NCBI RefSeq assembly: GCF_015390235.1
Contig: NZ_VUOH01000002.1
Span: 434,001-498,000 of the forward strand
Direction: 5' to 3'
DNA: 64,000 nt
Source of the DNA: Quadrisphaera sp. INWT6
GTDB lineage: Bacteria > Actinomycetota > Actinomycetes > Actinomycetales > Quadrisphaeraceae
The notes below the pieces were generated by a model. The model worked only from the letters and a program-made list of their open reading frames with translations, did not search any database and was not told the DNA's origin. The translations under genes and the position numbers were made by a program. The number at the start of each line of letters is the position of its first letter. Within the stretch, counting starts at the first letter, position 1. Below, piece after piece: positions 1 to 64,000 of this stretch.

Positions 1-288
1 CGCCGCGTCGCGGAGCGGTTCACCGCACCGGCGGGGTCCGCGCGCGTCACGGCGGTGGGGCTGGCGACCGGCGACAACTGGCCCGACGCCCTCGCGGGGG
101 CCGCGGCCATGGGCAACCTGCGGGGGCCGCTGCTGCTGACGCCGTCGGCGTCGCTGTCGCCGTCGGTCGCTCCCGCGGTCACGGCGGCCTCGTCAGCGGG
201 GCGGCCGTCGTCGGCGCTGGTGTTCGGAGGCCCGACGGTCGTGTCGACGTCGACGTCGAGCGCGTTCGGGGTCCTCGTCAGCGGGTGA
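1..288 (+). CDS. CWB2 surface protein, C-terminal end (partial)
   Basis: The frame is open from the window edge to a TGA at 286-288, so the 5' part of this gene lies outside the window. The visible 95 residues contain the hallmarks of one cell wall-binding repeat 2 unit: an 'ATGDNWPDALAG' segment, then 'GPLLLTPS', then 'ALVFGGPTVVS'. In this family, repeats anchor exported proteins to the wall by binding secondary wall polymer. Three complete CWB2 proteins occur later in the window, plus one fused to a protease. The function of the missing N-terminal part cannot be judged. The stop overlaps the convergent next gene by 11 bp. Confidence 0.85.
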   Translation, partial: RRVAERFTAPAGSARVTAVGLATGDNWPDALAGAAAMGNLRGPLLLTPSASLSPSVAPAVTAASSAGRPSSALVFGGPTVVSTSTSSAFGVLVSG

Positions 289-688
289 GGCCGAGCGGCG
301 CCTCGGTCCGGGGCAGGGCCACGGAGGTCCTGGGGCGCAGCAGGGCGGCGGCCGCGTCGAGGGCGGCCCGGGGCTCCTGCGCCGGACGCCACTCCTCGTA
401 GGCCACCTCGGCGCCGTCGGCGTCGTGGGCCCACAGCCAGCCGCTGCCGCCGTCGTCGACGGTCAGGACGACCTCGACCCCGGCGACCTGCCAGCGGCAG
501 CGCACGTCGCCGTCGCCGTCGAGCCCCACCTCGGGCTCGGGGTCGCCGTCGGCGAGCAGTGCCGCGAGCAGGCGGTACAGGTGCCGGGGGCCGGCGAGCG
601 ACGACGCTCCGACGGGCTGCCCGGGCAGGGCGACGAGGGCGAGGAGCTGCTGCTCCACGCCGCGCAGGAGTTCCCTTCGCTGGGTCAC
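278..688 (-). CDS. hypothetical protein, ~136 aa
   Basis: I do not recognise a family. The GTG at 688 gives a compact soluble protein: an N-terminal helix rich in Leu and Gln ('LLRGVEQQLLALV'), then a probable beta-rich middle ('VRCRWQVAGVEVVLTVDDGG') with several Trp, and an Ala-rich C-terminal helix. The reading frame extends further upstream to 823, but that extension runs through palindromic repeat cluster A and is repetitive and Arg/Pro-rich, so I take the internal start. It is convergent with, and overlaps by 11 bp, the CWB2 gene at the window edge. No membrane segment or signal peptide is visible. Confidence 0.6.
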   Translation of the reverse strand: MTQRRELLRGVEQQLLALVALPGQPVGASSLAGPRHLYRLLAALLADGDPEPEVGLDGDGDVRCRWQVAGVEVVLTVDDGGSGWLWAHDADGAEVAYEEWRPAQEPRAALDAAAALLRPRTSVALPRTEAPLGLTR

Positions 689-752
689 CACCTGGTGATC
701 GGCACGGCGGGGCTCCGGGTTGAGGGCGCTCCACCGCTGCCCGTGCCCCGGG

Positions 753-877
753 TGACCGCGGTCACCTGGCGCGCTGACCGCGGTCACCTGGCGACCTGGC
801 CTCCTGGGCGTCCGGCACGCCACCTGACCGCGGTCAGCGGCGTGGGTGACCGCGGTCAGCTGGGGTGACCGCGGTCA
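753..877. repeat. TGACCGCGGTCA palindrome cluster A (5 copies)
   Basis: Five perfect copies of the 12-bp palindrome TGACCGCGGTCA start at 753, 775, 825, 847 and 866, giving steps of 22, 50, 22 and 19 bp. Flanks such as CCTGG on the right are also repeated. The cluster lies between the starts of a minus-strand hypothetical gene and a plus-strand small gene. The same palindrome recurs in three other intergenic clusters in this window (52.1, 53.4 and 58.2 kb). Confidence 0.9.
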
Positions 878-998
878 GGTGGCGGCGTGTCGTGGCGCCG
901 CGCCCGAGAGCGGTCTCCAGCACGAGTCGATCACCTGCGGCGGGAGCCGGCCGCGCCCTAGCGTCGAGGTCCCACCAGGTCTCGAGGAGGAGCCCGTC

Positions 999-1103
999 GT
1001 GAGCCAGATCGCCGACACCGTCCGCAAGCCCGTCGCCGTCGTGAGCGAGGTGGCCCTGGTGGCCGGCACGCTCGTCCGCCTGGTCCTGCGCAGCAGCCGC
1101 TGA
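999..1103 (+). CDS. small protein, 34 aa
   Basis: A GTG at 999 is preceded by a strong Shine-Dalgarno (GAGGAGG, 984-990) at normal spacing and opens a 34-residue frame. The peptide has a charged N-terminus followed by a hydrophobic Val/Leu/Ala-rich helix and an Arg/Ser tail, as in small single-pass or peripheral membrane peptides. The stop codon is the first unit of an 11-bp tandem repeat, a 3'-end arrangement also seen after the CoA-binding gene at 56.4 kb. No family is recognised. The support is the ribosome binding site and context rather than homology. Confidence 0.5.
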   Translation: MSQIADTVRKPVAVVSEVALVAGTLVRLVLRSSR

Positions 1104-1142
1104 GCCGCCGCTGAGCCGCCGCTGAGCCGCCGCTGAGCCACC
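1101..1142. repeat. 11-bp tandem repeat at gene end
   Basis: Units of TGAGCCGCCGC repeat with an 11-bp period: the TGA recurs at 1101, 1112, 1123 and 1134. The first TGA is the stop codon of the 34-aa gene. Because 11 is not a multiple of 3, the TGA moves through all three frames. Confidence 0.85.
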
Positions 1143-1176
1143 ACCGGCCGGCCCACGAGCGGAGCAGCCGGCGACC

Positions 1177-2625
1177 TCAGCCGAGCTGGGCGCCGTCGGC
1201 CTCCTGCGCCAGCGCGAGCCGCGCCGCGCGCCCGATGACGGCGCTGTAGGTGGGGTAGGCGAAGCGCACCTGCGCCAGCGAGGCCAGCTCGACGCCGGCG
1301 GCCATCGCCGTCGTCACCGCCTGGATGACCTCGACGGCGTTCTCGCCGACGGCGTGCGCCCCGATGACGCTGGTGCGCGAGGAGTCGACGACCAGCTTCA
1401 GGAAGCCGCTGGTGCGGTCGTCGATGACGGCCCGGTCGAGGTCGGCGTACGACACCGAGGCCACCCGGCAGCCGGGCGCGCGGTCGCGGGCCTGCTCCTC
1501 GGTGAGGCCGACGCCGGCGTAGTCGGGGTCGGTGAAGCCGCCCGCGGGCAGCAGCTGGTGGGTGCGGCGGGCGCTGGCGCCGAGGACGGCGACGGCGGCC
1601 GCGGCCTCGCCCTCGAACTGCGCGGCCTGGACGAGCATGTCGCGGCCGATGGCGTCTCCGACGGCGAGGACGTGCGGCACCGAGGTGCGCAGGTGCTCGT
1701 CGGTGACGACGGCGCCGCGCTCGGTCTCCACGCCCGCGGCCTCCAGGCCGAGGTCGTCGAGGTTCGCGGGCCACCCGGTGGCCATGACGACGACGTCGAA
1801 CTCGTCGCTGGCGGCCCCGCCGCCCTCCGCCTCGGAGGCGGTCCAGTGCAGCGCGACCGCTCCGGAGGCCGCGCGCTCCAGGCGCTCCACCCCGCCGATG
1901 CCGGTGAGCACCCGCACGCCCTGGCGCGAGAACGCCTCGGCGAGGTGCGCGGCGACGTCGTGGTCGGAGCCGGGCAGCAGCCGGGGCGCGAGGTCGAGCA
2001 GGGTCACCTCGGAGCCGAAGGCGTTGAAGATCGTGGTCAGCTGGGCGCCGGTGTTGCCGGCGCCGATGACGGCCACGCGCCGGGGCAGCTCCTCCAGGTG
2101 CAGCACCTGCTCGGGCACCGTGGCGAGCTCGGCGCCGGGCACGGGCAGGCGCCGCGAGCGCCCGCCCACGGCGATGACGGTCGAGCGCGCGTGCAGCCGG
2201 CGGCCGCTGTCGAGCACCAGCTCGGTGGGCGAGGCGAAGCGGGCGCGGCCGTCGGCGTCGTAGAGGTCGACGCCGACCTCGGCGAAGCTGGCGGCCTCGT
2301 GCTTGACGGCGCGGACGGCGTCGACGCGGGCGTGGACGCGTGCCACGACGCGCTGCCAGTCGACGCGGACCCCCTCGACCTCGATGCCGTGGGCGCCGGC
2401 GCCGCGGGCGTCGCGGACCAGGCGGGCGGCCTTCGCGAGCACCCGGGTGGGCACGCAGCCGGTGTTCACGCAGGTGCCGCCGAGGTGCCTGCCCTCCACG
2501 ACGGCGACCGACGCCCCCAGCGCGCGGGCGCGCAGCGCGGCGGCGGTGCCGGCGGGGCCGGCGCCGATGACCACCACGTCGTAGGAGGGGGTCTCGGTGC
2601 CGGTGCTGACGGCCTGCTCGCTCAC
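1177..2625 (-). CDS. FAD-dependent pyridine nucleotide-disulfide oxidoreductase
   Basis: A 482-aa flavoprotein of the class I disulfide reductase family. FAD-binding GAGPAGTAAA is near residue 21. The redox-active pair is C52/C57 in 'GGTCVNTGCVPTR', a second nucleotide-binding GAGNTG is near 188, and the FAD 'AVGDAIG' motif is near 320. The C-terminal dimer domain reads 'FAYPTYSAVIG' where dihydrolipoamide dehydrogenase and glutathione reductase carry the catalytic His-x4-Glu, and there is no C-terminal Cys pair as in mercuric reductase. The electron acceptor is therefore unclear; a soluble NAD(P)H oxidoreductase with unknown partner is the cautious call. The GTG start overlaps the stop of the upstream GGDEF-EAL gene (GTGA), which suggests translational coupling. 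Confidence 0.85.
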   Translation of the reverse strand: MSEQAVSTGTETPSYDVVVIGAGPAGTAAALRARALGASVAVVEGRHLGGTCVNTGCVPTRVLAKAARLVRDARGAGAHGIEVEGVRVDWQRVVARVHARVDAVRAVKHEAASFAEVGVDLYDADGRARFASPTELVLDSGRRLHARSTVIAVGGRSRRLPVPGAELATVPEQVLHLEELPRRVAVIGAGNTGAQLTTIFNAFGSEVTLLDLAPRLLPGSDHDVAAHLAEAFSRQGVRVLTGIGGVERLERAASGAVALHWTASEAEGGGAASDEFDVVVMATGWPANLDDLGLEAAGVETERGAVVTDEHLRTSVPHVLAVGDAIGRDMLVQAAQFEGEAAAAVAVLGASARRTHQLLPAGGFTDPDYAGVGLTEEQARDRAPGCRVASVSYADLDRAVIDDRTSGFLKLVVDSSRTSVIGAHAVGENAVEVIQAVTTAMAAGVELASLAQVRFAYPTYSAVIGRAARLALAQEADGAQLG

Positions 2626-4955
2626 CCCGTCGACGCTGCCACAGGGAGATCGGGCCCGCAGCGCGGCGACGGGACGGCGGGGGCGGCCGGGACGCCGAGC
2701 ACGGCGTCGAGCTCAGCGGCGGGGACGGCGCGCGACCACAGCCAGCCCTGCGCGTAGTCCGCGCCGGCCGCGCGGACGGCGGCCTCGTGGGCGGGGGTCT
2801 CCACGCCCTCGGCGAGCACGGTCATGCCGAAGGCGTGCCCTGCCGTGACGACGAGGGCGAGGAGCGCGGCGGTCCCGGGGTCGGTGGCCACCACGAGCGA
2901 GCGGTCGATCTTGAGGACGTCGCAGGGCAGGTGCCGCAGCTGGCCGACGGAGGTGTAACCGGTGCCGAAGTCGTCGATCGCGACGCGCAGGCCCGCCTCG
3001 CGCAGCCGGCGGAGGGCCTCCAGCGCGGCCGGGTCGTTCAGCACCTGGGTCTCGGTGATCTCGAGGACCACGCTCCCCGGGTCGGTGCCGTGCTCGGCGA
3101 GCGCGGCGAGCACGTCGTCCAGGAACGAGGGCTGCGCGAGGTGGCGCGGGGCGATGTTGACGCCCACACCGGGCGCGCGGCCACCGGGAGCCGAGCGGGC
3201 CCAGGCGGCCTGCTGGCGCAGGGCCTCGCGGAGCACCCACCGCCCGAGCTCGCAGACGAGGTCGGAGCGCTCGGCCACCGGGACGAACGCCTCGGGGCCC
3301 ACCAGCCCACCCCCGGGCCGCTGCCAGCGCACGAGCGCCTCCACGCCGTCGACGCGGCCGTCCCCGGCGAGGTCCACCACGGGCTGGAAGTGGAGCACCA
3401 GCTGGTCCTCGTCGAGGGCGGTGCGGAGCTCGGCCTCGACCGCCGCCCGCTCGGCGGCCTCGGACCGCAGCGCGTCGTCGAAGAGCACGGCCCGGTCGCG
3501 CCCGAGGGACTTGGCGCGGTAGGCGGCCTCGTCGGCCTCGCGCAGGAGCACACCGGCCGCGGCGTCGCCGTCGACGTCCTCGGCGCTGCCCAGCACGGCG
3601 CCGATGCTGGCGCTGACGGCCACCTCCGCGCCCGCGGCGAGGAGCGGACGGCGCAGCGCGGTGAGCACCCGCTCAGCGGTGACGAGCACGTCGGCGGCGT
3701 CGTGCACCCCGGTGAGCACCACCACGAGCTCGTCACCGCCCACGCGGCCGACGAGGTCGCCCTCGCGCACGCAGGTCAGCATCCGGTCGGCGGTGGTCCG
3801 CAGCACGGCGTCGCCGGCGGCGTGGCCGTGGGTGTCGTTGACGGCCTTGAAGCCGTCGAGGTCGCAGAACAGCACCCCGACCGGGCCGCCGCGGGCCAGC
3901 GCCGCCGCGAGGTGGGCGCGGGTGCGCGCCCGGTCGGCGAGACCCGTCAGCACGTCGTGGGTGGCCCGGTGCTCGAGGTGGCGGTGCGCGTCCTGGAGGT
4001 CGCGGGTGGAGGTCCGCAGCGCGGTGAGCGCCACCGCCAGCCGGCTCACCACGAGCAGGCAGACCAGCACGCCGCCGGCGGCGACGGCACCCGCGAGCCA
4101 CCCGGAACCGCCTCCGGGGCGGGTCACGACCGTCCACAGCAGCGCGGTGGGGAGGCAGGCGGCGACGGCGAGCAGCACCAGGCGGCGGCGCGAGAGGTGG
4201 TGTCGCGGCGCCGGCGGGGCACCGTCCTGCCCTCCGCCCCGCGCGCTCGCGGCCGCTGCGGCCCACGCGTGGTTGCACAGCAGCACGCCGCTGCCGAGCA
4301 CCCACTGGAACGGCGGCGAGGCGCCCACGAGGAGCCACGACGCGTCGCAGACGAGCACGACCACGAACCCGCACGTGGCCACGACCTGCGCGGTGGTGCG
4401 GCGCGCCGAGACGGCGAGCACGTGCACCGCCAGCGCCACGAGCGCGACGTCACCGGCGAGGTAGGCGACGCCGACCAGCTGCCCGGGGCGGTCCACCTCG
4501 GACCCCGCGGCTGAGAAGGCCGGGCCGACGGCCCAGACCAGGCCCAGCAGGGCCAGGGAGGCCGAGACGACACCGCCCTCCAGGACCGCGGCGCGCCCCC
4601 GCCCCGCGGTCTCCCGTCCCGCCAGGAGCAGGAGCCCTGCGACCAGCGGGAGGTAGCCGAGCAGGTACGGGACCGCGGCGGGCGTGGAGGGGTCGGCCGC
4701 CGTCCCCTGGACCGCGGTGACGCCGTCGCCGACGAACCACAGGGCGAAGCCGGCGGTGGTGCACCACCAGCCGGTCGCGGCGCCGCGCTCGTCACGCGGA
4801 CCGCGGACAAGCCTGCGGGCGCAGCTGGCCATCACGACCAGACCCGTCGCGCACAGGCCGAAGTAGAGGACGGCGGGGAGCGGACCCGTGGCCACGACGA
4901 AGGCGGGCACGACGGCGCACCCGCTCAGCAGCAGCGCCCAGCTCCACCTCATCAC
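2622..4955 (-). CDS. membrane GGDEF-EAL cyclic-di-GMP protein
   Basis: A 777-aa signalling protein. The first ~310 residues form about eight hydrophobic segments (a MASE-like sensor; input unknown), followed by a short coiled linker and a GGDEF domain with 'GRVGGDELVVV' near residue 405. The motif is GGDEL, and an inhibitory RxxD site (REGD) sits just upstream, so feedback-inhibited diguanylate cyclase activity is possible. The EAL domain starts near 537 ('VEALVRW') and keeps the expected residues: VNIAPRHL, EITETQV, DDFGTGYTS, LKIDRS and AEGVET. Dual synthesis/hydrolysis capacity is predicted, though one half may be regulatory. A GTG at 4955 is directly followed by ATG at 4952; either may be the start. 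It is one of four such proteins in the window. Confidence 0.9.
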   Translation of the reverse strand: MMRWSWALLLSGCAVVPAFVVATGPLPAVLYFGLCATGLVVMASCARRLVRGPRDERGAATGWWCTTAGFALWFVGDGVTAVQGTAADPSTPAAVPYLLGYLPLVAGLLLLAGRETAGRGRAAVLEGGVVSASLALLGLVWAVGPAFSAAGSEVDRPGQLVGVAYLAGDVALVALAVHVLAVSARRTTAQVVATCGFVVVLVCDASWLLVGASPPFQWVLGSGVLLCNHAWAAAAASARGGGQDGAPPAPRHHLSRRRLVLLAVAACLPTALLWTVVTRPGGGSGWLAGAVAAGGVLVCLLVVSRLAVALTALRTSTRDLQDAHRHLEHRATHDVLTGLADRARTRAHLAAALARGGPVGVLFCDLDGFKAVNDTHGHAAGDAVLRTTADRMLTCVREGDLVGRVGGDELVVVLTGVHDAADVLVTAERVLTALRRPLLAAGAEVAVSASIGAVLGSAEDVDGDAAAGVLLREADEAAYRAKSLGRDRAVLFDDALRSEAAERAAVEAELRTALDEDQLVLHFQPVVDLAGDGRVDGVEALVRWQRPGGGLVGPEAFVPVAERSDLVCELGRWVLREALRQQAAWARSAPGGRAPGVGVNIAPRHLAQPSFLDDVLAALAEHGTDPGSVVLEITETQVLNDPAALEALRRLREAGLRVAIDDFGTGYTSVGQLRHLPCDVLKIDRSLVVATDPGTAALLALVVTAGHAFGMTVLAEGVETPAHEAAVRAAGADYAQGWLWSRAVPAAELDAVLGVPAAPAVPSPRCGPDLPVAASTG

Positions 4956-4956
4956 C

Positions 4957-4981
4957 CCCGTTGCTTCGTCCGGGCAACGGG
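4957..4981 (-). terminator. hairpin between CWB2 and GGDEF-EAL genes
   Basis: Arms CCCGTTGC (4957-4964) and GCAACGGG (4974-4981) form an 8-bp perfect stem with a 9-nt loop. It follows the CWB2 stop (5031) and directly abuts the GGDEF-EAL start. It could end the CWB2 transcript or restrict translation of the next gene; there is no U-tract. Confidence 0.4.
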
Positions 4982-5030
4982 ACTGCTTGACGTGCCGGGG
5001 CCTGCACCGCCCGTACGGGTGACGGTGCTG

Positions 5031-6098
5031 TCAGCAGGGCGTGAGGGCCGCCGCCGCGTCGCTGACCACGCCCGGGCCGCCGAGGACGACGACGCGCGTC
5101 GCCCCCAGCCGCTGGATCTCGCGCAGCGAGGGGGCCGGCACGCAGTCCCTCTGGGTCAGCACCAGCGGGGAGCCGCTGGGGCCGGAGACGGCGGCGCCGG
5201 CGAGCCCGTCGGGGAAGCTGGTGCCGCTGGCGAGCAGCACGGTGCGGCCCTGGCCGTCGCCGGAGAGCGTGCCGGCGGCGTTCACCGCGGCGCTGGCGCC
5301 CGCGGCGGTCTCGTAGCGGTCGGCGCCGTAGGAGCGCTCCACCGGCACGCCGGGCAGCAGCGTCTTGAGGCTGCCCACGACCGAGTCGGAGACCACGCCC
5401 GGCCCGCCGAGCACCACGACGCGGCTGGGCGCGAGGGCCGGCAGCTGCGTGGCGAGCGACTCCGGCACGCGCTGCGGGTCGGTGAGCACGAGCGAGCCGC
5501 CCACGGCGCCCGCGGCGGCCCCGCCGCCGAGCGCGTCGGCGAAGCCGGCGCCGGAGGCGACGTAGAGCGGCTTGCCCGGGTCGGCCAGCACGCTGGCGGC
5601 GTAGGCGGCGGTGTCGTACCGGTCGGTGCCGTCGAAGCGGGTGACCGCGTCGGCGTGGGCCGACAGCTCGGTGGCGACGGCGGCGCTGACGCTCTTCGTG
5701 CCGCCGAGCACGTACAGGGCCTGGGGCTTGAGGCGGTCGAGCTCGTCGACCACGGTCTTCGGCAGCGGCCCCTCGGAGGGCACCAGCAGCAGCGGCGCGG
5801 AGAAGTGCGCGGCGAGCGCGCTGGCGGCGAGGGCGTCGGGCCAGCTGGAGGCGGAGGCGACGAACACGGCGTACGAGCCGGTGTCACCGGGGTTCGCGGC
5901 GCGGCTGACGGCCACGGCGGTGCCGATGCGGTCGTCGCCGTAGAGGCGCTGCACCTGCGGCTGGCCCGTCGACGGGACGGACGCGGGGTCAGCGGCCGCG
6001 GCGGGCCCTGCTGCTGCCGCACCGCCGACACCGGCGAGCGCCGCGGTGGCGAGTGCGAGGACGGCGAGCGCAGCAGCCCTCGGTCGGGTGTGGCGCAC
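5031..6098 (-). CDS. secreted protein of three CWB2 repeats
   Basis: About 355 aa from a GTG at 6098 with GAGGGGA upstream. The frame continues far upstream, but only this start gives a signal peptide: 'RHTRPRAAALAVLALATAALAG' and then an Ala-rich cleavage region. The mature part is three CWB2 units (~45-145, 145-245, 245-350), each with 'YGDDRIGTA'- or 'DRYDTA'-type openings, 'WPDALAASALA'-type segments and 'VLGGxxxVS' ends. It has no other domain, so it is either a wall-anchored structural protein or a partner-binding module. It is divergent from the Fic gene, with 183 bp between starts. Confidence 0.88.
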   Translation of the reverse strand: MRHTRPRAAALAVLALATAALAGVGGAAAAGPAAAADPASVPSTGQPQVQRLYGDDRIGTAVAVSRAANPGDTGSYAVFVASASSWPDALAASALAAHFSAPLLLVPSEGPLPKTVVDELDRLKPQALYVLGGTKSVSAAVATELSAHADAVTRFDGTDRYDTAAYAASVLADPGKPLYVASGAGFADALGGGAAAGAVGGSLVLTDPQRVPESLATQLPALAPSRVVVLGGPGVVSDSVVGSLKTLLPGVPVERSYGADRYETAAGASAAVNAAGTLSGDGQGRTVLLASGTSFPDGLAGAAVSGPSGSPLVLTQRDCVPAPSLREIQRLGATRVVVLGGPGVVSDAAAALTPC

Positions 6099-6212
6099 GG
6101 CAGGTCCCCTCGGAACACCTCGACAGCGGTGGAGTCTGCTCGACCGTGGCACACACCGGGCCCGTTCCTGCGGCGCCACGCCGCGGAGAGGCGGAGATCC
6201 CGGACGGAGGAG

Positions 6213-6274
6213 TGTCTCAAAGACGAGGACACCGGTGCCGATACAGTGGCTGTTCTGTCTCATTGTTAAGGACA
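6213..6274 (+). promoter_or_regulatory. paired candidate operators upstream of fic
   Basis: Two copies of TGTCTCA-N6-AGGACA lie at 6213-6231 and 6256-6274, 43 bp apart (about four helical turns). Each is also an imperfect inverted repeat (TGTC...GACA). The downstream copy ends 7 nt before the Fic ATG, and a possible -10 (GATACAGT, 6239-6246) lies between them. Binding here would block both transcription and ribosome access. Confidence 0.6.
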
Positions 6275-6281
6275 TAGCGCC

Positions 6282-7433
6282 ATGGCCGTCTTCCAGACCC
6301 CCGACCTCGACCTCGACGACCACGCCGTCATCGAGGAGGTGCATGCCGTCCGTCTGGCGATGGCCGCGTCCCTGCGGGCTCCCCGCCGGTGGACGGGCGG
6401 GTTGCGACGCACGACCCAGGCCCGGGCCATCCAGGGCTCGAACAGCATCGAGGGCTACTCCATCACCGACCAGGACGCCGTCGCCGCCGTCGACGACGAC
6501 CAGCCGCTCACCGCGGACCAGCGCACGTGGGCGGAGATCCTCGGGTACCGCCGGGTCCTGACCTACGTCCTCGGCATGGCCCCGAGCGACGGCTTCCGCG
6601 TGGACGCGATGACCCTCCGCTCCATGCACTTCATGCTCCTCGAGCACGACCTGCCGAAGGGGCCCGGGCAGTTCCGACCCGGAGCCGTCTACGTCCACGA
6701 CGACTCCGCCGGCCGGACCGTCTACGAAGGGCCACCGAGCGATCTCGTCCCGGGGCTGGTCGACGAGCTCGTCGAGGACCTCGACCGCGACCGGCAGCAG
6801 GACCCGCTGGTGCGCGGGGCGATGGCCCACCTGAACCTGGTGATGGTCCACCCCTTCAAGGACGGCAACGGCCGGATGGCGCGAGCGCTCCAGACGCTCG
6901 TCCTCGCCCAGGACCGGGTGCTCGAGCCGACGTTCTCGAGCATCGAGGAGTGGCTCGGCAGCAACACCGCTGACTACTACCGCGTGCTCGCGGTGACGGG
7001 ACGGGGCGCCTGGAACCCCGGGAACGACGCTCACCTCTGGCTGAAGTTCAACCTCCGGGCCCACCACATGCAGGCCCACACCCTGCGGAGCCGGATCGCC
7101 GAGGCGGAGCAGCTGTGGGAGCGCCTCGACGCCCTCGTCGCCCAGCACCACCTCCCCGAGCGCGTCGCGGACGCCCTCTTCGACGCCGCACGCGGCCTGC
7201 GCGTGCAACGACCCACCTACGTGAAGCGGCTGGAGCTCGAGGAGCGGACCGCGACCCGAGACCTCGCCCGGCTGGTCGACGCGGGCCTCCTCACCGCTCG
7301 CGGCCAGACCAGGGGGAGGTACTACCTGGCGGGAGAGGGACTCACCGCCGCCTACAACGAGGTCCGCTCGGGGAGGCGCACCCTGGAGGACCCCTACCCC
7401 GGGCTGATCGCCCAGCTGCGCGCGCAGGACTGA
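6282..7433 (+). CDS. Fic-domain protein (predicted AMP transferase) with C-terminal winged helix
   Basis: A 383-aa Fic protein. The active-site loop HPFKDGNGRMAR is complete near residue 190, with the catalytic His and the phosphate-binding GNGR, so transfer of AMP (or another NMP) to a protein hydroxyl is predicted. An inhibitory helix motif 'SNSIEG' near residue 53 lies N-terminal to the Fic core, as in class II Fic proteins, where its Glu blocks ATP gamma-phosphate. Residues ~310-370 look like a winged-helix DNA-binding region ('VKRLELEERTATRDLARLVDAGLL'). That suggests it may bind DNA, and the two repeated sites immediately upstream make autoregulation attractive. No separate antitoxin gene lies next to it. 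The ATG at 6282 fits both the domain boundary and the upstream sites. Confidence 0.9.
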   Translation: MAVFQTPDLDLDDHAVIEEVHAVRLAMAASLRAPRRWTGGLRRTTQARAIQGSNSIEGYSITDQDAVAAVDDDQPLTADQRTWAEILGYRRVLTYVLGMAPSDGFRVDAMTLRSMHFMLLEHDLPKGPGQFRPGAVYVHDDSAGRTVYEGPPSDLVPGLVDELVEDLDRDRQQDPLVRGAMAHLNLVMVHPFKDGNGRMARALQTLVLAQDRVLEPTFSSIEEWLGSNTADYYRVLAVTGRGAWNPGNDAHLWLKFNLRAHHMQAHTLRSRIAEAEQLWERLDALVAQHHLPERVADALFDAARGLRVQRPTYVKRLELEERTATRDLARLVDAGLLTARGQTRGRYYLAGEGLTAAYNEVRSGRRTLEDPYPGLIAQLRAQD

Positions 7434-7484
7434 CGCGGAGGCGACCCCGACGTCGAAAGCCCCACGGAGCTCTGGCGCCAGCGC

Positions 7485-7490
7485 TAGCGT
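7485..7490 (+). promoter_or_regulatory. -10 element, leaderless start of GT2 gene
   Basis: TAGCGT is followed by 6 nt and then the GTG at 7497. There is no Shine-Dalgarno. The spacing places transcription start at or next to the start codon. Confidence 0.6.
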
Positions 7491-7496
7491 CACCGG

Positions 7497-8252
7497 GTGA
7501 CCACCCCTGCCGTCCCGGCGCCGCTCGTGCGCCAGGACGGCAGGGTGCGCGTCGCCGTCGTCGTCCCGTGCTTCGACGAGGCGCTGACGGTCGGCGGGGT
7601 CGTCGACGGCGTGCGGGCGGCGCTGCCCGGTGCGCAGGTGCACGTGGTCGACAACGCCAGCTCCGACGCGACCGCCGCCGTGGCGACCGCGCACGGCGCG
7701 GTGGTGCACCGCGAGCCGCGGCCCGGCAAGGGCCACGCGGTGCGGCGGGCGTTCGAGGACGTCGACGCCGACGTGTACGTGCTCATCGACGGCGACGGCA
7801 CCTACGACGCCGCGGCCGCCGGCGCCCTGGTCGACCTGCTGCTGGCCGGCGGCCACGACGTGGTGGTCGGCACGCGGCGCCCCGCCAGCGCCACGGCGCA
7901 CCGGCCCGGCCACGCCGCGGGCAACCGCGCGCTGAACGGCCTGGTCAACGGCCTGTTCGGCACCGGCTACACCGACATGCTCAGCGGGTACCGGGTGATG
8001 TCGCGGGCGTTCGTCGCCTCGTTCCCCGCGCGCAGCGCCGGGTTCGAGGTGGAGACGGAGATGGCGGTGCACGCCGCGGTGGGCGGCTTCTCCAGCGTCG
8101 AGGTGCCGCTGGGCTTCACCGACCGCCCGGCGGGCTCGGTGAGCAAGCTGCGCACGGTGCGCGACGGGCTGCGGATCGCCGCCTGCGCCGTGCGCCTGCG
8201 CGGCTCCCGGCGCGCGGGGACCAGCGCCCCCGGCCGCTCCCCCGTCCGGTGA
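7497..8252 (+). CDS. family 2 glycosyltransferase (polyprenyl-phosphate type)
   Basis: A 251-aa GT-A fold enzyme: 'VAVVVPCFDEALTVGGVV' near residue 20, 'VVDNASSDAT' near 50, and the metal-binding 'IDGDGTY' near 97. There are no trailing membrane helices, so it resembles soluble dolichyl/polyprenyl-phosphate sugar transferases. These charge a lipid carrier with mannose or glucose at the cytoplasmic face. The next gene, a multi-span membrane protein overlapping by GTGA, is the natural partner and may use the lipid-linked sugar outside the membrane. The donor sugar cannot be told from sequence. Confidence 0.88.
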   Translation: MTTPAVPAPLVRQDGRVRVAVVVPCFDEALTVGGVVDGVRAALPGAQVHVVDNASSDATAAVATAHGAVVHREPRPGKGHAVRRAFEDVDADVYVLIDGDGTYDAAAAGALVDLLLAGGHDVVVGTRRPASATAHRPGHAAGNRALNGLVNGLFGTGYTDMLSGYRVMSRAFVASFPARSAGFEVETEMAVHAAVGGFSSVEVPLGFTDRPAGSVSKLRTVRDGLRIAACAVRLRGSRRAGTSAPGRSPVR

Positions 8253-9616
8253 GCCCGGGCGGGCACGGCCGCCGCGCCCAGCGCACCCCGCACCCGTCCG
8301 CCGCGGGCCCGGTGGTCGCCTTCTGGTGCCGGTGGGCCCTGGCGCTGGCCGCGGTGCAGCTGCTGCTCCTCGGCGGGCTGGTGGCGGCCCAGGCGGTGCC
8401 GAACCCGCCGGTGGTGGCGGCGCTGGCCGCCGCGGTGGCCGACGGCGGCTACGGACCCGACTACCGCTCGGACCGCGTCGGCGGCCGCGCCGACGGGTTC
8501 ACCGAGTGCGTGGTGCTCGGCTACGGCGTGAGCTCCGCCGACGACACGCGCTCGCTGTGGTTCCGCGCCACCGGGGGCCCGCGGCTGGAGTCGTGCCAGG
8601 AGGGCGCGGTGCAGGTCAGGGCCCTGGCCGCCGGGGCCTCCGTCGTCCCGCCGGCCACCTACTTCCGGTACTGGAACGGCTACTCGGTCATCACCCGGCC
8701 GGTGCTGGCGACCCTCGGCGTCCCCGGGCTGAGGCTGGTCAGCGGCCTCCTCCTGGCGCTCGGCGGCCTGGCGCTGTGGCAGGCGGCGCGCCGCCGGCTG
8801 GGCGCGCCGGCCGCGCTGGCGCTGGTGGTCCCGGTGGCTGGGGCGACCAACGCGCTGACGACGCCGGCGCTGGCCTTCACGCACGCGCTGTCGCTGGCGG
8901 CGGTCGCCGCCGGGGTGGCCCTGACCGCGGTCGCCACGGGGCACCGGCACCTCGCCGGGTGGCGCGGGGCCGCCCTCGGGGCGGGAGCCGCCGGGGCGCT
9001 GTTCGCCTACGTCGACCTGCTGACCACCCCGGCGATGTCGTGGGCGCTGTGCACCGCGGTCGCCGGGGCGGTGGCCTGGCGCTCGACCCACGGCCGGCAC
9101 CCGGCGGCGGCGTCAGCGGCGCGGCGGTCGCTGGTGCGCGCGCTCCTGGCCGCAGGCGCCGCCTGGCCGGTCGCCTTCGGCGGCACCTGGGTGTGCCGCT
9201 GGGTGGTCGCCGCGGCGGTCCAGGGCCCGGGCGTCCTCACCGCCGTCGCCGACAAGTCCGCCGAGCGCCTCGACGGCGCGGGCGCCGCGGTCGACCCCGC
9301 GTTCGGGGCTCCCACCAGCGCGAACGTCACGTACTGGTGGAGCACCACCGCCACGGCGCTGCCCCTGCTGGTGGTCGCGGCGGTCGCCGTCGTCGTCGCC
9401 CTGGTGCTGGCGGTGCGCCGGGGAGGTGCGCCGCGGCTGGTGGTGGCCGCCCTGCTGGCGGCACCGGCCCTGCTGGTGCCCGCCTGGTACGAGGTGCTGA
9501 GCAACCACTCCCAGGTGCACGCCTTCTTCACCTACCGGAGCGTGCCCGCGGCGGTCGGCGTGGTGGTGGCGGCGTGCGCGGTCGCCTGCTCGGCGGGTGC
9601 CGGGGAGCGGGGGTGA
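8249..9616 (+). CDS. polytopic membrane protein, possible GT-C glycosyltransferase
   Basis: A 455-aa protein starting at GTG 8249, inside the stop of the GT2 gene. It has roughly nine hydrophobic helices, the first at residues ~22-48. A large loop of ~110 residues follows helix 1 and contains Cys, Trp and Tyr positions, as in lipid-sugar-dependent transferases. Near the C-terminus the sequence 'LSNHSQVHAFFTYRSVP' precedes the last helix; a similar motif recurs in uncharacterised actinobacterial membrane proteins paired with GT2 enzymes. I infer a role in surface glycosylation with the upstream transferase. The catalytic Asp usually near the end of helix 1 in GT-C enzymes is not obvious. Confidence 0.7.
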   Translation: MSPGGHGRRAQRTPHPSAAGPVVAFWCRWALALAAVQLLLLGGLVAAQAVPNPPVVAALAAAVADGGYGPDYRSDRVGGRADGFTECVVLGYGVSSADDTRSLWFRATGGPRLESCQEGAVQVRALAAGASVVPPATYFRYWNGYSVITRPVLATLGVPGLRLVSGLLLALGGLALWQAARRRLGAPAALALVVPVAGATNALTTPALAFTHALSLAAVAAGVALTAVATGHRHLAGWRGAALGAGAAGALFAYVDLLTTPAMSWALCTAVAGAVAWRSTHGRHPAAASAARRSLVRALLAAGAAWPVAFGGTWVCRWVVAAAVQGPGVLTAVADKSAERLDGAGAAVDPAFGAPTSANVTYWWSTTATALPLLVVAAVAVVVALVLAVRRGGAPRLVVAALLAAPALLVPAWYEVLSNHSQVHAFFTYRSVPAAVGVVVAACAVACSAGAGERG

Positions 9617-9742
9617 CGCTGCGCCTTCGCTGCGTGCGTGGCGGCGTCGGCGCGGACGCGGTCGGCGACGGCGTGCACCTGGTCGGTCCCGGCCGGGTCG
9701 CAGCGCGCCGAGCCGGTGCCGGACCCCGGAGCGGACGGACGG

Positions 9743-9853
9743 GTGGCGCTGCCGGCGCTGACCCTGGACCGCCACGACGAGGTCAGGACCGTGCTGGGGC
9801 ACCACGCGGGCGACGAGCTCATCGTGGAGGTGGCACGGCGTCTGACCGGCCAC
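9743..9853 (+). pseudogene. orphan fragment of a GGDEF domain
   Basis: In one plus-strand frame, residues read 'LTLDRHDEVRTVLGHHAGDE' and then 'LIVEVARRL'. This matches the conserved segment of GGDEF domains (D-x-D-x-F-K-x-V-N-D-x-x-G-H-x-x-G-D-x-L-L) that precedes the GGDEF motif. The motif itself and the rest of the domain are absent; the frame then enters low-complexity Ala/Pro sequence. It appears to be a decayed remnant between two convergent genes. Confidence 0.55.
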
Positions 9854-9912
9854 CGCCGCGCCCGTCACCCCGCGCCCGCGGCCGCCGCTCCGCTGCGGGT
9901 GACGCCCTTCGC

Positions 9913-9977
9913 TGCAGCTGACGCCCCTTCGCCGGGCTCGACGGGGCGCCAGCTGCGCGGAAGGGGCGTCAGCTGCA
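9913..9977. terminator. bidirectional terminator hairpin
   Basis: A perfect 18-bp inverted repeat (arms 9913-9930 and 9960-9977, arm sequence TGCAGCTGACGCCCCTTC) with a 29-nt loop lies between the convergent membrane-protein gene (stop 9616) and the permease gene (stop 9988). Confidence 0.7.
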
Positions 9978-9987
9978 CCGGGTGACC

Positions 9988-11352
9988 TCAGGGGGTGTGG
10001 TCGACCGCCAGCTGCGGCGTCGGGCGGCGGAACCCCCGGGTCAGCACCGCGAGGTACACGACGCCGACCAGCGCCCACACGGCACCGACCTGGAACGTCA
10101 GTGCGGTCAGGTTGGTCCACAGCCACAGCGTGAGCACGAAGCCGACGGCCGGGACCACCGCGTAGAGCAACAGGTCGCGCGGAGAGCGCCGCCCGCCGTC
10201 GACCACGTAGCCCTTGATGACCGTCAGGTTCACCAGCGAGAACGCCGCGAGCGCACCGAAGCTGATGATCGAGGCCAGGGTGGCCAGGTCGACGGCGAGG
10301 GCCACCAGCGACAGCGCGGCCACCACCAGGGTGGCCCCGACGGGCGTGAGGTACCGCGCGCTGAGGCTGCCGAAGAGGCGCCGCGGCAGCACGCCGTCGC
10401 GGCCCATGGCGAACAGGATGCGCGCCACGGAGACCTGGCTGGCCGTCGCGGAGGCCACGCAGCCGGCGACGTACGCGGCGAGGAAGGCGGAGGCGAGCAG
10501 CTGCCCCCCGGCCTCGGTCATGACCTGCAGCCCGGCGGAGTCCTGGTCGACGATCGAGCGCCAGTCGGGCAGCGCGGTCTGCGACGCCCACGACAGCACG
10601 ATGAAGATGACCCCGCCGAGCGCCGTCGTCAGGACGATCGCGAGCGGCACGGTGCGGCGCGGCTCGCGGGCCTCCTCCGACAGCGTCGAGATGGCGTCGA
10701 ACCCGAGGAACGACAGGGCCAGCACCGCGGCGCCGGAGAACACCGTGCCCCACTGCAGCTCGTCGGAGACGAACGGCGCGGTCAGCGACGGGGCGTCCGC
10801 CCCGCCGACCTGCGCGACCACGACGGCCACGAACACGACGGCGAACACCAGCTGCACGCCGACCAGCACGACGTTGGCCTTGTCGACCACGGTGATGCCG
10901 ACGACGGTCAGCGTCGTCACCAGGGCGATCGCGACGACCACCACGAGCCAGGCCGGCACCGCGGGGAACTGCGCGTTGATGTACAGCCCGATGACGAGGT
11001 AGTTGATCATCGGCAGGAGCAGGTAGTCGAGCATGAGCACCCAGCCGGTGAGGAAGCCGGCCCTCGCGCCGAACGTGCGCTGCACGAACGTGTACGCCGA
11101 GCCCGCCGAGGGGTGCGCCTTCACGTTGAGGGCGTAGCTGACGGCCGTGAACGCCATGACGACCGTGGTCACCACGTAGGCGGTGGCCAGGTGGCCGCTC
11201 GTCTCGGTGGTCACCAGGCCGTAGGTGGTGAAGACGGTCAGCGGCACCAGGTAGGCGAGGCCGAAGAGCACCAGCGACGGGGTGCCGAGCACCCGTCGGA
11301 GCTTCCCGTCGACCACCAGGCCGCGCTGCCCGTCGCGCTCGACGGTGCTCAT
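9988..11352 (-). CDS. APC-family amino acid/polyamine permease
   Basis: A 454-aa polytopic transporter with about 12 helices. 'GLAYLVPLTVFTTYG' in TM1 and 'NVKAHPSAGSAYTFVQRTFG' in the first re-entrant/TM2-3 region match the amino acid-polyamine-organocation superfamily. The ATG at 11352 overlaps the stop of the upstream deacetylase gene (ATGA), so the two are probably translated together. Because class II deacetylase relatives include acetylpolyamine amidohydrolases, polyamines or related amines are the best-guess substrate; this is inference from linkage, not from substrate-site residues. A strong hairpin follows the gene. Confidence 0.88.
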   Translation of the reverse strand: MSTVERDGQRGLVVDGKLRRVLGTPSLVLFGLAYLVPLTVFTTYGLVTTETSGHLATAYVVTTVVMAFTAVSYALNVKAHPSAGSAYTFVQRTFGARAGFLTGWVLMLDYLLLPMINYLVIGLYINAQFPAVPAWLVVVVAIALVTTLTVVGITVVDKANVVLVGVQLVFAVVFVAVVVAQVGGADAPSLTAPFVSDELQWGTVFSGAAVLALSFLGFDAISTLSEEAREPRRTVPLAIVLTTALGGVIFIVLSWASQTALPDWRSIVDQDSAGLQVMTEAGGQLLASAFLAAYVAGCVASATASQVSVARILFAMGRDGVLPRRLFGSLSARYLTPVGATLVVAALSLVALAVDLATLASIISFGALAAFSLVNLTVIKGYVVDGGRRSPRDLLLYAVVPAVGFVLTLWLWTNLTALTFQVGAVWALVGVVYLAVLTRGFRRPTPQLAVDHTP

Positions 11353-12481
11353 CGGGTGGCTCCCGCGGTGGCCCCTGCACCGGCGAGGCCGGCGGCCTCG
11401 GCGGCGGCGCGGACGGCGTCGGCCTGGTGCGGGCGCAGCGCCTGGTCGGGCAGGTCCTCGTACTCGTCGGCGAGGAAGTCGGTGACCGCGGTGCGCTCCC
11501 CCGACATCTCCTCCAGCACGGCGACGCCGCACAGCGGGGCGTAGACGGGGCTGTAGCCGCCCTCGTGGGTCATCACCACGCGGCCGTCGCAGAGACCCTC
11601 CGCGGCGTCGAGCACCGCGCGGGCCATCCGCCGGAAGCCGGTGGTGGTGACCACCATGCCGCCGAGCGGGTCGAGGGCGCCGGCGTCGAACCCGGAGGTG
11701 ACGACGACGAGGTCGGGGCGGTGGCGCTCCAGCGCCGGCAGCACCACCTGCTCGACGGCGTGCAGGTAGCCGTCGTTGCCGGTGCCAGCGGGCAGGGGCA
11801 CGTTGATCGCGGTCCCCTCCCCCGCGCCGCGGCCGCGGTCGACCAGGCGGCCGGTGCCCTTGGGGTAGAGCTGGTCCTGGTGGACCGAGATGGTGAGCAC
11901 GTCCGGGTCCTCGGCGAAGACCTCCTCGGTGCCGTTGCCGTGGTGGACGTCCCAGTCGACGACGGCCACCCGCTCCACCCCGTGGTGGCGGCGCACGTGC
12001 TGGATCGCGATCGCGGCGTTGGCGAAGACGCAGAAGCCCATGCCGGTCTCGGGTCGGGCGTGGTGCCCCGGCGGGCGGACCAGCGCGTAGGCGTTGGTGA
12101 CCCTGCCGGTGACCACGGCCTTCGCCGCCTGGACGGCGCCCCCCGCGGCGAGCAGGGCGATGTCGAGCCCACCGGGCCCGAACGGCGAGGTGCCGTCACC
12201 GGCGTCACCGCCGCGCAGCGCGGCGCTGCCGGTCCGGATGCGCTCGAGGTGCTCCGGGGTGTGGACGGCGAGGACGTCGTCGTCGGTGGCGGCCACCGCG
12301 CGAATGCGGTCCAGCTTCGCTCCCAGGCCGCTGACCTCGACCAGCGACGCGAAGCGCGTCTTGGACTCCGCCGACTCCACGTGGTGGTGGGCTGCACGAG
12401 CCCTCCAGGGGGCACGAACGCGGCGTGCGTGCCGGTGTCGTGCCAGCCGTACAGCTCTTCCCAGACGAACCCCGTGCGCAC
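11349..12481 (-). CDS. class II histone deacetylase-like amidohydrolase, interrupted by a frameshift
   Basis: The zinc-hydrolase core is intact: 'VRPPGHHARPETGMGF', 'VVDWDVHHGNGTEEVF' and 'SGFDAGALDPLGG' supply the catalytic His pair and the Asp/His/Asp zinc ligands. It should hydrolyse acetyl-lysine or acetylpolyamine-type amides. The true start is a GTG at 12481 with AGGAGG at 12485-12490, giving the family N-terminus 'RTGFVWEELYGWHDTG'. This lies in a different frame from the core. The frames join at 12383: after codon ACC the core resumes only if one base is re-read, restoring 'QPTTHVESAESK'. One C therefore appears missing from CCACCACCAC. A longer open frame from 12515 covers the core but gives an unrelated N-terminus. 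It may be a real disruption, a slippage site or a sequence error. Confidence 0.8.
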
Positions 12482-12585
12482 GCGCGCCTCCTGCTGGCCC
12501 CGGACCGGTGGTCATCGCCCGTCACCCTTGACGAGCGATCCGGACCCTAGGGGCGCCGCCCCACCCCGACAACCCCCCTCCCCCA

Positions 12586-12630
12586 CCGTGATCATGGGCC
12601 TCCGGAGCACTTCCCGCCGTGATCATGGGC
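12586..12630. repeat. direct repeat CCGTGATCATGGGC
   Basis: Two identical 14-bp copies at 12586-12599 and 12617-12630, 31 bp apart (three helical turns), each with a TGATCA palindrome. They lie upstream of the deacetylase start and may be regulator sites or a dispersed intergenic repeat. Confidence 0.6.
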
Positions 12631-12662
12631 GATGGGAGCAGCTCCGGGATGCCGCGACGGGA

Positions 12663-12720
12663 TGACCTTGGCGTTCCTTCCCGGTGTGAGCGCTCACAGT
12701 GGAAAGGAACGCCAAGGTCA
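12663..12720. repeat. 58-bp palindrome with LacI-type core
   Basis: Outer arms of 17 bp (12663-12679 and 12704-12720) are perfectly complementary. The centre is a separate 14-bp perfect palindrome TGTGAGCGCTCACA (12685-12698), identical in form to LacI/GalR-family operators. Both share the centre at 12691/12692. No LacI-family gene is in the window. Confidence 0.75.
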
Positions 12721-12738
12721 ACAGTGCAGGAAGGCACG

Positions 12739-12773
12739 CGAGGGCCGAGGCGGACGATCCACCTCGGCCCTCG
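12739..12773 (-). terminator. terminator of subtilase gene
   Basis: A 12-bp perfect stem (CGAGGGCCGAGG, 12739-12750; complement 12762-12773) with an 11-nt loop begins 15 nt after the stop of the minus-strand subtilase gene. No U-tract, as is usual in high-GC actinobacteria. Confidence 0.65.
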
Positions 12774-12787
12774 CTCTGCTCACGCCG

Positions 12788-15700
12788 TCAGAGGCGCGTC
12801 CCGGTGCAGGTGGTGCGGCACTGCGTCGACCAGACGTAGCCCACCCCGCTGAGCTTGGCCGACTTCGTCAGCCGCTCGCCGTTCGGGCCGGTCCGGGTGG
12901 TCGGCGCCGGGGAGGCCCCGCCCCCGGGGGTCGAGCTGCCGGGGCTGCTGCTCGGGTTCGACCCACCGCCACCACCACCGGGAGTCGAGCTCCCGGGGTT
13001 CGAGCTCCCGGGGTTCGAGCCACCGCCACCGCCGCCCGCACCGGGGTCGGACCCGCCACCGGATCCCGAGTCGCTGTCGCGGTAGGTGATCGCTCCGGGC
13101 AGCGTCGACTCACGACCGGGGGCGAACACGACGACGTCGTACGTCCCTGCCGAGCGCGCCGGCAGGACGAAGGTCAGCTCGTCGTCCTGGGCCGAGATGA
13201 CCCGCGCAGCGGCGTTGCCCACGCGCACGGACACGCGGTAGGAGAAGCCCCGGCCGGACGCCCTGGCGGTCGTCCCACCGGCGGTCCCCACGACCGTCGG
13301 GGTCAGCGACGTGATGTCGAAGTCACCGGCGCCGTCGTAGCTCCGGGTGCCGCTGGGCGAGGGCGTCGACGGCGGCGCGGGCGAGCTGCCACCGCCACCA
13401 CCGCCGCCGGGGGTGTTCGGCGTCGGCTCGGTCGAGGGCGCCTCCGGGCGGGTGGAGCTGGTCGGCTCCGGTGACGGCGCGCCACCGGGGTCCGACTCGC
13501 CGCCGCCCGACCCGTCGCGGTCCACGGGTGAGGTGGTGCCCCCGGGCTGGTCACCCGGCCCGGGGTCCGAGCCGCCACCGGGGCTGGAGCCACCACCCGG
13601 GGCGGACCCGCCACCGGAGCCGCCGCGGTCGCCCGGGGTGGTGCTCCCGGGCTGTTCACCCGCTCCGGGGTCCGAGCCGCCGCCCGGGTTCGAACCCGCA
13701 CCGGGCTGTTCACCCGCAGCGGGGTCCGAGCCGCCACCGGGGTCGGAGCCGCCACCAGGGGCGGACCCACCACCGGGGTCCGAGGCGCCCGGCTCCGACC
13801 CGCCACCGGGGTGCGAGGTCCCCGGCGTCGACCCGCCACCGGGGTTCGAGGCACCCGGGGTCTGCTCGGCCGCAGCACCGACCAGGAGCGGGGCCGCGAA
13901 AGGCCGGCCCACCGGCGTCCCGTCCTGCAGCAGCTGCGCCACGAGGGCGTAGGTGCCGTCACCGAGTGATAGCCCCGGTGCGAAGGTCCGGGTGCCGAAG
14001 TCGGCGAGGCTGCCGAGCGGGAAGGTCGCGAACCCGTCGTCGTCGGTCTCCACCGTCTGTCCGGCCAGGGTGACCGGTGCGTCGGCGACGGCCCACGGCT
14101 CGCCGTCCACCTGCATCGCGAGGCCGAGCGACAGCGCGTAGTCGCCGGCACCCGTCGTCGCGGTGACCGCCACCTGGGGTGCCACCTCGTCGGCGGTGCC
14201 GCTCATCCCCGAGAACGCGTACTGCGCGCCACTGGCGCTGGCGCCCAGGTTCGCGAGGTCGAGCCGCGCACCGGTGACGGACTTCCCGGCGAAGGCCGGC
14301 AGGCGCGTCGCGTCAGCCAGCAGCTGCTCCTTGACGTGCTGCGACGTCAGGTCGGGGCGGGCGGTCCGGTAGAGAGCGACGGCGGAGGCGACGATCGGGC
14401 TGGAGAACGAGGTGCCGTTGATCCAGTCGTAGCCGCCGGACCGGGTGACGGGCACCCAGCTGCCGGGGGCGAAGAGGTCGACCGAGCGGGCGCCCCACGC
14501 GGTGAAGGGCGACATCGTGTCGGCGGAGTTCGAGCTGCCGACGGTGATGAGGTTCGGGTCGTCGATGGACGCGGGCAGGGAGACGACCTGGTCGCGGTCG
14601 CGCGAGTCGTTGCCCGCCGCGGCGACCACGAGCACGCCCTTGCTGCCGGCGTACCGGATCGCGTCCGTCAGCATCTGCCGCGTGGGGGCGTGGTCGCCGT
14701 TGGTGCCCCACGAGGCGTTGATGACCGTGGCCCCGTGGTCAGCGGCGTAGTAGATGGCGCGGATGGCAGCGCTCATGTCGACCGAGCTCCCGTACCCGGC
14801 CACCAGGGGCATGATCGTCGCCCGCGGGGCCACGCCGGCGCTGCCGATCCCGTTCCCCTTGCGGGCTGCGGCGATGCCGCTCACCGCGACGCCGTGGGAC
14901 CCGGTGTCGCCGTTCAGCAGGTCAGCTGAGCTCTTGTAGAAGTTCCAGCCGTGGCAGTCGCCGACGATGCCGTCGCGGTCGGTGTCTGCGGTGGCGCACG
15001 CCGGGTCGGGGTTCGTCCACAGCGCCCCCTGCATGTCGGGGTGGTCGACGTCGAAGCCCGAGTCGATGACGGCGATGACGGCGCCCTGGCCCTCGCTGGC
15101 GGCCCACCCGTCGGCGGCGTCGACGTCGGCTCCGCTCGCGATGGGCGGCTGGTAGCTGTTGCCGGTGTTCTCGAGGTGGTAGCCCCACTGCCGGGCCCAG
15201 GGGTCGTCGACCGCCAGCTCGCCGAAGAGCTCGCCCTGCAGCGACGGCTGGGCGTCGGCGACTCCCGGCAGCGCACGGGCCTGGGCGAGCGTCAGGTCTC
15301 CGGCGACCAGCACGAGGTCGACCACGCGCTGCGCGGAGACCACCCCGGGGGCTGCGGCGAGGTCTGCCAGCTGCTCGTCGGTAGCGGGCGCCCCGGACGC
15401 CGTCGTCGTCGCTCCGGCGGGGGGCAGCGAGGCCGAGGCGCTCGGCACCGCGGAGCTGACCGGGCGGGACGACGGTGAGGTGCTCGCCGGCAGGTCGAGG
15501 TGCACGCCGTTCTGACTGGCCCACTGGGCGAGGTCCACCGGGCTGAGCACCGCGGTGGAGGCCCCCGGAGTGACGGCGACGCCGCCGAGGTCGGTGACGT
15601 AGTACGCCGTGCCCGCGATCTGGACGATCCTGCCGCCCGGGCCGAGGGCTTCGGCCCCCGCCGGGGGCTGCGGCGTCGCCGGCGCGGTCAACGCCCCCGA

Positions 15701-15949
15701 CAGCGCCCCGGTGAGCGGGACGACGGCGGAGGCGAGGGCCGCGTCAGCGAGCAGCGAGGCGTCAGCGCCCGGCTCCATGGTCAGCAGGTAGCGGTCGAGG
15801 CCGTCACCGGCGGGGCCCCAGTCCGTCAGTAGCGGACCGGGCCCGGACGTCAGGGCCAGCGCGGCACCGCCGCACCCGCCGACGGCCAGGGCGCCGGAGA
15901 GCACCGAGGCGACGATCTTCCCGCGGCGCGACAGGGGGATCCTCTTCAC
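12788..15949 (-). CDS. secreted subtilisin-like serine protease with Gly/Pro-rich linker and IPT domain
   Basis: A 1053-aa exported peptidase. The N-terminus has a positively charged start and hydrophobic stretch ending 'AVGGCGGA'; the Cys could be a lipobox, so a lipoprotein form is possible. A pro-region to ~250 precedes the S8 domain. The triad is Asp in 'AVIDSGFD' (~293), His in 'GSHGVAVSGI' (~351) and Ser in 'GTSFSSPIVAS' (~513). From ~700 to 870 comes a long Gly/Pro/Ser repeat built on GGGSDPG-like units, then an IPT/TIG Ig-like domain (~880-955), a second Gly/Ser linker, and a C-terminal segment with a Cys pair ('QCRTTC'). The layout suits a wall-spanning protease displayed on the surface. 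The substrate is unknown. A hairpin terminator follows. Confidence 0.9.
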   Translation of the reverse strand: MKRIPLSRRGKIVASVLSGALAVGGCGGAALALTSGPGPLLTDWGPAGDGLDRYLLTMEPGADASLLADAALASAVVPLTGALSGALTAPATPQPPAGAEALGPGGRIVQIAGTAYYVTDLGGVAVTPGASTAVLSPVDLAQWASQNGVHLDLPASTSPSSRPVSSAVPSASASLPPAGATTTASGAPATDEQLADLAAAPGVVSAQRVVDLVLVAGDLTLAQARALPGVADAQPSLQGELFGELAVDDPWARQWGYHLENTGNSYQPPIASGADVDAADGWAASEGQGAVIAVIDSGFDVDHPDMQGALWTNPDPACATADTDRDGIVGDCHGWNFYKSSADLLNGDTGSHGVAVSGIAAARKGNGIGSAGVAPRATIMPLVAGYGSSVDMSAAIRAIYYAADHGATVINASWGTNGDHAPTRQMLTDAIRYAGSKGVLVVAAAGNDSRDRDQVVSLPASIDDPNLITVGSSNSADTMSPFTAWGARSVDLFAPGSWVPVTRSGGYDWINGTSFSSPIVASAVALYRTARPDLTSQHVKEQLLADATRLPAFAGKSVTGARLDLANLGASASGAQYAFSGMSGTADEVAPQVAVTATTGAGDYALSLGLAMQVDGEPWAVADAPVTLAGQTVETDDDGFATFPLGSLADFGTRTFAPGLSLGDGTYALVAQLLQDGTPVGRPFAAPLLVGAAAEQTPGASNPGGGSTPGTSHPGGGSEPGASDPGGGSAPGGGSDPGGGSDPAAGEQPGAGSNPGGGSDPGAGEQPGSTTPGDRGGSGGGSAPGGGSSPGGGSDPGPGDQPGGTTSPVDRDGSGGGESDPGGAPSPEPTSSTRPEAPSTEPTPNTPGGGGGGGSSPAPPSTPSPSGTRSYDGAGDFDITSLTPTVVGTAGGTTARASGRGFSYRVSVRVGNAAARVISAQDDELTFVLPARSAGTYDVVVFAPGRESTLPGAITYRDSDSGSGGGSDPGAGGGGGGSNPGSSNPGSSTPGGGGGGSNPSSSPGSSTPGGGASPAPTTRTGPNGERLTKSAKLSGVGYVWSTQCRTTCTGTRL

Positions 15950-16046
15950 GCCACGGCTGTCGGCACCTCGAGACCGGCGCTGAGCAGCCCCGGCCGGCGT
16001 TCACCCGCGCGGCGGCCCAGCTGCACCCGGCTGCGGCGAGGACGGC

Positions 16047-16346
16047 TCAGGGCGAGGACGTCGGGGCTGCCGAGGACGACGGGGACGGAGGCGGACCGAA
16101 CGAGACGCGGAAGTGCTGCCGCACGTGGAAGAGCCGGGCCTGCCCCTCGCGGTCGATCGTGTCCTGGACCTGCGACCAGACCTCGAACTCGTCGTCGGGG
16201 TGGGGCAGGACGACGTACAGCACGCTCGTGGGACCGCCCGGCTGGCCGCCCGCCGCCGGTGCGGCGCCGGCCGCAGGGGTGGCCCCCAGCACCAGGAGGG
16301 TCAGCAGGAGCCCGAGCGCTGCGGCTCGGAGGCTGCGGACGGGCAC
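16047..16346 (-). pseudogene. truncated PIG-L-type deacetylase N-terminus
   Basis: The 99-aa frame starts with a clear signal peptide ('RAAALGLLLTLLVLGATPAAGAA') and continues 'VLYVVLPHPDDEFEVWSQV'. The HPDDE motif provides zinc ligands and the catalytic base in PIG-L/LmbE deacetylases and lies at the expected N-terminal place. After about 30 further residues the frame ends in a Pro/Ser tail, whereas family members run over 200 residues. I could not find the rest of the domain in the other frames downstream. It is most likely a truncated remnant, or else a short exported protein that has kept only this motif. Confidence 0.5.
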
Positions 16347-16487
16347 GGCGGAACTCCTGCTCGGTCACCGAGGGAGGGGGGGATCAACACCGTGGCAGAG
16401 CGGCAGCCCGTGGCCGCTGGCGCCACGCCGCGCCGGCCGCTCCTCGACCTGATCCACCGATCGCCCACCTGGCCGCCGCTGCGTCCC

Positions 16488-16493
16488 TAGCCT
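16488..16493 (+). promoter_or_regulatory. -10 element, leaderless start of acyltransferase gene
   Basis: TAGCCT is followed by CGGAGC (6 nt) and the ATG at 16500, the same layout as other leaderless starts in this window. Confidence 0.55.
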
Positions 16494-16499
16494 CGGAGC

Positions 16500-17810
16500 A
16501 TGGGTGGTCCTGCACTGGTTCCGGCAGGCGGCGAGCGCACCGGCGCCCCGTCCGCGCAGGGGGCCGCCGTCCCGCTGCCGAGGGCGGAGGCACCCGCCAC
16601 GACCCCCGCGACGACGCGCCCGCCCCGCGTCGCCGCCGTCGACGCCGTGCGCGGCCTGCTGCTGGTCGTCAGCATCGTGACCAGCAGCCTGATCACCCCT
16701 CCGGAGTGGTTCGAGCACGCTCCCTGGCAGGGCGTGCACCCCCTCGACGTCGTCTTCCCCGCCTTCGTCGTGCTCACCGGGGTGGGGCTCGGCTTCGCGC
16801 ACAAGAACGGGGTCCGGCTCCCGCGGCTGGCCCGTCGCGTCGTCGTCCTCGTCCTGGCCGGTCTCGCCTACAACGCCGTCCTCGCCTGGGCGCGCGACGG
16901 CGCGGTGGACCTCGGCGCACTGCGGTGGACGGGGGTCCTGCAGCTGTACGCGGCCCTGGTCCTGGTCGTGGCGGCGCTGCACCTGGTGGTCCGCGGGTGG
17001 GTCGCGTGGACAGCGGTCGCCCTCGGGCTCGCCGCTGCCCACACGTGGCTGCTCAGCCACTGGCAGGGGCTGTGCCCGGGAGGCGTCCTCACCCCGCAGT
17101 GCAACCCCTCGCTCGCCGTGGACGGGAGGCTCTTCCCGGCCGACCACCTGTACTGGCAGCTCCAGGCCGGTCACGACCCCGAGGGCCTGGTCGCCCTCCT
17201 CGGGGCCTGCGCCACCGCGGCAGCCGGGACGGCCGCCGCCCACGCGATCGCGGCCGGCAGGTCGTCAGGGGCGTCCAGGGCCACCGGGCGGCGCGCCGTC
17301 GCAGCCGCCGCGGCGCGCCCCGCAGCGGTGGCCCTCCGCCTGCTGGCGGTCTCGGCCGTGCTGGCCGTCGGTGCGGTGGCCGCCTCGCCCGCCGTCCCGG
17401 CCATGAAGCGGCTGTGGACGGCGCCCTTCGGGCTCTCGGTCGCGGCAGCGGTCGTCCTGGTCGTCGCCCTCGTGCACGCCGTCGTCGACGCGCCGTGGGT
17501 GGAGGCCCCCTCGCCGCGGAGCGGGCGGCCCACCCTGCCCGGTGCCGTCGTGCAGGCGTGCCGGAGGCCGTTCGTCGCGCTGGGGCGCAACAGCCTCCTG
17601 GTGTACTTCGGCAGCCACGTCGTCGTCGCGCTGCTCCTCCTGCGCCCCCTGAGGCCCGATCCGGCGGTCCAGCCGAGCTACGCCCAGTCGCTGGCCGAGG
17701 GGATGTCCTGGGCCGGGGGCCCGCAGGTCGGGTTCAGCGCCGCGCTGCTGGCCTCGTGGTGGGTGGTGGCGCTGGCGCTGCACCGGCGCGGCTGGTACCT
17801 CCGCGCCTGA
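16500..17810 (+). CDS. polytopic membrane protein, HGSNAT-like acyltransferase family
   Basis: A 436-aa protein with an unstructured Pro/Ala-rich N-terminus (~45 aa) and about ten membrane helices. The first helix reads 'VAAVDAVRGLLLVVSIVTSS', followed by 'WQGVHPLDVVFPAFVVLTGVGLGFA'. This D-x-x-R-G plus 'HPLDVVFPAFVF' arrangement is typical of heparan-alpha-glucosaminide N-acetyltransferase-like (DUF1624/DUF5009 type) proteins, which move acetyl groups across the membrane onto sugars. Another conserved segment, 'FVALGRNSLLVYFGSHVV', lies near the C-terminus. It may acetylate envelope glycans; the acceptor is unknown. It is convergent with the following protease gene, with only 39 bp between stops. 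Confidence 0.78.
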   Translation: MGGPALVPAGGERTGAPSAQGAAVPLPRAEAPATTPATTRPPRVAAVDAVRGLLLVVSIVTSSLITPPEWFEHAPWQGVHPLDVVFPAFVVLTGVGLGFAHKNGVRLPRLARRVVVLVLAGLAYNAVLAWARDGAVDLGALRWTGVLQLYAALVLVVAALHLVVRGWVAWTAVALGLAAAHTWLLSHWQGLCPGGVLTPQCNPSLAVDGRLFPADHLYWQLQAGHDPEGLVALLGACATAAAGTAAAHAIAAGRSSGASRATGRRAVAAAAARPAAVALRLLAVSAVLAVGAVAASPAVPAMKRLWTAPFGLSVAAAVVLVVALVHAVVDAPWVEAPSPRSGRPTLPGAVVQACRRPFVALGRNSLLVYFGSHVVVALLLLRPLRPDPAVQPSYAQSLAEGMSWAGGPQVGFSAALLASWWVVALALHRRGWYLRA

Positions 17811-17849
17811 GGTCAGCGACGTCCGAGCCCCTCTGAACCCCTCTGGGGG

Positions 17850-20018
17850 CTAGCGGGGCAGGGCCGCCCTCACGCCGTCCGCGAGCCGCCCCGTGGGTCC
17901 GCCCGGCGGGACGATGACGAGCGCTCCCCCGCCGGCGGCTGCCGCAGCGGCGCCCACCAGGGCGTCCGAGAACGCCTCGCCGCTGGCCACCCACAGCGCG
18001 CTCGGGGTGCGGCCGGCGCCGAGCTCGGCCTCGAGCACGGCGGCGGCCGTCTCGTACCGGGTGGCTCCGGCGAGGCGGTCGACGGAGCCGCCGGTCGCGG
18101 CGCGCACCTGGTCGAGCACGGCGTCGGTGACGACGGCGGTGCCGCCGACCACGACGACGCGCGAGGGCCTCCAGGTGCGCAGCAGCGCCGTCGTCGCGTC
18201 GGGCAGGGCGCCGGCGGTGGTGAGGAGCAGCGGTGCCCCGCTGCGGCCGGCAGCGCTGGACGCGCTGAGCGCGTCGGCGAAGACCTGGCCGGAGGCGAGG
18301 TAGACGACCGCCGGAGCGGCCGAGGGGTCGTCGGAGGTGGCGAGCGCGTCCAGCGCGAGCGCGGCGGCCGTGCCGTACCGGTCGGCTCCGGCCGCGCGGG
18401 TGACGTCGGCCCCGGTCTCGGCGGTGGCGGCGCGGGCCTGGTCGATCACGGCGTCGCTGACGGCGCCCGGGCCACCGACCACGGTCACGCCGGCGGGGGC
18501 CAGGCGTCGCAGCTCGGCGGCCACCGGGGCGGGCAGGCCGTCGGGGCGCACGAGCAGCACCGGAGCGGAGCCGGCGCCGGCCGCGGCGGCGGCTCCGAGC
18601 GCGTCGGGGAAGGTGGCGCCGACCGCGAGGTAGACGTGCTCGGCACCGCCGGGGAAGGCGCTGGCGGAGACGGCGGCGCTGGTGGCGTACCTGTCGTCAC
18701 CGGAGACCCGCGCCGCGGGGCGGCCCCCGGCGAGCGCGGCCGCGGTGGCGTCGCTGACGGACGCCTGGTCGCCGACCACCACGAGCGCCGCGCCGGCCAC
18801 CGAGCCCGACGAGCCCGACGAGCCGGCGGACCCCGCCGCCCCTCCGGTGGCCAGCGCCGCACCGGGCAGCGCCGCGGTGGCGCGGACGAGGCGGTCGGTG
18901 GTGCCGCTGACGGGCCGGGCGACGTGCGACGCGCTCCCCTGGAGGGCCGCGGCCACCTGCGCCGGCGTCAGCGCCGGGTTCGCCCCGAGCAGCACGGCGG
19001 CCGCACCGGCGACCAGCGGGGAGGAGAACGAGGTGCCGTCGGCGACGACCGCGGCGGTGTCGCTGGCCGAGGAGGCCACCACCACGCCGGCGCCCGGCGC
19101 GAGGAGGTCGACGCAGCCGCCGCGGTTGGAGAACGACGCGACGCCGTCGTCGGAGGTGCTCGCGCCGACGGTGATGAGCTGCGGCTCGCGGGCGGGGCTG
19201 ACCCCGCAGGCGTCGGCGGTCTCGTTGCCGGCGGCGACCACCACGGTGATGCCGTCGGCGACGGCGGCGCGCAGCGACTGGTCGAGCGCGCTGGACGGCG
19301 GGCCGCCCATGCTCAGGTTGAGCACCGCGGGCGCGCCCGCGGCGTGGTCGCGCACGGCCCACTCCACGGCCGCGATGACCGTGCTGCTCAGGGCACCGCC
19401 GGAGCAGCCGCTGACCCGCAGCGGCACCACGGTCGCGCCCGTGGCGACGCCGACGGCGCGGCCCGCGAGCGCGCTGGCGACGCCGGTGCCGTGGCCCTTG
19501 CAGTCGTCGGTGGAGCCGCTGCCGGAGAAGTCGGCGCCGGAGCGCACGCGGCCGGAGAAGGCGGCGTGGCTGGCGCGCACCCCGGAGTCGACGACGTAGG
19601 CGGTCACCCCGGTGCCGTCACCGCCGGGGCTGAAGCGGCCGTCGAGCGGCAGGGACGCCTGGTCGACGCGGTCGAGGTGCCACGGGACGGCGGCGGGGGT
19701 CAGCCAGACGTCGCGCTCGACGGCGTCGGTGCCGGGGAGGCGGTCGAGCGCGCGGGCCTCGCCGGGCGTGGCCCGGACGACCACGGTGCCGGTCTCGGGG
19801 TGGACGGCGACGACGTCGCCGAGGCGGTCGGCGGCGGCGCTGACCGCGCTGACGTCTGCGGTGTCGTCGACGGCGACGACGTACATGGCCGGCGGCCCGG
19901 TGAGCTGCCCGGCTCGCCCGTCGGCGCCACCGGCGGCGAGGGCGGGGGCGGGGACGGCGAGGGCGAGGAGCGCGGCGGCTGCCGCGGTCGTCGCCGTGCG
20001 GCGCGCGCGTCGGGTCAC
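17850..20018 (-). CDS. secreted subtilase fused to three CWB2 repeats
   Basis: A 722-aa exported protease. It has a signal peptide ('TTAAAAALLALAVPAPALAAG'), an inhibitor I9-like pro-region (~45-110), and an S8 domain with Asp in 'AYVVDSGVRASH' (~143), His in 'CKGHGTGVASALAG' (~176) and Ser in 'DGTSFSSPLVAG' (~328). This is close to the proteinase K/aqualysin type. A short Ser/Gly linker (~395-410) is followed by three CWB2 units to the C-terminus ('VSGDDRYATS', 'AAGADRYGTA', 'LAGATRYETA'). The fusion tethers a protease to the cell wall by the module used by the S-layer-like protein of this window, so processing or turnover of surface proteins is a reasonable role. Confidence 0.93.
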   Translation of the reverse strand: MTRRARRTATTAAAAALLALAVPAPALAAGGADGRAGQLTGPPAMYVVAVDDTADVSAVSAAADRLGDVVAVHPETGTVVVRATPGEARALDRLPGTDAVERDVWLTPAAVPWHLDRVDQASLPLDGRFSPGGDGTGVTAYVVDSGVRASHAAFSGRVRSGADFSGSGSTDDCKGHGTGVASALAGRAVGVATGATVVPLRVSGCSGGALSSTVIAAVEWAVRDHAAGAPAVLNLSMGGPPSSALDQSLRAAVADGITVVVAAGNETADACGVSPAREPQLITVGASTSDDGVASFSNRGGCVDLLAPGAGVVVASSASDTAAVVADGTSFSSPLVAGAAAVLLGANPALTPAQVAAALQGSASHVARPVSGTTDRLVRATAALPGAALATGGAAGSAGSSGSSGSVAGAALVVVGDQASVSDATAAALAGGRPAARVSGDDRYATSAAVSASAFPGGAEHVYLAVGATFPDALGAAAAAGAGSAPVLLVRPDGLPAPVAAELRRLAPAGVTVVGGPGAVSDAVIDQARAATAETGADVTRAAGADRYGTAAALALDALATSDDPSAAPAVVYLASGQVFADALSASSAAGRSGAPLLLTTAGALPDATTALLRTWRPSRVVVVGGTAVVTDAVLDQVRAATGGSVDRLAGATRYETAAAVLEAELGAGRTPSALWVASGEAFSDALVGAAAAAAGGGALVIVPPGGPTGRLADGVRAALPR

Positions 20019-20089
20019 ACGGCGTCATCGACGCCGCGGCGGCCCCGCTGGACGCGCCGGGCGCCGAGGCACCCGGACGGCGGAGCGCC

Positions 20090-22420
20090 TCAGGCCGGGC
20101 GCGCCTCGGAGGCCGCGCTCGCCGGCAGGGCGGCGGCGTCCTCGGCCTCGAGCAGCGCGCGGACCTGGTCGGTGCCGAGGGCGCGCGCCCACAGCCACCC
20201 CTGGCCGGTGACGACGCCGAGGCCGGCCAGCACGTCGGCCTGCTCGCGGGTCTCCACGCCCTCGGCGACCACGTGCAGGTCGAGGGCGGCGCACAGCTCG
20301 ACCACCGCGCGCAGCACCGCGCGGGGCCGGGGCCGGTCGAGGCCGCAGACCAGCGACCTGTCGATCTTGACGACGTGGACGGGCAGGCGCTCGAGGTACG
20401 ACAGCGAGGAGTAGCCGGTGCCGAAGTCGTCGACGGCGACCCGCGCCCCCGCGGCGCCCAGCGCGGTGAGGGCGGTGACGGCCGGGTCGTCGGCGGTCAT
20501 GAAGACGCCCTCGGTGACCTCGACGGTGAGCAGGTCGACCGGCACCCCGGCGCGGGCGAGGGCACCCAGGACGCCGTCGACGTAGCCGAGCCCGCGCAGC
20601 TCCACCGGGGAGGCGTTGACCGACAGCCGCAGCCGCCGCTCGACGCCGCCGACGGCCACGAGCGACTCCAGGCCGGCGCGCAGCACGGCGGCGCCGAGCG
20701 CGGGGACGAGCCCGCTCTCCTCGGCCACGGGCACGAACTCGTCGGGGCGCACGGTGCCGAGCAGCTCGTCGTCCCAGCGGGCCAGGGCCTCGAAGCCGGT
20801 GGTGCGCCCGGTGGCGATGTCGACCAGGGGCTGCAGGGCGGCGGTCACGGCGCCGGAGCCGACGGCCACCTGCAGCCGCTGGCCCACGAGGGCCCTCCGC
20901 GCGGTCCGCTCGCGGGCGGCGGCGTCGTGGACGGCGGTGCGGCCGCGTCCGGCGGCCTTGGCGGTGCGCATCGCCGTGGTGGCGTCGGCCACGCAGCTGG
21001 CGGGGTCGAGGAGGGAGGGGGTGGTGCTGGCGATGCCCGCGGTGGTGCTGGCCGCCACCGCGACGACGGCGCGGTGGTCGACGGCGGGGCCGGGCAGCAA
21101 CCCCGCGTCGGGTCCGGCGGGGAGCTCGACGGGCTCGCGCAGGGCCCGGGTGACCTCCTCCGCCACGTCGACGCCCCGGGCGAGGTCGCCCGGCCCGGCG
21201 GCGGCGAAGTCGTCGCCGCCCAGGTGGCAGGCGAGCCAGCCCGGGGGCAGCGCCTCCTGCAGCCTGCCCCCCAGCACCTGGAGCAGGGCGTCACCGGCGG
21301 CGTGGCCGAGCTGCTGGTTGAGCTGCTTGAAGCCGTCGACGTCGAGCACGACGACGGCGACCTCGTGCCGCGCCCGGGCGTGCTCGGCCAGCTCCGCCAC
21401 CAGGGCCGAGCGGTTGGCCAGGCCGGTGAGGGGGTCGTGCAGGGCCTGCTGGCGCAGGTCGTCGAGGAACCTGTCGCGGTGGCGGCGGTGCACCAGCTCC
21501 CGGACCACCAGGGCCACCAGCACCAGGCCCACCAGGGCCCCGGAGACGGGGTCGACGGGGCGCTGGTCGTAGGTGCTGGAGACCACGGCGAAGGCCACGG
21601 CGGCGACGAGCACGCCTCCGGTCAGCGAGCCGGTGCGCAGGTCGGCGGACCGGGGGCTGGCGCCGCGGTGGGTGAGGCGGGCCCGGCCGGCCGTGAGGAA
21701 GCCCGCTGCGACCAGCGGCCACGCGGCGCAGGCGGCGGCGGCGCCCACCCAGGTCCAGGTGCCCCCGGGCTGCACGAGCTCGTGGGTGTTGGCGAGGTCG
21801 GTGACCACGAAGAGGGCGACACCACCGGCGGCGAGCGCCGCACCCCTGTCGAGCCCGGCGACGGCGAGCTGCACGCACAGGGCGAGCACGGCCAGGTCCG
21901 CCAGGACGACGGCGGCGGCGGTCACCGCCGCGGTGCCCGTGGGCTCGAGGGGCACGAAGGCGGCCCGCCACAGCACTGCAGCGCCCGCGGCGGCCACGAC
22001 GGCGGCGTCGAGCACCAGCTGGCGGCGGCGACCGGCGAAGCCCGCGGGACGGGGCAGGGCCAGCACCGCGACCAGGGCGAGGGGAGCCGCCGCGGTCTGG
22101 AGCAGGTCGCCGGGGGTGGGCTGCTGGTCGAGGCCGGGGGTGCGCAGCACGAGGGAGGCGAGCCACCCCTGCCCGCACGCCCAGAGGGCGACGGCGGCGC
22201 CCATGGCGCGCACGGCCAGACCGCCGCGCGGGTGCAGCAGCATCGCCAGCGCCGCGCCTGCGCCCAGCACGGCGGAGCAGGCGGCACCGAGGGGGAAGGC
22301 CCCGACCGAGCCCGTCAGGCCGAGCGCGGTCGTCGCGGTGGTCGCCAGCACCACGGCGGCTGTGACCGCGAGCAGGACTGGCGAGGTGAGGCTGCGCGCT
22401 GGGTGGTTCCTGGTCCGCAC
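20090..22420 (-). CDS. membrane GGDEF-EAL protein with degenerate GGDDF
   Basis: About 776 aa from a GTG at 22420. The frame is open further upstream, but that stretch is Arg/Pro-rich and overlaps the neighbouring gene. Eight or nine hydrophobic segments occupy residues ~10-300. The GGDEF domain begins at 'HDPLTGLANRSALV'; its signature reads 'LGGDDFAAAG' (~401), Asp replacing the metal-binding Glu, and the preceding I-site is missing. Cyclase activity is therefore doubtful. The EAL domain ('FEALARW', ~541) keeps NAS, EVTEG, DDFGTGYSSLSYL, VKIDRS, AEGVET and GQGWLWA. It is predicted to act mainly as a c-di-GMP phosphodiesterase, with the GGDDF half possibly regulatory. It lies 45 bp after the oxoamine synthase stop, so co-transcription is likely. 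Confidence 0.87.
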   Translation of the reverse strand: MRTRNHPARSLTSPVLLAVTAAVVLATTATTALGLTGSVGAFPLGAACSAVLGAGAALAMLLHPRGGLAVRAMGAAVALWACGQGWLASLVLRTPGLDQQPTPGDLLQTAAAPLALVAVLALPRPAGFAGRRRQLVLDAAVVAAAGAAVLWRAAFVPLEPTGTAAVTAAAVVLADLAVLALCVQLAVAGLDRGAALAAGGVALFVVTDLANTHELVQPGGTWTWVGAAAACAAWPLVAAGFLTAGRARLTHRGASPRSADLRTGSLTGGVLVAAVAFAVVSSTYDQRPVDPVSGALVGLVLVALVVRELVHRRHRDRFLDDLRQQALHDPLTGLANRSALVAELAEHARARHEVAVVVLDVDGFKQLNQQLGHAAGDALLQVLGGRLQEALPPGWLACHLGGDDFAAAGPGDLARGVDVAEEVTRALREPVELPAGPDAGLLPGPAVDHRAVVAVAASTTAGIASTTPSLLDPASCVADATTAMRTAKAAGRGRTAVHDAAARERTARRALVGQRLQVAVGSGAVTAALQPLVDIATGRTTGFEALARWDDELLGTVRPDEFVPVAEESGLVPALGAAVLRAGLESLVAVGGVERRLRLSVNASPVELRGLGYVDGVLGALARAGVPVDLLTVEVTEGVFMTADDPAVTALTALGAAGARVAVDDFGTGYSSLSYLERLPVHVVKIDRSLVCGLDRPRPRAVLRAVVELCAALDLHVVAEGVETREQADVLAGLGVVTGQGWLWARALGTDQVRALLEAEDAAALPASAASEARPA

Positions 22421-22464
22421 CCTGTGAGGATCGGTCCCTGGACCGTCGGCCTTGAGCGTCGCCC

Positions 22465-23745
22465 TCACACGAGGGGGCGCGGCACCTGCGACCCCTCGCG
22501 CAGGTCGACCACCTCGGGCCGCTGCAGGGGCACGTCGGCGCGCGCTCGGGGGTCGACGCGGGCGAGTCCGCGGGCGACGGCCGCGGCGGCCCGGGCGAGG
22601 TGGGCGTCGGTGTGGGTGGCCATCACCGACAGCCGCAGCAGGGCGCCACCGCGCGGGACGGCCGGGTGCACCACCGCGTTCGTGTACGCGCCCGCGTCGA
22701 AGACCTCGCGCCACACCTCCACCACGCGCTGCTCGTCACCGACCGGAACGCCGACCACCGCTCCCACCGAGGGCACGGTCGGGACGCCGGCGGCGTGCAG
22801 CTCGGCGCGCAGGCGCTCGCCGCGGTCGGCCAGGGCCGCGACGCGCTCGGGCTCCGCGCGCAGCACCCGCAGGGCGGCGAGCCCCGCGGCCACGGCGGCG
22901 GGCACGCCCGCGGCGGCGAAGAGGTAGGGCGACGCCGAGCCGCGCAGCCCCTCGGCCAGGGCGGCCGTCGTGATGACGGCGCCTCCGCACGAGGCCAGCG
23001 ACTTGCTGAGGGTGAGCGTGACGACGTCGACCTCGCCGAGCACCCCGGCCTGCTCGACGGCGCCGCGGCCCCGCTCCCCCAGCACGCCCACGCCGTGCGC
23101 CTCGTCGACCACGAGCCGCGCGTCGTGCTCGCGGCACAGCGCCACCAGCTCGGGCAGCGGGGCGCAGGTGCCCTCCATCGAGTAGACGCCGTCGACGACG
23201 ACGAGCGCGCCGGCGTCGTCGTCGAGCTGCTCCAGGCGGCGCCGCAGGGAGGCGAGGTCGTTGTGCCGCCAGCGCAGCACCCGCGCCGCCGAGGCGGCGG
23301 CTCCGGCGTGCAGGGAGGCGTGGGCGCCGGTGTCGAGCAGGACGGCGTCGTGCGGGCGCCCCACCGCCGACAGCAGCGCGAGGTTGGCGGTGAAGCCGCT
23401 GGTGGTGACCACGGCCGCCTCGGCGCCGTAGAAGTCGGCGAGCTCGGCCTCCAGGTCGAGCACGAGCTCGGTGGTGCCGTTGAGCAGCCGGCTGCCCGAG
23501 ACGCCGGTGCCGTAGCGGTCGAGGGCGGCGTGCGCGGCGGCGACCACGCGCGGGTCGTCGGTCAGGCCGAGGTAGTTGTTGGAGCCGGCGTTGACGCGCT
23601 CGCGCCCGTCGGCGAAGCGCACCACCGGCCCCGACGCGCTGGCGGCGGCGACGGCGTACGGCGAGGGGCCGCCGGCCGCGGAGCGCCGGACGTGGGCCGC
23701 GAAGGCCGCTCCGAGGGCGGGGGCGAAGGGGTCACGGCGCGTCAC
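22465..23745 (-). CDS. PLP-dependent alpha-oxoamine synthase (BioF/SPT family)
   Basis: A 426-aa fold-type I PLP enzyme. Family features: 'NNYLGLTDDPRV' (~55), 'YGTGVSGSRLLNGTTELVLDLE' (~85), 'VVDGVYSMEGTCAPLPELVAL' (~165), 'DEAHGVGVLGERGRG' (PLP Asp/His, ~195) and the Schiff-base Lys in 'TLSKSLASCGG' (~247). Such enzymes condense an amino acid with an acyl-CoA: 7-keto-8-aminopelargonate, 2-amino-3-ketobutyrate or sphingoid-base type reactions. No biotin genes are adjacent, so BioF is not assigned. The ASCGG version of the lysine loop resembles serine palmitoyltransferase-like members. Substrates are unresolved. Confidence 0.85.
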   Translation of the reverse strand: MTRRDPFAPALGAAFAAHVRRSAAGGPSPYAVAAASASGPVVRFADGRERVNAGSNNYLGLTDDPRVVAAAHAALDRYGTGVSGSRLLNGTTELVLDLEAELADFYGAEAAVVTTSGFTANLALLSAVGRPHDAVLLDTGAHASLHAGAAASAARVLRWRHNDLASLRRRLEQLDDDAGALVVVDGVYSMEGTCAPLPELVALCREHDARLVVDEAHGVGVLGERGRGAVEQAGVLGEVDVVTLTLSKSLASCGGAVITTAALAEGLRGSASPYLFAAAGVPAAVAAGLAALRVLRAEPERVAALADRGERLRAELHAAGVPTVPSVGAVVGVPVGDEQRVVEVWREVFDAGAYTNAVVHPAVPRGGALLRLSVMATHTDAHLARAAAAVARGLARVDPRARADVPLQRPEVVDLREGSQVPRPLV

Positions 23746-23795
23746 CCCGTGACGCTAGGTGACACCGCCCTGATCAGGAGGGGCAACAGCGGTGA

Positions 23796-23826
23796 CCCCC
23801 GGCACCTTTCCGGGGGACGCCCCCGG
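23796..23826 (-). terminator. G/C hairpin after monooxygenase gene
   Basis: CCGGGGG (23810-23816) pairs with CCCCCGG on either side (23796-23802 or 23820-23826). It begins directly after the minus-strand stop at 23828 and could form either of two mutually exclusive hairpins. Confidence 0.4.
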
Positions 23827-23827
23827 G

Positions 23828-25066
23828 TCACACCGGGGCGGCCTCCAGGTGCTCGTAGCGGGGCAGGTCGACGGCGTCGGCGGGCGGGGAGATGAGCTTC
23901 TCCCCCAGCTTCAGGCGCTTCACCGCGCGGCTGGAGGCCAGGCCCACCAGCGCGCCCAGCACGCGGATCTCGGCGGTGTGCCGCGGGTTGCCGACGCGCG
24001 GCGTGCCCGGGGGCAGCTTCTGCGCGGCGTCGACCAGCGGACGCAGCCGCCGCTCGTACCCGTCGAGCGCGCTGGCGAGCGAGGCTCCGGGGGCGGTCAG
24101 CTCCCCCGCGAGCAGGTACGCACCGACGAGGGCGAGCGTCGTCGACATCCCCGAGATCGGCGAGGCGCAGTGCGCGGCGTCACCGGCGAGCACCATGCGA
24201 CCCTGCGACCAGCGCGGCAGCACCGCCTGGCCGAGCGCCTCGAAGTAGAACGGCTCGGTGTCGAGGGCCGCGACCAGGCGCTCCCCGATCGGACCGGTGC
24301 CGGCGTACAGGCGCTGCATGACGAGGGCCGCGGCGGCGGGCTCCAGCTCGTCGAGGCCGGGGACGTCGGACAGGAACGTCAGCAGCCCGCGGGTGGTGCC
24401 CTCGTCGTCGGGGCGCAGGTGCGCGCTGCGGCCGCGGCCCAGCACCTGCCAGTTCCAGTAGTCGTCGTCGCTCGGCTCGCGGGCCACGGCGAGGTAGGCG
24501 CAGTACGCGCCGAGCTCCTTCACGTGGGCGCTCCTGCTGCCTCCACCGCCCCCGAACACCATCTGCCGGGTGCGGGAGCGCAGCCCCTCGGCGACGACGA
24601 CGACGTCGTACCGCTCCTCGTCGCCGGAGGCAAAGGTGGCGGCCACCCCGCTGCCGTCGTCGTCGAGCTCGGCGACCTGGTCGTCGAAGCGCCAGGTAAT
24701 GCTGCCGGGGAGCCCCTCGCAGCTGTCGACGAGGAGCCTGCTGAGGCGGCCGCGCAGCACCTCGACCTCGGCGGTGGGGCCGCCGGTCTGGGAGGTGGAG
24801 GCGGGGAAGGCGCCGAGCACCCGGCCGCGGTCGTCGAGGAAGCGGGTGCCGGCCTCTCCGGTGGTGTGCGCTAGCACCGCGTCTTCGAGGCCCATGCGGC
24901 GCAGCACCTCACGGCCGGCGCCGCGGACGTCGATGTTGTGCCCGCCCTCGCGCAGCTCGGGGGCCCGCTCGACCACGGTGACGTCGACGCCGGCGCGGGC
25001 CAGCCAGTGGGCGAGCGCCGGACCGGCGATGCTGGCGCCTGAGATGAGGACGCTGCTGATGGCCAT
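23828..25066 (-). CDS. FAD-dependent monooxygenase (PHBH/TetX-like)
   Basis: A 412-aa class A flavoprotein monooxygenase: dinucleotide motif 'ISGASIAGPALAHWLARAG' at the N-terminus, 'VVERAPELREGGHNIDVRG' after the second strand, 'DVVVVAEGLRSRTRQ' (DG-like motif, here EG), and 'LAGDAAHCASPISGMSTTLAL' near 290 for FAD ribityl binding. Such enzymes hydroxylate aromatic compounds or inactivate antibiotics such as tetracyclines with NAD(P)H and O2. The substrate cannot be read from sequence. It is divergent from a MarR regulator with 50 bp between starts and an inverted repeat in that gap, the usual layout for inducible control by the enzyme's substrate. Confidence 0.88.
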   Translation of the reverse strand: MAISSVLISGASIAGPALAHWLARAGVDVTVVERAPELREGGHNIDVRGAGREVLRRMGLEDAVLAHTTGEAGTRFLDDRGRVLGAFPASTSQTGGPTAEVEVLRGRLSRLLVDSCEGLPGSITWRFDDQVAELDDDGSGVAATFASGDEERYDVVVVAEGLRSRTRQMVFGGGGGSRSAHVKELGAYCAYLAVAREPSDDDYWNWQVLGRGRSAHLRPDDEGTTRGLLTFLSDVPGLDELEPAAAALVMQRLYAGTGPIGERLVAALDTEPFYFEALGQAVLPRWSQGRMVLAGDAAHCASPISGMSTTLALVGAYLLAGELTAPGASLASALDGYERRLRPLVDAAQKLPPGTPRVGNPRHTAEIRVLGALVGLASSRAVKRLKLGEKLISPPADAVDLPRYEHLEAAPV

Positions 25067-25079
25067 GAGGGACCCCTGT

Positions 25080-25112
25080 CGCTAGAGTGCCTGATAGGTA
25101 GACAATCTAGCG
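25080..25112. promoter_or_regulatory. candidate MarR operator in divergent promoter
   Basis: Inverted repeat CGCTAGA (25080-25086) / TCTAGCG (25106-25112) flanks an AT-richer core with GATAGGTAGACAA. It occupies most of the 50-bp gap between the monooxygenase and marR-type genes, so one bound dimer could control both promoters. Confidence 0.55.
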
Positions 25113-25116
25113 AGCG

Positions 25117-25563
25117 GTGGGGCAGGTGCACTTCGAGCCGGACGGCGTGACGCGCGAGCTGCAGGCGTTCAGCGACGCCAGTCGCGAGCTGCTGAACCGC
25201 ATCGCCCGCCGCCAGGGGCTCGGCACCACCGACGTCACCGCGCTGTACCTGCTGAGCGCCGGCCCGATGGGCGTCGCGGAGCTGTCGGAGCGGCTGGGGA
25301 TCAGGACGGCGTCGACCACGGTGCTCGTCGACAGGCTCGCGGCGGCGGGGCACCTGCGGCGCGAGCCGCACCCCACCGACCGGCGCCGCACCCTGGTGGT
25401 GCTGGAGGAGCGGGCACGGCTGGCCAACGAGGCGCACTGGTGGCCCGCCATCGGACTGCTCGACGAGGTGAGCCGGTCGCTGGACGAGGGTGAGCGCGAG
25501 GTGGTGCTGGCCTTCCTGCAGCGGGCGACCGCCGCCATGACCCGAGGCGCCATGGAGGACTGA
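25117..25563 (+). CDS. MarR-family transcriptional regulator
   Basis: A 148-aa winged-helix regulator, length normal for MarR. The DNA-binding part reads 'GVAELSERLGIRTASTTVLVDRLAAAGHLRREPHPTDRRRT' in outline, split here as helix-turn-helix 'VAELSERLGI' / 'STTVLVDRLAAAG' and wing 'HPTDRRRTLVV'. Flanking helices form the dimer interface. Divergent orientation to the monooxygenase and an inverted repeat between them point to repression of that gene and of itself until a phenolic or drug-like ligand binds. The GTG start at 25117 lies 5 nt after the operator arm; no good ribosome site is visible, so the transcript may be leaderless or nearly so. Confidence 0.88.
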   Translation: MGQVHFEPDGVTRELQAFSDASRELLNRIARRQGLGTTDVTALYLLSAGPMGVAELSERLGIRTASTTVLVDRLAAAGHLRREPHPTDRRRTLVVLEERARLANEAHWWPAIGLLDEVSRSLDEGEREVVLAFLQRATAAMTRGAMED

Positions 25564-25682
25564 CGCCCGCGGAAGGAAAGCCGTATGGGCGGTGAGTCGT
25601 TTCCTGCAGACCTCCCCCGGTCACCGGGCCCGCTCCAGGCACCACAGCGGCTTTGGGTTCGAGTTGAGTTCGGCTCTGACGG

Positions 25683-26621
25683 GTGGTCGCTGACCGAGCG
25701 CATCTACACCCCACCCATCTACTCGGGGAGGCCATCAACGACTTCGCCAACTTCCTCCTCAGCTTCGAGCGGCTCCGGCCCACGACAGTGCACAACTACG
25801 TCACCTACGCCCACCGCATCCTCACCCACCTGCCCCCCGACGCCATCGCCGGTGAGATCAGCCCCGTCCAGCTGCGGGGATGGCTCAACCACGAAGACGC
25901 CCGCGGCCTCAGCGCCTCCAGCCAGCAGCTCCAGTGGTACGCCCTCCACGCCTACTACCGGTGGCTGTCCACCCTCGGGTTCACCGGCCGCTCCCCGCTG
26001 GACCACGTCCGCCCACCCCGCGCGCTTCCCGTGGCGCGGCAGGACTACACCGCCGATGAGGCCGAGGCCATCACCGAAGCGGCCAGGGCCACCGCCCAGG
26101 ACGGCAATCGACGAGAGCAGTTCGACTACGCCGTGCTGTCCACGCTGCGCTACACCGGCATCCGCCGCACGGAGCTGACGACCCTGCGCCTATCCGACCT
26201 GGAGATCGAACGCACCCGCCTGAGCGTGCTCGGAAAGGGCAACAAGTTGCGAACGGTCCCTCTGCCACCGGTCTACGTCGAGGTCATGACGTGGTACCTC
26301 ACCGAGGTCCGCCGCTACCTACCGGAGTCGGACCGGCTCTTCGCCAACCCCCGCTCTCTACTGCAAGGCCCGCACCGGGGCGCCACCAACGGCAAGACCC
26401 TCGAGCGGGTGGTACAGCGCTACGGGGAGATGGCCGGGGTCGCCGGACCGCACCTGCCGCACCGGTGGCGCCACACGTACGCCACCTACCTGCTGCGACG
26501 CGGGCTGGGCATCTCCCACATCCAGAAGCTGCTGGGACACGCCTCGATGACGACCACGAGCATCTACCTCCACCTCGTCCAGGACGACCTACAGGAAGGC
26601 GTCACGAGAGCCTTCGGGTAG
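25683..26621 (+). CDS. tyrosine recombinase/integrase
   Basis: A 312-aa phage-integrase family recombinase. The SAM-like core-binding domain covers ~15-105 ('INDFANFLLSFERLRPTTVH'). In the catalytic domain I see Arg in 'YTGIRRTEL' (~159), Lys in 'LGKGNKLRTVPL' (~185), H-x-x-R in 'PHRWRHTYAT' (~261-264), His in 'LGHASM' (~286) and the nucleophile Tyr in 'TSIYLHL' (~294). All catalytic positions are present, so it should be active. The length matches XerC/D-like rather than large phage integrases. Codon third positions include more A/T than neighbours. Together with the next gene it marks a small acquired island inserted after the MarR gene. No att repeats were found by eye. Confidence 0.9.
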   Translation: MVADRAHLHPTHLLGEAINDFANFLLSFERLRPTTVHNYVTYAHRILTHLPPDAIAGEISPVQLRGWLNHEDARGLSASSQQLQWYALHAYYRWLSTLGFTGRSPLDHVRPPRALPVARQDYTADEAEAITEAARATAQDGNRREQFDYAVLSTLRYTGIRRTELTTLRLSDLEIERTRLSVLGKGNKLRTVPLPPVYVEVMTWYLTEVRRYLPESDRLFANPRSLLQGPHRGATNGKTLERVVQRYGEMAGVAGPHLPHRWRHTYATYLLRRGLGISHIQKLLGHASMTTTSIYLHLVQDDLQEGVTRAFG

Positions 26622-26824
26622 GTCGCCCGACGCGTGGAGAGGTGACCGGGGGCGATGAGCTCGACGGCGGCAACTGTCGCGCTGCCCCCAGCCGCAGCAC
26701 TCGGCGCGCTCGGTGATGACCACGCTGACCGTCAACTCGGTTCCGCCCTGGCGCTGAGCCGCGCGGGGCCGCACGACGGACCGGGACCCGACAATCCCTA
26801 CCTCGGAGCCGTACGCGATGCGGG

Positions 26825-27376
26825 CTAGTACAAGTGCCTCAACCGTCGCCACAGCAGCTCCTTGCGCCCCCACTCCGGGTCGAACAGCTGGAACTGCAAG
26901 GCCGCCAGCAGGGCTGAGACACCGGCGGGGGCCACGTCTTGGTCCCACGCGTGGCGGATGTAGTCAGCCGACACCGGTCGCCCCAGCCACGTCGCCTCCT
27001 CGCCGTCCCGCATCGTCACGACGACGGGCTCGCCCCCTCCGTCGTAGGGGCGGAACGCCAGTAGCACCAGGTCGGTGTCCCGCACGGCCCTCTCCGGGCG
27101 CCGCAGCGACAGCTCGTCGCAGTAGCCGGTCACGAACGCCCGCTGCCCCGACCCGGCCCGCAGGGCGACCCCGGGCTGGGAGTTCGTCGTCACGTACCCC
27201 GCGCGGTTGAGAGGGGCCAGGACGGGCACCAGCGGGCGCGTTTCGGGGGCGGGCTGGGTGGCGAAGTCCTCGGGCTGGTAGGCAAGCGTGCCCTCCAGCC
27301 ACCGCGCGGTGAGCTCCCCGATGGCGGCGAGGGAGTCGGCGTCGCGCCACTGGCGCCGGTCCCAGGTGATGCCCAT
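26825..27376 (-). CDS. DUF6919-like hypothetical protein
   Basis: A 183-aa protein from ATG 27376; the frame is open upstream, but this start gives the family-like opening 'GITWDRRQWRDADSLAAIGE' followed by 'LTARWLEGTLAYQP'. The middle has 'LAPLNRAGYVTTNSQPGVA', a pattern I associate with DUF6919 proteins found in integrative elements and plasmids of Streptomyces. The assignment rests on memory of that pattern and needs a profile search. No catalytic motif is recognised. It lies on the opposite strand from the recombinase, separated by 203 bp in which I see nothing coding. Confidence 0.6.
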   Translation of the reverse strand: MGITWDRRQWRDADSLAAIGELTARWLEGTLAYQPEDFATQPAPETRPLVPVLAPLNRAGYVTTNSQPGVALRAGSGQRAFVTGYCDELSLRRPERAVRDTDLVLLAFRPYDGGGEPVVVTMRDGEEATWLGRPVSADYIRHAWDQDVAPAGVSALLAALQFQLFDPEWGRKELLWRRLRHLY

Positions 27377-27629
27377 GGCAACCACGGTGTCACAGCACGT
27401 CAGTGGGCGACTGTGGAGGAGCACGTGGTTACTTCGAAGCTCAATCGTCGTAGCCCTACCTAGGGGAAAGCTGTCCGTTCTGTGGTCTGGTAGCAACCGG
27501 GGCCGGTGCGAATGACGGTGCTTAATTGATGACGGGTGGTTAGCGAGACGCCACGACGCCCGGCGGCGACCACGCTGCTCTACTTTCTGCTCGCGCCGCT
27601 TGAGTTGGACTCCCGACTGGCTCCTAGAA
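27377..27629. other. intergenic, no gene seen
   Basis: This stretch is less GC-rich than its surroundings and carries stops in all frames. I see no tRNA, no IS end and no convincing promoter. It may contain the right border of the recombinase island. Confidence 0.5.
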
Positions 27630-27671
27630 AGCAGAACGGGCCGGGACCCTAAGGTCCCGGCCCGTTCTGCT
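27630..27671 (-). terminator. strong terminator of S-layer-like gene
   Basis: A 19-bp perfect stem (27630-27648 and 27653-27671) with a 4-nt loop, beginning 14 nt after the stop at 27685. On the minus strand it is followed by TTTC. It is among the strongest hairpins in the window, as expected for a heavily transcribed gene. Confidence 0.85.
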
Positions 27672-27684
27672 GTCTCCTAGTTGA

Positions 27685-30384
27685 TCAGCTGACAGTGAAG
27701 GTGATCGAGCTGGTCCCAAGCGCCGTCCCGTAGGTGTCGACGTAGGCAGCAGCCGCCGTTGCCGAAGCAGGAGCCACGGTGATGGCCGCACCAGCCGTCG
27801 TCGCCGTCGTAACGGTCAGAGTCAGGGTGGTGTTGTTGTTCGACCAAGCCGGAGCGGTGCTGGCCAGGGTGGCACCAGTCACAGTCCAGTCGGCGTTCGC
27901 CGGGGAGGCATTCGTAACCGGCTTGTTGAAGTTGAGAGTGATGGTGGTCGTGTGTGCGCTGGACGCGGAGCTGATGCTCGGAGCGGCCGAGAACACAGTG
28001 GTCGCAAGCGACCATGTCACGACACCGTTGTTGATGCTCACCTGGACCGTGCCCGTGCGAGCGCCGGAGGAGATGCGGCCCACCATGGCGTCAAACTGCG
28101 CCAGCGTGCTCGTGGTGCCGTCGATGGTGTAAACGGTGCTGGTACCAGCACCGAAGACACTGGTCGAGTTCGACGCGTTGCTGTACGAAAGGTTCGTAGC
28201 CGAGATCTGGTTCCCGTCGGCGTCCTGGATGCTAACGGTGTGAGCCGACGAGCTACCGGCAGCGACCGTACCCGTGAGCGGCTTGCTCGTGAGGGTCAGC
28301 GTCGCGGCGGTGTTGGTCGTCACGTCGGCAGCCTGGTAGGTGACCAGATCACCCGGGTTCACAGCGGCCTGGAAGTCGGACGAGGAGGCGATGGTTCCGT
28401 CGATGACGAACCGGGTAACGCCCGAGTAGGCGACGTAACCCTGGGCGCTGTTCGTGCCCCACCAAGCGACACCGGACGAGTCGGTGCTGTTCGCCCCGAC
28501 AGTCTTAGCAACGACTCCGGAGATCTTCGCCGGAGCGGAGTTCACGAGGGCGAACTTCTGCACGCCCCCCGCCTGGGAGTACGTGATCTGGTCGCCGACC
28601 GAAACCGGGCTAGCCGTGCTGCTACCCAGGTTGCCGCTACCGATGAAAGCAGCCTGTGCGACAGAAGTGCCGTCAAGGGAGTAGGTGTCGCCAGAGCCGG
28701 GCGTGACAGCCTGCGTGAAGGTAGCGCCCGCAGCCGTCTTGATGGTGAAGCTGGTCAGGACACCAGTGCTACCCGAGGTGCTGCTCATCGTGACCGCCGC
28801 GATGGTGCCGGTTGCGCTGCCGCTCGTCAGGGCGACAGTGCGGATGTGGCTGAGGTCGGCACCCGTACCCGAGACAGTCACCGTGTCACCGAGGCTCAGC
28901 GCACCCTCGAAAATGCCCTTCGAGACACTCTGCCCATCCACGGTGTAGTTGATAAACGACGTGCCGCCACTGGTGTAGTCCCAAGCCGGCGCGCCAGCGG
29001 TAGTACCCGCGAAGGGCAGGGGAGTACCCGTGATGGGCTCGACGACCGTCAGTGTGTGGGAAGAGCTAAGGGCAAACGCACCGACCAGACCGGTCATGTA
29101 GCCAGAGCTGGCGAGCGAGGTGTACGAGTAGGTCGTGTTGCCGTCAGAACCGGCCACGATCGAGACAGTGCCACCGACCTGCAGAGACGCAACAAAGGCG
29201 CCCTGCGTAGCGGAGGAACCGCTAACGACGAACTTGTCGGTGCTCTTGGTGGTGGCCTTCTTAGCGGCCGCAGTCACCGGGTCGGCGTACGAGAAGGTCG
29301 TGCTGCTACCAGACGGGATGGCCGTGACGATCATGCCGGTCGCAGCCGCGACGGACTGAGCAGCGGACTGGGCCTTGGCGACCTGGTCGTCGTTCACGGC
29401 GGCCTTGCCACCGAAGACGACGCCCTTGCCGGTCAGCTCAGCAGCGTGGTCCTTCAGGTACACGTTGGTGGCGTCCCAGCCCGCGAAGTGCAGGGTGGTC
29501 AGGGACTTGCCCAGCACCGCAGAGGCGACCAGGGAGTCAGCCCCGTTGCCGTTGGTGCCACCGACGAGGGCGGCCTGAGCCGGGTTGAAGCCCTCGGACT
29601 TCTTGGCCCAGTCAGCGACCAGGTTGGCGGTCACGGCGCGGTCGTCGCCGGCCACGCGGGTGGAGACGCCCAGGTCGGACTTGACCGAGTCGGACACGAC
29701 GGCGGTGCCGCCGACGAGGATCTTGGTGTCGGCGCCGATCGCCTTGAGCTCGTCCTTGGTGTAGCCCGAGGTGGAGTCCTTCTCGGTCAGCGCGATCGCG
29801 TAGCCCTTGGCGTAGGCGACCGGGGAGACGGCGAGGGCGTCGGCGAAGGAGGTGCCCGAGGCCACGAAGACCTTGGAGGGCTGCTTGCCGGAGATCTTGG
29901 CGCCAGCCTCAGCGATGAGCTTGGCGGTCTCGTAGCGGTCCGAGCCGTTGATGCGGGTGACCTTGTAGTCGACCTTGATCGCGTCCTCGACGGACTGCGG
30001 GATGACGGTGGTGCCACCGACCAGCCAGACGTTCTTGACGCCCAGGCGCTTGATCTCGGCCTGCGTCTTGGCGTCCGCGCCCTTGTCGCTCACGTAGAGG
30101 ATCGGGGCGTTGGCGACACCGGCGAGGTACGAAGCGGTGAGGCCGTCGACCGTGGCGAAGCCGTTGACGAGAACGACGTTCTCGGTCTTGCCGTCGGTCG
30201 GGAAGGCGGCCTTCGACGCGGCGATCGCGGTCTCGTAGCGGTCGTCACCGGCGATGCGGCTGTCGAACTTGAAGTTGGCGTCGGCCTGAGCGGCACCGGC
30301 GAGGGCGAGGGCGCCACCACCGAGGCAGACGGCGAGTGCGAGCGTCCCAGCAGCGGTGCGCTTCGCCATGTTGCGAGCAGACAT
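27685..30384 (-). CDS. S-layer-like surface protein: three CWB2 repeats plus beta-rich repeats
   Basis: An 899-aa exported protein from ATG 30384, which has GGAGGA 7 nt upstream; an in-frame ATG lies 5 codons earlier. Signal peptide: 'AAGTLALAVCLGGGALALAGAAQA'. Residues ~40-315 are three CWB2 units ('IAGDDRYETAIAAS', 'INGSDRYETAKLIAEAG', 'VAGDDRAVTANLVADW'). The remaining ~580 residues are Thr/Ser/Gly/Val-rich, almost Cys-free, and contain about five related modules whose core is an aromatic-x-I/V-D-G stretch followed by a helix and 'GDxVTV' (for example 'INYTVDGQSVSKGIFEGALS'). The C-terminus resembles a SbsA-type Ig-like domain ('ITLNFNKPVTNASPANADWT'). The composition, anchoring, strong terminator and long leader suggest a major S-layer or matrix protein. 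GC drops visibly in the C-terminal two thirds. Confidence 0.88.
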   Translation of the reverse strand: MSARNMAKRTAAGTLALAVCLGGGALALAGAAQADANFKFDSRIAGDDRYETAIAASKAAFPTDGKTENVVLVNGFATVDGLTASYLAGVANAPILYVSDKGADAKTQAEIKRLGVKNVWLVGGTTVIPQSVEDAIKVDYKVTRINGSDRYETAKLIAEAGAKISGKQPSKVFVASGTSFADALAVSPVAYAKGYAIALTEKDSTSGYTKDELKAIGADTKILVGGTAVVSDSVKSDLGVSTRVAGDDRAVTANLVADWAKKSEGFNPAQAALVGGTNGNGADSLVASAVLGKSLTTLHFAGWDATNVYLKDHAAELTGKGVVFGGKAAVNDDQVAKAQSAAQSVAAATGMIVTAIPSGSSTTFSYADPVTAAAKKATTKSTDKFVVSGSSATQGAFVASLQVGGTVSIVAGSDGNTTYSYTSLASSGYMTGLVGAFALSSSHTLTVVEPITGTPLPFAGTTAGAPAWDYTSGGTSFINYTVDGQSVSKGIFEGALSLGDTVTVSGTGADLSHIRTVALTSGSATGTIAAVTMSSTSGSTGVLTSFTIKTAAGATFTQAVTPGSGDTYSLDGTSVAQAAFIGSGNLGSSTASPVSVGDQITYSQAGGVQKFALVNSAPAKISGVVAKTVGANSTDSSGVAWWGTNSAQGYVAYSGVTRFVIDGTIASSSDFQAAVNPGDLVTYQAADVTTNTAATLTLTSKPLTGTVAAGSSSAHTVSIQDADGNQISATNLSYSNASNSTSVFGAGTSTVYTIDGTTSTLAQFDAMVGRISSGARTGTVQVSINNGVVTWSLATTVFSAAPSISSASSAHTTTITLNFNKPVTNASPANADWTVTGATLASTAPAWSNNNTTLTLTVTTATTAGAAITVAPASATAAAAYVDTYGTALGTSSITFTVS

Positions 30385-30425
30385 GTGAATGTCCTCCATG
30401 GAGTGAACGGTGTGGGGACGCAGGT

Positions 30426-30482
30426 CCCCGGGTCGGGAGGACCCGGGGTTCCGGGCCTTCCAGATCCGCCGTCCGGCGGATC
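30426..30482 (-). promoter_or_regulatory. paired hairpins in the S-layer-like gene leader
   Basis: Two stable hairpins precede the start codon: GATCCGCC/GGCGGATC (30463-30470 and 30475-30482, 4-nt loop) and CCCCGGGTC/GACCCGGGG (30426-30434 and 30440-30448, 5-nt loop). The second ends about 40 nt upstream of the ATG. They could stabilise the mRNA 5' end or act as an attenuator. I could not match a known riboswitch. Confidence 0.6.
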
Positions 30483-30586
30483 CGGACATTACGGACTGTG
30501 TTTCTTCCTCACCTCTCGGTGACGACATGGAAGAAGTTACCCGGGCCGCTGCCCCGACTGTGGGATTTCCAAACATGGCGCGTGTC

Positions 30587-30867
30587 GGCGTGTCGCGACA
30601 GCTCGCCAGAGCCCGCTGACCAGCGGAAACGTCAGAACAACATCTTTGTGGTTCCGGCGCGTCGTGCATCCGAGGTTCGTGCGTGAGCCCCTCGCGCCGA
30701 GCTGGTGGGCGAGCCCCCCCGTTCGGCGTAAAGGAACAGTGCCCGATCGCGACACGCCATGTCGCGCGACACGCCCCAATCGCCACCAGAAACTCTCCCG
30801 CTAACGACTGCACCACGAGTCCCAGCAGGGCGAATTCCGTACCAAAGTCGGACAAGGGCGACACGCG
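30587..30867. promoter_or_regulatory. GCGACACGCC motif cluster upstream of S-layer-like gene
   Basis: The decamer GCGACACGCC occurs exactly at 30749-30758 and 30766-30775 and, inverted, at 30587-30596. A near copy (GCGACACGCG) is at 30858-30867. Two copies lie within palindromes TGTCGCGACA (30591-30600) and TGTCGCGCGACA (30760-30771). One further exact copy lies upstream of the second ferritin-like gene (61815-61824). Confidence 0.6.
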
Positions 30868-31490
30868 AAAGCCCCTGACCTGCGGCGCGCCGATTTCAGG
30901 CACCCCGCGACGCGCCGCGCAGCTGTAGCGGATCAGTCGCGCTGCGTGACAACTCGGAGGGGACTCTCAGCCCGCCGCCGTCGTCGTCACGCTCTGCAAC
31001 ACGCGCCGCGCCTCTGGTGCGAGCACCGACGCGCCCCCGTCAGGGAGACACGAGGTGGTCCCTGCCGGTCCGCGAGCACCTCCCCAGACCCCTGACGAGG
31101 CGCTGCGGACACAGCCTCCGGCGTTCGTGCTGGTCACGAGCTGGGCGCCCCCGGCAGACACGCCGGCCGGCCAGCCCGGCCCCTCGCGCGTGCGCGAGAG
31201 GAGGAGTACGAGCACCCCCGCGTCCGACCCGCGTCACGTCGCGCGACACCACCGCAGGCCGCGTCCGCGCAGAACGCCTCCGCGTGTGCTCGTGCGTCCA
31301 CAGGCCACCGTCGCCAGGAGGACGCCGTCCGCACTCCCCCGCGATGGCCATCCGCCCCGCCTCGGCGTCGTCCTGCGACCTCGTCTCCCACCACCCCCGG
31401 CGGCAGGATGATCAGGAACACACCACCCAGCGCCCCTGGCCCCCGGCTCACGAGCAGGTCCGGGCCGCCGGGTGACCACGCCGGTGACCA
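30868..31490. other. intergenic, no gene seen
   Basis: About 620 bp upstream of both the S-layer-like gene and the plus-strand GGDEF-EAL gene. Open frames here are Arg/Pro/Ala-rich without domain features. One more GTCGCGCGAC palindrome is at 31238-31247. It may hold distal promoter elements for the S-layer-like gene. Confidence 0.5.
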
Positions 31491-31506
31491 GGAGGAGGGC
31501 AGTCGG

Positions 31507-33958
31507 ATGACGCGGTCGTCCCCAGACCCGGTCGCCGCCGGTCTGCGGCGGTGGACCGGCACGACCCGCACCTCCCCCACCACCGCGACGGCACCCCGCC
31601 CGGTGCTGCTCGCCGCGGCGGGGGCTGCCGCCGCCGTCGTCCTGGGGCCGCTGCTCCCCGGCGAGGCGGGGACCGGCGCCGCGCTGCTCGCGTACCTGGC
31701 GCTGCTGCTCTGCACCGGCCTGCTGGTCCGCTGGCGCCTGCGCCGCGCGCGCCGAGCACCAGCTGTGGAGCAAGCTCGGCCTCTCGCTGTGGGTCAGCGC
31801 CGGCGCCGTCGTCGTGTACTCGGTCACGACGCTCGCGGGCGTCCCGGAGCCGGTGACCACGGCGCTGACGTGCGCGGCGATGGTCGTAACGGTGACGCTG
31901 ACCTACCTCGGCATCATCCGCTGGACCCGCCCCGCGGTCGAGGGCAGCGGCCTCGACCCCGACCACGTGCTGAGCACGCTCTGCGGCGTCGTGCTGCTCA
32001 CCACCGGCGCGCTGGTGGTGATGCGCCTCGGCCCCCACCCCGAGTGGGGCACCTGGGGCCCGGGGTCTCACCTGCTCGTGTCGATGGCGGGGTCCGCCGT
32101 CGCCGTGACGGCCCTGCTGGTGACCACGCGGGGCGCCCTGCGCCGCGGCGACCCGCGACCGGCGCTGATGGTCGCCGCCCTCGTGGTCTGCCTGGCCGTC
32201 AGCGCCGCGGTGCTGGCGGACGCCGTGCCCCGCATCCCGTGGGGGGCGCTGGTCCGCGCGCCGTGGCTGCTGGCGATCGCCGTCTGCGCCGCCCTCCCAG
32301 AGGTCACCCGCCCCGCTGACCGCCAGGACGTCGCGATCAGCAGCATCACCTCGTACGTCCTGGTCGCGCTGGGGCTGCCCGTCGTCGCCGTCGCCCTGGT
32401 GCAGGGGATGACGACGGTCGCCGCCCTCGCCGCACTGGCGACGGCGGGGGCCGTGGCGCGGCTACTCCTCGACGTGCGCGAGCTGCTGGCGCTGATCTCC
32501 AACCGCAGCGCGTCGCTGGTCGACGAGCTGACCGGCCTGCCCAACCGCCGCGGCACCCTCGCCGCGCTGGAGCGGGCGATCACCGCCGAGCAGCCCCTGG
32601 TGGTGGCGGTGGTGGACCTCGACCACTTCAAGGAGGTCAACGACTCCCTCGGCCACGCCGTGGGCGACGCCCTGCTCCAGGCCGCGGCCGCCAGGATCGG
32701 CAGCGTCCTGCAGCCCGGCGAGGTGGCCGGGCGCCTCGGCGGCGACGAGTTCGTGGTGGTGGCACCCGCGCCGTCACCGCGCGCGCGGGCGGCGCGCCTG
32801 GGGAGCGACCTGGCGCGCGCGCTGGGGCGTCCGGTGTCCCTGCACGGCATCTCGGTGCCGCTCGGCGCGAGCGTGGGCACCTCCACGTGGCAGACCGTGG
32901 GCAGGCCCGACGACGGCGACGGCGGCAGCCTCGAGGGCGGCGGGACCTACCCGTCGGCGTCGGAGGCAGCGGCGGACGCGGCGGGCCGGCTCCTCCGGGC
33001 CGCGGACACCGCCATGTACGACGCCAAGCGCACGGGCAGCGGCTGGGTCTCGCACGACCCGGTGCACCACGACGACCCCGCCCAGCAGCTCGCCCTCGTG
33101 GCCGACCTCCGCGCGGCGCTGGCCGCGCGCCAACTCGTGCTGCACCACCAGCCGCAGGTCTGCGCGGCCACCGGGTACCCGGCCGGGGCCGAGGCGCTGG
33201 TGCGCTGGCCGCACCCCTCGCTCGGGCTGCTCGCACCGGCGCGGTTCCTCGACCTGGCCGAGGCCCATGGCCTCATGGGCCCCCTCACCGACGAGGTGCT
33301 GCGCGCCGGCGTGGAGCAGCAGGCGGCGTGGCGCGCCCAGGGGCTGCGGGTGCGCCTGGCGCTCAACCTCCCCGCGAGCGCCCTGCACGACGTCGAGCTG
33401 CCCAGCCGCGTGCGCGCGCTGCTGGCGGAGCACGGCGTGGGGGCGGACGCCGTGGTGCTGGAGGTGACCGAGTCGGTGCTGCTGAAGGACCCGGAGCGCT
33501 CCAGCGCCGTGGTGGGCGCGCTGCGGGCGTCGGGGGTGCGGGTGAGCATCGACGACTTCGGCACCGGGTTCTCGTCGCTGGCCCGGCTGCGGAACCTCGC
33601 GGTCGACGAGCTCAAGCTCGACGCCTCCTTCACCGGCGACCTGCTGGTCGACGCCCGGGCGCGCACCATCGTGGCCAGCAGCGTGCAGCTGGCCCACGCG
33701 CTGGAGATGACGGTGGTGGCCGAGGGCGTCGAGGACGCCGAGACGCTGGAGCACCTGGTGCGGCTGGGCTGCGACGAGGTGCAGGGGTACGTGTTCGCGG
33801 CGCCGATGCCGGCCGACGAGCTGGCCGCGTGGTGGCGGGAGCGGACGTCTGTGGAGCCCCCCGCGGACGCACCCCGGTGGGTCGAGCCGGCCTCCTCGAG
33901 AGGCGTCCCGCCGGCCGTCCACAGGGGCGGCGGCGGGGCGAGCGGGTGTCGGTGGTGA
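31507..33958 (+). CDS. membrane GGDEF-EAL protein with apparent frameshift near residue 82
   Basis: The start is ATG 31507, supported by GGAGGAGG at 31491-31498. The first frame encodes two hydrophobic helices and 'LLVRWRLRRAR', then loses sense. The protein continues in the next frame from about 31751 ('AEHQLWSKLGLSLWVSAGA'). One extra base in the GCGCGC run at 31741-31753 would explain this; the second frame alone can be read from a GTG at 31814. About six further helices precede a GGDEF domain with 'GRLGGDEFVVV' (32738-32752; no RxxD I-site) and an Asp/Gly-rich insertion. The EAL domain ('AEALVRW', 33188) keeps NLPAS, EVTES, DDFGTGFSSL, LKLD and AEGVED. Both activities are possible if the frame is intact in vivo. 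Confidence 0.8.
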
Positions 33959-33962
33959 TCGC

Positions 33963-33968
33963 TAGGTT
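33963..33968 (+). promoter_or_regulatory. -10 element, leaderless start of HNH gene
   Basis: TAGGTT is followed by 7 nt and the GTG at 33976. It overlaps the last codons and downstream edge of the GGDEF-EAL gene end (33958). Confidence 0.55.
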
Positions 33969-33975
33969 CGTACAC

Positions 33976-35385
33976 GTGATCGATGCCGGGGTGCTGGGCG
34001 GGGCAGTGCCGACGCACCCCGTGCTGTGCGCTCCCGCGCTGATCGCCGAGGCGGCGGCGTCGCTGCTGGCGAGCAGCGGGGCGTCGCTGTCGCTCGCCGA
34101 GCTGCAGGGCGCCTACCTCGCGCTGCACCGGGCCGAGGCGGCTGTCGCAGCGGCGGCGCTGCACGTGGTGCGGATGCTCGTCGAGCACGAGCGGCCCCAG
34201 CGCCGCAAGGCGGAGAGCACGCAGACCAAGGCGTGGCTCGAGAGGGCTGCGCTGCTGGGCAGCGGAGACGCCTCCAGGCTGGTGGCCGCTGCACGGGCCA
34301 CCGACCCCGACCGGGGCGCGCTCCGCGGGCTGGGTGCGGCGCTGGCGGAGGGAGAGGTGTCACGGGCCCACGTCGACGTCGCCGTGAAGCTGCTCCCGCG
34401 CGTGCCGCAGCGCGTGCTCGAGGAGCGGCGCGAGGATGTCGACGAGCACCTGACCGAGAAGGCGCGCGAGTTCTGCCCCAGCGACGCCGACACGCTCGCC
34501 AAGCACCTGCGGCGCGCACTGACCGGTGGGCCCGGCGGCCTGGACGGTGACGACTGGCCCGAGCCGCCCGCCGCGTCGTTCGAGCGCCGGCAGTGCAGCT
34601 GGCACGTCGACGCGTTCGGCATGACGCAGGTCCGCGCGTCCCTGCCCCAGGCCGAGGCGGCTCCGGTGACCGCGCTGCTGGGCGCGCTGTCAGCCCCCAC
34701 CCGCCCGGACCCCGACGGGCCCGGCGCGGACGCACCCGACGAGCGCACCACCACGCAGCGCCGCGCCGACGCCTTCACCGAGGTGTTCCGCCGCGCGCAG
34801 GGCCACGACGGCGGCGCCGAGCACGAGGTGGGGCGGCTCGTGGTGGTCGCCACCGAGGCCCAGCTGGCCGACGAGCCCGGTGCGGGCGGTGCGACCACCA
34901 CCCACGACGCCACCCCGCTCTCCCCCACGGCCCTGCAGCGGCACGCGTGCGACGCGGTGGTCGACAGGGTCGTGCTCGACCGCCGGGGCGCGGTCGTCCG
35001 CATGGAGTCGGTCGGTCGCCTGGCCAACCGCGCGCAGCGGCGGGCGCTGGCCGCTCGCGACGGCGGGTGCGCCTTCCCCGGGTGCGGCGCCCCGGCCACC
35101 TGGTGCGAGGCGCACCACGTCGTCTTCTGGAGCCAGGGAGGGGCCACCGAGCTCTCGAACCTGGTGCTGCTGTGCTCCCGGCACCGCACCGAGATCCACC
35201 TGGGCCACTGGACGATCACCGTGCGCGACGCCGTGCCGTGGTTCGTGCCGCCGCCCTGGGTCGACCGCGAGCGCACACCGGTGCGCAACTCGCTGCACCA
35301 GCGGATCACCGAGACGCGGTCGTTCGCCGCCGACCTGCGCCGCCCAACGCGAGGGAGCCCCGACGACGCGGATGAGGCCGCATGA
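33976..35385 (+). CDS. DUF222 protein with C-terminal HNH nuclease domain
   Basis: About 469 aa. The frame runs far upstream, but the GTG at 33976 lies 7 nt after a -10 element and gives the usual DUF222 opening. Residues ~20-300 are the helical DUF222 region ('LQGAYLALHRAEAAVAAAAL', 'GEVSRAHVDVAVKLLPRVP'). The HNH domain is near 370-410: 'FPGCGAPATWCEAHHVVFWS', then 'LSNLVLLCSRHRTEIHLGHW', with the Cys pair, His-His, Asn and His of HNH nucleases. These proteins are present in many copies in actinobacterial genomes; their biology is unclear, though links to mobile or self-splicing elements have been suggested. The preceding gene stops 18 bp upstream. Confidence 0.9.
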   Translation: MIDAGVLGGAVPTHPVLCAPALIAEAAASLLASSGASLSLAELQGAYLALHRAEAAVAAAALHVVRMLVEHERPQRRKAESTQTKAWLERAALLGSGDASRLVAAARATDPDRGALRGLGAALAEGEVSRAHVDVAVKLLPRVPQRVLEERREDVDEHLTEKAREFCPSDADTLAKHLRRALTGGPGGLDGDDWPEPPAASFERRQCSWHVDAFGMTQVRASLPQAEAAPVTALLGALSAPTRPDPDGPGADAPDERTTTQRRADAFTEVFRRAQGHDGGAEHEVGRLVVVATEAQLADEPGAGGATTTHDATPLSPTALQRHACDAVVDRVVLDRRGAVVRMESVGRLANRAQRRALAARDGGCAFPGCGAPATWCEAHHVVFWSQGGATELSNLVLLCSRHRTEIHLGHWTITVRDAVPWFVPPPWVDRERTPVRNSLHQRITETRSFAADLRRPTRGSPDDADEAA

Positions 35386-35506
35386 CACCGATCCGGCAGC
35401 GGAGCCCGGCGAGCCCGGCTGAGCCCGGCGAGCCCTGCTGCAGCATCCGGGTGCCCCAGGACCGGGCCGGGTCAAGCCCGGCGCCGCCCGCGCCGAGACC
35501 AGGAGC

Positions 35507-35773
35507 ATGAGCCTGGACCCGTCCGCTGTGGCCGTGCACGAGCGCACCGCCGGCCCCGCCGCCGACGAGCGCTCGCTCGACCCGGCGCACTGGTGGCACG
35601 AGACCTGGGCCGCTGCCACGTCGCCCGCGATCCCGGTGGGCCGGGCGCCCCTGGGTGTGCGCAGCGCCGTGGGCGGCTCGCTGGGCTCGCTGGCCTCCCG
35701 GTCGCAGCTGCCCGCGTGGGTGCAGCGCGTCCGCGCCGCCGTGTGGCCGGACGCCTGCTCGCACGCCCGCTGA
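35507..35773 (+). CDS. small hypothetical protein, 88 aa
   Basis: ATG at 35507 follows AGGAG very closely (35501-35505), which is tighter than normal spacing. The peptide is soluble, with 'DPAHWWHETW' and 'LPAWVQRVRAAVWPDAC' containing five Trp, and an intervening Gly/Ser/Arg stretch. It has no family match that I know. A 14-bp tandem repeat with TGA follows its stop, like the arrays after two other plus-strand genes, which mildly supports it as a real gene. Confidence 0.4.
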   Translation: MSLDPSAVAVHERTAGPAADERSLDPAHWWHETWAAATSPAIPVGRAPLGVRSAVGGSLGSLASRSQLPAWVQRVRAAVWPDACSHAR

Positions 35774-35798
35774 CGGAGCCCGGACTGACGGTCACGAG

Positions 35799-35868
35799 CT
35801 GATGGCTCCGCGCTGATGGCTCCGCGCTGATGGCTCCGCGCTGATGGCTCTGCGCTGATGCCCCCGCG
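35799..35868. repeat. 14-bp tandem repeat, five copies
   Basis: Unit CTGATGGCTCCGCG repeats five times (35799-35868), the last two units with substitutions. Each unit carries TGA, and the 14-bp period cycles it through all frames. Confidence 0.9.
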
Positions 35869-35898
35869 CTGACGAGCCGGAGGCGCACCCCGACGACA

Positions 35899-35928
35899 GC
35901 GGCCCGTCCCCGGGTGGGGGCGGGCCGC
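35899..35928 (-). terminator. terminator of DUF4214 gene
   Basis: A 13-bp stem (35899-35911 with 35916-35928; one non-Watson-Crick pair) with a 4-nt loop, 30 nt after the minus-strand stop at 35959. Confidence 0.7.
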
Positions 35929-35958
35929 CGTCGTCGTCCTGCTCAGCGCGTCAGGGCA

Positions 35959-36690
35959 TCACCGCGTCTGGGCGCGCGCCGCGTACTCGTCCGAGGTGGC
36001 AATCTGGTTGCGGAACGCCAGCCGCCCGTCGACCGCGGTGTTGTACCAGTAGTCGACCTCCTGCAGGCTCACCTGCTCGCGACCCAGCAGGTCGTAGTAG
36101 GCCGAGCGAACGCGGCGGTCGACAGCCTCACCCGAGTACCAGATCTCCCGCACCGCGGCGAGGGGGCCGACGGCCTTGGCCCGACCGGTCCAGTACTCCT
36201 CCTCGCCGGAGTTCGCGGAGTTCGACCCCTGGCGGCCCAGGATGTCGGAGTACCACTCGTCCACGGGGTTCTGGCCGGATCGGCCGGCGTACTCCGCCGA
36301 CGCGAGGATGTTCTGCTCGACCCACTCCGGCTCCATGTCGGCGCGGACGCCGTTCTTCCAGTAGTCGGCGCCGCGGTCGTTCGCGGGCCTGCCGAGGTAC
36401 TCCTCGTAGTAGCCGCCCACGGTGTTGTCGGCGAACTCCGCCGAGCTCTCGATCGACTCCAGGATGCGCAGGCGGGTGTCGCCGGCGTTGAGGCGGTCGG
36501 TCCAGAACTGCCGGCCCGACTGCGCCTGGGTCTGGTTCGCGGGGCGCTGCAGCACGTCGACGTACCACTGCTCCACGATCCTGTCGTTCTTGTCGCCCTC
36601 CGCCGCCTGTGCCGTCGCCGGCAGACCGACCGCGGCGAAGGCCGCCACGGCTGCGGCGGCGAGCAGCCGCCTGGTGCTCCTGGTCCTCAT
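35959..36690 (-). CDS. secreted protein of four DUF4214 repeats
   Basis: A 243-aa exported protein. Signal peptide: 'RRLLAAAAVAAFAAVGLPATAQAAEG'. The mature part is four DUF4214-like units, each with an aromatic-Tyr-x-D/E-x-L-x-R-P/Q opening and a terminal 'DYW' or 'YW': 'VEQWYVDVLQRPANQTQAQ', 'VGGYYEEYLGRPANDRGADYW', 'VDEWYSDILGRQGSNSAN' and 'VRSAYYDLLGREQVSLQEVDYW'. In other proteins this domain occurs in adhesins and S-layer-associated or sugar-linked surface proteins; its biochemical role is not established. It follows the SipW-like operon on the same strand with a 166-bp gap and probably has its own promoter (TACGGT near 36758). Confidence 0.82.
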   Translation of the reverse strand: MRTRSTRRLLAAAAVAAFAAVGLPATAQAAEGDKNDRIVEQWYVDVLQRPANQTQAQSGRQFWTDRLNAGDTRLRILESIESSAEFADNTVGGYYEEYLGRPANDRGADYWKNGVRADMEPEWVEQNILASAEYAGRSGQNPVDEWYSDILGRQGSNSANSGEEEYWTGRAKAVGPLAAVREIWYSGEAVDRRVRSAYYDLLGREQVSLQEVDYWYNTAVDGRLAFRNQIATSDEYAARAQTR

Positions 36691-36856
36691 GACACCCACC
36701 CTGTGCTCGACGGAGCTCTGTGGAGCTGGGGCGTCACCGTCGACGCCGTGCACCGACCGTAGCCATGCGAGCGCCGCCCGTGAAGGGGGTGCGACGTCCG
36801 TGATCAGGGACGGGCCGTGGGACCACCACGGGCGGGAGGTCACGCCGGGCGAGGGG

Positions 36857-37392
36857 TCACCCAGAGGCGGCGCGGCGGAGGGCGCAGGCGCACCCCGGCC
36901 GCCGCAGCAGCCGCAGGGCCACCGCGAGGGCCGCGGCACCGGCGAGCAGCGAGAGCACCGCGGCGGGACCGGCCACCGCCAGGTGCCCCAGCAGCGGCAC
37001 CACCGCGACGGCGCGGCCCAGGTCGGCGCCGTCGAGGGCGACGGTCCAGGGGTCGTCATGGGCGTTCGCGTCGCCGCGGGTGGTCATCGCCCGTCCCTGC
37101 GCGGTGGTGCTCGTGCTCGCGACGCGGTGCATCACCGGCCGGTCGCCGCGGTAGGGCGCCGGGGGCACGAACGCGACGACGTCGCCCACCGCCACCTCGG
37201 CCCCGCCCACCGGAGCGGTGAGCACCAGCGAGCCCGCGGGTGCGTAGGGCGTCATCGAGCCGGTGAGCACGGGGACGGCGCGCACGCCCGCCAGGTGCGC
37301 CACCACCAGGAGGGCCAGGGCGGTCAGCAGCAGCCCCGTGCGGAGCGCGGCGGCCAGGGGGTGCGCAGCGGTGCGGGCGGAGCGACGAGCGG

Positions 37393-37396
<4 letters not shown>
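36857..37396 (-). CDS. signal peptidase I, ER/SipW type
   Basis: A 179-aa membrane peptidase with one N-terminal helix ('LRTGLLLTALALLVVAHLAGV') and one C-terminal helix. The catalytic Ser is in 'VLTGSMTPYAPAGSLV'. The second catalytic residue is His in 'PVMHRVAS', not the Lys of ordinary bacterial Lep, and 'TRGDANAHDD' follows. This Ser/His/Asp set defines the S26B (archaeal/ER/SipW) type. The two genes directly upstream encode proteins with long N-regions and AxA-like sites typical of SipW-dependent substrates, and its start overlaps the preceding stop by ATGA. A dedicated maturation enzyme for those two surface proteins is the natural reading. Confidence 0.88.
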
Positions 37397-38101
<705 letters not shown>

Positions 38102-38121
<20 letters not shown>

Positions 38122-38818
38122 GACCGCCGACGAGGGTCGTGCTGGCCGAGACGGTGACCGTCGCCGTGGTCCCCATCAGCGACTGCGGGGCGGTCGAGGC
38201 CAGCTCCAGCCGGTAGCGCACGTGCTGCACCCCACCGGCGGGGATGCTGCTGGTGCCGGTGGTCACGGTGCCGGTGAGGGGGCCGCTGCCCAGCGCCGTC
38301 GTCGTCCCGCCGCAGGTGCCAACGGTGGTGTCCCAGGCCACCGAGCAGGCGGAGGCGCTCACCAGCAGGCCGGCGCTCAGCGGGCCGGTGGCCGAGGCGG
38401 TCAGCGCCGTCGCGGCGGCGCCGGAGCCGCCGTTCCTGACGTCGACGTAGCGGTGCAGCCAGTCACCGGGGAGCAGGTCGGCGACGGCCACCGACAGGCG
38501 GCCGCCGCTGGCGTCGATCGCCTCCAGGGAGGTGGTGGCGGCGTCGAGGGAGGCGGTGGACGCCGAGGCCGTGGCCTGCCAGGAGGCGTACGCGCCGGTG
38601 CTCAGCAGCCCCACCCCGCCCGCGGCCACCAGCGCCGCCAGCGGCCGGCGCCAGCGGTCGCGGGTCCGGTCGAGGGTCCGGGGGCACGCCCCCCGGTGGG
38701 AGCCGCTGGGCTGGCTGCTGGGCTGGCCGGTGCGCGGGCCGCGCCGTCCGGACGGCCAGGGGTCGCGGGCGTGCCTGGGCGGGTGCGGGCCGACGTGCTG
38801 AGCTGCTGGACGGACCAC
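38102..38818 (-). CDS. TasA/camelysin-like SipW-dependent surface protein
   Basis: About 238 aa from a GTG at 38818; the frame is open further upstream and the start is uncertain. A long Arg/Pro/Ser-rich N-region leads to a hydrophobic helix 'PLAALVAAGGVGLLSTGAYA' followed by 'SWQATASASTAS'. This signal style is seen in TasA/CalY-type proteins processed by SipW. The mature part is beta-rich ('LPGDWLHRYVDVRNGGSG', 'SIPAGGVQHVRYRLEL') and resembles TasA/WxL-like domains with a C-terminal strand 'TATVTVSASTTLV'. In Bacillus such proteins form biofilm fibres. The gene heads a three-gene operon ending in the S26B signal peptidase. Fibre assembly here is inference. Confidence 0.72.
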
Positions 38819-39023
38819 GACCGACCACCCCCGGTGAGCGCGAGCGCCGCCCGAGCCCGGGCGGCTCCTCTCCCATCGGCCGGTGGCGCCCCTGCGCGCA
38901 GCACGTCGCGGGCGACCGGTCCCCCTCCCACCGGTGACGTCACCATCACCTGCCCATGACACTCCTGTCACGCCGCGTGACCAGGAAGATCCTGGTGGGC
39001 CTCGCGCGGTGGGCTCCGTCCCC

Positions 39024-39029
39024 GATACT
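39024..39029 (+). promoter_or_regulatory. -10 element, leaderless start of PP2C gene
   Basis: GATACT followed by a run of six G and the GTG at 39036. No Shine-Dalgarno with normal spacing is present. Confidence 0.5.
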
Positions 39030-39035
39030 GGGGGG

Positions 39036-41294
39036 GTGCAGACCACGGGGAGTCCTGAGGGCTCCGCGGCGCTCGCCGCCGGCCACGACCTGGCCCAGGC
39101 GCGCCTGCAGGTGGCCACCGAGGCCGCGCAGCTGGGCCTGTGGGACTGGGACCTCACCGACGACTCGCTCGTCTGGGACGCCCGCAGCCGGGTCATGTAC
39201 GGCCAGACCGACATGCCCCTGACCGGCCTCGTCTCCGACATCAACCGCACCATCCACCCCGACGACCAGCCCGCCATCGGCGAGGCGCTGGCACGGGCCA
39301 TCGACACCCGCGGCAACCTCGAGGCCGAGTTCCGGGTGGTGCACCCCGACGGCACCGAGCGGATCGTCTACGCCCGCGGCCAGGTGCTCGTCGACGCCGC
39401 CGGCCGCGCCGTGCGGATGCTGGGCACCAACGCCGACGTCACCGACGTGCGCAGCGCGCAGCGCCAGGCCGTGCAGGACACCGAGCGCACCGCGGCCCTG
39501 GTCGACGTGGCGCGGGCCCTGGGAGAGGCCGAGGACGAGGACGCCGTGGCCGCGGTGGTCGACGGCGCGGCCCGCTCCCTGCTCGGCGCGAACGGCGTCG
39601 CCTTCGTCATCGCCGCCGACGACCAGCTGCCCCCGCGGCGGGTGCGCGGCCGGGTGACGTTCGAGGCGCCCGCCGAGGTGGTCGCCCAGCTGGCCGACCT
39701 CCCCGTCGAGACCGCCGTCCCGGCCGTCGAGACGCTGCTGTCGGGCCGCTCCTACTTCTACGCCGACCGCGCCGCCGGCGCCGCGGAGTTCCCGGCCGGC
39801 GAGGCGCTGTGGGCGGCCGCCGGCGTCCAGGCCCTGGCCACCGTCCCGATGACCTCGCCCGACGGCGTCTTCGGCTCCCTGTCCGTCACCGTCGCCGGCC
39901 CCCGCGCCTGGCGCCCCGCCGACGAGCGCCTCGTGGAGACCTTCGCGAGCCTCGTCGCTCAGGCCCTGCGGCGGATCTGGGCGCGGGCCGCCGAGGTCTC
40001 CGCCCGGCGCAGCGCGCAGCGGTGGGCGGCGCAGCAGGGCACCCTCGTGGCGCTCGCGTCGTCCCTGGAGCTCGCGAACGACGTCGAGGAGGTGCTCGCC
40101 GTCGTCACCGGCGGCGGGGTCGGGCTGCTCGGGGCCCGCGGCACGGTGCTGACCCTGCGCGAGGGTGGGGGCCTGCGCTCGTACACGACGTCGTTCTTCG
40201 ACGCGCAGGTCCGCTCGGAGGTGTCCGACCTCCCCCTCGACTTCCCCCTGCCGATGGTCGACGCCGCCACCACCGGCCGGGAGCACTTCTTCGGCGACGC
40301 CGACGACGCCGTCGCGCTCTTCCCGGAGCAGGGCGGCACCACGCGCGCCCTGTACGAGCAGGCCAACACGCGCGCGTCGGCCGCCGTGCCCCTGCGGCGC
40401 GGCGCCGACGTCATCGGCTCGCTCTCGGTGGGGCTGGACGAGCCCCACGAGTGGACCCGCCCCGAGCAGCAGCTGCTGGGGGCCTTCGCGGCGCTGACGG
40501 CGCAGGCGCTCGAGCGCATCCGCGCCCGCGACGCCGAGGAGGCCGCCAACGCCGCCGTCCGCCGCTTCTCCGAGACGCTGCAGCGCAGCCTCCTCACCAG
40601 CCCGCCCGAGCCCGCCGGCCTCGACGTGGCGGTGCGCTACGTGCCGGCCGCCGCGGAGGCCCAGGTCGGTGGCGACTGGTACGACGCCTTCCAGCTGGAC
40701 GGGGGCGCCACCAGCGTCGTCGTCGGTGACGTCACCGGCCACGACCGCGAGGCCGCCGCCGCGATGGCGCAGATGCGCAACCTGCTGCGGGGCATCGCCT
40801 ACTCCAGCGGCGCGCACCCCGCCCAGGTGCTCTCCCGCCTCGACGCCGCCGTCGAGGGCCTCGCCGTCGGCGCGATGGCCACGGTGCTGCTGGCGGTCGT
40901 CGAGCAGCCCGCGGAGCTCGCCGAGCGCGGGGAGCGGCTGCTGCGCTGGTCGAACGCGGGTCACCCGCCGCCGCTGCTGCTGCACGCCGACGGCACCGCG
41001 GAGTTCCTCGAGACCGAGCCCGACCTGCTGATCGGCCTGGCCGCCGGCATCCCCCGGCAGGACCACTCGCTGGTGCTGGAGCCCGGAGCTGTGCTGCTGG
41101 TCTACACCGACGGCCTGGTGGAGCGTCGCGACGCGTCGCTGGTGGAGGGCATGCAGTGGCTGGCCTCGCAGGTGCGCGAGCTGCGCCACCTGGCGCCCGG
41201 GGCCCTATGCGATGAGCTGCTCGCCCGCGTCGGCGCCGGCTCGGAGGACGACGTCGCGCTGCTGGCGCTGCGCTCGGCTCCGCCGGAGGCCTAG
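39036..41294 (+). CDS. PAS-GAF-GAF-PP2C (SpoIIE-type) phosphatase
   Basis: About 752 aa from the GTG at 39036. The PAS domain (~30-130) shows 'LWDWDLTDDSLVWDARS' and a PAC segment 'EAEFRVVHPDGTERIVYARG'. Two GAF domains follow (~150-310 and ~340-500). The C-terminal PP2C domain (~525-750) has 'VGGDWYDAFQ', 'VVVGDVTGHDREAAAAMAQM', 'WSNAGHPPPLLL', 'DGLVERRDA' and 'SEDDVALLAL', all metal-binding Asp positions present. Such RsbU-like proteins dephosphorylate anti-anti-sigma factors to release stress sigma factors. No STAS or anti-sigma gene is adjacent, so the partner lies elsewhere. Its stop shares the palindrome CTAG with the stop of the convergent GGDEF-EAL gene. Confidence 0.9.
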   Translation: MQTTGSPEGSAALAAGHDLAQARLQVATEAAQLGLWDWDLTDDSLVWDARSRVMYGQTDMPLTGLVSDINRTIHPDDQPAIGEALARAIDTRGNLEAEFRVVHPDGTERIVYARGQVLVDAAGRAVRMLGTNADVTDVRSAQRQAVQDTERTAALVDVARALGEAEDEDAVAAVVDGAARSLLGANGVAFVIAADDQLPPRRVRGRVTFEAPAEVVAQLADLPVETAVPAVETLLSGRSYFYADRAAGAAEFPAGEALWAAAGVQALATVPMTSPDGVFGSLSVTVAGPRAWRPADERLVETFASLVAQALRRIWARAAEVSARRSAQRWAAQQGTLVALASSLELANDVEEVLAVVTGGGVGLLGARGTVLTLREGGGLRSYTTSFFDAQVRSEVSDLPLDFPLPMVDAATTGREHFFGDADDAVALFPEQGGTTRALYEQANTRASAAVPLRRGADVIGSLSVGLDEPHEWTRPEQQLLGAFAALTAQALERIRARDAEEAANAAVRRFSETLQRSLLTSPPEPAGLDVAVRYVPAAAEAQVGGDWYDAFQLDGGATSVVVGDVTGHDREAAAAMAQMRNLLRGIAYSSGAHPAQVLSRLDAAVEGLAVGAMATVLLAVVEQPAELAERGERLLRWSNAGHPPPLLLHADGTAEFLETEPDLLIGLAAGIPRQDHSLVLEPGAVLLVYTDGLVERRDASLVEGMQWLASQVRELRHLAPGALCDELLARVGAGSEDDVALLALRSAPPEA

Positions 41295-43510
41295 GCCGGG
41301 CTCAGCGCGCCGGCCGCGGGCCCGGCAGGAGCACCGGCGGTGGGCTCGCCGTCGAGCCGGGTGGTCAGCAGCAGCGGCAGGGGCAGCGCCGCCGCGGGCG
41401 CGGGACGCCCGTGCAGGTACCCCTGCGTCACGTCGCAGCCCATCGAGACCAGCGCGAGCAGCTCGTGCGGGTGCTCGACGCCCTCGGCCACGACCTTCAT
41501 GTCGAGCCGGTGGGCCAGGTCGATGATCGAGCTGACCAGCACCTCGTCACCGACGGCCTGGGAGGGGCCGTCCTTGACCGAGCCGGCGACCAGCCCGAGG
41601 CCGGTGACGAAGGCCCGGTCGAGCTTGACCTCGTCGACGGGCAGGCGCCGCAGGTACGACAGCGAGGAGTAGCCGGTGCCGAAGTCGTCGATGGAGGTGC
41701 TGACCCCCATCGAGCGCAGCTCGGTAATGACGCTGGCCGCGGCCTCCGGGTCGGCCACGAGGGCGTCCTCGGTGATCTCGACGCGCAGCAGGTGCGCGGG
41801 CAGCGACCGGCGGGCGAGCATCTGGGCCACCGAGGCGACGAAGCCCGGGTGCGTCAGGCAGCGCGGGGAGACGTTGACGGCGACCGGCACGTCGTAGCCG
41901 TCCTCGAGCCACGCCCGCGCCTGGTCCAGGCCGAGCTCCAGCACCTTGTCGGTGAAGGCGTGGACGAGGTCGGTGCGCTCCAGCACGGGGATGAACTCGC
42001 TGGGGGGCATGAACCCGCGCACCGGGTGCTGCCAGCGCACCAGGGCCTCGACGCCCACCAGGCGCCCGTCGTGCGCGCCGACCTTCGGCTGGAAGTGCAG
42101 CAGCAGCTCGTCGTCGCGCTCGACGGCGATCCGCAGGTCGCGGGTGATCTCCAGGCGGGCGGTGCTGTGGTGGTCCAGCGCCGGGTCGAACTCGGTGGCG
42201 CCGCCGCCGGACTCCTTGGCCACGTACATGGCGATGTCGGCGTGGCGCAGCAGGTCCTCGGCGACGCGGGCGCGTCCGGCGGCGTCGAGCAGCTCGCCGC
42301 CGGGGTGCACCGCGACGCCCGCGGACAGGTCGAGGTCCAGGTCGACCCCGGCCACCTGCGCGCCCTCGCGCAGCTGCTGGCGCAGCAGCTCGGCGATCGC
42401 CGTCCCCGACTGGCCGTCGGCGCCCGGGAGCAGCAGCGCGAACTCGTCACCGCCGAGGCGGGCCAGCAGGCCGACCCCGTCGACCACCGACCGCATGGTG
42501 GTGGCGACGCTGCGCAGCAGCTGGTCACCGGCGGAGTGGCCGAGGGTGTCGTTGACCTCCTTGAAGCGGTTGAGGTCCATGACGACGACGGCGACCGGCA
42601 TCGACTCGACGCCCTCCTCGGCGTCGTCGAGGTCGGCGCCGGGTGCCCCCAGCAGCCCGAGGGCGCCCGGGACGCCGGAGGCCGACGCGCCGGAGGGCAC
42701 GAGCGCCGCCGCTCCCAGCGTGGCCAGCAGGTCGGGGCCGGTGGTCGGGTGGCGCAGCACGAGGTCGAGCCCCTCGGCGAGCCCGGTGCGGTTGGCCAAG
42801 CCCGTGAGCTCGTCGCGCCGGGTCTGGCGCTGGAGCTCGCCGACGACGGCCGCGGCCTCGGTGCGGGCGGCCTCGGCGCCCCGCCAGGCGATCATCGAGG
42901 CGGCGCAGGCCAGGCCGAACAGGAGCCCGTGCACGGCCGCCGAGTGCCAGACACCGGTGTGCTGGAGCGCCTGCTCGGTCTGCCAGCCGAACACGGCGGC
43001 GGGGACCAGCATGCCGACGACCCCGTGCTCGAGCACGACCAGGGCGATGGCGACCAGGAACGGCAGCCACGTCTCGTACAGGGCCACCAGCGGGATGAAG
43101 ATGAAGAAGAGGAAGTGGGCCTCGGGGGCGCCGCCGAACAGGGCGACCGCCACGGCAGCGACCGCCATCAGGCCGCAGGCGGTGGCGCAGGAGCGCACCC
43201 GCCGCGACGTCCGGGGGCTGAGCCCGCCGAGCGGGAGGCTGGCTGCTGCGGCGACCACCGCGAGGACGGCGTAGCCGGCCCCCGCGAGCGCCGGGTCCGC
43301 GTACCAGGGGTGCTCCATCGCCGCGGTGAGCACGGCCGTCGCGGCGAGGGAGCCCCACAGCAGGAGCGTCAGCCAGCGGTGGCGCGCCTCCCAGGCGGGC
43401 TGCGGGAGGGTCGACCCGGACGGCAGCCACACGGGCTCGCGGGGGGTCGACCGGCTCACAAGATCTACATCGGCCACCGCCCTGGCCGCTTGAGAACGAC
43501 TGCTGCGCAC
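41291..43510 (-). CDS. membrane GGDEF-EAL cyclic-di-GMP protein
   Basis: A 739-aa protein from GTG 43510, with GAGGGGAAG 7 nt upstream. About six hydrophobic segments (residues 45-215) make up the sensor region; 'HFLFFIFIPLVALYETW' and 'VLEHGVVGMLVP' resemble MASE-type domains. The GGDEF domain opens with 'RDELTGLANRTGL' and has an intact 'RLGGDEFALLLPG' but no RxxD site. A Gly/Ala-rich insertion lies between them. The EAL domain ('VEALVRWQHP') keeps VNVSPR, EITEDALV, DDFGTGYSSLSYL, VKLDRAF, AEGVEH and TQGYL, with an insertion after 'FVTGLGLV'. Both activities appear possible. A fragment of another EAL domain lies just upstream. Confidence 0.9.
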   Translation of the reverse strand: MRSSRSQAARAVADVDLVSRSTPREPVWLPSGSTLPQPAWEARHRWLTLLLWGSLAATAVLTAAMEHPWYADPALAGAGYAVLAVVAAAASLPLGGLSPRTSRRVRSCATACGLMAVAAVAVALFGGAPEAHFLFFIFIPLVALYETWLPFLVAIALVVLEHGVVGMLVPAAVFGWQTEQALQHTGVWHSAAVHGLLFGLACAASMIAWRGAEAARTEAAAVVGELQRQTRRDELTGLANRTGLAEGLDLVLRHPTTGPDLLATLGAAALVPSGASASGVPGALGLLGAPGADLDDAEEGVESMPVAVVVMDLNRFKEVNDTLGHSAGDQLLRSVATTMRSVVDGVGLLARLGGDEFALLLPGADGQSGTAIAELLRQQLREGAQVAGVDLDLDLSAGVAVHPGGELLDAAGRARVAEDLLRHADIAMYVAKESGGGATEFDPALDHHSTARLEITRDLRIAVERDDELLLHFQPKVGAHDGRLVGVEALVRWQHPVRGFMPPSEFIPVLERTDLVHAFTDKVLELGLDQARAWLEDGYDVPVAVNVSPRCLTHPGFVASVAQMLARRSLPAHLLRVEITEDALVADPEAAASVITELRSMGVSTSIDDFGTGYSSLSYLRRLPVDEVKLDRAFVTGLGLVAGSVKDGPSQAVGDEVLVSSIIDLAHRLDMKVVAEGVEHPHELLALVSMGCDVTQGYLHGRPAPAAALPLPLLLTTRLDGEPTAGAPAGPAAGALSPA

Positions 43511-43530
43511 GGGGCGTCTTCCCCTCGGCA

Positions 43531-43554
43531 GACACCACCCGTGCGGGTGGTGTC
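43531..43554. promoter_or_regulatory. perfect hairpin upstream of GGDEF-EAL gene
   Basis: GACACCACCC (43531-43540) and its complement (43545-43554) with a 4-nt loop, 21 bp before the GTG at 43510. The right arm motif GGTGGTGTCAG recurs just after it (43560s). It may be an operator or the end of the decayed EAL fragment's transcript. Confidence 0.5.
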
Positions 43555-43690
43555 AGGGGGTGGTGTCAGCGTGCGCTGCCCGGTGCGCCGGAGGTGCTGC
43601 GGCCAGCGGGCGACCAGCGGCCGCAGGAGGCGCCAGCAGCCTGCCCTGCGCCGCGTCGCAGCCGAGGCGGATGAGCACGGCGAGCTCCCC
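43552..43690 (-). pseudogene. C-terminal remnant of an EAL domain
   Basis: One minus-strand frame reads 'AVLIRLGCDAAQGRLLAPPA' and ends with TGA at 43554-43552. The pattern L-x-x-L-G-C-D-x-A-Q-G-x-L is the conserved end of EAL domains (compare 'LVSMGCDVTQGYLHG' in the neighbouring gene). Nothing EAL-like precedes it, and no start codon fits. It is probably a leftover of a deleted or recombined GGDEF-EAL copy. Confidence 0.5.
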
Positions 43691-43816
43691 GGGCCACCGC
43701 CGCCCCGGTCGCGGGGGCACCGCGGTGGCGGTGCGTCGCGGCGGTCACGGAGTGCACATCGACCGCGGGCCCGCGCTCCTGAGGGCCTTGCCGCCACCAC
43801 TGTCCCCAGGACGGGA

Positions 43817-43858
43817 GACACCCCCGACGCCACCTCGTGGGGTGGCGCCGGGGGTGTC
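43817..43858 (-). terminator. terminator of mannoside operon
   Basis: An 18-bp stem with one mismatch (43817-43834 and 43841-43858) and a 6-nt loop, starting 19 nt after the stop of the AGE-family gene at 43877. Confidence 0.75.
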
Positions 43859-43876
43859 AGCCGCGGTGCGCCGGTG

Positions 43877-45184
43877 TCAGCGGAGCAGGCCCCGGCGGAC
43901 CGCCGTCGCGAACGAGGGCTCGAGCGGCAGGCGCGGCACCAGGGTGGCCTGCACCGCGTGGTACAGGTCGGCCTTGCCGGGCCAGACGGTGCCGATGGGA
44001 CGGTTCTTCGGGTCGAGCTGGTGGTGCCACGAGCCGTTCTCGTGGTCGATGACCACGTCGGCGATGTGGTCCCACCACAGCGCGTACTGCGCGGCGTAGC
44101 CCTCGGCGCGCCCGTCCTCGACGTCCGCGGTGCGCAGCGCGAGCGCCGCCGCGACGGCCGTGGCCTCCGCGGGCACCCAGTGCATGCGGTCGCGGACCAC
44201 GGGGGTGCCCGACCAGTCGGTCGTGTAGACGAAGCCGGGCGCCCCGTCGACGTCCCACCCGTCGGCCACGGCGGTGGCGAACAGCGCCTCGGAGGCCTCC
44301 AGCAGCCCCGCGGGGGGCTCCTCTCCGGCGGCGCGCGCGGCGGCCTCGGCGTGCAGCATCAGGCGGGCCCACTCCAGGCCGTGGCCGATCGTCGCGCCGT
44401 AGGGCTTGAAGGGGTCGGCCTTCTTGTCGGCGTTGTACTCGAGGTCGGCGGTCCAGGTGGCGTCGAAGTGCTCCGGGATGCGCCAGCCGTTGCCGCGGGC
44501 CCACCCGGCGACCCGGGCGAAGATCCCCAGGGCCCGGCCGCGCCACACCGCCGCCGCCGCGGGGTCACCCACGACGTCGGTGAGGACGTCGGCCGCGGCG
44601 AGCAGCGCCTCGGTGGAGTGCATCGCGCCGTTGATGCCGCGGTAGCCGTCGAGCTCGGTGAAGTCGGCGTTCCAGGTGTCGACGGGCATGCCCGCCTCCT
44701 CGTCCCAGAACCGCTGCTCGTAGACGTCCAGCGCCTGCGCGAACAGCTCGGCCGCGCCGGGGCGCCCCGCCGCCGTCGCGGTCGAGGCGGCCAGCACCAC
44801 GAACGCGTGGGCGTAGGAGGCCTTGACCCCGTCCGGGGAGCCGTCCTCGTCGACCGCGGCGAACCAGCCGCCGTGCTCGTCGTCGTGCAGCACGCCGCCG
44901 GGCAGGAGGCCGGCGAGGGCCTCGTCGGCCAGGGGGCCGGCGCCGGGCACGCCCATGAGGTGGCCCAGCGCGTACACGTGCGCCATGCGCGCGGTGATCC
45001 AGCAGTGCACGCCGCGGCTGGTGTCGGGGTCGCCCTCGTCGTCGAGCCACGCCGCTCCCCCGCCCTCGGCGGGGAAGAGCTGCCCGAAGGCGAGCAGGTC
45101 GCGGCAGTGCTCGTCGAGCCACGCGCGGTGCGTGGCCTGGCCGAGCCAGCCCGGCAGCTGCTGCGCCCCGGTCGCACCGGTCAC
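43877..45184 (-). CDS. AGE-family sugar 2-epimerase/isomerase
   Basis: A 435-aa (alpha/alpha)6-barrel enzyme of the N-acylglucosamine 2-epimerase family. The frame is open far upstream; the GTG at 45184 overlaps the mannosidase stop by GTGA and gives the expected N-terminus 'HRAWLDEHCRDLLAFGQLFP'. Motifs typical of the group include 'GVHCWITARMAHVYALG', 'YGATIGHGLEWARLMLH' and 'MHWVPAEATAVAAAL', supplying the conserved His residues. Members convert mannose to glucose or fructose (YihS-like), or act on N-acyl sugars. Coupling to a GH38 alpha-mannosidase makes mannose the likely substrate, giving entry into glycolysis. The exact product (fructose or glucose) is not decidable by eye. Confidence 0.85.
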   Translation of the reverse strand: MTGATGAQQLPGWLGQATHRAWLDEHCRDLLAFGQLFPAEGGGAAWLDDEGDPDTSRGVHCWITARMAHVYALGHLMGVPGAGPLADEALAGLLPGGVLHDDEHGGWFAAVDEDGSPDGVKASYAHAFVVLAASTATAAGRPGAAELFAQALDVYEQRFWDEEAGMPVDTWNADFTELDGYRGINGAMHSTEALLAAADVLTDVVGDPAAAAVWRGRALGIFARVAGWARGNGWRIPEHFDATWTADLEYNADKKADPFKPYGATIGHGLEWARLMLHAEAAARAAGEEPPAGLLEASEALFATAVADGWDVDGAPGFVYTTDWSGTPVVRDRMHWVPAEATAVAAALALRTADVEDGRAEGYAAQYALWWDHIADVVIDHENGSWHHQLDPKNRPIGTVWPGKADLYHAVQATLVPRLPLEPSFATAVRRGLLR

Positions 45185-48100
45185 AGGGCGCTCCGGGAGA
45201 GGCGCAGGGTCACGATCTGGAAGGGCCGCAGGGCCAGCTCGGTCGTCGAGGACACGGCGCCATCCTGTCCCGGTGCCTGCGCCACGAGGGCGCGGGGCTC
45301 CTCGACGGCGCGCTCCAGGAGGTCGACCTCGGTGACCGCGCCGTGCGCGAACCCGGCGACGACGCGGGCCGCGGCCCGGCCGCCGAGGGCCTCGTACAGG
45401 CGGACCACGACGTCGCCGCTGCGGTCCTCGGCCATCTTCACGGCCTCCACGACGACGCCGGTCGAGGGCGCGCCGTCGGCGTTGAGGACCTCGACGACGG
45501 GGGCGAGCTCGCGGGTGGCGCTGCCGGCGGAGGTGGCCACCTCGCGCACCGGCAGGTTCATCCGGTAGCCCTCGCGGACGGCGTCGGCGACGTCGGCCCC
45601 CACGACGAGACCGACGCGCAGGCGGTGCGCGCCCTGGTCGGCGTCGGGGTCGGGGTAGACCGGCGCGCGCAGCAGCGACATGCGGACCGTGGTGGTGGTG
45701 CCGCCGTCCTCGCGGGTCGCGCGGCCGATGTCGTGGCCGTAGGTGGAGTCGTTGACCACGGCGGTGCCGTAGCCGGCCTCGGCCACGTGCACCCAGCGGT
45801 GCGCGCAGGTCTCGAAGCGGGCGGCGTCCCAGCTGGTGTTGGTGTGCGTCGCGCGCATCACGTGGCCGAACTGGATCTCGCTGGCGGCGCGGTCGGCGTG
45901 CACGTCGACGGGCCAGGCGAGCTTCAGCATCTTCTGGCGCTCGTGCCAGTCGACGTCGAGCTCGACGCCGACGGTGCGGCTGCCGGCCTCGAGCACGAGC
46001 AGCTGGGTGAGGCTGCTGGAGCCGAAGCTGCGGGTGACGCGCACCGCGGCGCGGCCCCCGCCAGTGGCCGCGCCCTCGACGAGCTCGACCGAGCCCGCCT
46101 CGAGCAGCTCCGTGGTGTGGCGCTGGTAGTGGACGTCCACGTCCCAGGCGTCCCACTGGGTGGGGGTGTCGCGGTGCAGGGTGAGCAGCGCGCCGCGGGC
46201 CCCGGGGGCCAGGACCTCGCGGCCCGCCCCGCCGGCCGCGGTGAGGTCGCGGACCGAGGACAGCGTGCCCTCGGCGTCGACCACCACGCGGACCAGCCCG
46301 TTGTCGAGCACGATCCCCTCGGCGGTGCGCTCGGCGGTTACCGGCGCGGCGCCCTGGGCGCCGGCACCGGCGGCCACGACCGCGGCGCCGAGCGCCGGGG
46401 CCCCGCCGCGGGTGTGCGGCGCGGCGTTGAAGCGCAGCACCTGCGAGCCCGACCCGTCGGCCTGCGCCGCGGCGCCGTGCGCACCGGCGGTGACCTCGGC
46501 GGGGGTGGTGCCGGCCAGCGCCGCGACCGCCTCGGCGACCACGACCTCCAGCTCGACGGCGATGCGCTCGTAGTTCGCCTCGGCCTCGCGGTGCACCCAC
46601 GCGATGGAGGTGCCCGGGAGGATGTCGTGGAACTGCTGCAGCAGCACGGTGCGCCAGATGCGCTCGAGCTGCTCGTACGGGTAGGCGTAGGCGCCACCGG
46701 TCTGCACCGCGGCGGCGGTCGCCCAGAGCTCGGCCTCGCGCAGCAGGTGCTCGCTGCGGCGGTTGCCGCGCTTGGTGCGCGCCTGCGAGGTGTACGTGCC
46801 GCGGTGGAACTCGAGGTACATCTCCCCGCTCCACACCGGGGGCTGGGGGTACTCGGCCTCGGCGTCTGCGAAGAACTCGTGCGGGTGGCCGAGCTCGACG
46901 CGCGGGGAGCCCTCCAGGCTCCGGGTGCGCGCCGTGGTCTCGATCATCTCGCGGGTGGGGCCGCCACCGCCGTCGCCGTAGCCGAACAGCAGCAGCGAGG
47001 TGTTGGCGCGGCCCTTCTCGGCGTACTGCCGCTCGGCGCGGGCCAGGTCCTCCGCCGACACCTCGGAGTTGTAGTTGTCGGCCGGCGGGAAGTGCGTGTA
47101 CACGCGGGACCCGTCGATGCCCTCCCACCAGAAGGTGTGGTGGGGGATGCGGTTGGTCTCGTTCCAGCTCGGCTTCTGGGTGAGGAAGTACCGGGCCCCG
47201 GCCAGGCGCGCGATCTGCGGCATCGCGGCGGTGTAGCCGAAGGAGTCGGGCAGCCACACGTCGGCCGGCTCGACGCCGAACTCCTCGGAGAAGAACCGCT
47301 TGCCGGCCACGAACTGGCGGGCCAGGGCCTCGCCGCCGGGCAGGTTGGTGTCGGACTCGACCCACATGCCGCCCACCGGCACGAACCGGCCCTCGGCGAC
47401 GCGCTTCTTGATCCGCTCGAACAGCTCGGGCTGGTGCTCCTTCACCCACGCGTACTGCTGCGCGGAGGAGCAGGCGAAGGTGAAGTCGTCGTGCTCGTCC
47501 ATGAGGCTGAGCACGTTGGAGAAGGTGCGGGTGCACTTGCGCGCGGTCTCGCGCGTCGGCCACAGCCACGCCGAGTCGATGTGCGCGTGGCCCACGGCCA
47601 CGGTGCGGTGCGCGGTCGCGTCGGCCTGGGCGGCCAGCGCCGGGGCCAGCGCGGCGCGGCCCGCGGCGGCGGTGCCGGACACGTCGTCCGGGTCCACCGC
47701 GTCGACCATGTCCTCCAGCGCGCGCAGCACGCTCGCGCGGCGGCTCGTGGCCTGCGGCAGCTGCTCCAGCAGCCCGCGCAGCACGGCGACGTCGCGGGTG
47801 AGGTCGTACACGTCGAGGTCCAGCTCGACGACGTCGGCCGCGCGCATCCGGTAGACCGGGTCGCTGCCGGCGCCCTCCCTGGTGCCGAGCTGCGTCGGCT
47901 CGAAGTACCAGTCGTGCCCGCCGGACGCGCCCGAGACGTCGGGGTTGGAGGAGGCCTCGAGCAGCACGTCGATCGCGTCGGCGCCCCCCACCTGCGCCAG
48001 CGGCAGGTAGCGGTTGCGCGGGTGCAGGCCCTTCACCACGGAGCCGTCGGGGCGGTACGCCGTGGCCTCGCACTGGAAGCCGGGCTGCACCGCGAGGTAG

Positions 48101-48396
48101 CCCAGGTCGACGTCGACCTCCACGCGCACACGGGGGTCCTCGCCGAAGCCGGCCGGCACCGCGCCGGTCAGGCGGAACCAGGTGGTCCCCCACGGCGGGC
48201 CCCACGGCGTGCCGTTCGGGCCGATGGCGAACGGGGCGAAGTCCTGGGCCGCGGCGTGCGCGAAGGGCACCGGCTCACCCGGTGCCTCCCAGCGGGTCAC
48301 CGACAGCGGGTGGCGACGGCGGTGGAGGGCGGGGACGAGGCGCTCGCGGACGAAGCGCTCGACCCGCATCTCCACCAGGTGGGAGTCGTCGTGCAC
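45181..48396 (-). CDS. alpha-mannosidase, glycoside hydrolase family 38
   Basis: A 1071-aa cytoplasmic enzyme (no signal peptide). An N-terminal beta domain ('WGPPWGTTWFRLTGAVP') is followed by the catalytic domain starting 'GHAHIDSAWLWPTRET' (~269), whose His and Asp bind the metal. The nucleophile Asp lies in 'VWLPDSFGYTAAMPQ' (~381). The remaining two thirds carry the beta-sandwich regions usual for GH38. It should release mannose from short alpha-mannosides brought in by the ABC importer encoded upstream on the same strand; the downstream epimerase gene would handle the freed sugar. A hairpin lies between the importer genes and this gene. Confidence 0.92.
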   Translation of the reverse strand: MHDDSHLVEMRVERFVRERLVPALHRRRHPLSVTRWEAPGEPVPFAHAAAQDFAPFAIGPNGTPWGPPWGTTWFRLTGAVPAGFGEDPRVRVEVDVDLGYLAVQPGFQCEATAYRPDGSVVKGLHPRNRYLPLAQVGGADAIDVLLEASSNPDVSGASGGHDWYFEPTQLGTREGAGSDPVYRMRAADVVELDLDVYDLTRDVAVLRGLLEQLPQATSRRASVLRALEDMVDAVDPDDVSGTAAAGRAALAPALAAQADATAHRTVAVGHAHIDSAWLWPTRETARKCTRTFSNVLSLMDEHDDFTFACSSAQQYAWVKEHQPELFERIKKRVAEGRFVPVGGMWVESDTNLPGGEALARQFVAGKRFFSEEFGVEPADVWLPDSFGYTAAMPQIARLAGARYFLTQKPSWNETNRIPHHTFWWEGIDGSRVYTHFPPADNYNSEVSAEDLARAERQYAEKGRANTSLLLFGYGDGGGGPTREMIETTARTRSLEGSPRVELGHPHEFFADAEAEYPQPPVWSGEMYLEFHRGTYTSQARTKRGNRRSEHLLREAELWATAAAVQTGGAYAYPYEQLERIWRTVLLQQFHDILPGTSIAWVHREAEANYERIAVELEVVVAEAVAALAGTTPAEVTAGAHGAAAQADGSGSQVLRFNAAPHTRGGAPALGAAVVAAGAGAQGAAPVTAERTAEGIVLDNGLVRVVVDAEGTLSSVRDLTAAGGAGREVLAPGARGALLTLHRDTPTQWDAWDVDVHYQRHTTELLEAGSVELVEGAATGGGRAAVRVTRSFGSSSLTQLLVLEAGSRTVGVELDVDWHERQKMLKLAWPVDVHADRAASEIQFGHVMRATHTNTSWDAARFETCAHRWVHVAEAGYGTAVVNDSTYGHDIGRATREDGGTTTTVRMSLLRAPVYPDPDADQGAHRLRVGLVVGADVADAVREGYRMNLPVREVATSAGSATRELAPVVEVLNADGAPSTGVVVEAVKMAEDRSGDVVVRLYEALGGRAAARVVAGFAHGAVTEVDLLERAVEEPRALVAQAPGQDGAVSSTTELALRPFQIVTLRLSRSAL

Positions 48397-48434
48397 GGTG
48401 AGGGCCTTCCTGTGGCTGCGGGGAGGAGTGGGGC

Positions 48435-48469
48435 GCGCACGGCCGGCAGGGGCGCTGCCGGCCGTGCGC
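48435..48469 (-). terminator. intercistronic hairpin between importer and mannosidase genes
   Basis: A 14-bp perfect stem (48435-48448 and 48456-48469) with a 7-nt loop in the 139-bp gap. It may be a leaky terminator or an mRNA processing/stabilising element that keeps transporter messages more abundant than enzyme messages. Confidence 0.6.
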
Positions 48470-48535
48470 GGCGGGTGGGGCGGTGGGGCTGAGCGTCCGG
48501 CGCCTCGGGGGCTCCGAGGGCGCCGGGGCTCCGCG

Positions 48536-49447
48536 TCAGCCCTTCACACCGCCGGCGAGGGCGAAGCCGCCCGAGACGCGCTGGACGAGGAGGTACAGCG
48601 CCAGCACGGGGAGCGTGTAGATCAGGGAGAACGCCGCGAGCTGGCCGTAGGCCACCGCGCCGTTGACGCCGAAGAAGTTGTAGATGCTCACCGCGGCGGG
48701 CTGCTTGTCGGGGTCGAGCAGCAGCACGAAGGGCACGAAGAAGTTCCCCCACGTCTGCGTGAACACGAAGATGAAGACCACCGCCAGGCCCGGGCGCATC
48801 AGCGGGACCACCACGCGGGCCAGCGCCTGCATGGCGCTCGCGCCGTCGACCCAGGCCGCCTCCTCCAGGGAGATCGGCACGCTGTCGACGAAGTTCTTCA
48901 TCATCCAGATCGCCATGGGCAGGCTCGTGGCGGCGAGGAAGAAGATCGCGCCGGGCACGTTGTCGAGCAGGCCCAGCGAGACGAACAGGGCGTACACCGG
49001 CACCATCACCGCGGTGATCGGCAGGCAGCTCGCGAACAGCACGGTGTAGAGGAACGACTTGTTCCACCGCATCTGGTAGCGGCTCAGCGGGTACGCCGCG
49101 AGCGTCGCGACGGCCACCGTCAGCAGGGCCGTGCCGCCCGAGAGCAGCACCGAGTTCCACAGCGGGCGGAACGTGAGGTCCGGCGTGAGCACGGTGGTGA
49201 AGTTGTCCAGCGTCAGCGACTCGGGGATGCCGATCGCGACGGTGGCCGACGGGTCGACCGCGGCCAGCAGCAGCCAGGCCAGCGGCACGAAGAACACGAC
49301 GCCGACGAGCACCAGCGAGGCGCTGGCGGCGGTGGCGGTGCCGCGCTTCTTCGGGGACGCCATCTGCAGCGGCGGCCGGCGGCGCTTGGCGACCACCGGG
49401 ACGGGCGGCTGCGGCGCGGCGGGCGCGACGGGGACGGTGGCGCTCAT
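48536..49447 (-). CDS. carbohydrate ABC transporter permease (MalG type)
   Basis: A 303-aa inner-membrane permease with six helices after a ~40-residue cytoplasmic N-terminus. The ATPase-contact EAA loop reads 'EEAAWVDGASAMQALARVVV' and then 'PLMRPG'. Start ATG 49447. The partner permease ends 2 bp upstream. No ATPase gene is in the operon, so a shared MsiK/MalK-like ATPase encoded elsewhere is expected, as is common in actinobacteria. Confidence 0.92.
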   Translation of the reverse strand: MSATVPVAPAAPQPPVPVVAKRRRPPLQMASPKKRGTATAASASLVLVGVVFFVPLAWLLLAAVDPSATVAIGIPESLTLDNFTTVLTPDLTFRPLWNSVLLSGGTALLTVAVATLAAYPLSRYQMRWNKSFLYTVLFASCLPITAVMVPVYALFVSLGLLDNVPGAIFFLAATSLPMAIWMMKNFVDSVPISLEEAAWVDGASAMQALARVVVPLMRPGLAVVFIFVFTQTWGNFFVPFVLLLDPDKQPAAVSIYNFFGVNGAVAYGQLAAFSLIYTLPVLALYLLVQRVSGGFALAGGVKG

Positions 49448-49449
49448 GG

Positions 49450-50394
49450 TCAGTCGACCTCCGGCTTCAGCACGCGGACGTACAGGACGGCGAACAGCGC
49501 ACCCACCGCGAGGGTCACGACGGCGATGGCGGTGCCGTAGCCGATCTGGGCGAGCTTGAACGCCTCCTGGAAGGCCAGGACGGGCAGCGTGGTGCTGCGG
49601 TTGCCCGGGCCGCCGGACGTCATCACGAAGATCAGCGTGAACGTGCCGAGCGTCTGCAGCGTGGTCAGCATCATGTTGGTGGAGATGGCGCGGCGCACCA
49701 TCGGCAGCGTGATGCGGAAGAAGCGCTGGAGGGCGGTGGCGCCGTCGATCTGGGCGGCCTCGCCGATCTCCGGCGGCACCTCGGCGAGGGCGGCGTTGAA
49801 CACCAGCATCGAGAACGCGGTGCCGCGCCACACGTTGGCCAGGATCACCGCGAGCATCGGGGTGTCGATCAGCCAGCTGGCCGGGGCCAGCCCGACGGCC
49901 TCGAGGCCGGCGTTCAGGGTGCCGTCGCTGGCGAAGAACGCGTACAGCGCGAACGCCGCCACGATCTCCGGCATCACCCACGCGCCGACGACCAGGGCGC
50001 CGACGACGTTGGCGACCGGCTTGGGCGCGTGGTTCTGCACCACCGCCAGGAACATGCCCAGCACGTTCTGGCCGACGACCGCGGACAGGCCGACGAACAG
50101 CAGCGTCAGCCAGGCGGCGTGCCAGAAGTCGCCGCTGGTGAGCAGCCGGGTGTAGTTGTCGATCCCGACGAACTCGGGGTTCGCCGCCCGGTACCCGGAC
50201 AGCGCCGCGTTGGTCAGCGACCCGTACAGGGCGTAGCCGATGGGGCCGGCGAGGAAGACGCCCATGAGGGCGATCGCCGGCGTCAGCGGCAGGAGGCGGC
50301 CCGCGGTGCGAGCCGCCTCCTTCGCCGTGCCCCGGGGGCGGGTGTCGGGCACCCGCCCCCGGGAGGTCGAGCCGTCGAGCTCGAGCGTGGCCAT
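49450..50394 (-). CDS. carbohydrate ABC transporter permease (MalF type)
   Basis: A 314-aa permease with six helices; the first follows a cytoplasmic N-terminus of ~30 residues. EAA loop: 'EIGEAAQIDGATALQRFFRI' and then 'TLPMVRR'. It pairs with the next permease (2-bp gap) and follows the binding-protein gene by 2 bp, so the three are one translational block. The likely cargo is an alpha-mannoside, judged from the enzyme genes downstream. Confidence 0.92.
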   Translation of the reverse strand: MATLELDGSTSRGRVPDTRPRGTAKEAARTAGRLLPLTPAIALMGVFLAGPIGYALYGSLTNAALSGYRAANPEFVGIDNYTRLLTSGDFWHAAWLTLLFVGLSAVVGQNVLGMFLAVVQNHAPKPVANVVGALVVGAWVMPEIVAAFALYAFFASDGTLNAGLEAVGLAPASWLIDTPMLAVILANVWRGTAFSMLVFNAALAEVPPEIGEAAQIDGATALQRFFRITLPMVRRAISTNMMLTTLQTLGTFTLIFVMTSGGPGNRSTTLPVLAFQEAFKLAQIGYGTAIAVVTLAVGALFAVLYVRVLKPEVD

Positions 50395-50396
50395 GG

Positions 50397-51758
50397 TCAG
50401 CTCGCGGCCTGGACGTTGTCCGGGCCGACGATGCCCTCGAGGGCCTCGTCGTAGGTCTTCGCAGCCTCGGCGGGCGTGGCGCTGCCGGTGACGACCGACT
50501 CCACCGCGACCTGGATGTTGCTGGAGATCTGCGAGTAGTCCGGCGTGGCCGGGCGGAAGTGCGTGACCGGCACCAGCGAGGAGAAGAACTCGAAGGAGGG
50601 GTTGTAGCTCAGGTACTCCGGGTCCGTGGCGACGTCCTTGCGGACGGCGATCTGGCTGGCCTCGGTGCCGTACTTGAGGGCGTTCTCCTTGCTCAGCGCG
50701 GTGCTGACGAAGTCGAACGCGGCCTGCTTGTCAGCGGCGTGCTGGCCCACGGAGAGCAGCCAGCCACCGGACATGGAGGTGGAGCCGGGGGCCTGCCCGG
50801 TCTGCGTCGGCATGGGGACCATGCCCATGGTCTGCTGCCACTCGGGCCAGGCGTTGTCGCCGCTGAGCCACTGGCCCGGCAGCCAGGAGCCGTCGATCGC
50901 GATGGCGATCTTGCCCTGCGGGATGAGGGTGGTGCTGACCTGGCTGCCCAGGGTGGAGTCGAGCGCGAGGTCCTGGCTCGGACCGAGGCCCTCGGAGAAC
51001 ACCGACTGGTAGAAGCCCAGGGAGTCGGAGAAGCCCTTGGTGCCGGTCTCCCACTTCTTGCTGCTCGTGTCGTACAGCTCGTCGTCGGTGCCGTACATCA
51101 GCATCTCGAAGCCCTGCATGGAGGTGGCCTCGCCGGACGCCTTCGAGCCGTAGATGTTCAGCGGCGTGACGTCGGGGACCTGCGCCTTGATGGTGCGGGC
51201 GGCGGCGAGGACGTCGTCCCAGGTCTTCGGCTGCCAGTCGGTGGGCAGGCCGGCCTGCTGGAACAGGGTCTTGTTGTAGTAGAGGGCGCGGGTGTCCGTG
51301 CCGAGGCTCACGCCGTAGGTCTTGCCGTCGTCGCCGAGGCCGGCCTGCTTGGCCGTGTCGTCGAACTGGCTCCAGTCGGACCAGCCGGAGAGCTGGTCGT
51401 CCAGGGGGGCCAGGTAGCCGGCGGCGGCGTCGGAGCGCACCTGGAAGCTGTCCTCGTAGATGACGTCGGGAGCGGTGTCCTCCGACTTGTTCATCAGGGC
51501 CAGCTTGGTGAAGTACTGGTCGGCCTCGGACTCGACGGGCTTGAGCTCGACGGTCATGCCCGGGTTGGCGGCCTCGTACTCGGACTTCGCCTTGGTGAGG
51601 ACGTCGTCGAGCTGCGTGAAGCTCGCGGTCTTCTGGTAGACCACGGAGATCGTCTTGGCGTCGTCACCGCCCTCGGAACCGCCGGACGAGCCGCAGCCCG
51701 CCAGGGACAGGGTGACGGCTGCTGCTGCTGCGATGCCCGCGAAGCGCGTGCGCTGCAT
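50397..51758 (-). CDS. extracellular sugar-binding lipoprotein of ABC importer
   Basis: A 453-aa family 1 solute-binding protein. The lipobox LAGC with Cys22 follows a short hydrophobic signal, then a Gly/Ser linker ('GSSGGSEGGDD'), so it is a lipoprotein. The mature protein has the two-lobe pattern of MalE-like proteins: 'VVYQKTASFTQLDDVLTKAK', 'DVIYEDSFQVRSDAAAGYLA', 'GVSLGTDTRALYYNKTLF', 'IAIAIDGSWLPGQW' and 'PGSTSMSGGWLLSVGQHA'. It is the first gene of the importer/mannosidase operon, behind a promoter with a perfect TTGACA -35. Confidence 0.93.
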   Translation of the reverse strand: MQRTRFAGIAAAAAVTLSLAGCGSSGGSEGGDDAKTISVVYQKTASFTQLDDVLTKAKSEYEAANPGMTVELKPVESEADQYFTKLALMNKSEDTAPDVIYEDSFQVRSDAAAGYLAPLDDQLSGWSDWSQFDDTAKQAGLGDDGKTYGVSLGTDTRALYYNKTLFQQAGLPTDWQPKTWDDVLAAARTIKAQVPDVTPLNIYGSKASGEATSMQGFEMLMYGTDDELYDTSSKKWETGTKGFSDSLGFYQSVFSEGLGPSQDLALDSTLGSQVSTTLIPQGKIAIAIDGSWLPGQWLSGDNAWPEWQQTMGMVPMPTQTGQAPGSTSMSGGWLLSVGQHAADKQAAFDFVSTALSKENALKYGTEASQIAVRKDVATDPEYLSYNPSFEFFSSLVPVTHFRPATPDYSQISSNIQVAVESVVTGSATPAEAAKTYDEALEGIVGPDNVQAAS

Positions 51759-51781
51759 GGGGTGGCCCCTTCGCTCACTCG

Positions 51782-51841
51782 ACGAGTCTCCGGCGACTCG
51801 TACTGGGGAGTTTCTACATCAAATGGAGATACCGGTGTCAA
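51782..51841 (-). promoter_or_regulatory. promoter and candidate operator of mannoside operon
   Basis: On the minus strand TTGACA (51841-51836) is followed after 17 bp by TGTAGA (51818-51813). Downstream is an inverted repeat ACGAGTC/GACTCGT (51782-51788 and 51795-51801, 6-bp spacer). This lies between promoter and start codon, as expected for a repressor site. The ROK regulator at 53.6 kb is a candidate binder. Confidence 0.55.
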
Positions 51842-52073
51842 GAGCGCCTTGCGCGTCGTGACCCGTTCGTGATCGTCGCCCGCGGTGCACCACCCCTGAA
51901 CGACCGCCGCGCCGGGAGGTGCCCCCGCTCGGCAGACGGCCCGGTGGAGCTCGACGACCGGACGGCCAGACGCCCGGACGGCCGGACGGCCGGACGGCCG
52001 GACCCAGTCTGCGCCGGGACCCCGAGGGCCGTGGCCGCTCCCCGCCTCCCGGGCCGCCTGCCACTCCCCCAGG

Positions 52074-52268
52074 TGACCGCGGTCACCTGGAGCCCGGGGC
52101 TCCTGGGCCGATGACGCGCCACCTGACCGCGGTCACCTGGAGAGCCGGCGCCCTGGGCCGATGGCACGCCACCTGACCGCGGTCACCCCCAGGGCCGGAG
52201 CAGCGCTGACCGCGGTCACCTGGAGACCCGGCACCCTGGGCCGATGGCACGCCACCTGACCGCGGTCA
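52074..52268. repeat. TGACCGCGGTCA palindrome cluster B (5 copies)
   Basis: Perfect copies start at 52074, 52124, 52174, 52207 and 52257: steps of 50, 50, 33 and 50 bp. The 38 bp between palindromes are also repeated (GGGCCGATGGCACGCCACC-type ends). The first copy is embedded in a longer 22-bp perfect palindrome (52069-52090). Upstream, a GGACGGCC tandem run covers about 51958-52005. The 400-bp region contains no gene. Confidence 0.9.
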
Positions 52269-52278
52269 GCCCACGGCG

Positions 52279-53274
52279 TCAGGCCGCCACGGCCTCCCCC
52301 AGCTGAGCGCGCAGCGCGGCCAGCACGGCGCCCCGCGAGACCGTGTCCGCCCAGGTGAACCGCACGACCACGAACCCCAGCCCCTGCACGAGGTTCTGGC
52401 GACGCCGGTCCCAGACGAAGACGTCCTCGTCCTCGTCGCTGTCGCCCTCGCCGTGGAACCGCCGCCCGTCAGCCTCCCCGAGGAGCGGGCGGTCAGCGTC
52501 GACGCGCAGGGGCACGGGCACGCCCAGCGACTGCGAGAGCTGGCGCCAGTCGAAGGCCAGGTCGGCCGTCGCCACCGTGCGTCCCCACCTGTCCACGACG
52601 GGGCGCTGCAGCTCGACGGGCCGGACCCCGCCGTCCAGGCACCGGCGCCGGACGCGGCTCTCCAGGGGCGACTCGGGCTCCGGGGCCGCGTCCGCCCACA
52701 CGGCGGCAGCGACGGGGTGCCCCGCCCGCCGCTGCGCCGCCTCCCCGGCGCGCAGCAGCTCCGCGCGGGAGACGGCGCCCGTGTGCAGGGCCGAGTCGAG
52801 CACCGCCTGCGCCTGCAGGCGGTCGAGCTGCGGAACGAGGTCCGTCAGCGTGCGCCCGGGGCTCGTGACCCTCAGCCCGTCGAGGTCGACGACGTCGTCC
52901 GGCCGGAAGGTCGCCCGGTGCGGGTGGAGCTGCGGCCGGGCGAGCGCCTTGGCCGCCCTCGAGACGTGCACCACCCCCGCTCGCGGTGCGCCGTGGATCC
53001 CCAGCAGCGCGGCGGCCGTGTGGTGCGACACCGCGGACCCCGGGACCAGCAGGGTGCCTGCGCGCGCCCACGACCGGCGCCGCTCCCGCTCGGTGCGCTC
53101 GGGCTCCACCAGGTACGTGCCGCGCACGAGGGGCACCCACACCTCGGACCGCACCAGGGTGCGGAGGAGCGCCTCCGAGACGCCCGCCTCCTCGACCTGG
53201 CGCGTGGTCAGCACGCCGTCCTGACCGGCCGCGAGGGCGGAGACGGCGCGCAGCGAGGTGGGGCGGTCGGGCAC
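52279..53274 (-). CDS. AbiEi-type antitoxin-domain protein with C-terminal DUF559
   Basis: A 331-aa protein from GTG 53274. The N-terminus is the winged-helix 'LAAGQDGVLTTRQVEEAGVS' followed by 'VPLVRGTYLVEP', as in AbiEi antitoxin-like proteins; the middle has 'SHHTAAALLGIHG' and 'VDLDGLRVTSPGRTLTDLV'. The C-terminal ~100 residues ('PESPLESRVRRRCLDGGV', 'ATADLAFDW', 'LGEADGRRFHGEGD', 'GFVVVRFTWAD') match DUF559, related to very-short-patch-repair endonucleases, with Asp/Glu positions of that fold. Such proteins are usually solitary in actinobacteria; no AbiEii toxin gene is adjacent. It is flanked on both sides by TGACCGCGGTCA clusters, which is unusual. Confidence 0.82.
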   Translation of the reverse strand: MPDRPTSLRAVSALAAGQDGVLTTRQVEEAGVSEALLRTLVRSEVWVPLVRGTYLVEPERTERERRRSWARAGTLLVPGSAVSHHTAAALLGIHGAPRAGVVHVSRAAKALARPQLHPHRATFRPDDVVDLDGLRVTSPGRTLTDLVPQLDRLQAQAVLDSALHTGAVSRAELLRAGEAAQRRAGHPVAAAVWADAAPEPESPLESRVRRRCLDGGVRPVELQRPVVDRWGRTVATADLAFDWRQLSQSLGVPVPLRVDADRPLLGEADGRRFHGEGDSDEDEDVFVWDRRRQNLVQGLGFVVVRFTWADTVSRGAVLAALRAQLGEAVAA

Positions 53275-53376
53275 CCGCCGAGCGTGTCTCCCGTCGAGCG
53301 GGGGTCGCGTCCTCCGCCGGGGTCCTGTGGACGACGGGGCCCCGGCCGCTCCCTATGGGCGGAGCGCTGCCGGGGC

Positions 53377-53650
53377 TGACCGCGGTCACCTGGAGACCGG
53401 GCGCTCTGGGCCGATGGCACGCCACCTGACCGCGGTCACCTGGCGCACTGACCGCGGTCACCGGGCGCACTGACCGCGGTCACCGGGCGCACTGACCGCG
53501 GTCACCTGGCGCACTGACCGCGGTCACCTGGAGACCGCGCGTCCTGGGGCGGTGGCACGCCACCTGACCGCGGTCACCCGGGGGTCCGGAGCAGCGGGGC
53601 CCCCGGTCACCCGGGGGCCCCTGGCCCGCAGCAGTGGTGACCGCGGGTCA
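53377..53650. repeat. TGACCGCGGTCA palindrome cluster C (7 perfect copies plus 1 degenerate)
   Basis: Perfect copies start at 53377, 53427, 53449, 53471, 53493, 53515 and 53565: steps 50, 22, 22, 22, 22, 50. The four 22-bp steps form a head-to-tail tandem of 22-bp units. A degenerate copy with one extra G (53638-53650) overlaps the stop codon of the ROK gene. The cluster fills the gap between the AbiEi-like and ROK genes. Confidence 0.92.
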
Positions 53651-54925
53651 GTGCTGGAGCAGCAGGGTGGCCGAGCGGGGGCTGAAGGCGTCCTCCAGGA
53701 CCAGGCAGCCCGCTCCGACCGCGGCGACGTCCTCGCCGACGCGCGTGCCGCGGACCTCCACGGGGTGGATCGCGCTGGCCACGGCCGCCGCCTGCACCAG
53801 CGGGGGCACCACGCGCAGGAAGGTCGGCTCCAGCGACGACCACACCGGCCCGCAGAAGACGACCTGCTCGACGTCCAGCATGTCCACCAGCCCCGTCGCC
53901 GCCTCGGCCGTGCGCCGGGCGAGGTCGTCCAGGATCCCCGCGGCGCGCTCGTCACCCGCGGCGGCCGCGGCGCAGACGTCGGCGAACGCACCGGCCACGG
54001 ACGCACCGTGCTCGTCGGGGCCGTCGTCGGTGCCGGCGTCGAGGTCCCACCGGCCCACGCCGAGCCGCTCGGCCTCGCGCACCAGGTGCAGCGGGGCGCT
54101 CGTGTCGCCCAGGTGCCAGGCCAGCACCTCCTCCCCCGGGCCGCGCCGCCCGGAGACCACGAGGCCGCCGACCTCCCCGGCGTTGCCGGAGGCTCCCCGG
54201 TGCACCTCTCCCCCGAGCACGATCCCGACGCCCACGCCGGTGCCCAGGTAGAGGACGACGGCGCTGCCGGTGCCCCCCACGCCGCCGGCCCACACCTCGG
54301 CGACGGCCGCGGCGACGACGTCCTTGTCGAGCACCACGGGCAGCCCCGTGGCGGTGGCCAGCAGGTCGCGCACGGCCACCCGGTCCCACCCGGGCAGGTT
54401 CGGGGGGTGCACCACGGCGCCGGCCGCGGCGTCCACGGGTCCGGGCACGGCGACCCCGAGGCCCACCACCCGCTCGCGATCGACCCCGGAGGCCTCGACC
54501 AGCGCGTCGACGTCGCGGGCGACGTCGGCGAGCACCTGTCCCGGCCCCGCGCCCGGCCGCAGCGGGTGTCCGCTGCGCGCCACCACCCGGCCCAGCAGGT
54601 CGAGGACGACGACGGTCACGGCGGCGGGGTCGAGGTGGACGCCGATGGCGTACCGGCCCTGCGCGTCCAGGCGCAGCAGGGTGCGGGGCTTGCCCGGCCC
54701 GCCGCCCTGCTTGCCGGCCTCGACGACGAGACCGGTGTCGAGCAGGCGGCGGCAGATGTTGGAGACCGTCTGCGCCGACAGGCCCGTGAGGCCCGCGAGC
54801 TCGACGCGGCTCAGCCCCTCGGGGTGGCTGCGGATGGCCTCGAGCACCACGACCTGGTTGTAGTCGCCGACGCGCGGCAGGTTGGACCCGCGGCGCACTC
54901 CGGTCGCCGCTGGCCGCTCCTGCAC
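53648..54925 (-). CDS. ROK-family transcriptional repressor/sugar kinase-like protein
   Basis: About 425 aa from a GTG at 54925; upstream continuation of the frame is nonsense. The N-terminal winged helix is 'GLSRVELAGLTGLSAQTVSN' (~40-60). The ROK fold follows: 'IGVHLDPAAVTVVVLDLLG' (~115), 'GLGVAVPGPVDAAAGAVVHP' (~175), 'VVLDKDVVAAAVAEVWAGG' and 'VVLYLGTGVGVGIVLGGEVH' with 'GNAGEVGGLVV'. The Cys cluster that binds zinc in most ROK proteins (CxCGxxGCxE) is absent; the segment reads 'SGRRGPGEEVLAWHLG'. Proximity to the mannoside importer operon makes it a candidate regulator responding to mannose or a derivative. It is divergent from the GT2 gene. Confidence 0.87.
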   Translation of the reverse strand: MQERPAATGVRRGSNLPRVGDYNQVVVLEAIRSHPEGLSRVELAGLTGLSAQTVSNICRRLLDTGLVVEAGKQGGGPGKPRTLLRLDAQGRYAIGVHLDPAAVTVVVLDLLGRVVARSGHPLRPGAGPGQVLADVARDVDALVEASGVDRERVVGLGVAVPGPVDAAAGAVVHPPNLPGWDRVAVRDLLATATGLPVVLDKDVVAAAVAEVWAGGVGGTGSAVVLYLGTGVGVGIVLGGEVHRGASGNAGEVGGLVVSGRRGPGEEVLAWHLGDTSAPLHLVREAERLGVGRWDLDAGTDDGPDEHGASVAGAFADVCAAAAAGDERAAGILDDLARRTAEAATGLVDMLDVEQVVFCGPVWSSLEPTFLRVVPPLVQAAAVASAIHPVEVRGTRVGEDVAAVGAGCLVLEDAFSPRSATLLLQH

Positions 54926-55003
54926 CGCGTCAGGGTGCCACGCCGCGGGCCGGGGCGGCGGACGCGCTGGTCCGAACGCCAGCGGGGGCGGGCCCGGTCG
55001 CCG

Positions 55004-55009
55004 TACCGT
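55004..55009 (+). promoter_or_regulatory. -10 element, leaderless start of GT2 gene
   Basis: TACCGT, then 6 nt (C plus five G), then the GTG at 55016. Confidence 0.6.
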
Positions 55010-55015
55010 CGGGGG

Positions 55016-55690
55016 GTGCGCGCCGTCGAGGACACCTGGGTGGTCGTGCCCCTCTACAACGAGGCGGCCGTGGTCGGCGAGGTGGTCACCGGCCTGCGGC
55101 GGTCCTTCGCCCACGTGGTCTGCGTCGACGACGCCAGCCGCGACGGCTCCGGCGACGCCGCGGCCCGCGCGGGGGCCGTGGTGGTGCGCCACCCCGTCAA
55201 CCTCGGGCAGGGCGCCGCGCTGCAGACCGGCGTCGACTGGGCGCTGTCGCAGCCCGGCACCCGCTTCGTGGTGACCTTCGACGCCGACGGCCAGCACCAG
55301 GTGGCTGACGCCCTGGCCATGGTGGAGCGCCTGCGCTCCGGCGAGGCCGACGTCGTCATCGGCTCGCGCTTCCTCGACGGGCGCACCCGCGTCAGCCCGC
55401 TCAAGCGGGCGGTGCTGCGGGCCGCCGTCGTCCACACGAACGCGACGACCGGGGTGCGCATGACCGACGCGCACAACGGGCTCCGGGCGATGACGCGCGA
55501 GGTGGCCGCCTCCCTCGACATCACCCAGAACCGGATGGCGCACGCCAGCGAGATCGTCGAGCAGATCGGCCGCGGCGGATGGCGCTGGGTGGAGCACCCC
55601 GTCGAGGTCCTGTACACGGACTACTCCGTGGCCAAGGGCCAGTCGGTGCTGAACTCGGTCAACATCGTCACCGAGCTCATCTTCAAGTGA
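55016..55690 (+). CDS. family 2 glycosyltransferase
   Basis: A 224-aa GT-A enzyme: 'WVVVPLYNEAAVVGEVVTGL' at the N-terminus, 'VCVDDASRDGSGDAA', 'HPVNLGQGAALQTGVDWALS' and the metal-binding 'FDADGQHQ' (~88). The C-terminal region 'DAHNGLRAMTREVAASLDIT' and 'YTDYSVAKGQSVLNSVNI' is typical of GT2 enzymes paired with a DUF2304 membrane protein, which follows here. Such pairs probably make polyprenyl-phosphate sugars for envelope polymers or protein glycosylation. The GTG start follows a -10 element directly, so translation is probably leaderless. Confidence 0.9.
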   Translation: MRAVEDTWVVVPLYNEAAVVGEVVTGLRRSFAHVVCVDDASRDGSGDAAARAGAVVVRHPVNLGQGAALQTGVDWALSQPGTRFVVTFDADGQHQVADALAMVERLRSGEADVVIGSRFLDGRTRVSPLKRAVLRAAVVHTNATTGVRMTDAHNGLRAMTREVAASLDITQNRMAHASEIVEQIGRGGWRWVEHPVEVLYTDYSVAKGQSVLNSVNIVTELIFK

Positions 55691-55780
55691 CGCGGCGCGC
55701 GCTGCGCCTTCCGGGCGCGGTCGTTGCTCTGCGTCTCGGTTTGCAGCACGCTGGGTGAGGTCTTCGGGCACGATGGCGAG

Positions 55781-56284
55781 GTGGAGAGCGTGCTGATCAA
55801 GGTCCTGCTCATGGCGGGCATCGGCGTCGTGGCGCTGCTCTTCGTCCGCGGCCACAGCACCGCGCGCCACCAGGCGGTGCGCCGCGTCATGGTCGTCGCC
55901 TTCGCCGGCCTCGCGACCGCCTCGCTGCTGTTCCCGCAGACGTGGCAGTCGGCCGCCGAGCTGCTGGGCGTCGGCCGCGGCACCGACCTGCTGCTCTACG
56001 CGACGATCCTCGTGGTGCTGGGCTTCATGGTCACGTCCTACCTCCGCACCCGCGACCTCCAGCGGCAGGTCACCGTGCTGAGCCGCCGCCTGGCCCTCGA
56101 CGAGGCCGCCGCCGCCCAGCACCAGGCGGCCCAGGCCGCGCTCGCCGCCCAGGCCGCTGCGGCGCCCGTCGTCGCGCAGGCCCCCGTCGCGCCGGTGGCG
56201 CAGGTGCCCCCGACGCCGGTCGTCGTCGACGAGGGCCCCGTCTTCGCCGCACTCCCGGCCCCCCGTCCCGGCCGCTGGACCTGA
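55781..56284 (+). CDS. DUF2304 membrane protein
   Basis: About 167 aa from GTG 55781 (a second GTG three codons on is possible). Three hydrophobic helices: 'VLIKVLLMAGIGVVALLFVRG', 'VMVVAFAGLATASLLFPQTW', and 'LLLYATILVVLGFMVTSYLR' after the conserved 'GVGRGTDLLLYA'. A coiled Arg/Leu segment ('LQRQVTVLSRRLALDEA') and an Ala/Pro tail follow. The family accompanies GT2 transferases and is thought to help anchor or act with them at the membrane; the exact role is not known. The tail is longer than I would expect for the family. Confidence 0.85.
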   Translation: MESVLIKVLLMAGIGVVALLFVRGHSTARHQAVRRVMVVAFAGLATASLLFPQTWQSAAELLGVGRGTDLLLYATILVVLGFMVTSYLRTRDLQRQVTVLSRRLALDEAAAAQHQAAQAALAAQAAAAPVVAQAPVAPVAQVPPTPVVVDEGPVFAALPAPRPGRWT

Positions 56285-56365
56285 CGCCTCCCACCTCCCG
56301 TGGTCAGGGGCTCCGTGCGCACCACCTCGGCCGTGGCGCCGGTGGGGGTCCGCGCCCGTCGCGGC

Positions 56366-56371
56366 TAGCGT
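56366..56371 (+). promoter_or_regulatory. -10 element, leaderless start of CoA-binding gene
   Basis: TAGCGT, then 7 nt, then the GTG at 56379. Confidence 0.6.
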
Positions 56372-56378
56372 CGGAGAC

Positions 56379-56792
56379 GTGGCGCACCGCAACGACCCCG
56401 CCGTCATCGCCCGCCTGCTGACCACCCCCGGCCGCTGGGCCGTGGTGGGCCTGTCGCAGAACACCGCCCGTGCCGCGCACCGGGTGGCGGCCGGGCTGCA
56501 GCAGATGGGCCACCCGATCGTCCCGGTGCACCCCCGCGCCGAGGAGGTCCACGGCGCCCGCGGGTACCGCACGCTGGCCGAGGTGCCCGGCCGCGTCGAC
56601 GTCGTCGACGTCTTCGTCAACAGCCGGCGGGCGGGCGAGGTCGTCGACCAGGCGATCGCCGTCGGCGCCGGTGCCGTGTGGCTGCAGCTCGGGGTGGTCG
56701 ACGAGGAGGCCGCCGCCCGCGCCCGCGACGCCGGCCTCGACGTCGTCATGGACACGTGCCCGCTCATCGAGGTGGCGCACCTGCGGGCCTGA
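56379..56792 (+). CDS. CoA-binding domain protein (YccU-like)
   Basis: A 137-aa single-domain Rossmann protein: 'RWAVVGLSQNTARAAHRVAAG' near the N-terminus, 'HPIVPVHPRAEEVHGARGY', 'VDVVDVFVNSRRAGEVVDQA', 'AVWLQLGVVDEEAAARARDA' and 'VVMDTCPLIEV'. This is the CoA_binding_2 family, related to the N-terminal domain of succinyl-CoA synthetase alpha; the ligand is presumed CoA or a nucleotide. The cellular role is unknown. The stop codon is the first TGA of a 10-bp tandem repeat. Confidence 0.9.
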   Translation: MAHRNDPAVIARLLTTPGRWAVVGLSQNTARAAHRVAAGLQQMGHPIVPVHPRAEEVHGARGYRTLAEVPGRVDVVDVFVNSRRAGEVVDQAIAVGAGAVWLQLGVVDEEAAARARDAGLDVVMDTCPLIEVAHLRA

Positions 56793-56865
56793 GCCCCGCT
56801 GAGCCCCGCTGAGCCCCGCTGAGCCCCGTTGAGCCCTGCTGAGCCCTGCTGAGCAGTCGCTGAGC
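56790..56865. repeat. 10-bp tandem repeat at gene end
   Basis: TGAGCCCCGC-type units recur every 10 bp (TGA at 56790, 56800, 56810, 56820, 56830, 56840, 56850 and a shifted one at 56861), with C/T variants in later units. The first TGA is the stop of the CoA-binding gene. Confidence 0.9.
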
Positions 56866-56914
56866 ATCCGGACCGGCCGCGCCGAAACACCGGCCCGCGC
56901 CGCCTCCGCGCGCC

Positions 56915-56920
56915 TACTCT
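56915..56920 (+). promoter_or_regulatory. -10 element, leaderless start of LCP gene
   Basis: TACTCT, then 6 nt, then the GTG at 56927. Confidence 0.6.
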
Positions 56921-56926
56921 CGCCAG

Positions 56927-58174
56927 GTGGCTGACGAACCGCGCTGGGGTCCCTCGACGACCTACCGGTCGTCTCCGTCGCTGCGCCGCGGCGCTCCGGG
57001 CCAGCGGGGTCCCTCCGAGTCCGCGCGCCCCTCGCGCACCCAGCAGCAGCGCGGCCAGCGCGCCTACCGCGAGGAGGCCCCTCCGCCGCGGCGTCCCGCG
57101 CAGCGTCCTGGGCAGCGCACCGGGCAGCCCCCGCGCCGCCCGGCGGGTCGTCCCGCAGGTCCCCCGCCGAGGACGGCGCGCCGCCGCCGGCCGGTGCGCA
57201 CCGTGGTCGTCCTGCTGCTGATCGCCCTGGTCGGGTATCCGCTGGCGCTCGGCGCCGTGGCGTACACGTCGGTGCAGCGCATCGGTGAGCTGCCGGCCTC
57301 GTCCGTGGCCGCGACGCCCGGCCAGACGATCCTGCTGGTGGGCTCCGACAGCCGCGAGGGCCTGACCCGCGACCAGATGGTGGAGCTCTCCACCGGCACC
57401 GACGTGGAGGGCAAGCGCACCGACACGATCATGCTGCTGCACCGCCCCAGCGGCGGCGGCCCGACCGTGCTGCTGAGCCTGCCGCGCGACAGCTACGTCG
57501 CCATCCCCGGCCACGGCGAGAACAAGATCAACGCCGCGTACGCCTTCGGTGGGCCGCAGCTGCTGGTCGAGACCGTCGAGGGCGCCACCGGCATCCACGT
57601 CGACGGGTACGTCGAGACGGGGCTGGGCGGCTTCGCCAACCTGGTCGACGCCGTGGGCGGCGTCGAGATGTGCCCGGAGAAGGCCATCAAGGACCCCAAG
57701 GCCGGCCTCGACATCCAGGCCGGGTGCCAGACCATGGGCGGCGCCACAGCCCTCGGGTACGCCCGCACCCGCGACTTCGACCTCAACGGCGACCTGGGCC
57801 GCGCCCAGCGCCAGCGCGCCATCATCGGCGCGGTCGCCAAGGAGGCGGCCTCCCCCGCGGTGCTGCTCAACCCGTTCCGCGCCTTCCCGCTGGCCTCCGC
57901 CGGCGGCTCGGCGCTGTCCGTGGACGACGGGTTCGGCCCCGCCGACCTCTTCGGGTTCGTCCAGGGGGTCCGCGCGGTGGCCGGCGGCGGGGCGGTGTCC
58001 CTGAACGTGCCGATCGCGAGCACCACCCGGCGCACCAAGGCAGGGCTCGTCGTCGACTGGGACGAGACCAAGGCCCAGGCCGTGTTCCAGGCCATCAAGG
58101 ACGACGACACCTCCGCCGTCGCGGCGTACGCCGCGGCGGAGGCGACCGGCTCGGCGTCGTCCGCCACCTCCTGA
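56927..58174 (+). CDS. LytR-CpsA-Psr family glycopolymer transferase
   Basis: A 415-aa membrane-anchored enzyme. A basic Pro/Arg/Gln-rich cytoplasmic tail (~80 aa) precedes one helix ('VRTVVVLLLIALVGYPLALG'), placing the catalytic domain outside. LCP motifs: 'ILLVGSDSREG' (~132), 'KRTDTIMLLHRP', 'VLLSLPRDSYVAIPG', 'NKINAAYAFGG' and 'ALGYARTRDFDLNGDLGRAQ', including the Arg and Asp residues that contact the polyprenyl pyrophosphate. Family members move teichoic acid, arabinogalactan or capsule chains onto peptidoglycan. Here it could attach the secondary wall polymer to which CWB2 proteins bind; that link is inference. The palindrome cluster D follows. Confidence 0.92.
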   Translation: MADEPRWGPSTTYRSSPSLRRGAPGQRGPSESARPSRTQQQRGQRAYREEAPPPRRPAQRPGQRTGQPPRRPAGRPAGPPPRTARRRRPVRTVVVLLLIALVGYPLALGAVAYTSVQRIGELPASSVAATPGQTILLVGSDSREGLTRDQMVELSTGTDVEGKRTDTIMLLHRPSGGGPTVLLSLPRDSYVAIPGHGENKINAAYAFGGPQLLVETVEGATGIHVDGYVETGLGGFANLVDAVGGVEMCPEKAIKDPKAGLDIQAGCQTMGGATALGYARTRDFDLNGDLGRAQRQRAIIGAVAKEAASPAVLLNPFRAFPLASAGGSALSVDDGFGPADLFGFVQGVRAVAGGGAVSLNVPIASTTRRTKAGLVVDWDETKAQAVFQAIKDDDTSAVAAYAAAEATGSASSATS

Positions 58175-58208
58175 CCGTTCCGCTGCCGACGCTTCCGCTC
58201 CCCCCGGG

Positions 58209-58449
58209 TGACCGCGGTCACCTGGCGAGCTGACCGGGGTCACCTGGCGGTGCCTCGGTCCAGGACGCCCCCTCGCTGGGTGACCGCGGTCAGTCGGGGA
58301 GCTGACCGCGGTCACCTGGCGGTGCCTCGGCCCGGGACGCCCCCTGGCGAGCTGACCGCGGTCACCTGGCGGTGCCTCGGTCCAGGACGCCCCCGCGCCG
58401 AGTGACCGCGGTCAGTCGAGGGGCCGCGGTCACCGGCGAGCCGCGGTCA
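58209..58449. repeat. TGACCGCGGTCA palindrome cluster D (5 perfect copies, 3 degenerate)
   Basis: Perfect copies start at 58209, 58281, 58303, 58353 and 58403; a one-mismatch copy (TGACCGGGGTCA) at 58231 completes the series, so steps are 22, 50, 22, 50, 50. Two half-degraded copies follow at 58421 and 58438. The repeated inter-palindrome sequence here contains GGTGCCTCGG and GGACGCCCCC. The cluster lies between the LCP stop and the ferritin-like gene's terminator. Confidence 0.9.
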
Positions 58450-58488
58450 CCCGGCGAGCCGGGGCCCCCAGGGGTCGGCCCCCGCACG

Positions 58489-58528
58489 ACGAGGGGCCCC
58501 GCCGGCAGTCACCGGCGGGGCCCCTCGT
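58489..58528 (-). terminator. terminator of first ferritin-like gene
   Basis: A 17-bp perfect stem (58489-58505 and 58512-58528) with a 6-nt loop, 14 nt after the stop at 58542. Confidence 0.8.
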
Positions 58529-58541
58529 GGACGGTGTCGTC

Positions 58542-59474
58542 TCAGGAGGTCTTGATGTCGCCGTTGAGGCCCTTGGGGTAGAAGCCGCCGGAGCTGATGC
58601 CGGTGCCGCCCTGCAGGTAGACGATGTTGAGGACCTGCTGCGGGGAGCGGCCGAAGGCGATGCCGTCCGCGTCGGTCGGCACGATGTTGGCGGTGGAGCC
58701 GCCGTCGGGGGTGAGGCCCTGGTCGAGGTCACCGGCGCCGTCGACGGCGTCGCGGACGTCGGAGATCTTCTGGGCGATGCCCTGGACGTCGGTGCCGAGC
58801 TCGAACAGCGCCGAGCGGACGATGCCCGCGTGGTACGCCTCGACCGAGAGGATGCCGGCGGCGGCCTCGAGGTAGGTCTTGTTGGAGATCAGCGGGGCGG
58901 CGCCCTTGTAGGCGGTGACGCCGACGTCCTCGAAGATGAACGCGCCGAGCAGGAAGTTGGTGTCGTTCGCGAACGGGTCGAAGGTCTCGCCCTGCTTGAT
59001 GACGCCGGCGGCCACCGCGGCGGCGGAGAACGACTCGCGCAGGTTGATCTGCGGGCGGGAGACCTTGGCGCTGCCGAGCGCGGAGCGGAGGAACGCGACG
59101 TGCGCGAGCTCGTCCTTGGCGATCTCCTCGGCGTACTGGCGCACGGCGCGGCTCTTGAAGAGCACCTTGCGGCCGCCGGTGACGCCGCCCATGGTGCCGG
59201 TCCCGTCCGCCATGGACTGCGTGAGGCCGTGGCCGAAGGCGGCGTAGGAGTAGTACTCCGCCTCGAGGTACTCGAGGTTGAGGGCGAAGTTCAGGACGGT
59301 CGCGTCGCTGGGGCCGTCAGCCGCCTGCGCCGCGCCCGCGAGAGCGGTGCCGGCGACGCCCGCGCCCAGGGCGCCGAGGCCCAGCAGGCCCGCCCCGCGC
59401 AGCATCGCGCGGCGGTCGTGCGCCGTCTCGGAGCTCCTGCTGATCATGTCGTGGACCAGTGCCTTGCCGAACAT
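58542..59474 (-). CDS. Tat-exported ferritin-like protein (first copy)
   Basis: A 310-aa protein from ATG 59474 with GAGGA upstream. The N-terminus holds a twin-arginine signal, 'HDRRAMLRGAGLLGLGALGA', preceded by ~20 residues ('FGKALVHDMISRSSE'). The mature part is a ferritin-like four-helix bundle: 'LNFALNLEYLEAEYYSYAAF' supplies E-x-x-E, 'AKDELAHVAFLRSALG' E-x-x-H, and 'AAGILSVEAYHAGIVRSALF' the second E-x-x-H. Iron or other metal binding outside the membrane is plausible, but oxidase activity is not shown. The C-terminal ~70 residues ('RSPQQVLNIVYLQGGTGISS') are conserved with the second copy at 60.7 kb. The two copies flank a CWB2 gene. Confidence 0.87.
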   Translation of the reverse strand: MFGKALVHDMISRSSETAHDRRAMLRGAGLLGLGALGAGVAGTALAGAAQAADGPSDATVLNFALNLEYLEAEYYSYAAFGHGLTQSMADGTGTMGGVTGGRKVLFKSRAVRQYAEEIAKDELAHVAFLRSALGSAKVSRPQINLRESFSAAAVAAGVIKQGETFDPFANDTNFLLGAFIFEDVGVTAYKGAAPLISNKTYLEAAAGILSVEAYHAGIVRSALFELGTDVQGIAQKISDVRDAVDGAGDLDQGLTPDGGSTANIVPTDADGIAFGRSPQQVLNIVYLQGGTGISSGGFYPKGLNGDIKTS

Positions 59475-59558
59475 GGTGTCCTCGTCTCGGGCTGGGGTGT
59501 CGTGTGGTCTGGGGGGCCGGGGGGGCTGGTGCAGCACAGGGGCGAGCCCGGCCGGGGC

Positions 59559-59603
59559 GGGTGCTCCGGGTCCCGCGCCGTCAGCGCGGGACCCGGAGCA
59601 CCC
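59559..59603 (-). terminator. terminator of CWB2 gene in ferritin trio
   Basis: A 20-bp perfect stem (59559-59578 and 59584-59603) with a 5-nt loop, 7 nt after the CWB2 stop at 59610. It separates this gene from the first ferritin-like gene, so the latter needs its own promoter or readthrough. Confidence 0.85.
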
Positions 59604-59609
59604 GGCGCG

Positions 59610-60638
59610 TCACTGAGCGGCGCCGGTGGCCTGCTCGGCGGCCTTGTCCGAGACGGCGCTCTTGCCGCCGAACACGTAGCCCGGGCCGGTGAAGTCGACG
59701 GCGTGCTTCTTGAGGTAGTTCGCCGTGGCGGCGCCGATGTCGTCCGGCGTCGCCGTGTAGAGGATCGGGATGCCGTGGTACCCGGCGAGCGCCGAGGCCG
59801 ACAGGGCGTCGACGGCGTTGAGGTTGGCCCCGCCCACCAGCGCCGCACCGGCGTAGGTGAAGTTGGCGGTCGCCACCGAGTCCTCGGCGACGGCCACGGC
59901 CGTGCCCTGGCGGTCGTCGCCGGCGACGCGGTTGGACGCGCTGAGCGCCTTGTAGGTGTCGTCGGAGACGACGGCCTTGCCGCCGATGACCGTGCGGTAG
60001 CCCACGCCCAGCTCGTCGAGCGCGCGCTTGGTGGCGTCCGGCACGTGACCGGCCTCGGTCAGCAGGATGGGCGTGTTGTTGGCCCACGCCTGCGGGCCGA
60101 CCGTCACGGCGTCGGCGAGCGAGGTGCCCGACGTGATGTAGACGCGCTCGGGGGCGAACTCGCCGGCGGTCGCGACGGCGGCGGCCGTGGCGTAGCGGTC
60201 GTCGCCGCCGAAGCGCTTGACCGTGTAGTCGACAGCGATCGCCTTCTCCTGGTCCTTGGAGATGACGGCCTCGCCGCCGACCAGCCAGACGCGCTTGGCG
60301 CCGAGGCGCTTGATCTCGTCACGGGTGGCCTGCGGGGCGCCGTCCGTGTCGGTGTAGAGGATCGGCGCGTTCTTGAGGCCGGCGAGGTACGACGCCGAGA
60401 GGCCGTCGACCGTGCGGGAGAGGTTGACGAGGACGACGTCCTCGCTGCCGCCGCCCGGGTACAGGGCCTTCGACGACTCGACGGCCGTCTCGACGCGGGT
60501 GGCGCCGCCGGTGCGCTGGTCGAACTTCACACCGGTCGCGGCCGAGGCGCTGGTGGCGCCGAGGCCGGCCACCGCGACGGCGGCGAGCAGGGTGACGGCG
60601 GCGGCGCGGGTGCGCCGGCGCGGGGTGGAGCTGGTCAC
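59610..60638 (-). CDS. secreted protein of three CWB2 repeats, close to S-layer-like protein
   Basis: A 342-aa protein from GTG 60638. Signal peptide: 'RRTRAAAVTLLAAVAVAGLGATSASA'. Three CWB2 units fill the rest. Unlike the CWB2 protein at 5 kb, its units closely resemble the anchor part of the 899-aa S-layer-like protein: 'VDGLSASYLAGLKNAPILYT' and 'EIKRLGAKRVWLVGG' here match 'VDGLTASYLAGVANAPILYV' and 'EIKRLGVKNVWLVGG' there. It thus looks like the S-layer anchor without the beta-repeat body. It lies between two ferritin-like genes on the same strand, each separately terminated or promoted. A complex of wall anchor and ferritin-like proteins is a testable idea. Confidence 0.88.
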   Translation of the reverse strand: MTSSTPRRRTRAAAVTLLAAVAVAGLGATSASAATGVKFDQRTGGATRVETAVESSKALYPGGGSEDVVLVNLSRTVDGLSASYLAGLKNAPILYTDTDGAPQATRDEIKRLGAKRVWLVGGEAVISKDQEKAIAVDYTVKRFGGDDRYATAAAVATAGEFAPERVYITSGTSLADAVTVGPQAWANNTPILLTEAGHVPDATKRALDELGVGYRTVIGGKAVVSDDTYKALSASNRVAGDDRQGTAVAVAEDSVATANFTYAGAALVGGANLNAVDALSASALAGYHGIPILYTATPDDIGAATANYLKKHAVDFTGPGYVFGGKSAVSDKAAEQATGAAQ

Positions 60639-60702
60639 GGGTGCCTCCTGGGCGGGTTCTGCTGGAGCTGGGGGCTGACGGGGACGACGACGAGCGGGCT
60701 GC

Positions 60703-61656
60703 TCAGGTGGTGGTCAGGCGCGCGTCGTCGTTGTTGGTGCCGTCGGGGAAGAACCCGCCCTTGGTGACGCCGGACGCCGGGTTCAGGTAGGCGATGTTGT
60801 GGACCTGCTGCGGGGTGCGGCTGTACGCGATGGCGTCCTTGTCGGCCGGCACGAGGTTCGCGCGGTAGGCCTTCGGGTTGCCGGCGAGCACGCCCTGGTC
60901 GATGTCGTCCTTGCCGTCGAGGGAGTCGCGGGCGTCGGAGATCTTGTTGGCGATGACGGAGACGTCGATGCCCAGGTTGTAGATCGAGCGGCGCACGAGG
61001 CCCGCGTGGTACGCCTCGACGGCGAGGATGCCGGCGGCCGCGCCCAGGTAGTCCTTGGAGGAGATGAGCGGGGCGCCGCCCTTGTACGCGGTGACGCCCA
61101 GGTCCTCGAAGATGAACGCGCCGAGCAGGAAGCTCGTCTCGTCCTTGAAGGGGTCGAACGACTCGGTGGCCCCGACGACGCCCGCGGCGCGCGCGGCGGC
61201 GGTGAAGGCGTCCGTGAAGTTGATCTTCGGGCGGGCCACGGCGGCGGCGCCCAGCGCGCCGCGCAGGAACTTCACGTGCGCCAGCTCGTCGGCGGCGATC
61301 TCCTTGGCGTACTTCGCCACGGTGCTGCCGGCCTTGAAGGGGACCTGCGAGCCGCCGGTGACGCCGCCGAGGGCCTTGGTGCCCGTGGTCAGGTTGTCGG
61401 GCAGGCCCGAGCCCGTGGTGGCGCGCAGGTAGTACTCGGCCTCCAGGTACTCCAGGTTCAGCGCGAAGTTGAGGATCGCGCCGTCGGAGATGGGGGCGTC
61501 CGCGGCGCTGGCGGCGCCGGCGCTGGTGGAGATCGCCGCGGCGGCACCCACCGTGCCGAGACCGGCGAGGCCGGCGGCGCGGAGGAAGTTGCGGCGGTCG
61601 GTGGCGTTCTCAGCGCTCCGGCTGATCATGTCGACGACGAGGGGCTTCCCGAACAC
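60703..61656 (-). CDS. Tat-exported ferritin-like protein (second copy)
   Basis: A 317-aa paralogue of the protein encoded at 58.5 kb, from GTG 61656 with GAAGAAGG upstream. Tat signal 'TDRRNFLRAAGLAGLG' follows the conserved lead 'FGKPLVVDMISRSAE'. Ferritin-like helices: 'LNFALNLEYLEAEYYLRATT', 'AADELAHVKFLRGALG', 'LLGAFIFEDLGVTAYKGG' and 'AAGILAVEAYHAGLVRRSIY'. The conserved ending 'RTPQQVHNIAYLNPASGVTK' matches copy one. It is the first gene of the trio on this strand, preceded by a TAGCGT -10 and a copy of the GCGACACGCC motif. The extracytoplasmic location is unusual for ferritin-like folds and may serve metal or oxidative-stress handling at the surface. Confidence 0.87.
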   Translation of the reverse strand: MFGKPLVVDMISRSAENATDRRNFLRAAGLAGLGTVGAAAAISTSAGAASAADAPISDGAILNFALNLEYLEAEYYLRATTGSGLPDNLTTGTKALGGVTGGSQVPFKAGSTVAKYAKEIAADELAHVKFLRGALGAAAVARPKINFTDAFTAAARAAGVVGATESFDPFKDETSFLLGAFIFEDLGVTAYKGGAPLISSKDYLGAAAGILAVEAYHAGLVRRSIYNLGIDVSVIANKISDARDSLDGKDDIDQGVLAGNPKAYRANLVPADKDAIAYSRTPQQVHNIAYLNPASGVTKGGFFPDGTNNDDARLTTT

Positions 61657-61773
61657 GGTGCCTTCTTCCTGCTGTGCAGGCTGCACGAGACGGCTCCGCC
61701 GTCGACGCTGACCTGGACGCTGAGCGGCGTCCGCGTCGGTGGTCGCGGCGCCCTTCCCAGAGGGACGCCGATG

Positions 61774-61824
61774 ACGCTAGGCAGGGAGCAAGGTCATCTC
61801 GGGGACGCGCACCCGGCGTGTCGC
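61774..61824 (-). promoter_or_regulatory. promoter and GCGACACGCC motif of ferritin-like gene
   Basis: Minus-strand TAGCGT (61779-61774) would give a ~110-nt leader. The decamer GCGACACGCC (61824-61815) lies about 36 bp upstream of it. The same decamer occurs three times upstream of the S-layer-like gene. The 337-bp gap to purE holds nothing else that I recognise. Confidence 0.5.
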
Positions 61825-61993
61825 GTGCGACCGACCCCCTTTCGGGAGACGGCCGCCCAGCCCGCGCGAAGCGCCCATGACCTGCAGCGACAGCACCCAG
61901 AACACCCGCGTTCGTCGCCGGCGCCGCCCCGGACTGCCCTCAGCCGCCTGCTGCGCGGGAGACAGCGGGGGGATGCGCAGAGCGACAGCCCGC

Positions 61994-62515
61994 TCAGCCC
62001 TCGCGACGAGCGCGGAGCGCGGCGCCCTTGGCGTACGCGACGTCGCGCAGCTCGCCCTGGAACGCCGTCATCGCCGCCCGCAGGCGCTCCGCGAGGGGCC
62101 CCTCGCCGGCCGCGAGGGTGCGCACCGCGAGCAGCCCCGCGTTGCGCGCCCCGCCGATGCTCACGGTGGCCACCGGCACCCCGGCCGGCATCTGCACGAT
62201 GGACAGCAGCGAGTCCATCCCGTCGAGGTGCTTCAGCGGCACCGGCACCCCGATGACGGGCAGCGGCGTCACCGCGGCGAGCATCCCCGGGAGGTGGGCG
62301 GCTCCCCCGGCGCCCGCGATGATGACGCGCAGGCCCCGCCCGGCGGCCTCGGAGCCGTAGGCGACCATCTCGGCCGGCATCCGGTGCGCGGAGACGACGT
62401 CGACCTCGTGGGCGACGTCGAACTCGGCCAGCGCCTCCGAGGCGGCCCGCATCACCGGCCAGTCGGAGTCGGACCCCATGACGACGCCCACCAGCGGCTG
62501 CTCACCCGTGCTCAT
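61994..62515 (-). CDS. purE: N5-carboxyaminoimidazole ribonucleotide mutase, PurE
   Basis: A 173-aa class I PurE. Active-site features: '[20 protein letters not shown]' with SDS phosphate-binding residues, '[15 protein letters not shown]' with the SAHR motif, and '[20 protein letters not shown]' with the catalytic region. It moves the carboxylate of N5-CAIR to give CAIR in purine biosynthesis, directly after PurK. It lies 45 bp downstream of purK on the same strand, so the two are co-transcribed. Length and motifs are ordinary. Confidence 0.96.
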
Positions 62516-62560
62516 GGGCGCCCACCCTGCCAGGCCCCTCCCGGGCGCCTCCCCCGCAGG

Positions 62561-63850
62561 TCAGCCGTCGATGGTGCCGGTGATGTAGTCCGCCGCGTGG
62601 CGCGCCCGCGCGCGCACCTCGTCGAGGTCGTCGCCCCAGGCCGTGACGTGGCCGATCTTGCGCCCGGGGCGGACGGCCTTGCCGTAGAGGTGCACCTTGA
62701 CGGCCGGGTCGTGCGCCATCACGTGCAGGTGGGCGCGGAAGAGGTCGGGGTACTGGCCGCCGAGGGCGTTGGCCATCACCGTCCAGCGCGCGCGGGGGGT
62801 GGTGTCGCCGAGCGGCAGGTCGAGCACGGCCCGCAGGTGCTGCTCGAACTGCGAGGTCGTGGAGCCCTCGATGGTCCAGTGGCCGCTGTTGTGGGGGCGC
62901 ATGGCCAGCTCGTTGACGAGCACCCGCGGGGCCCCGTCGTCGTCGCCGGGCACCTCGAACAGCTCGACCGCCATCACGCCGGTCACCCCGAGCTCGCCGG
63001 CGATCCGCAGCGCCAGCGACGTGGCCTGGGCGGCGAGGTCCTCGTCGAGGTCGGGCGCCGGGGCGATGACCTCGACGCACACGCCGCTGACCTGCACCGT
63101 CTCCACCACGGGCCACGCGGCGGCCTGGCCCATCGGCGAGCGGGCGACCATGACGGCCAGCTCGCGGGTGAAGCCCACGCGCTCCTCGGCGAGCAGGCCC
63201 GGGCCCTCGCCGCCGCCGTCCCCGGCACCGGCACCGGCACCGGCAGCCGCGCGCTCGAGCCACTCCGCGGCCTCGGCCGCCGAGCCGACCACGAGCACGC
63301 CCTTGCCGTCGTAGCCGCCGCGCGGGGTCTTCAGCACCACCGGCCACCCGACCTCCGCGCCGAAGGCCTCCAGCTCGGCGGCGGTGCGCACGTGCGCCCA
63401 CCGCGGGCCCGGGACGCCCATCGCACCGAGGCGGCGGCGCAGCAGCAGCTTGTCCTGGGCGTGCTCGAGGGCGTCGGGACCGGGACGCACCGCGACGCCG
63501 CGGGCCTCCAGCGCGCGCAGCAGGTCGGTGGGGACCTGCTCGTGGTCGAGGGTCACCACGGCCGCGCCGTCGGCGACCCGCGCCAGGGCGTCGGCGTCGT
63601 CGGCCTCACCCAGGACGACGTCGGAGACCACCTGCGCGGCGGACTCGTCGGGGTCGGTGGCGAGCACCCGCAGCCGGGCGCCGAGGGCGACGGCGGGCGG
63701 GGCCGTCATCCGCGCGAGCTGCCCGCCGCCGATGACGGCGACGACGGGGAAGGTCGTCTCCTGCGCGGGCGGCGCCGCGCGGAGCGCGTCCTGCGCCCCG
63801 TCGTGCTGGTGGTCCTGCTGGTGGTCCTGCTCGTTCCGGGGGCCGCTCAC
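62561..63850 (-). CDS. purK: N5-carboxyaminoimidazole ribonucleotide synthase, PurK
   Basis: About 429 aa from GTG 63850. A His/Gln/Asp-rich non-conserved N-terminus (~35 aa) precedes 'VVAVIGGGQLARMTAPPAVA'. The ATP-grasp part includes 'QDKLLLRRRLGAMGVPGPRW', 'WPVVLKTPRGGYDGKGVLVV', 'EERVGFTRELAVMVARS' and 'VNELAMRPHNSGHWTIEGS' with Mg-binding Glu/Asn. It makes N5-CAIR from AIR, ATP and bicarbonate, feeding PurE. A short Ala/Gly repeat ('AAAGAGAGAGDGGGEG') interrupts the ATP-grasp domain, likely a surface loop insertion. Divergent from the gene at the window end. Confidence 0.95.
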   Translation of the reverse strand: MSGPRNEQDHQQDHQHDGAQDALRAAPPAQETTFPVVAVIGGGQLARMTAPPAVALGARLRVLATDPDESAAQVVSDVVLGEADDADALARVADGAAVVTLDHEQVPTDLLRALEARGVAVRPGPDALEHAQDKLLLRRRLGAMGVPGPRWAHVRTAAELEAFGAEVGWPVVLKTPRGGYDGKGVLVVGSAAEAAEWLERAAAGAGAGAGDGGGEGPGLLAEERVGFTRELAVMVARSPMGQAAAWPVVETVQVSGVCVEVIAPAPDLDEDLAAQATSLALRIAGELGVTGVMAVELFEVPGDDDGAPRVLVNELAMRPHNSGHWTIEGSTTSQFEQHLRAVLDLPLGDTTPRARWTVMANALGGQYPDLFRAHLHVMAHDPAVKVHLYGKAVRPGRKIGHVTAWGDDLDEVRARARHAADYITGTIDG

Positions 63851-63922
63851 GGGCCCGAAGGGTACGGCGGCGCGGCCCGCGGCGGCGCACCGGGAGCGGG
63901 GGCACCCGCCTCGGGGGGCGCC

Positions 63923-63928
63923 TACGGT
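63923..63928 (+). promoter_or_regulatory. -10 element, leaderless start of last gene
   Basis: TACGGT, then 6 nt, then a GTG at 63935; the same architecture as seven other starts in the window. Confidence 0.55.
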
Positions 63929-63934
63929 GTGGGG

Positions 63935-64000
63935 GTGGAGCTCTGGCGGCGCGGCCGCGCGGTGGCGGCGCGGCTGTGGCACCGGCACCGCCGCGAGCTC
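63935..64000 (+). CDS. start of a gene cut by the window edge, possibly GtrA family
   Basis: Only 22 codons are visible: a basic N-terminus with 'RRGRAVAARLWHRHRREL'. It is divergent from purK behind a -10 element with leaderless spacing. GtrA-type flippase-like proteins often lie divergent from purK in actinobacteria, and a basic amphipathic start before the first helix would fit, but the visible part cannot prove this. Confidence 0.4.
   Translation, partial: MELWRRGRAVAARLWHRHRREL

Follow-up and report, generated by a model that had tools for sequence, protein, structure and literature searches.

The palindromic arrays described here form a real intergenic repeat family spanning the genus Quadrisphaera. 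It is of the REP/BIME-like kind, carries no tag and, in the genome of the window (the whole 64-kb stretch of DNA that was analysed), is without a transposase. The unit has a defined anatomy and is set in fixed registers, and the arrays are, within the genomes searched, restricted to the genus, lie off promoters and keep their positions while copy number changes. We see an even chance that the arrays are a genus-specific, untagged REP/BIME-like family whose dyads are read as DNA by a putative dimeric protein.

A pattern scan of the window found 22 exact copies of TGACCGCGGTCA in four clusters, A to D. This was the number and the placement given by an earlier sequence-only reading, and every spacing in it, almost all of 22 or 50 bp, was correct. 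None of the clusters is assigned a strand. Array A (753..877) has five dyads at 753, 775, 825, 847 and 866, i.e. steps of 22, 50, 22 and 19 bp. Array B (52074..52268) has five at 52074, 52124, 52174, 52207 and 52257 (steps 50, 50, 33, 50) and is located 3' of a gene at 52279-53274. Array C (53377..53576) occupies the gap between the start of this gene and the end of a ROK gene at 53648-55435; its seven dyads at 53377, 53427, 53449, 53471, 53493, 53515 and 53565 are separated by 50, 22, 22, 22, 22 and 50 bp. Array D (58209..58414) is bounded by convergent genes and has six dyads at 58209, 58231, 58281, 58303, 58353 and 58403; its steps of 22, 50, 22, 50 and 50 bp include the copy at 58231, which has one mismatch. 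Independent gene calls placed all four clusters outside genes, as claimed. The interval 52074-53650, originally taken as the feature, does hold B and C; however, it is not one feature but three things: cluster B, a 331-codon gene on the minus strand (52279-53274) and cluster C. When up to two mismatches to TGACCGCGGTCA were allowed, the window had 38 sites compared with 7.8 expected (sd 2.5; maximum 14 over 100 shuffles).

The sequence between the palindromes is repeated as well, mainly as a 10-bp and a 38-bp spacer. Within C, five successive dyads spaced at exactly 22 bp (53427..53526, no strand) have near-identical 10-bp spacers, CCTGGCGCAC and CCGGGCGCAC, and look like a local tandem duplication. 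An example of a long unit, dyad, 38-bp spacer, dyad, is 53377..53438 on the minus strand. Its spacer reads GGTGGCG...ATCGGCCCAG...CTCCAGG on that strand, the form of the directional core of the family. The unit at 58353..58414 has the opposite orientation (plus strand, CCTGGCGGTGCCTCGGTCCAGGACGCC...). A degenerate copy, TGACCGCGGGTCA, is seen in the sequence at 53638..53650 (no strand). It is longer by one base and ends in the three letters that form the stop codon of the minus-strand gene 53648-55435.

The anatomy of the unit was derived by comparing the genome of the window (G000; 4.2 Mb, 8 contigs, 91% complete) with those of five other Quadrisphaera species (G001-G005). For the anatomy, spacer, arm and pairing counts, identical contexts or a duplicate locus, L128, were dropped beforehand. 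The copies of the proposed 12-bp core are real, but its centre is not constant. In G000 the central dinucleotide is GC in 65/69 exact dyads; in G001-G004 GC, GA, TC, GT, AC, CC, GG, TG and CA are mixed. Given this variable centre, the core is better rendered as TGACC-NN-GGTCA. The consensus site extends beyond it to a 26-bp bipartite palindrome, CCGSA-NN-TGACC-NN-GGTCA-NN-TSCGG, in which two free bases and then an outer pentamer follow the core on each side. The outer arm is TSCGG in the sister species and TGGCG in G000, thus the half-site is GGTCA-NN-TSCGG or GGTCA-NN-TGGCG. Occupancy of the arms depends on the side. Facing a long spacer, exact TGCGG is present in 41/89 sides of G001-G004 and TGGCG in 31/49 of G000; facing a short spacer, the numbers are 20/69 for TCCGG and 4/51 for TGGCG. 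On the outermost sides the arms are much weaker (TGCGG 18/66, TGGCG 7/24).

This anatomy accounts for the registers. Two 26-bp sites can share CCGG, and the resulting step is exactly 22 bp. The 50-bp step leaves a 24-bp linker between the sites, with the directional core GGCCCAGGAMC. TGGCG cannot be shared between sites because GGCG is not its own complement; this would explain why the short spacers of G000 have mostly lost the arm, yet retain the 22-bp step. A profile built from spacers only, with each locus left out in turn, retrieved 40 spacers, all 40 flanked by dyads with at most two mismatches, 38 of them in exact register and two in a 53-bp variant; it was run on regions fetched for holding dyads, and dyad-free spacers elsewhere could be missed.

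The whole G000 genome contains 71 exact copies of TGACCGCGGTCA and none of the reversed control. Seventy of the 71 are in the regions examined, 67 in 12 arrays and three single, one single copy being inside a gene. Exact copies number 7 to 25 in each of the five other Quadrisphaera species, compared with 0 to 10 (reversed control 0 to 2) in 93 genomes from outside the genus. G003 is Quadrisphaera granulorum DSM 44889, and G002, 'Streptomyces sp. NP160' by name, belongs to Quadrisphaera by kinship. Spaced pairs were searched with the pattern TGACCNNGGTCA-N8-38-TGACCNNGGTCA, which admits steps of 20-50 bp only and leaves 53-bp steps outside. We found 54 in G000, 9 in G001, 7 in G002, 9 in G003, 41 in G004, 0 in G005 and 0 in the 93 others of the 99 genomes; the reversed control had none in all 99. 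Pairs 20-50 bp apart are consequently a property of 5/99 related genomes (G000 included), all Quadrisphaera, and among the matches listed their steps are 22 or 49-50 bp save one each at 32, 33 and 44. In a class sample of 394 genomes, with G000 as its sole Quadrisphaera species, ten genomes besides G000 had one or two pairs at scattered distances, none at 22 or 50 bp. Within the genomes searched, the arrays are restricted to the genus Quadrisphaera. At the loci examined, with identical contexts counted once, 91 of 126 steps between successive exact dyads up to 200 bp apart are exactly 22 or 50 bp; the remainder include six at 32, six at 49, five at 72 and four at 53 bp. The sequence-only reading had proposed such a scan of the genome and its relatives. 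The copies proved to be clustered at 22 and 50 bp, intergenic and, as pairs, limited to Quadrisphaera among 99 genomes; a random spread reaching into genes and devoid of periodicity was not what the genome-wide check found. G005, the nearest sister species, is devoid of spaced pairs; its exact dyads number 20 (reversed control 3). Therefore, a vital role of the family in array form is unlikely.

Next to genes the arrays occupy particular places. Outside called genes are 186 of 190 dyads (44 chains), at a coding fraction of 0.85. The gene calls came from our own script, which missed some genes, e.g. one that inspection of the G005 sequence revealed to the left of the L123 array. The 44 array-bearing gaps comprise 19 convergent, 22 same-strand and 3 divergent ones; 183 control gaps of at least 100 bp and without arrays comprise 23, 88 and 72, respectively. 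The convergent excess and the divergent deficit of the array gaps have p values of 1.5e-5 and 1.2e-5, with several species' copies of one orthologous locus counted separately. The arrays are thus located away from promoters. At L123, L125, L129, L139, L146, L218 and L229 the TGA of a dyad even is the stop codon of the neighbouring gene (distance -2). Ten proteins encoded beside arrays were scanned against Pfam. They are mutually unrelated: LytR family, ferritin-like, CtaA family, UbiA family, pyridine nucleotide-disulphide oxidoreductase, ROK, DUF418 (weak), AbiEi_4 twice and one without a match.

Many of these positions are shared between species. Orthologous array loci are L131/L136/L137/L147, L133/L142, L123/L139, L124/L141, L127/L148, L134/L135/L138, L144/L145, L140/L146 and the B-C segment of the window with L149. 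Nine G000 loci were testable (B-C, D, L122, L123, L124, L127, L131, L132 and L133), and at every one of them a dyad with no more than one mismatch is present in some other species, a count that leans toward conservation since regions were picked for holding dyads; many other counterparts of these nine loci are without a dyad. In the other species, no gap comparable to those of array A and L130 turned up. Copy numbers differ greatly even between G005 and G000, with protein identities of mostly 90-99% at the genes compared: D has 1 dyad in G005 vs 6 in G000, L127 1 vs 4, L131 1 vs 11 and L132 a decayed pair vs 11. For the segment 51944..53641, made up of B, the gene and C, G005 has no counterpart; its aligned blocks are separated by 81 bases that do not align. 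At L133, G000 and G003 have the 22-50-22 layout in common despite differing spacers and centres. Shared loci together with copy turnover indicate old positions with fast local expansion and contraction.

The outer arms differ by lineage throughout the genome. We classed every arm by whether it was closer to TGGCG or to TGCGG. On this basis, 21 of 25 long units of G000 had GCG-type arms on both sides, and no unit had a CGG-type arm. Among 44 long units elsewhere, 39 had both arms of the CGG type and one had both of the GCG type. The difference also exists between orthologous loci (L131 vs L137, L133 vs L142, L123 vs L139, L124 vs L141 and B-C vs L149). Two explanations offer themselves: a shift in the outer specificity of a trans-acting reader, or a genome-wide replacement of old copies by new ones.

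Are the dyads read as DNA or folded as RNA? Twenty-one degenerate dyads that stay in register carry one or two changes each, which gives 23 changed pairs, 17 of them uncompensated, six one-sided but pairable and none compensated; 16 of the 23 changed bases are the outermost ones. This favours a reading as DNA, because some compensation is expected of a selected stem but not necessarily of a protein half-site. Together with the genome-wide lineage difference of the arms, the 0/23 compensated changes support a putative protein that reads the dyads as DNA. Most likely, the Quadrisphaera repeats are a set of protein-read DNA sites, judged by the make-up of the sequences.

The alternative that survives best is that the repeats act as RNA or single-strand hairpins, either bidirectional terminators or 3'-end stabilisers, and that the fixed steps reflect duplication only. 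Such roles have been proposed for many REPs, and the convergent location of the arrays would suit them. Some loci do fold: L134:5358-5417 as a 27-bp stem of -60.1 kcal/mol (z -13.7), L147 with -43.7 kcal/mol (z -5.2), and the counterpart of the L131 locus in the sister species is a 97-bp convergent gap whose one palindrome is perfect over 36 bp. Further, complementary centres, needless for a DNA site, are over-represented in 22-bp doublets (28/42 vs 22.4 expected, p 0.004). Identical centres are in excess, too (26 vs 21.6, p 0.015), because GC/GC counts as both; the 18 doublets other than GC/GC have four complementary and two identical centres. Thus, 22-bp doublets may be retained as one larger palindrome or perfected by template switching; 50-bp pairs had no excess in the same test (p 0.72). 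Against hairpins stand, besides the uncompensated dyad changes, the arms of the long units, which pair no better than permuted arms, with positions 1-2 pairing worse and no covariation found, and the 10-bp spacers, whose self-complementarity is no higher than that of permuted spacers. Also, at D and L133, where the locus has a hairpin of its own, this was retained in the sister species with a single dyad. We regard the hairpin explanation as possible, but rather unlikely. By eye, the hairpin beside the D and L133 arrays is a separate, strong GC hairpin. In Rfam the 64-kb window had no match at gathering score.

To return to dyads read as DNA by a protein, the same core has apparently been used in other bacteria. 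A scan of named genomes found at least 110 close pairs of the core in at least 106 stretches. The core as such is therefore not unique to Quadrisphaera; exact pairs were located before repC (L017) and beside TetR genes (L045, L068), and many look-alikes turned up in the same scan. At least 47 of the 110 listed pairs combine a distance of 41-42 bp with the 18-mer TCTTGACCGCGGTCAAGA, of which the test required at least one copy. In L017, the one locus checked of this kind, an ORF without a Pfam match has one palindrome at its end, and the other occupies the gap before repC, a gene with a RepC N-terminal domain. At least 29 of the 110 listed pairs are at 21-23 bp, three of them in Quadrisphaera; 19 of the 29 are within 1.2 kb of a TetR helix-turn-helix signature, a rate that stands without a background figure. 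In L045 and L068, 22-bp pairs are beside TetR and Flavodoxin_2 genes confirmed by Pfam. Two unrelated kinds of dimeric proteins plausibly use this core, and this makes a protein reader in Quadrisphaera likely.

The paired palindromes before repC are reminiscent of the RepABC parS sites of Rhodobacterales. The published parS consensus is GTTNNNNGCNNNNAAC, of the GTT...AAC type (PMC9040568), whereas the 41-42-bp pairs of our scan carry CTT...AAG. RepB/ParB anchors of RepABC replicons are described as a 14-nt TTAACAG/CTGTTAA form, often in doublets 11 to 42 bp apart (PMC5613091; on such anchors see also PMC9040568). The parS sites are beside a replication gene and have other arms and another spacing, whereas the Quadrisphaera arrays are spread over several contigs beside unrelated genes. 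The scanned array neighbours are not repABC, and the consensus around the dyad is not TT...AA. We thus do not count the arrays as RepABC parS.

Could a particular gene drive the arrays? The one between B and C (52279..53274, minus strand, 331 codons), with arrays on both sides, encodes an AbiEi-like protein with an N-terminal AbiEi_4 domain (PF13338). As RAYTs are thought to spread or amplify REPs, so an AbiEi/DUF559-like nuclease gene might spread or amplify a mobile repeat. Pfam gives no direct sign of a nuclease, as the C-terminal half of the protein is without a match; among five homologues scanned, two distant ones pass or approach the nuclease-like models DUF559 and MTES_1575 in this half. 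For the protein no viral home and, by sequence, no solved-structure relative was found. The orthologue in G004 (L149:3629-4618, 62% identity) is array-flanked, too. G000 and G004, the only two of six genomes with an array-flanked gene, also have the highest pair numbers, 54 and 41 vs 0-9, and G005 lacks a counterpart of B, gene and C. However, agreement of two out of six in rank is expected by chance in 1 of 15 cases, 13/15 matches to the protein in the genus are without an exact dyad in the surrounding 2.5-3.9 kb, and among the array neighbours scanned the domain is present only in this gene and its orthologue. We consider the nuclease explanation improbable. That the AbiEi-like gene drives the arrays is a lead rather than a finding, and the resolvase counts presented below are of the same rank.

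The repeats might also be ordinary operators that control their neighbours, like the TetR-linked 22-bp pairs of Rhodobacterales. The core is the same, and 19 of the 29 listed 21-23-bp pairs are near a TetR signature, two of them checked by Pfam. Yet, the TetR-linked pairs have AT-rich spacers, are located at gene starts and comprise two or three copies; they are neither arrays nor at 3' ends. A promoter position next to a regulator was not observed in Quadrisphaera: only 3/44 array gaps are divergent, and none of the ten neighbours scanned has TetR_N. The scanned neighbours also are unrelated to each other, and sister species have no arrays at many of the same genes. Operators are thus very unlikely.

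Equally improbable are serine recombinase sites. Twelve-bp half-sites with a free 2-bp centre are the layout of invertase crossover sites, and the 12-2-12 anatomy with its variable centre corresponds to it. The number of resolvase-domain matches, some of them fragments, roughly tracks that of pairs (G000 4, G004 9, G003 3, G001 2, G002 0 and G005 0), a correlation with n = 6. G002, however, has 7 pairs and no PF00239 match (the genomes are drafts), i.e. a cognate recombinase does not seem to accompany the arrays everywhere. Among the matches listed no array is within 10 kb of a resolvase match, and overlapping 22-bp sites could hardly be bound together. The linked REP-type transposase that the sequence-only reading had proposed to look for was not found: PF01797 (Y1) had no match in G000, 91% complete, and was matched in 5/14 control genomes; a REP/RAYT system with a Y1 gene flanked by repeats was not found in G000. 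A phage or plasmid origin was discarded as array C had no blastn match in 72,556 plasmid and 50,697 phage records. In viral contigs TGACCNNGGTCANNTGCGG occurred in 59 stretches with one match each, taken as chance, and its paired form in none.

How does the family compare with known repeats? GTAG- and CGTC-tagged REP superfamilies and untagged REP-like families have been described, the tagged ones mainly from Proteobacteria (Di Nocera et al., 2013; PMC3733652). As reported there, REPs are short, high-copy intergenic palindromes, mostly at convergent or same-strand junctions and often in doublets or clusters, and the CGTC REPs likewise have no dedicated transposase or explained mover. The Quadrisphaera arrays share the intergenic location at convergent and same-strand junctions; they differ by the 26-bp bipartite consensus, the free centre, the 22/50-bp registers and the confinement to one actinobacterial genus. 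No one-sided GTAG or CGTC tag emerges from the consensus, taken over 69 long units and 380 dyad sides. BIMEs are defined as palindrome mosaics with fixed linkers and tandem amplification, and those of Escherichia coli are bound by gyrase, IHF or Pol I. Palindrome mosaics with fixed linkers and tandem amplification are what the Quadrisphaera arrays display; they resemble the E. coli BIMEs in the palindrome/spacer mosaic, the tandem expansion and the position at gene ends, and differ in the core and in that G000 has no Y1 transposase match. Three candidates had initially been offered, a REP/BIME-like element, a multivalent protein site and an RNA hairpin. Location and turnover make the family REP/BIME-like, the make-up of the dyads favours the protein site, and the hairpin retains the support from doublet centres and folds. 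The suspicion that no family with this core had been described was borne out within what was searched: the TGACCGCGGTCA 12-mer is absent from 5.39 million open-access papers, and no description was found in the literature on REP/BIME and actinobacterial intergenic repeats, with most subscription journals outside the scope of the search.

Taken together, a 26-bp bipartite consensus palindrome is set in two registers, 22 bp by a shared CCGG and 50 bp by a 24-bp linker. We propose that a dimeric trans-acting protein would read the dyads as double-stranded DNA, and the arrays may serve as multivalent platforms at gene ends. By analogy with BIMEs, these could act on chromosome topology or insulate converging transcription. 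The arrays probably grow and shrink through unequal recombination or template switching between units, and in one lineage the outer arms may have been homogenised or have followed a change of the reader protein. A more specific version is conceivable, although we hold it to be unlikely: the repeats would be chromosome-wide multivalent sites for a dedicated TetR-, ParB- or SlmA-like protein whose outer specificity shifted from TGCGG to TGGCG or the reverse, the dispersed sites having followed while the inner TGACC/GGTCA stayed. If true, this would be a natural experiment in the co-evolution of a chromosome-organising protein and its sites. The family offers a testable unit: its site is symmetric and its registers are measurable, the nearest sister species lacks spaced pairs altogether, and the arms differ between whole lineages. 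A single genus thus allows two open questions to be tested, namely which factor recognises REP-like palindromes and by what route scattered copies undergo concerted evolution when no transposase is apparent.

The dyad, TGACC-NN-GGTCA, also occurs in other bacteria in arrangements of their own. Pairs of TGACCGCGGTCA at a 22-bp step have a TetR gene on one side and a Flavodoxin_2 gene on the other (loci L045, L068 and similar ones), and a third, degenerate copy often accompanies them. These copies probably constitute an operator set. Doublets of TCTTGACCGCGGTCAAGA are spaced by 41-42 bp; at least 47 such pairs were present among the matches listed (L016-L121). At one of these loci, L017, the doublet precedes a gene with a RepC N-terminal domain. 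Perhaps the doublets are anchors for RepB, belonging to a single RepABC compatibility group.

A dyad may also border directly on a coding region. At L123, L125, L129, L139, L146, L218 and L229 the adjoining called gene stops at the dyad's own TGA. By visual inspection, the dyad TGA is likewise a stop codon in Phycicoccus sp. Root101 (L072). There, two dyads lie 23 bp apart, each with one TGCGG arm, the outer-arm pentamer of the consensus site in other Quadrisphaera species.

Within Quadrisphaera, other repeats were seen at or beside array positions. In the gap that separates the CtaA-like gene from its UbiA-family neighbour, where INWT6 carries an 11-copy array, a second hairpin type was noticed by eye in two other species (L210 and L212). 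It appears to consist of GGGGTGGCCC, then a variable part and its complement, with copies seemingly differing from each other on both stem sides. Ahead of array B (52074-52268), short tandem runs of CGGACGGC are present at 51960-52010; the matching place in the nearest sister species holds another short tandem, GGCAGACGCCC.

One genus member, as placed in the genome set, is recorded as 'Streptomyces sp. NP160' (L036, NZ_VDMJ01000015.1), a name which looks wrong. Its gap between the ROK gene (53648-55435, minus strand) and gene 50397-51758 perhaps contains, as judged by eye, a remnant of a relative of the AbiEi_4-domain gene (52279-53274, minus strand). Relatives of the latter's protein are encoded in this gap in four of six species (including L175, L176 and L177), in both orientations and with identities down to 35%. 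The gap appears to be a recurrent or long-lived insertion place.
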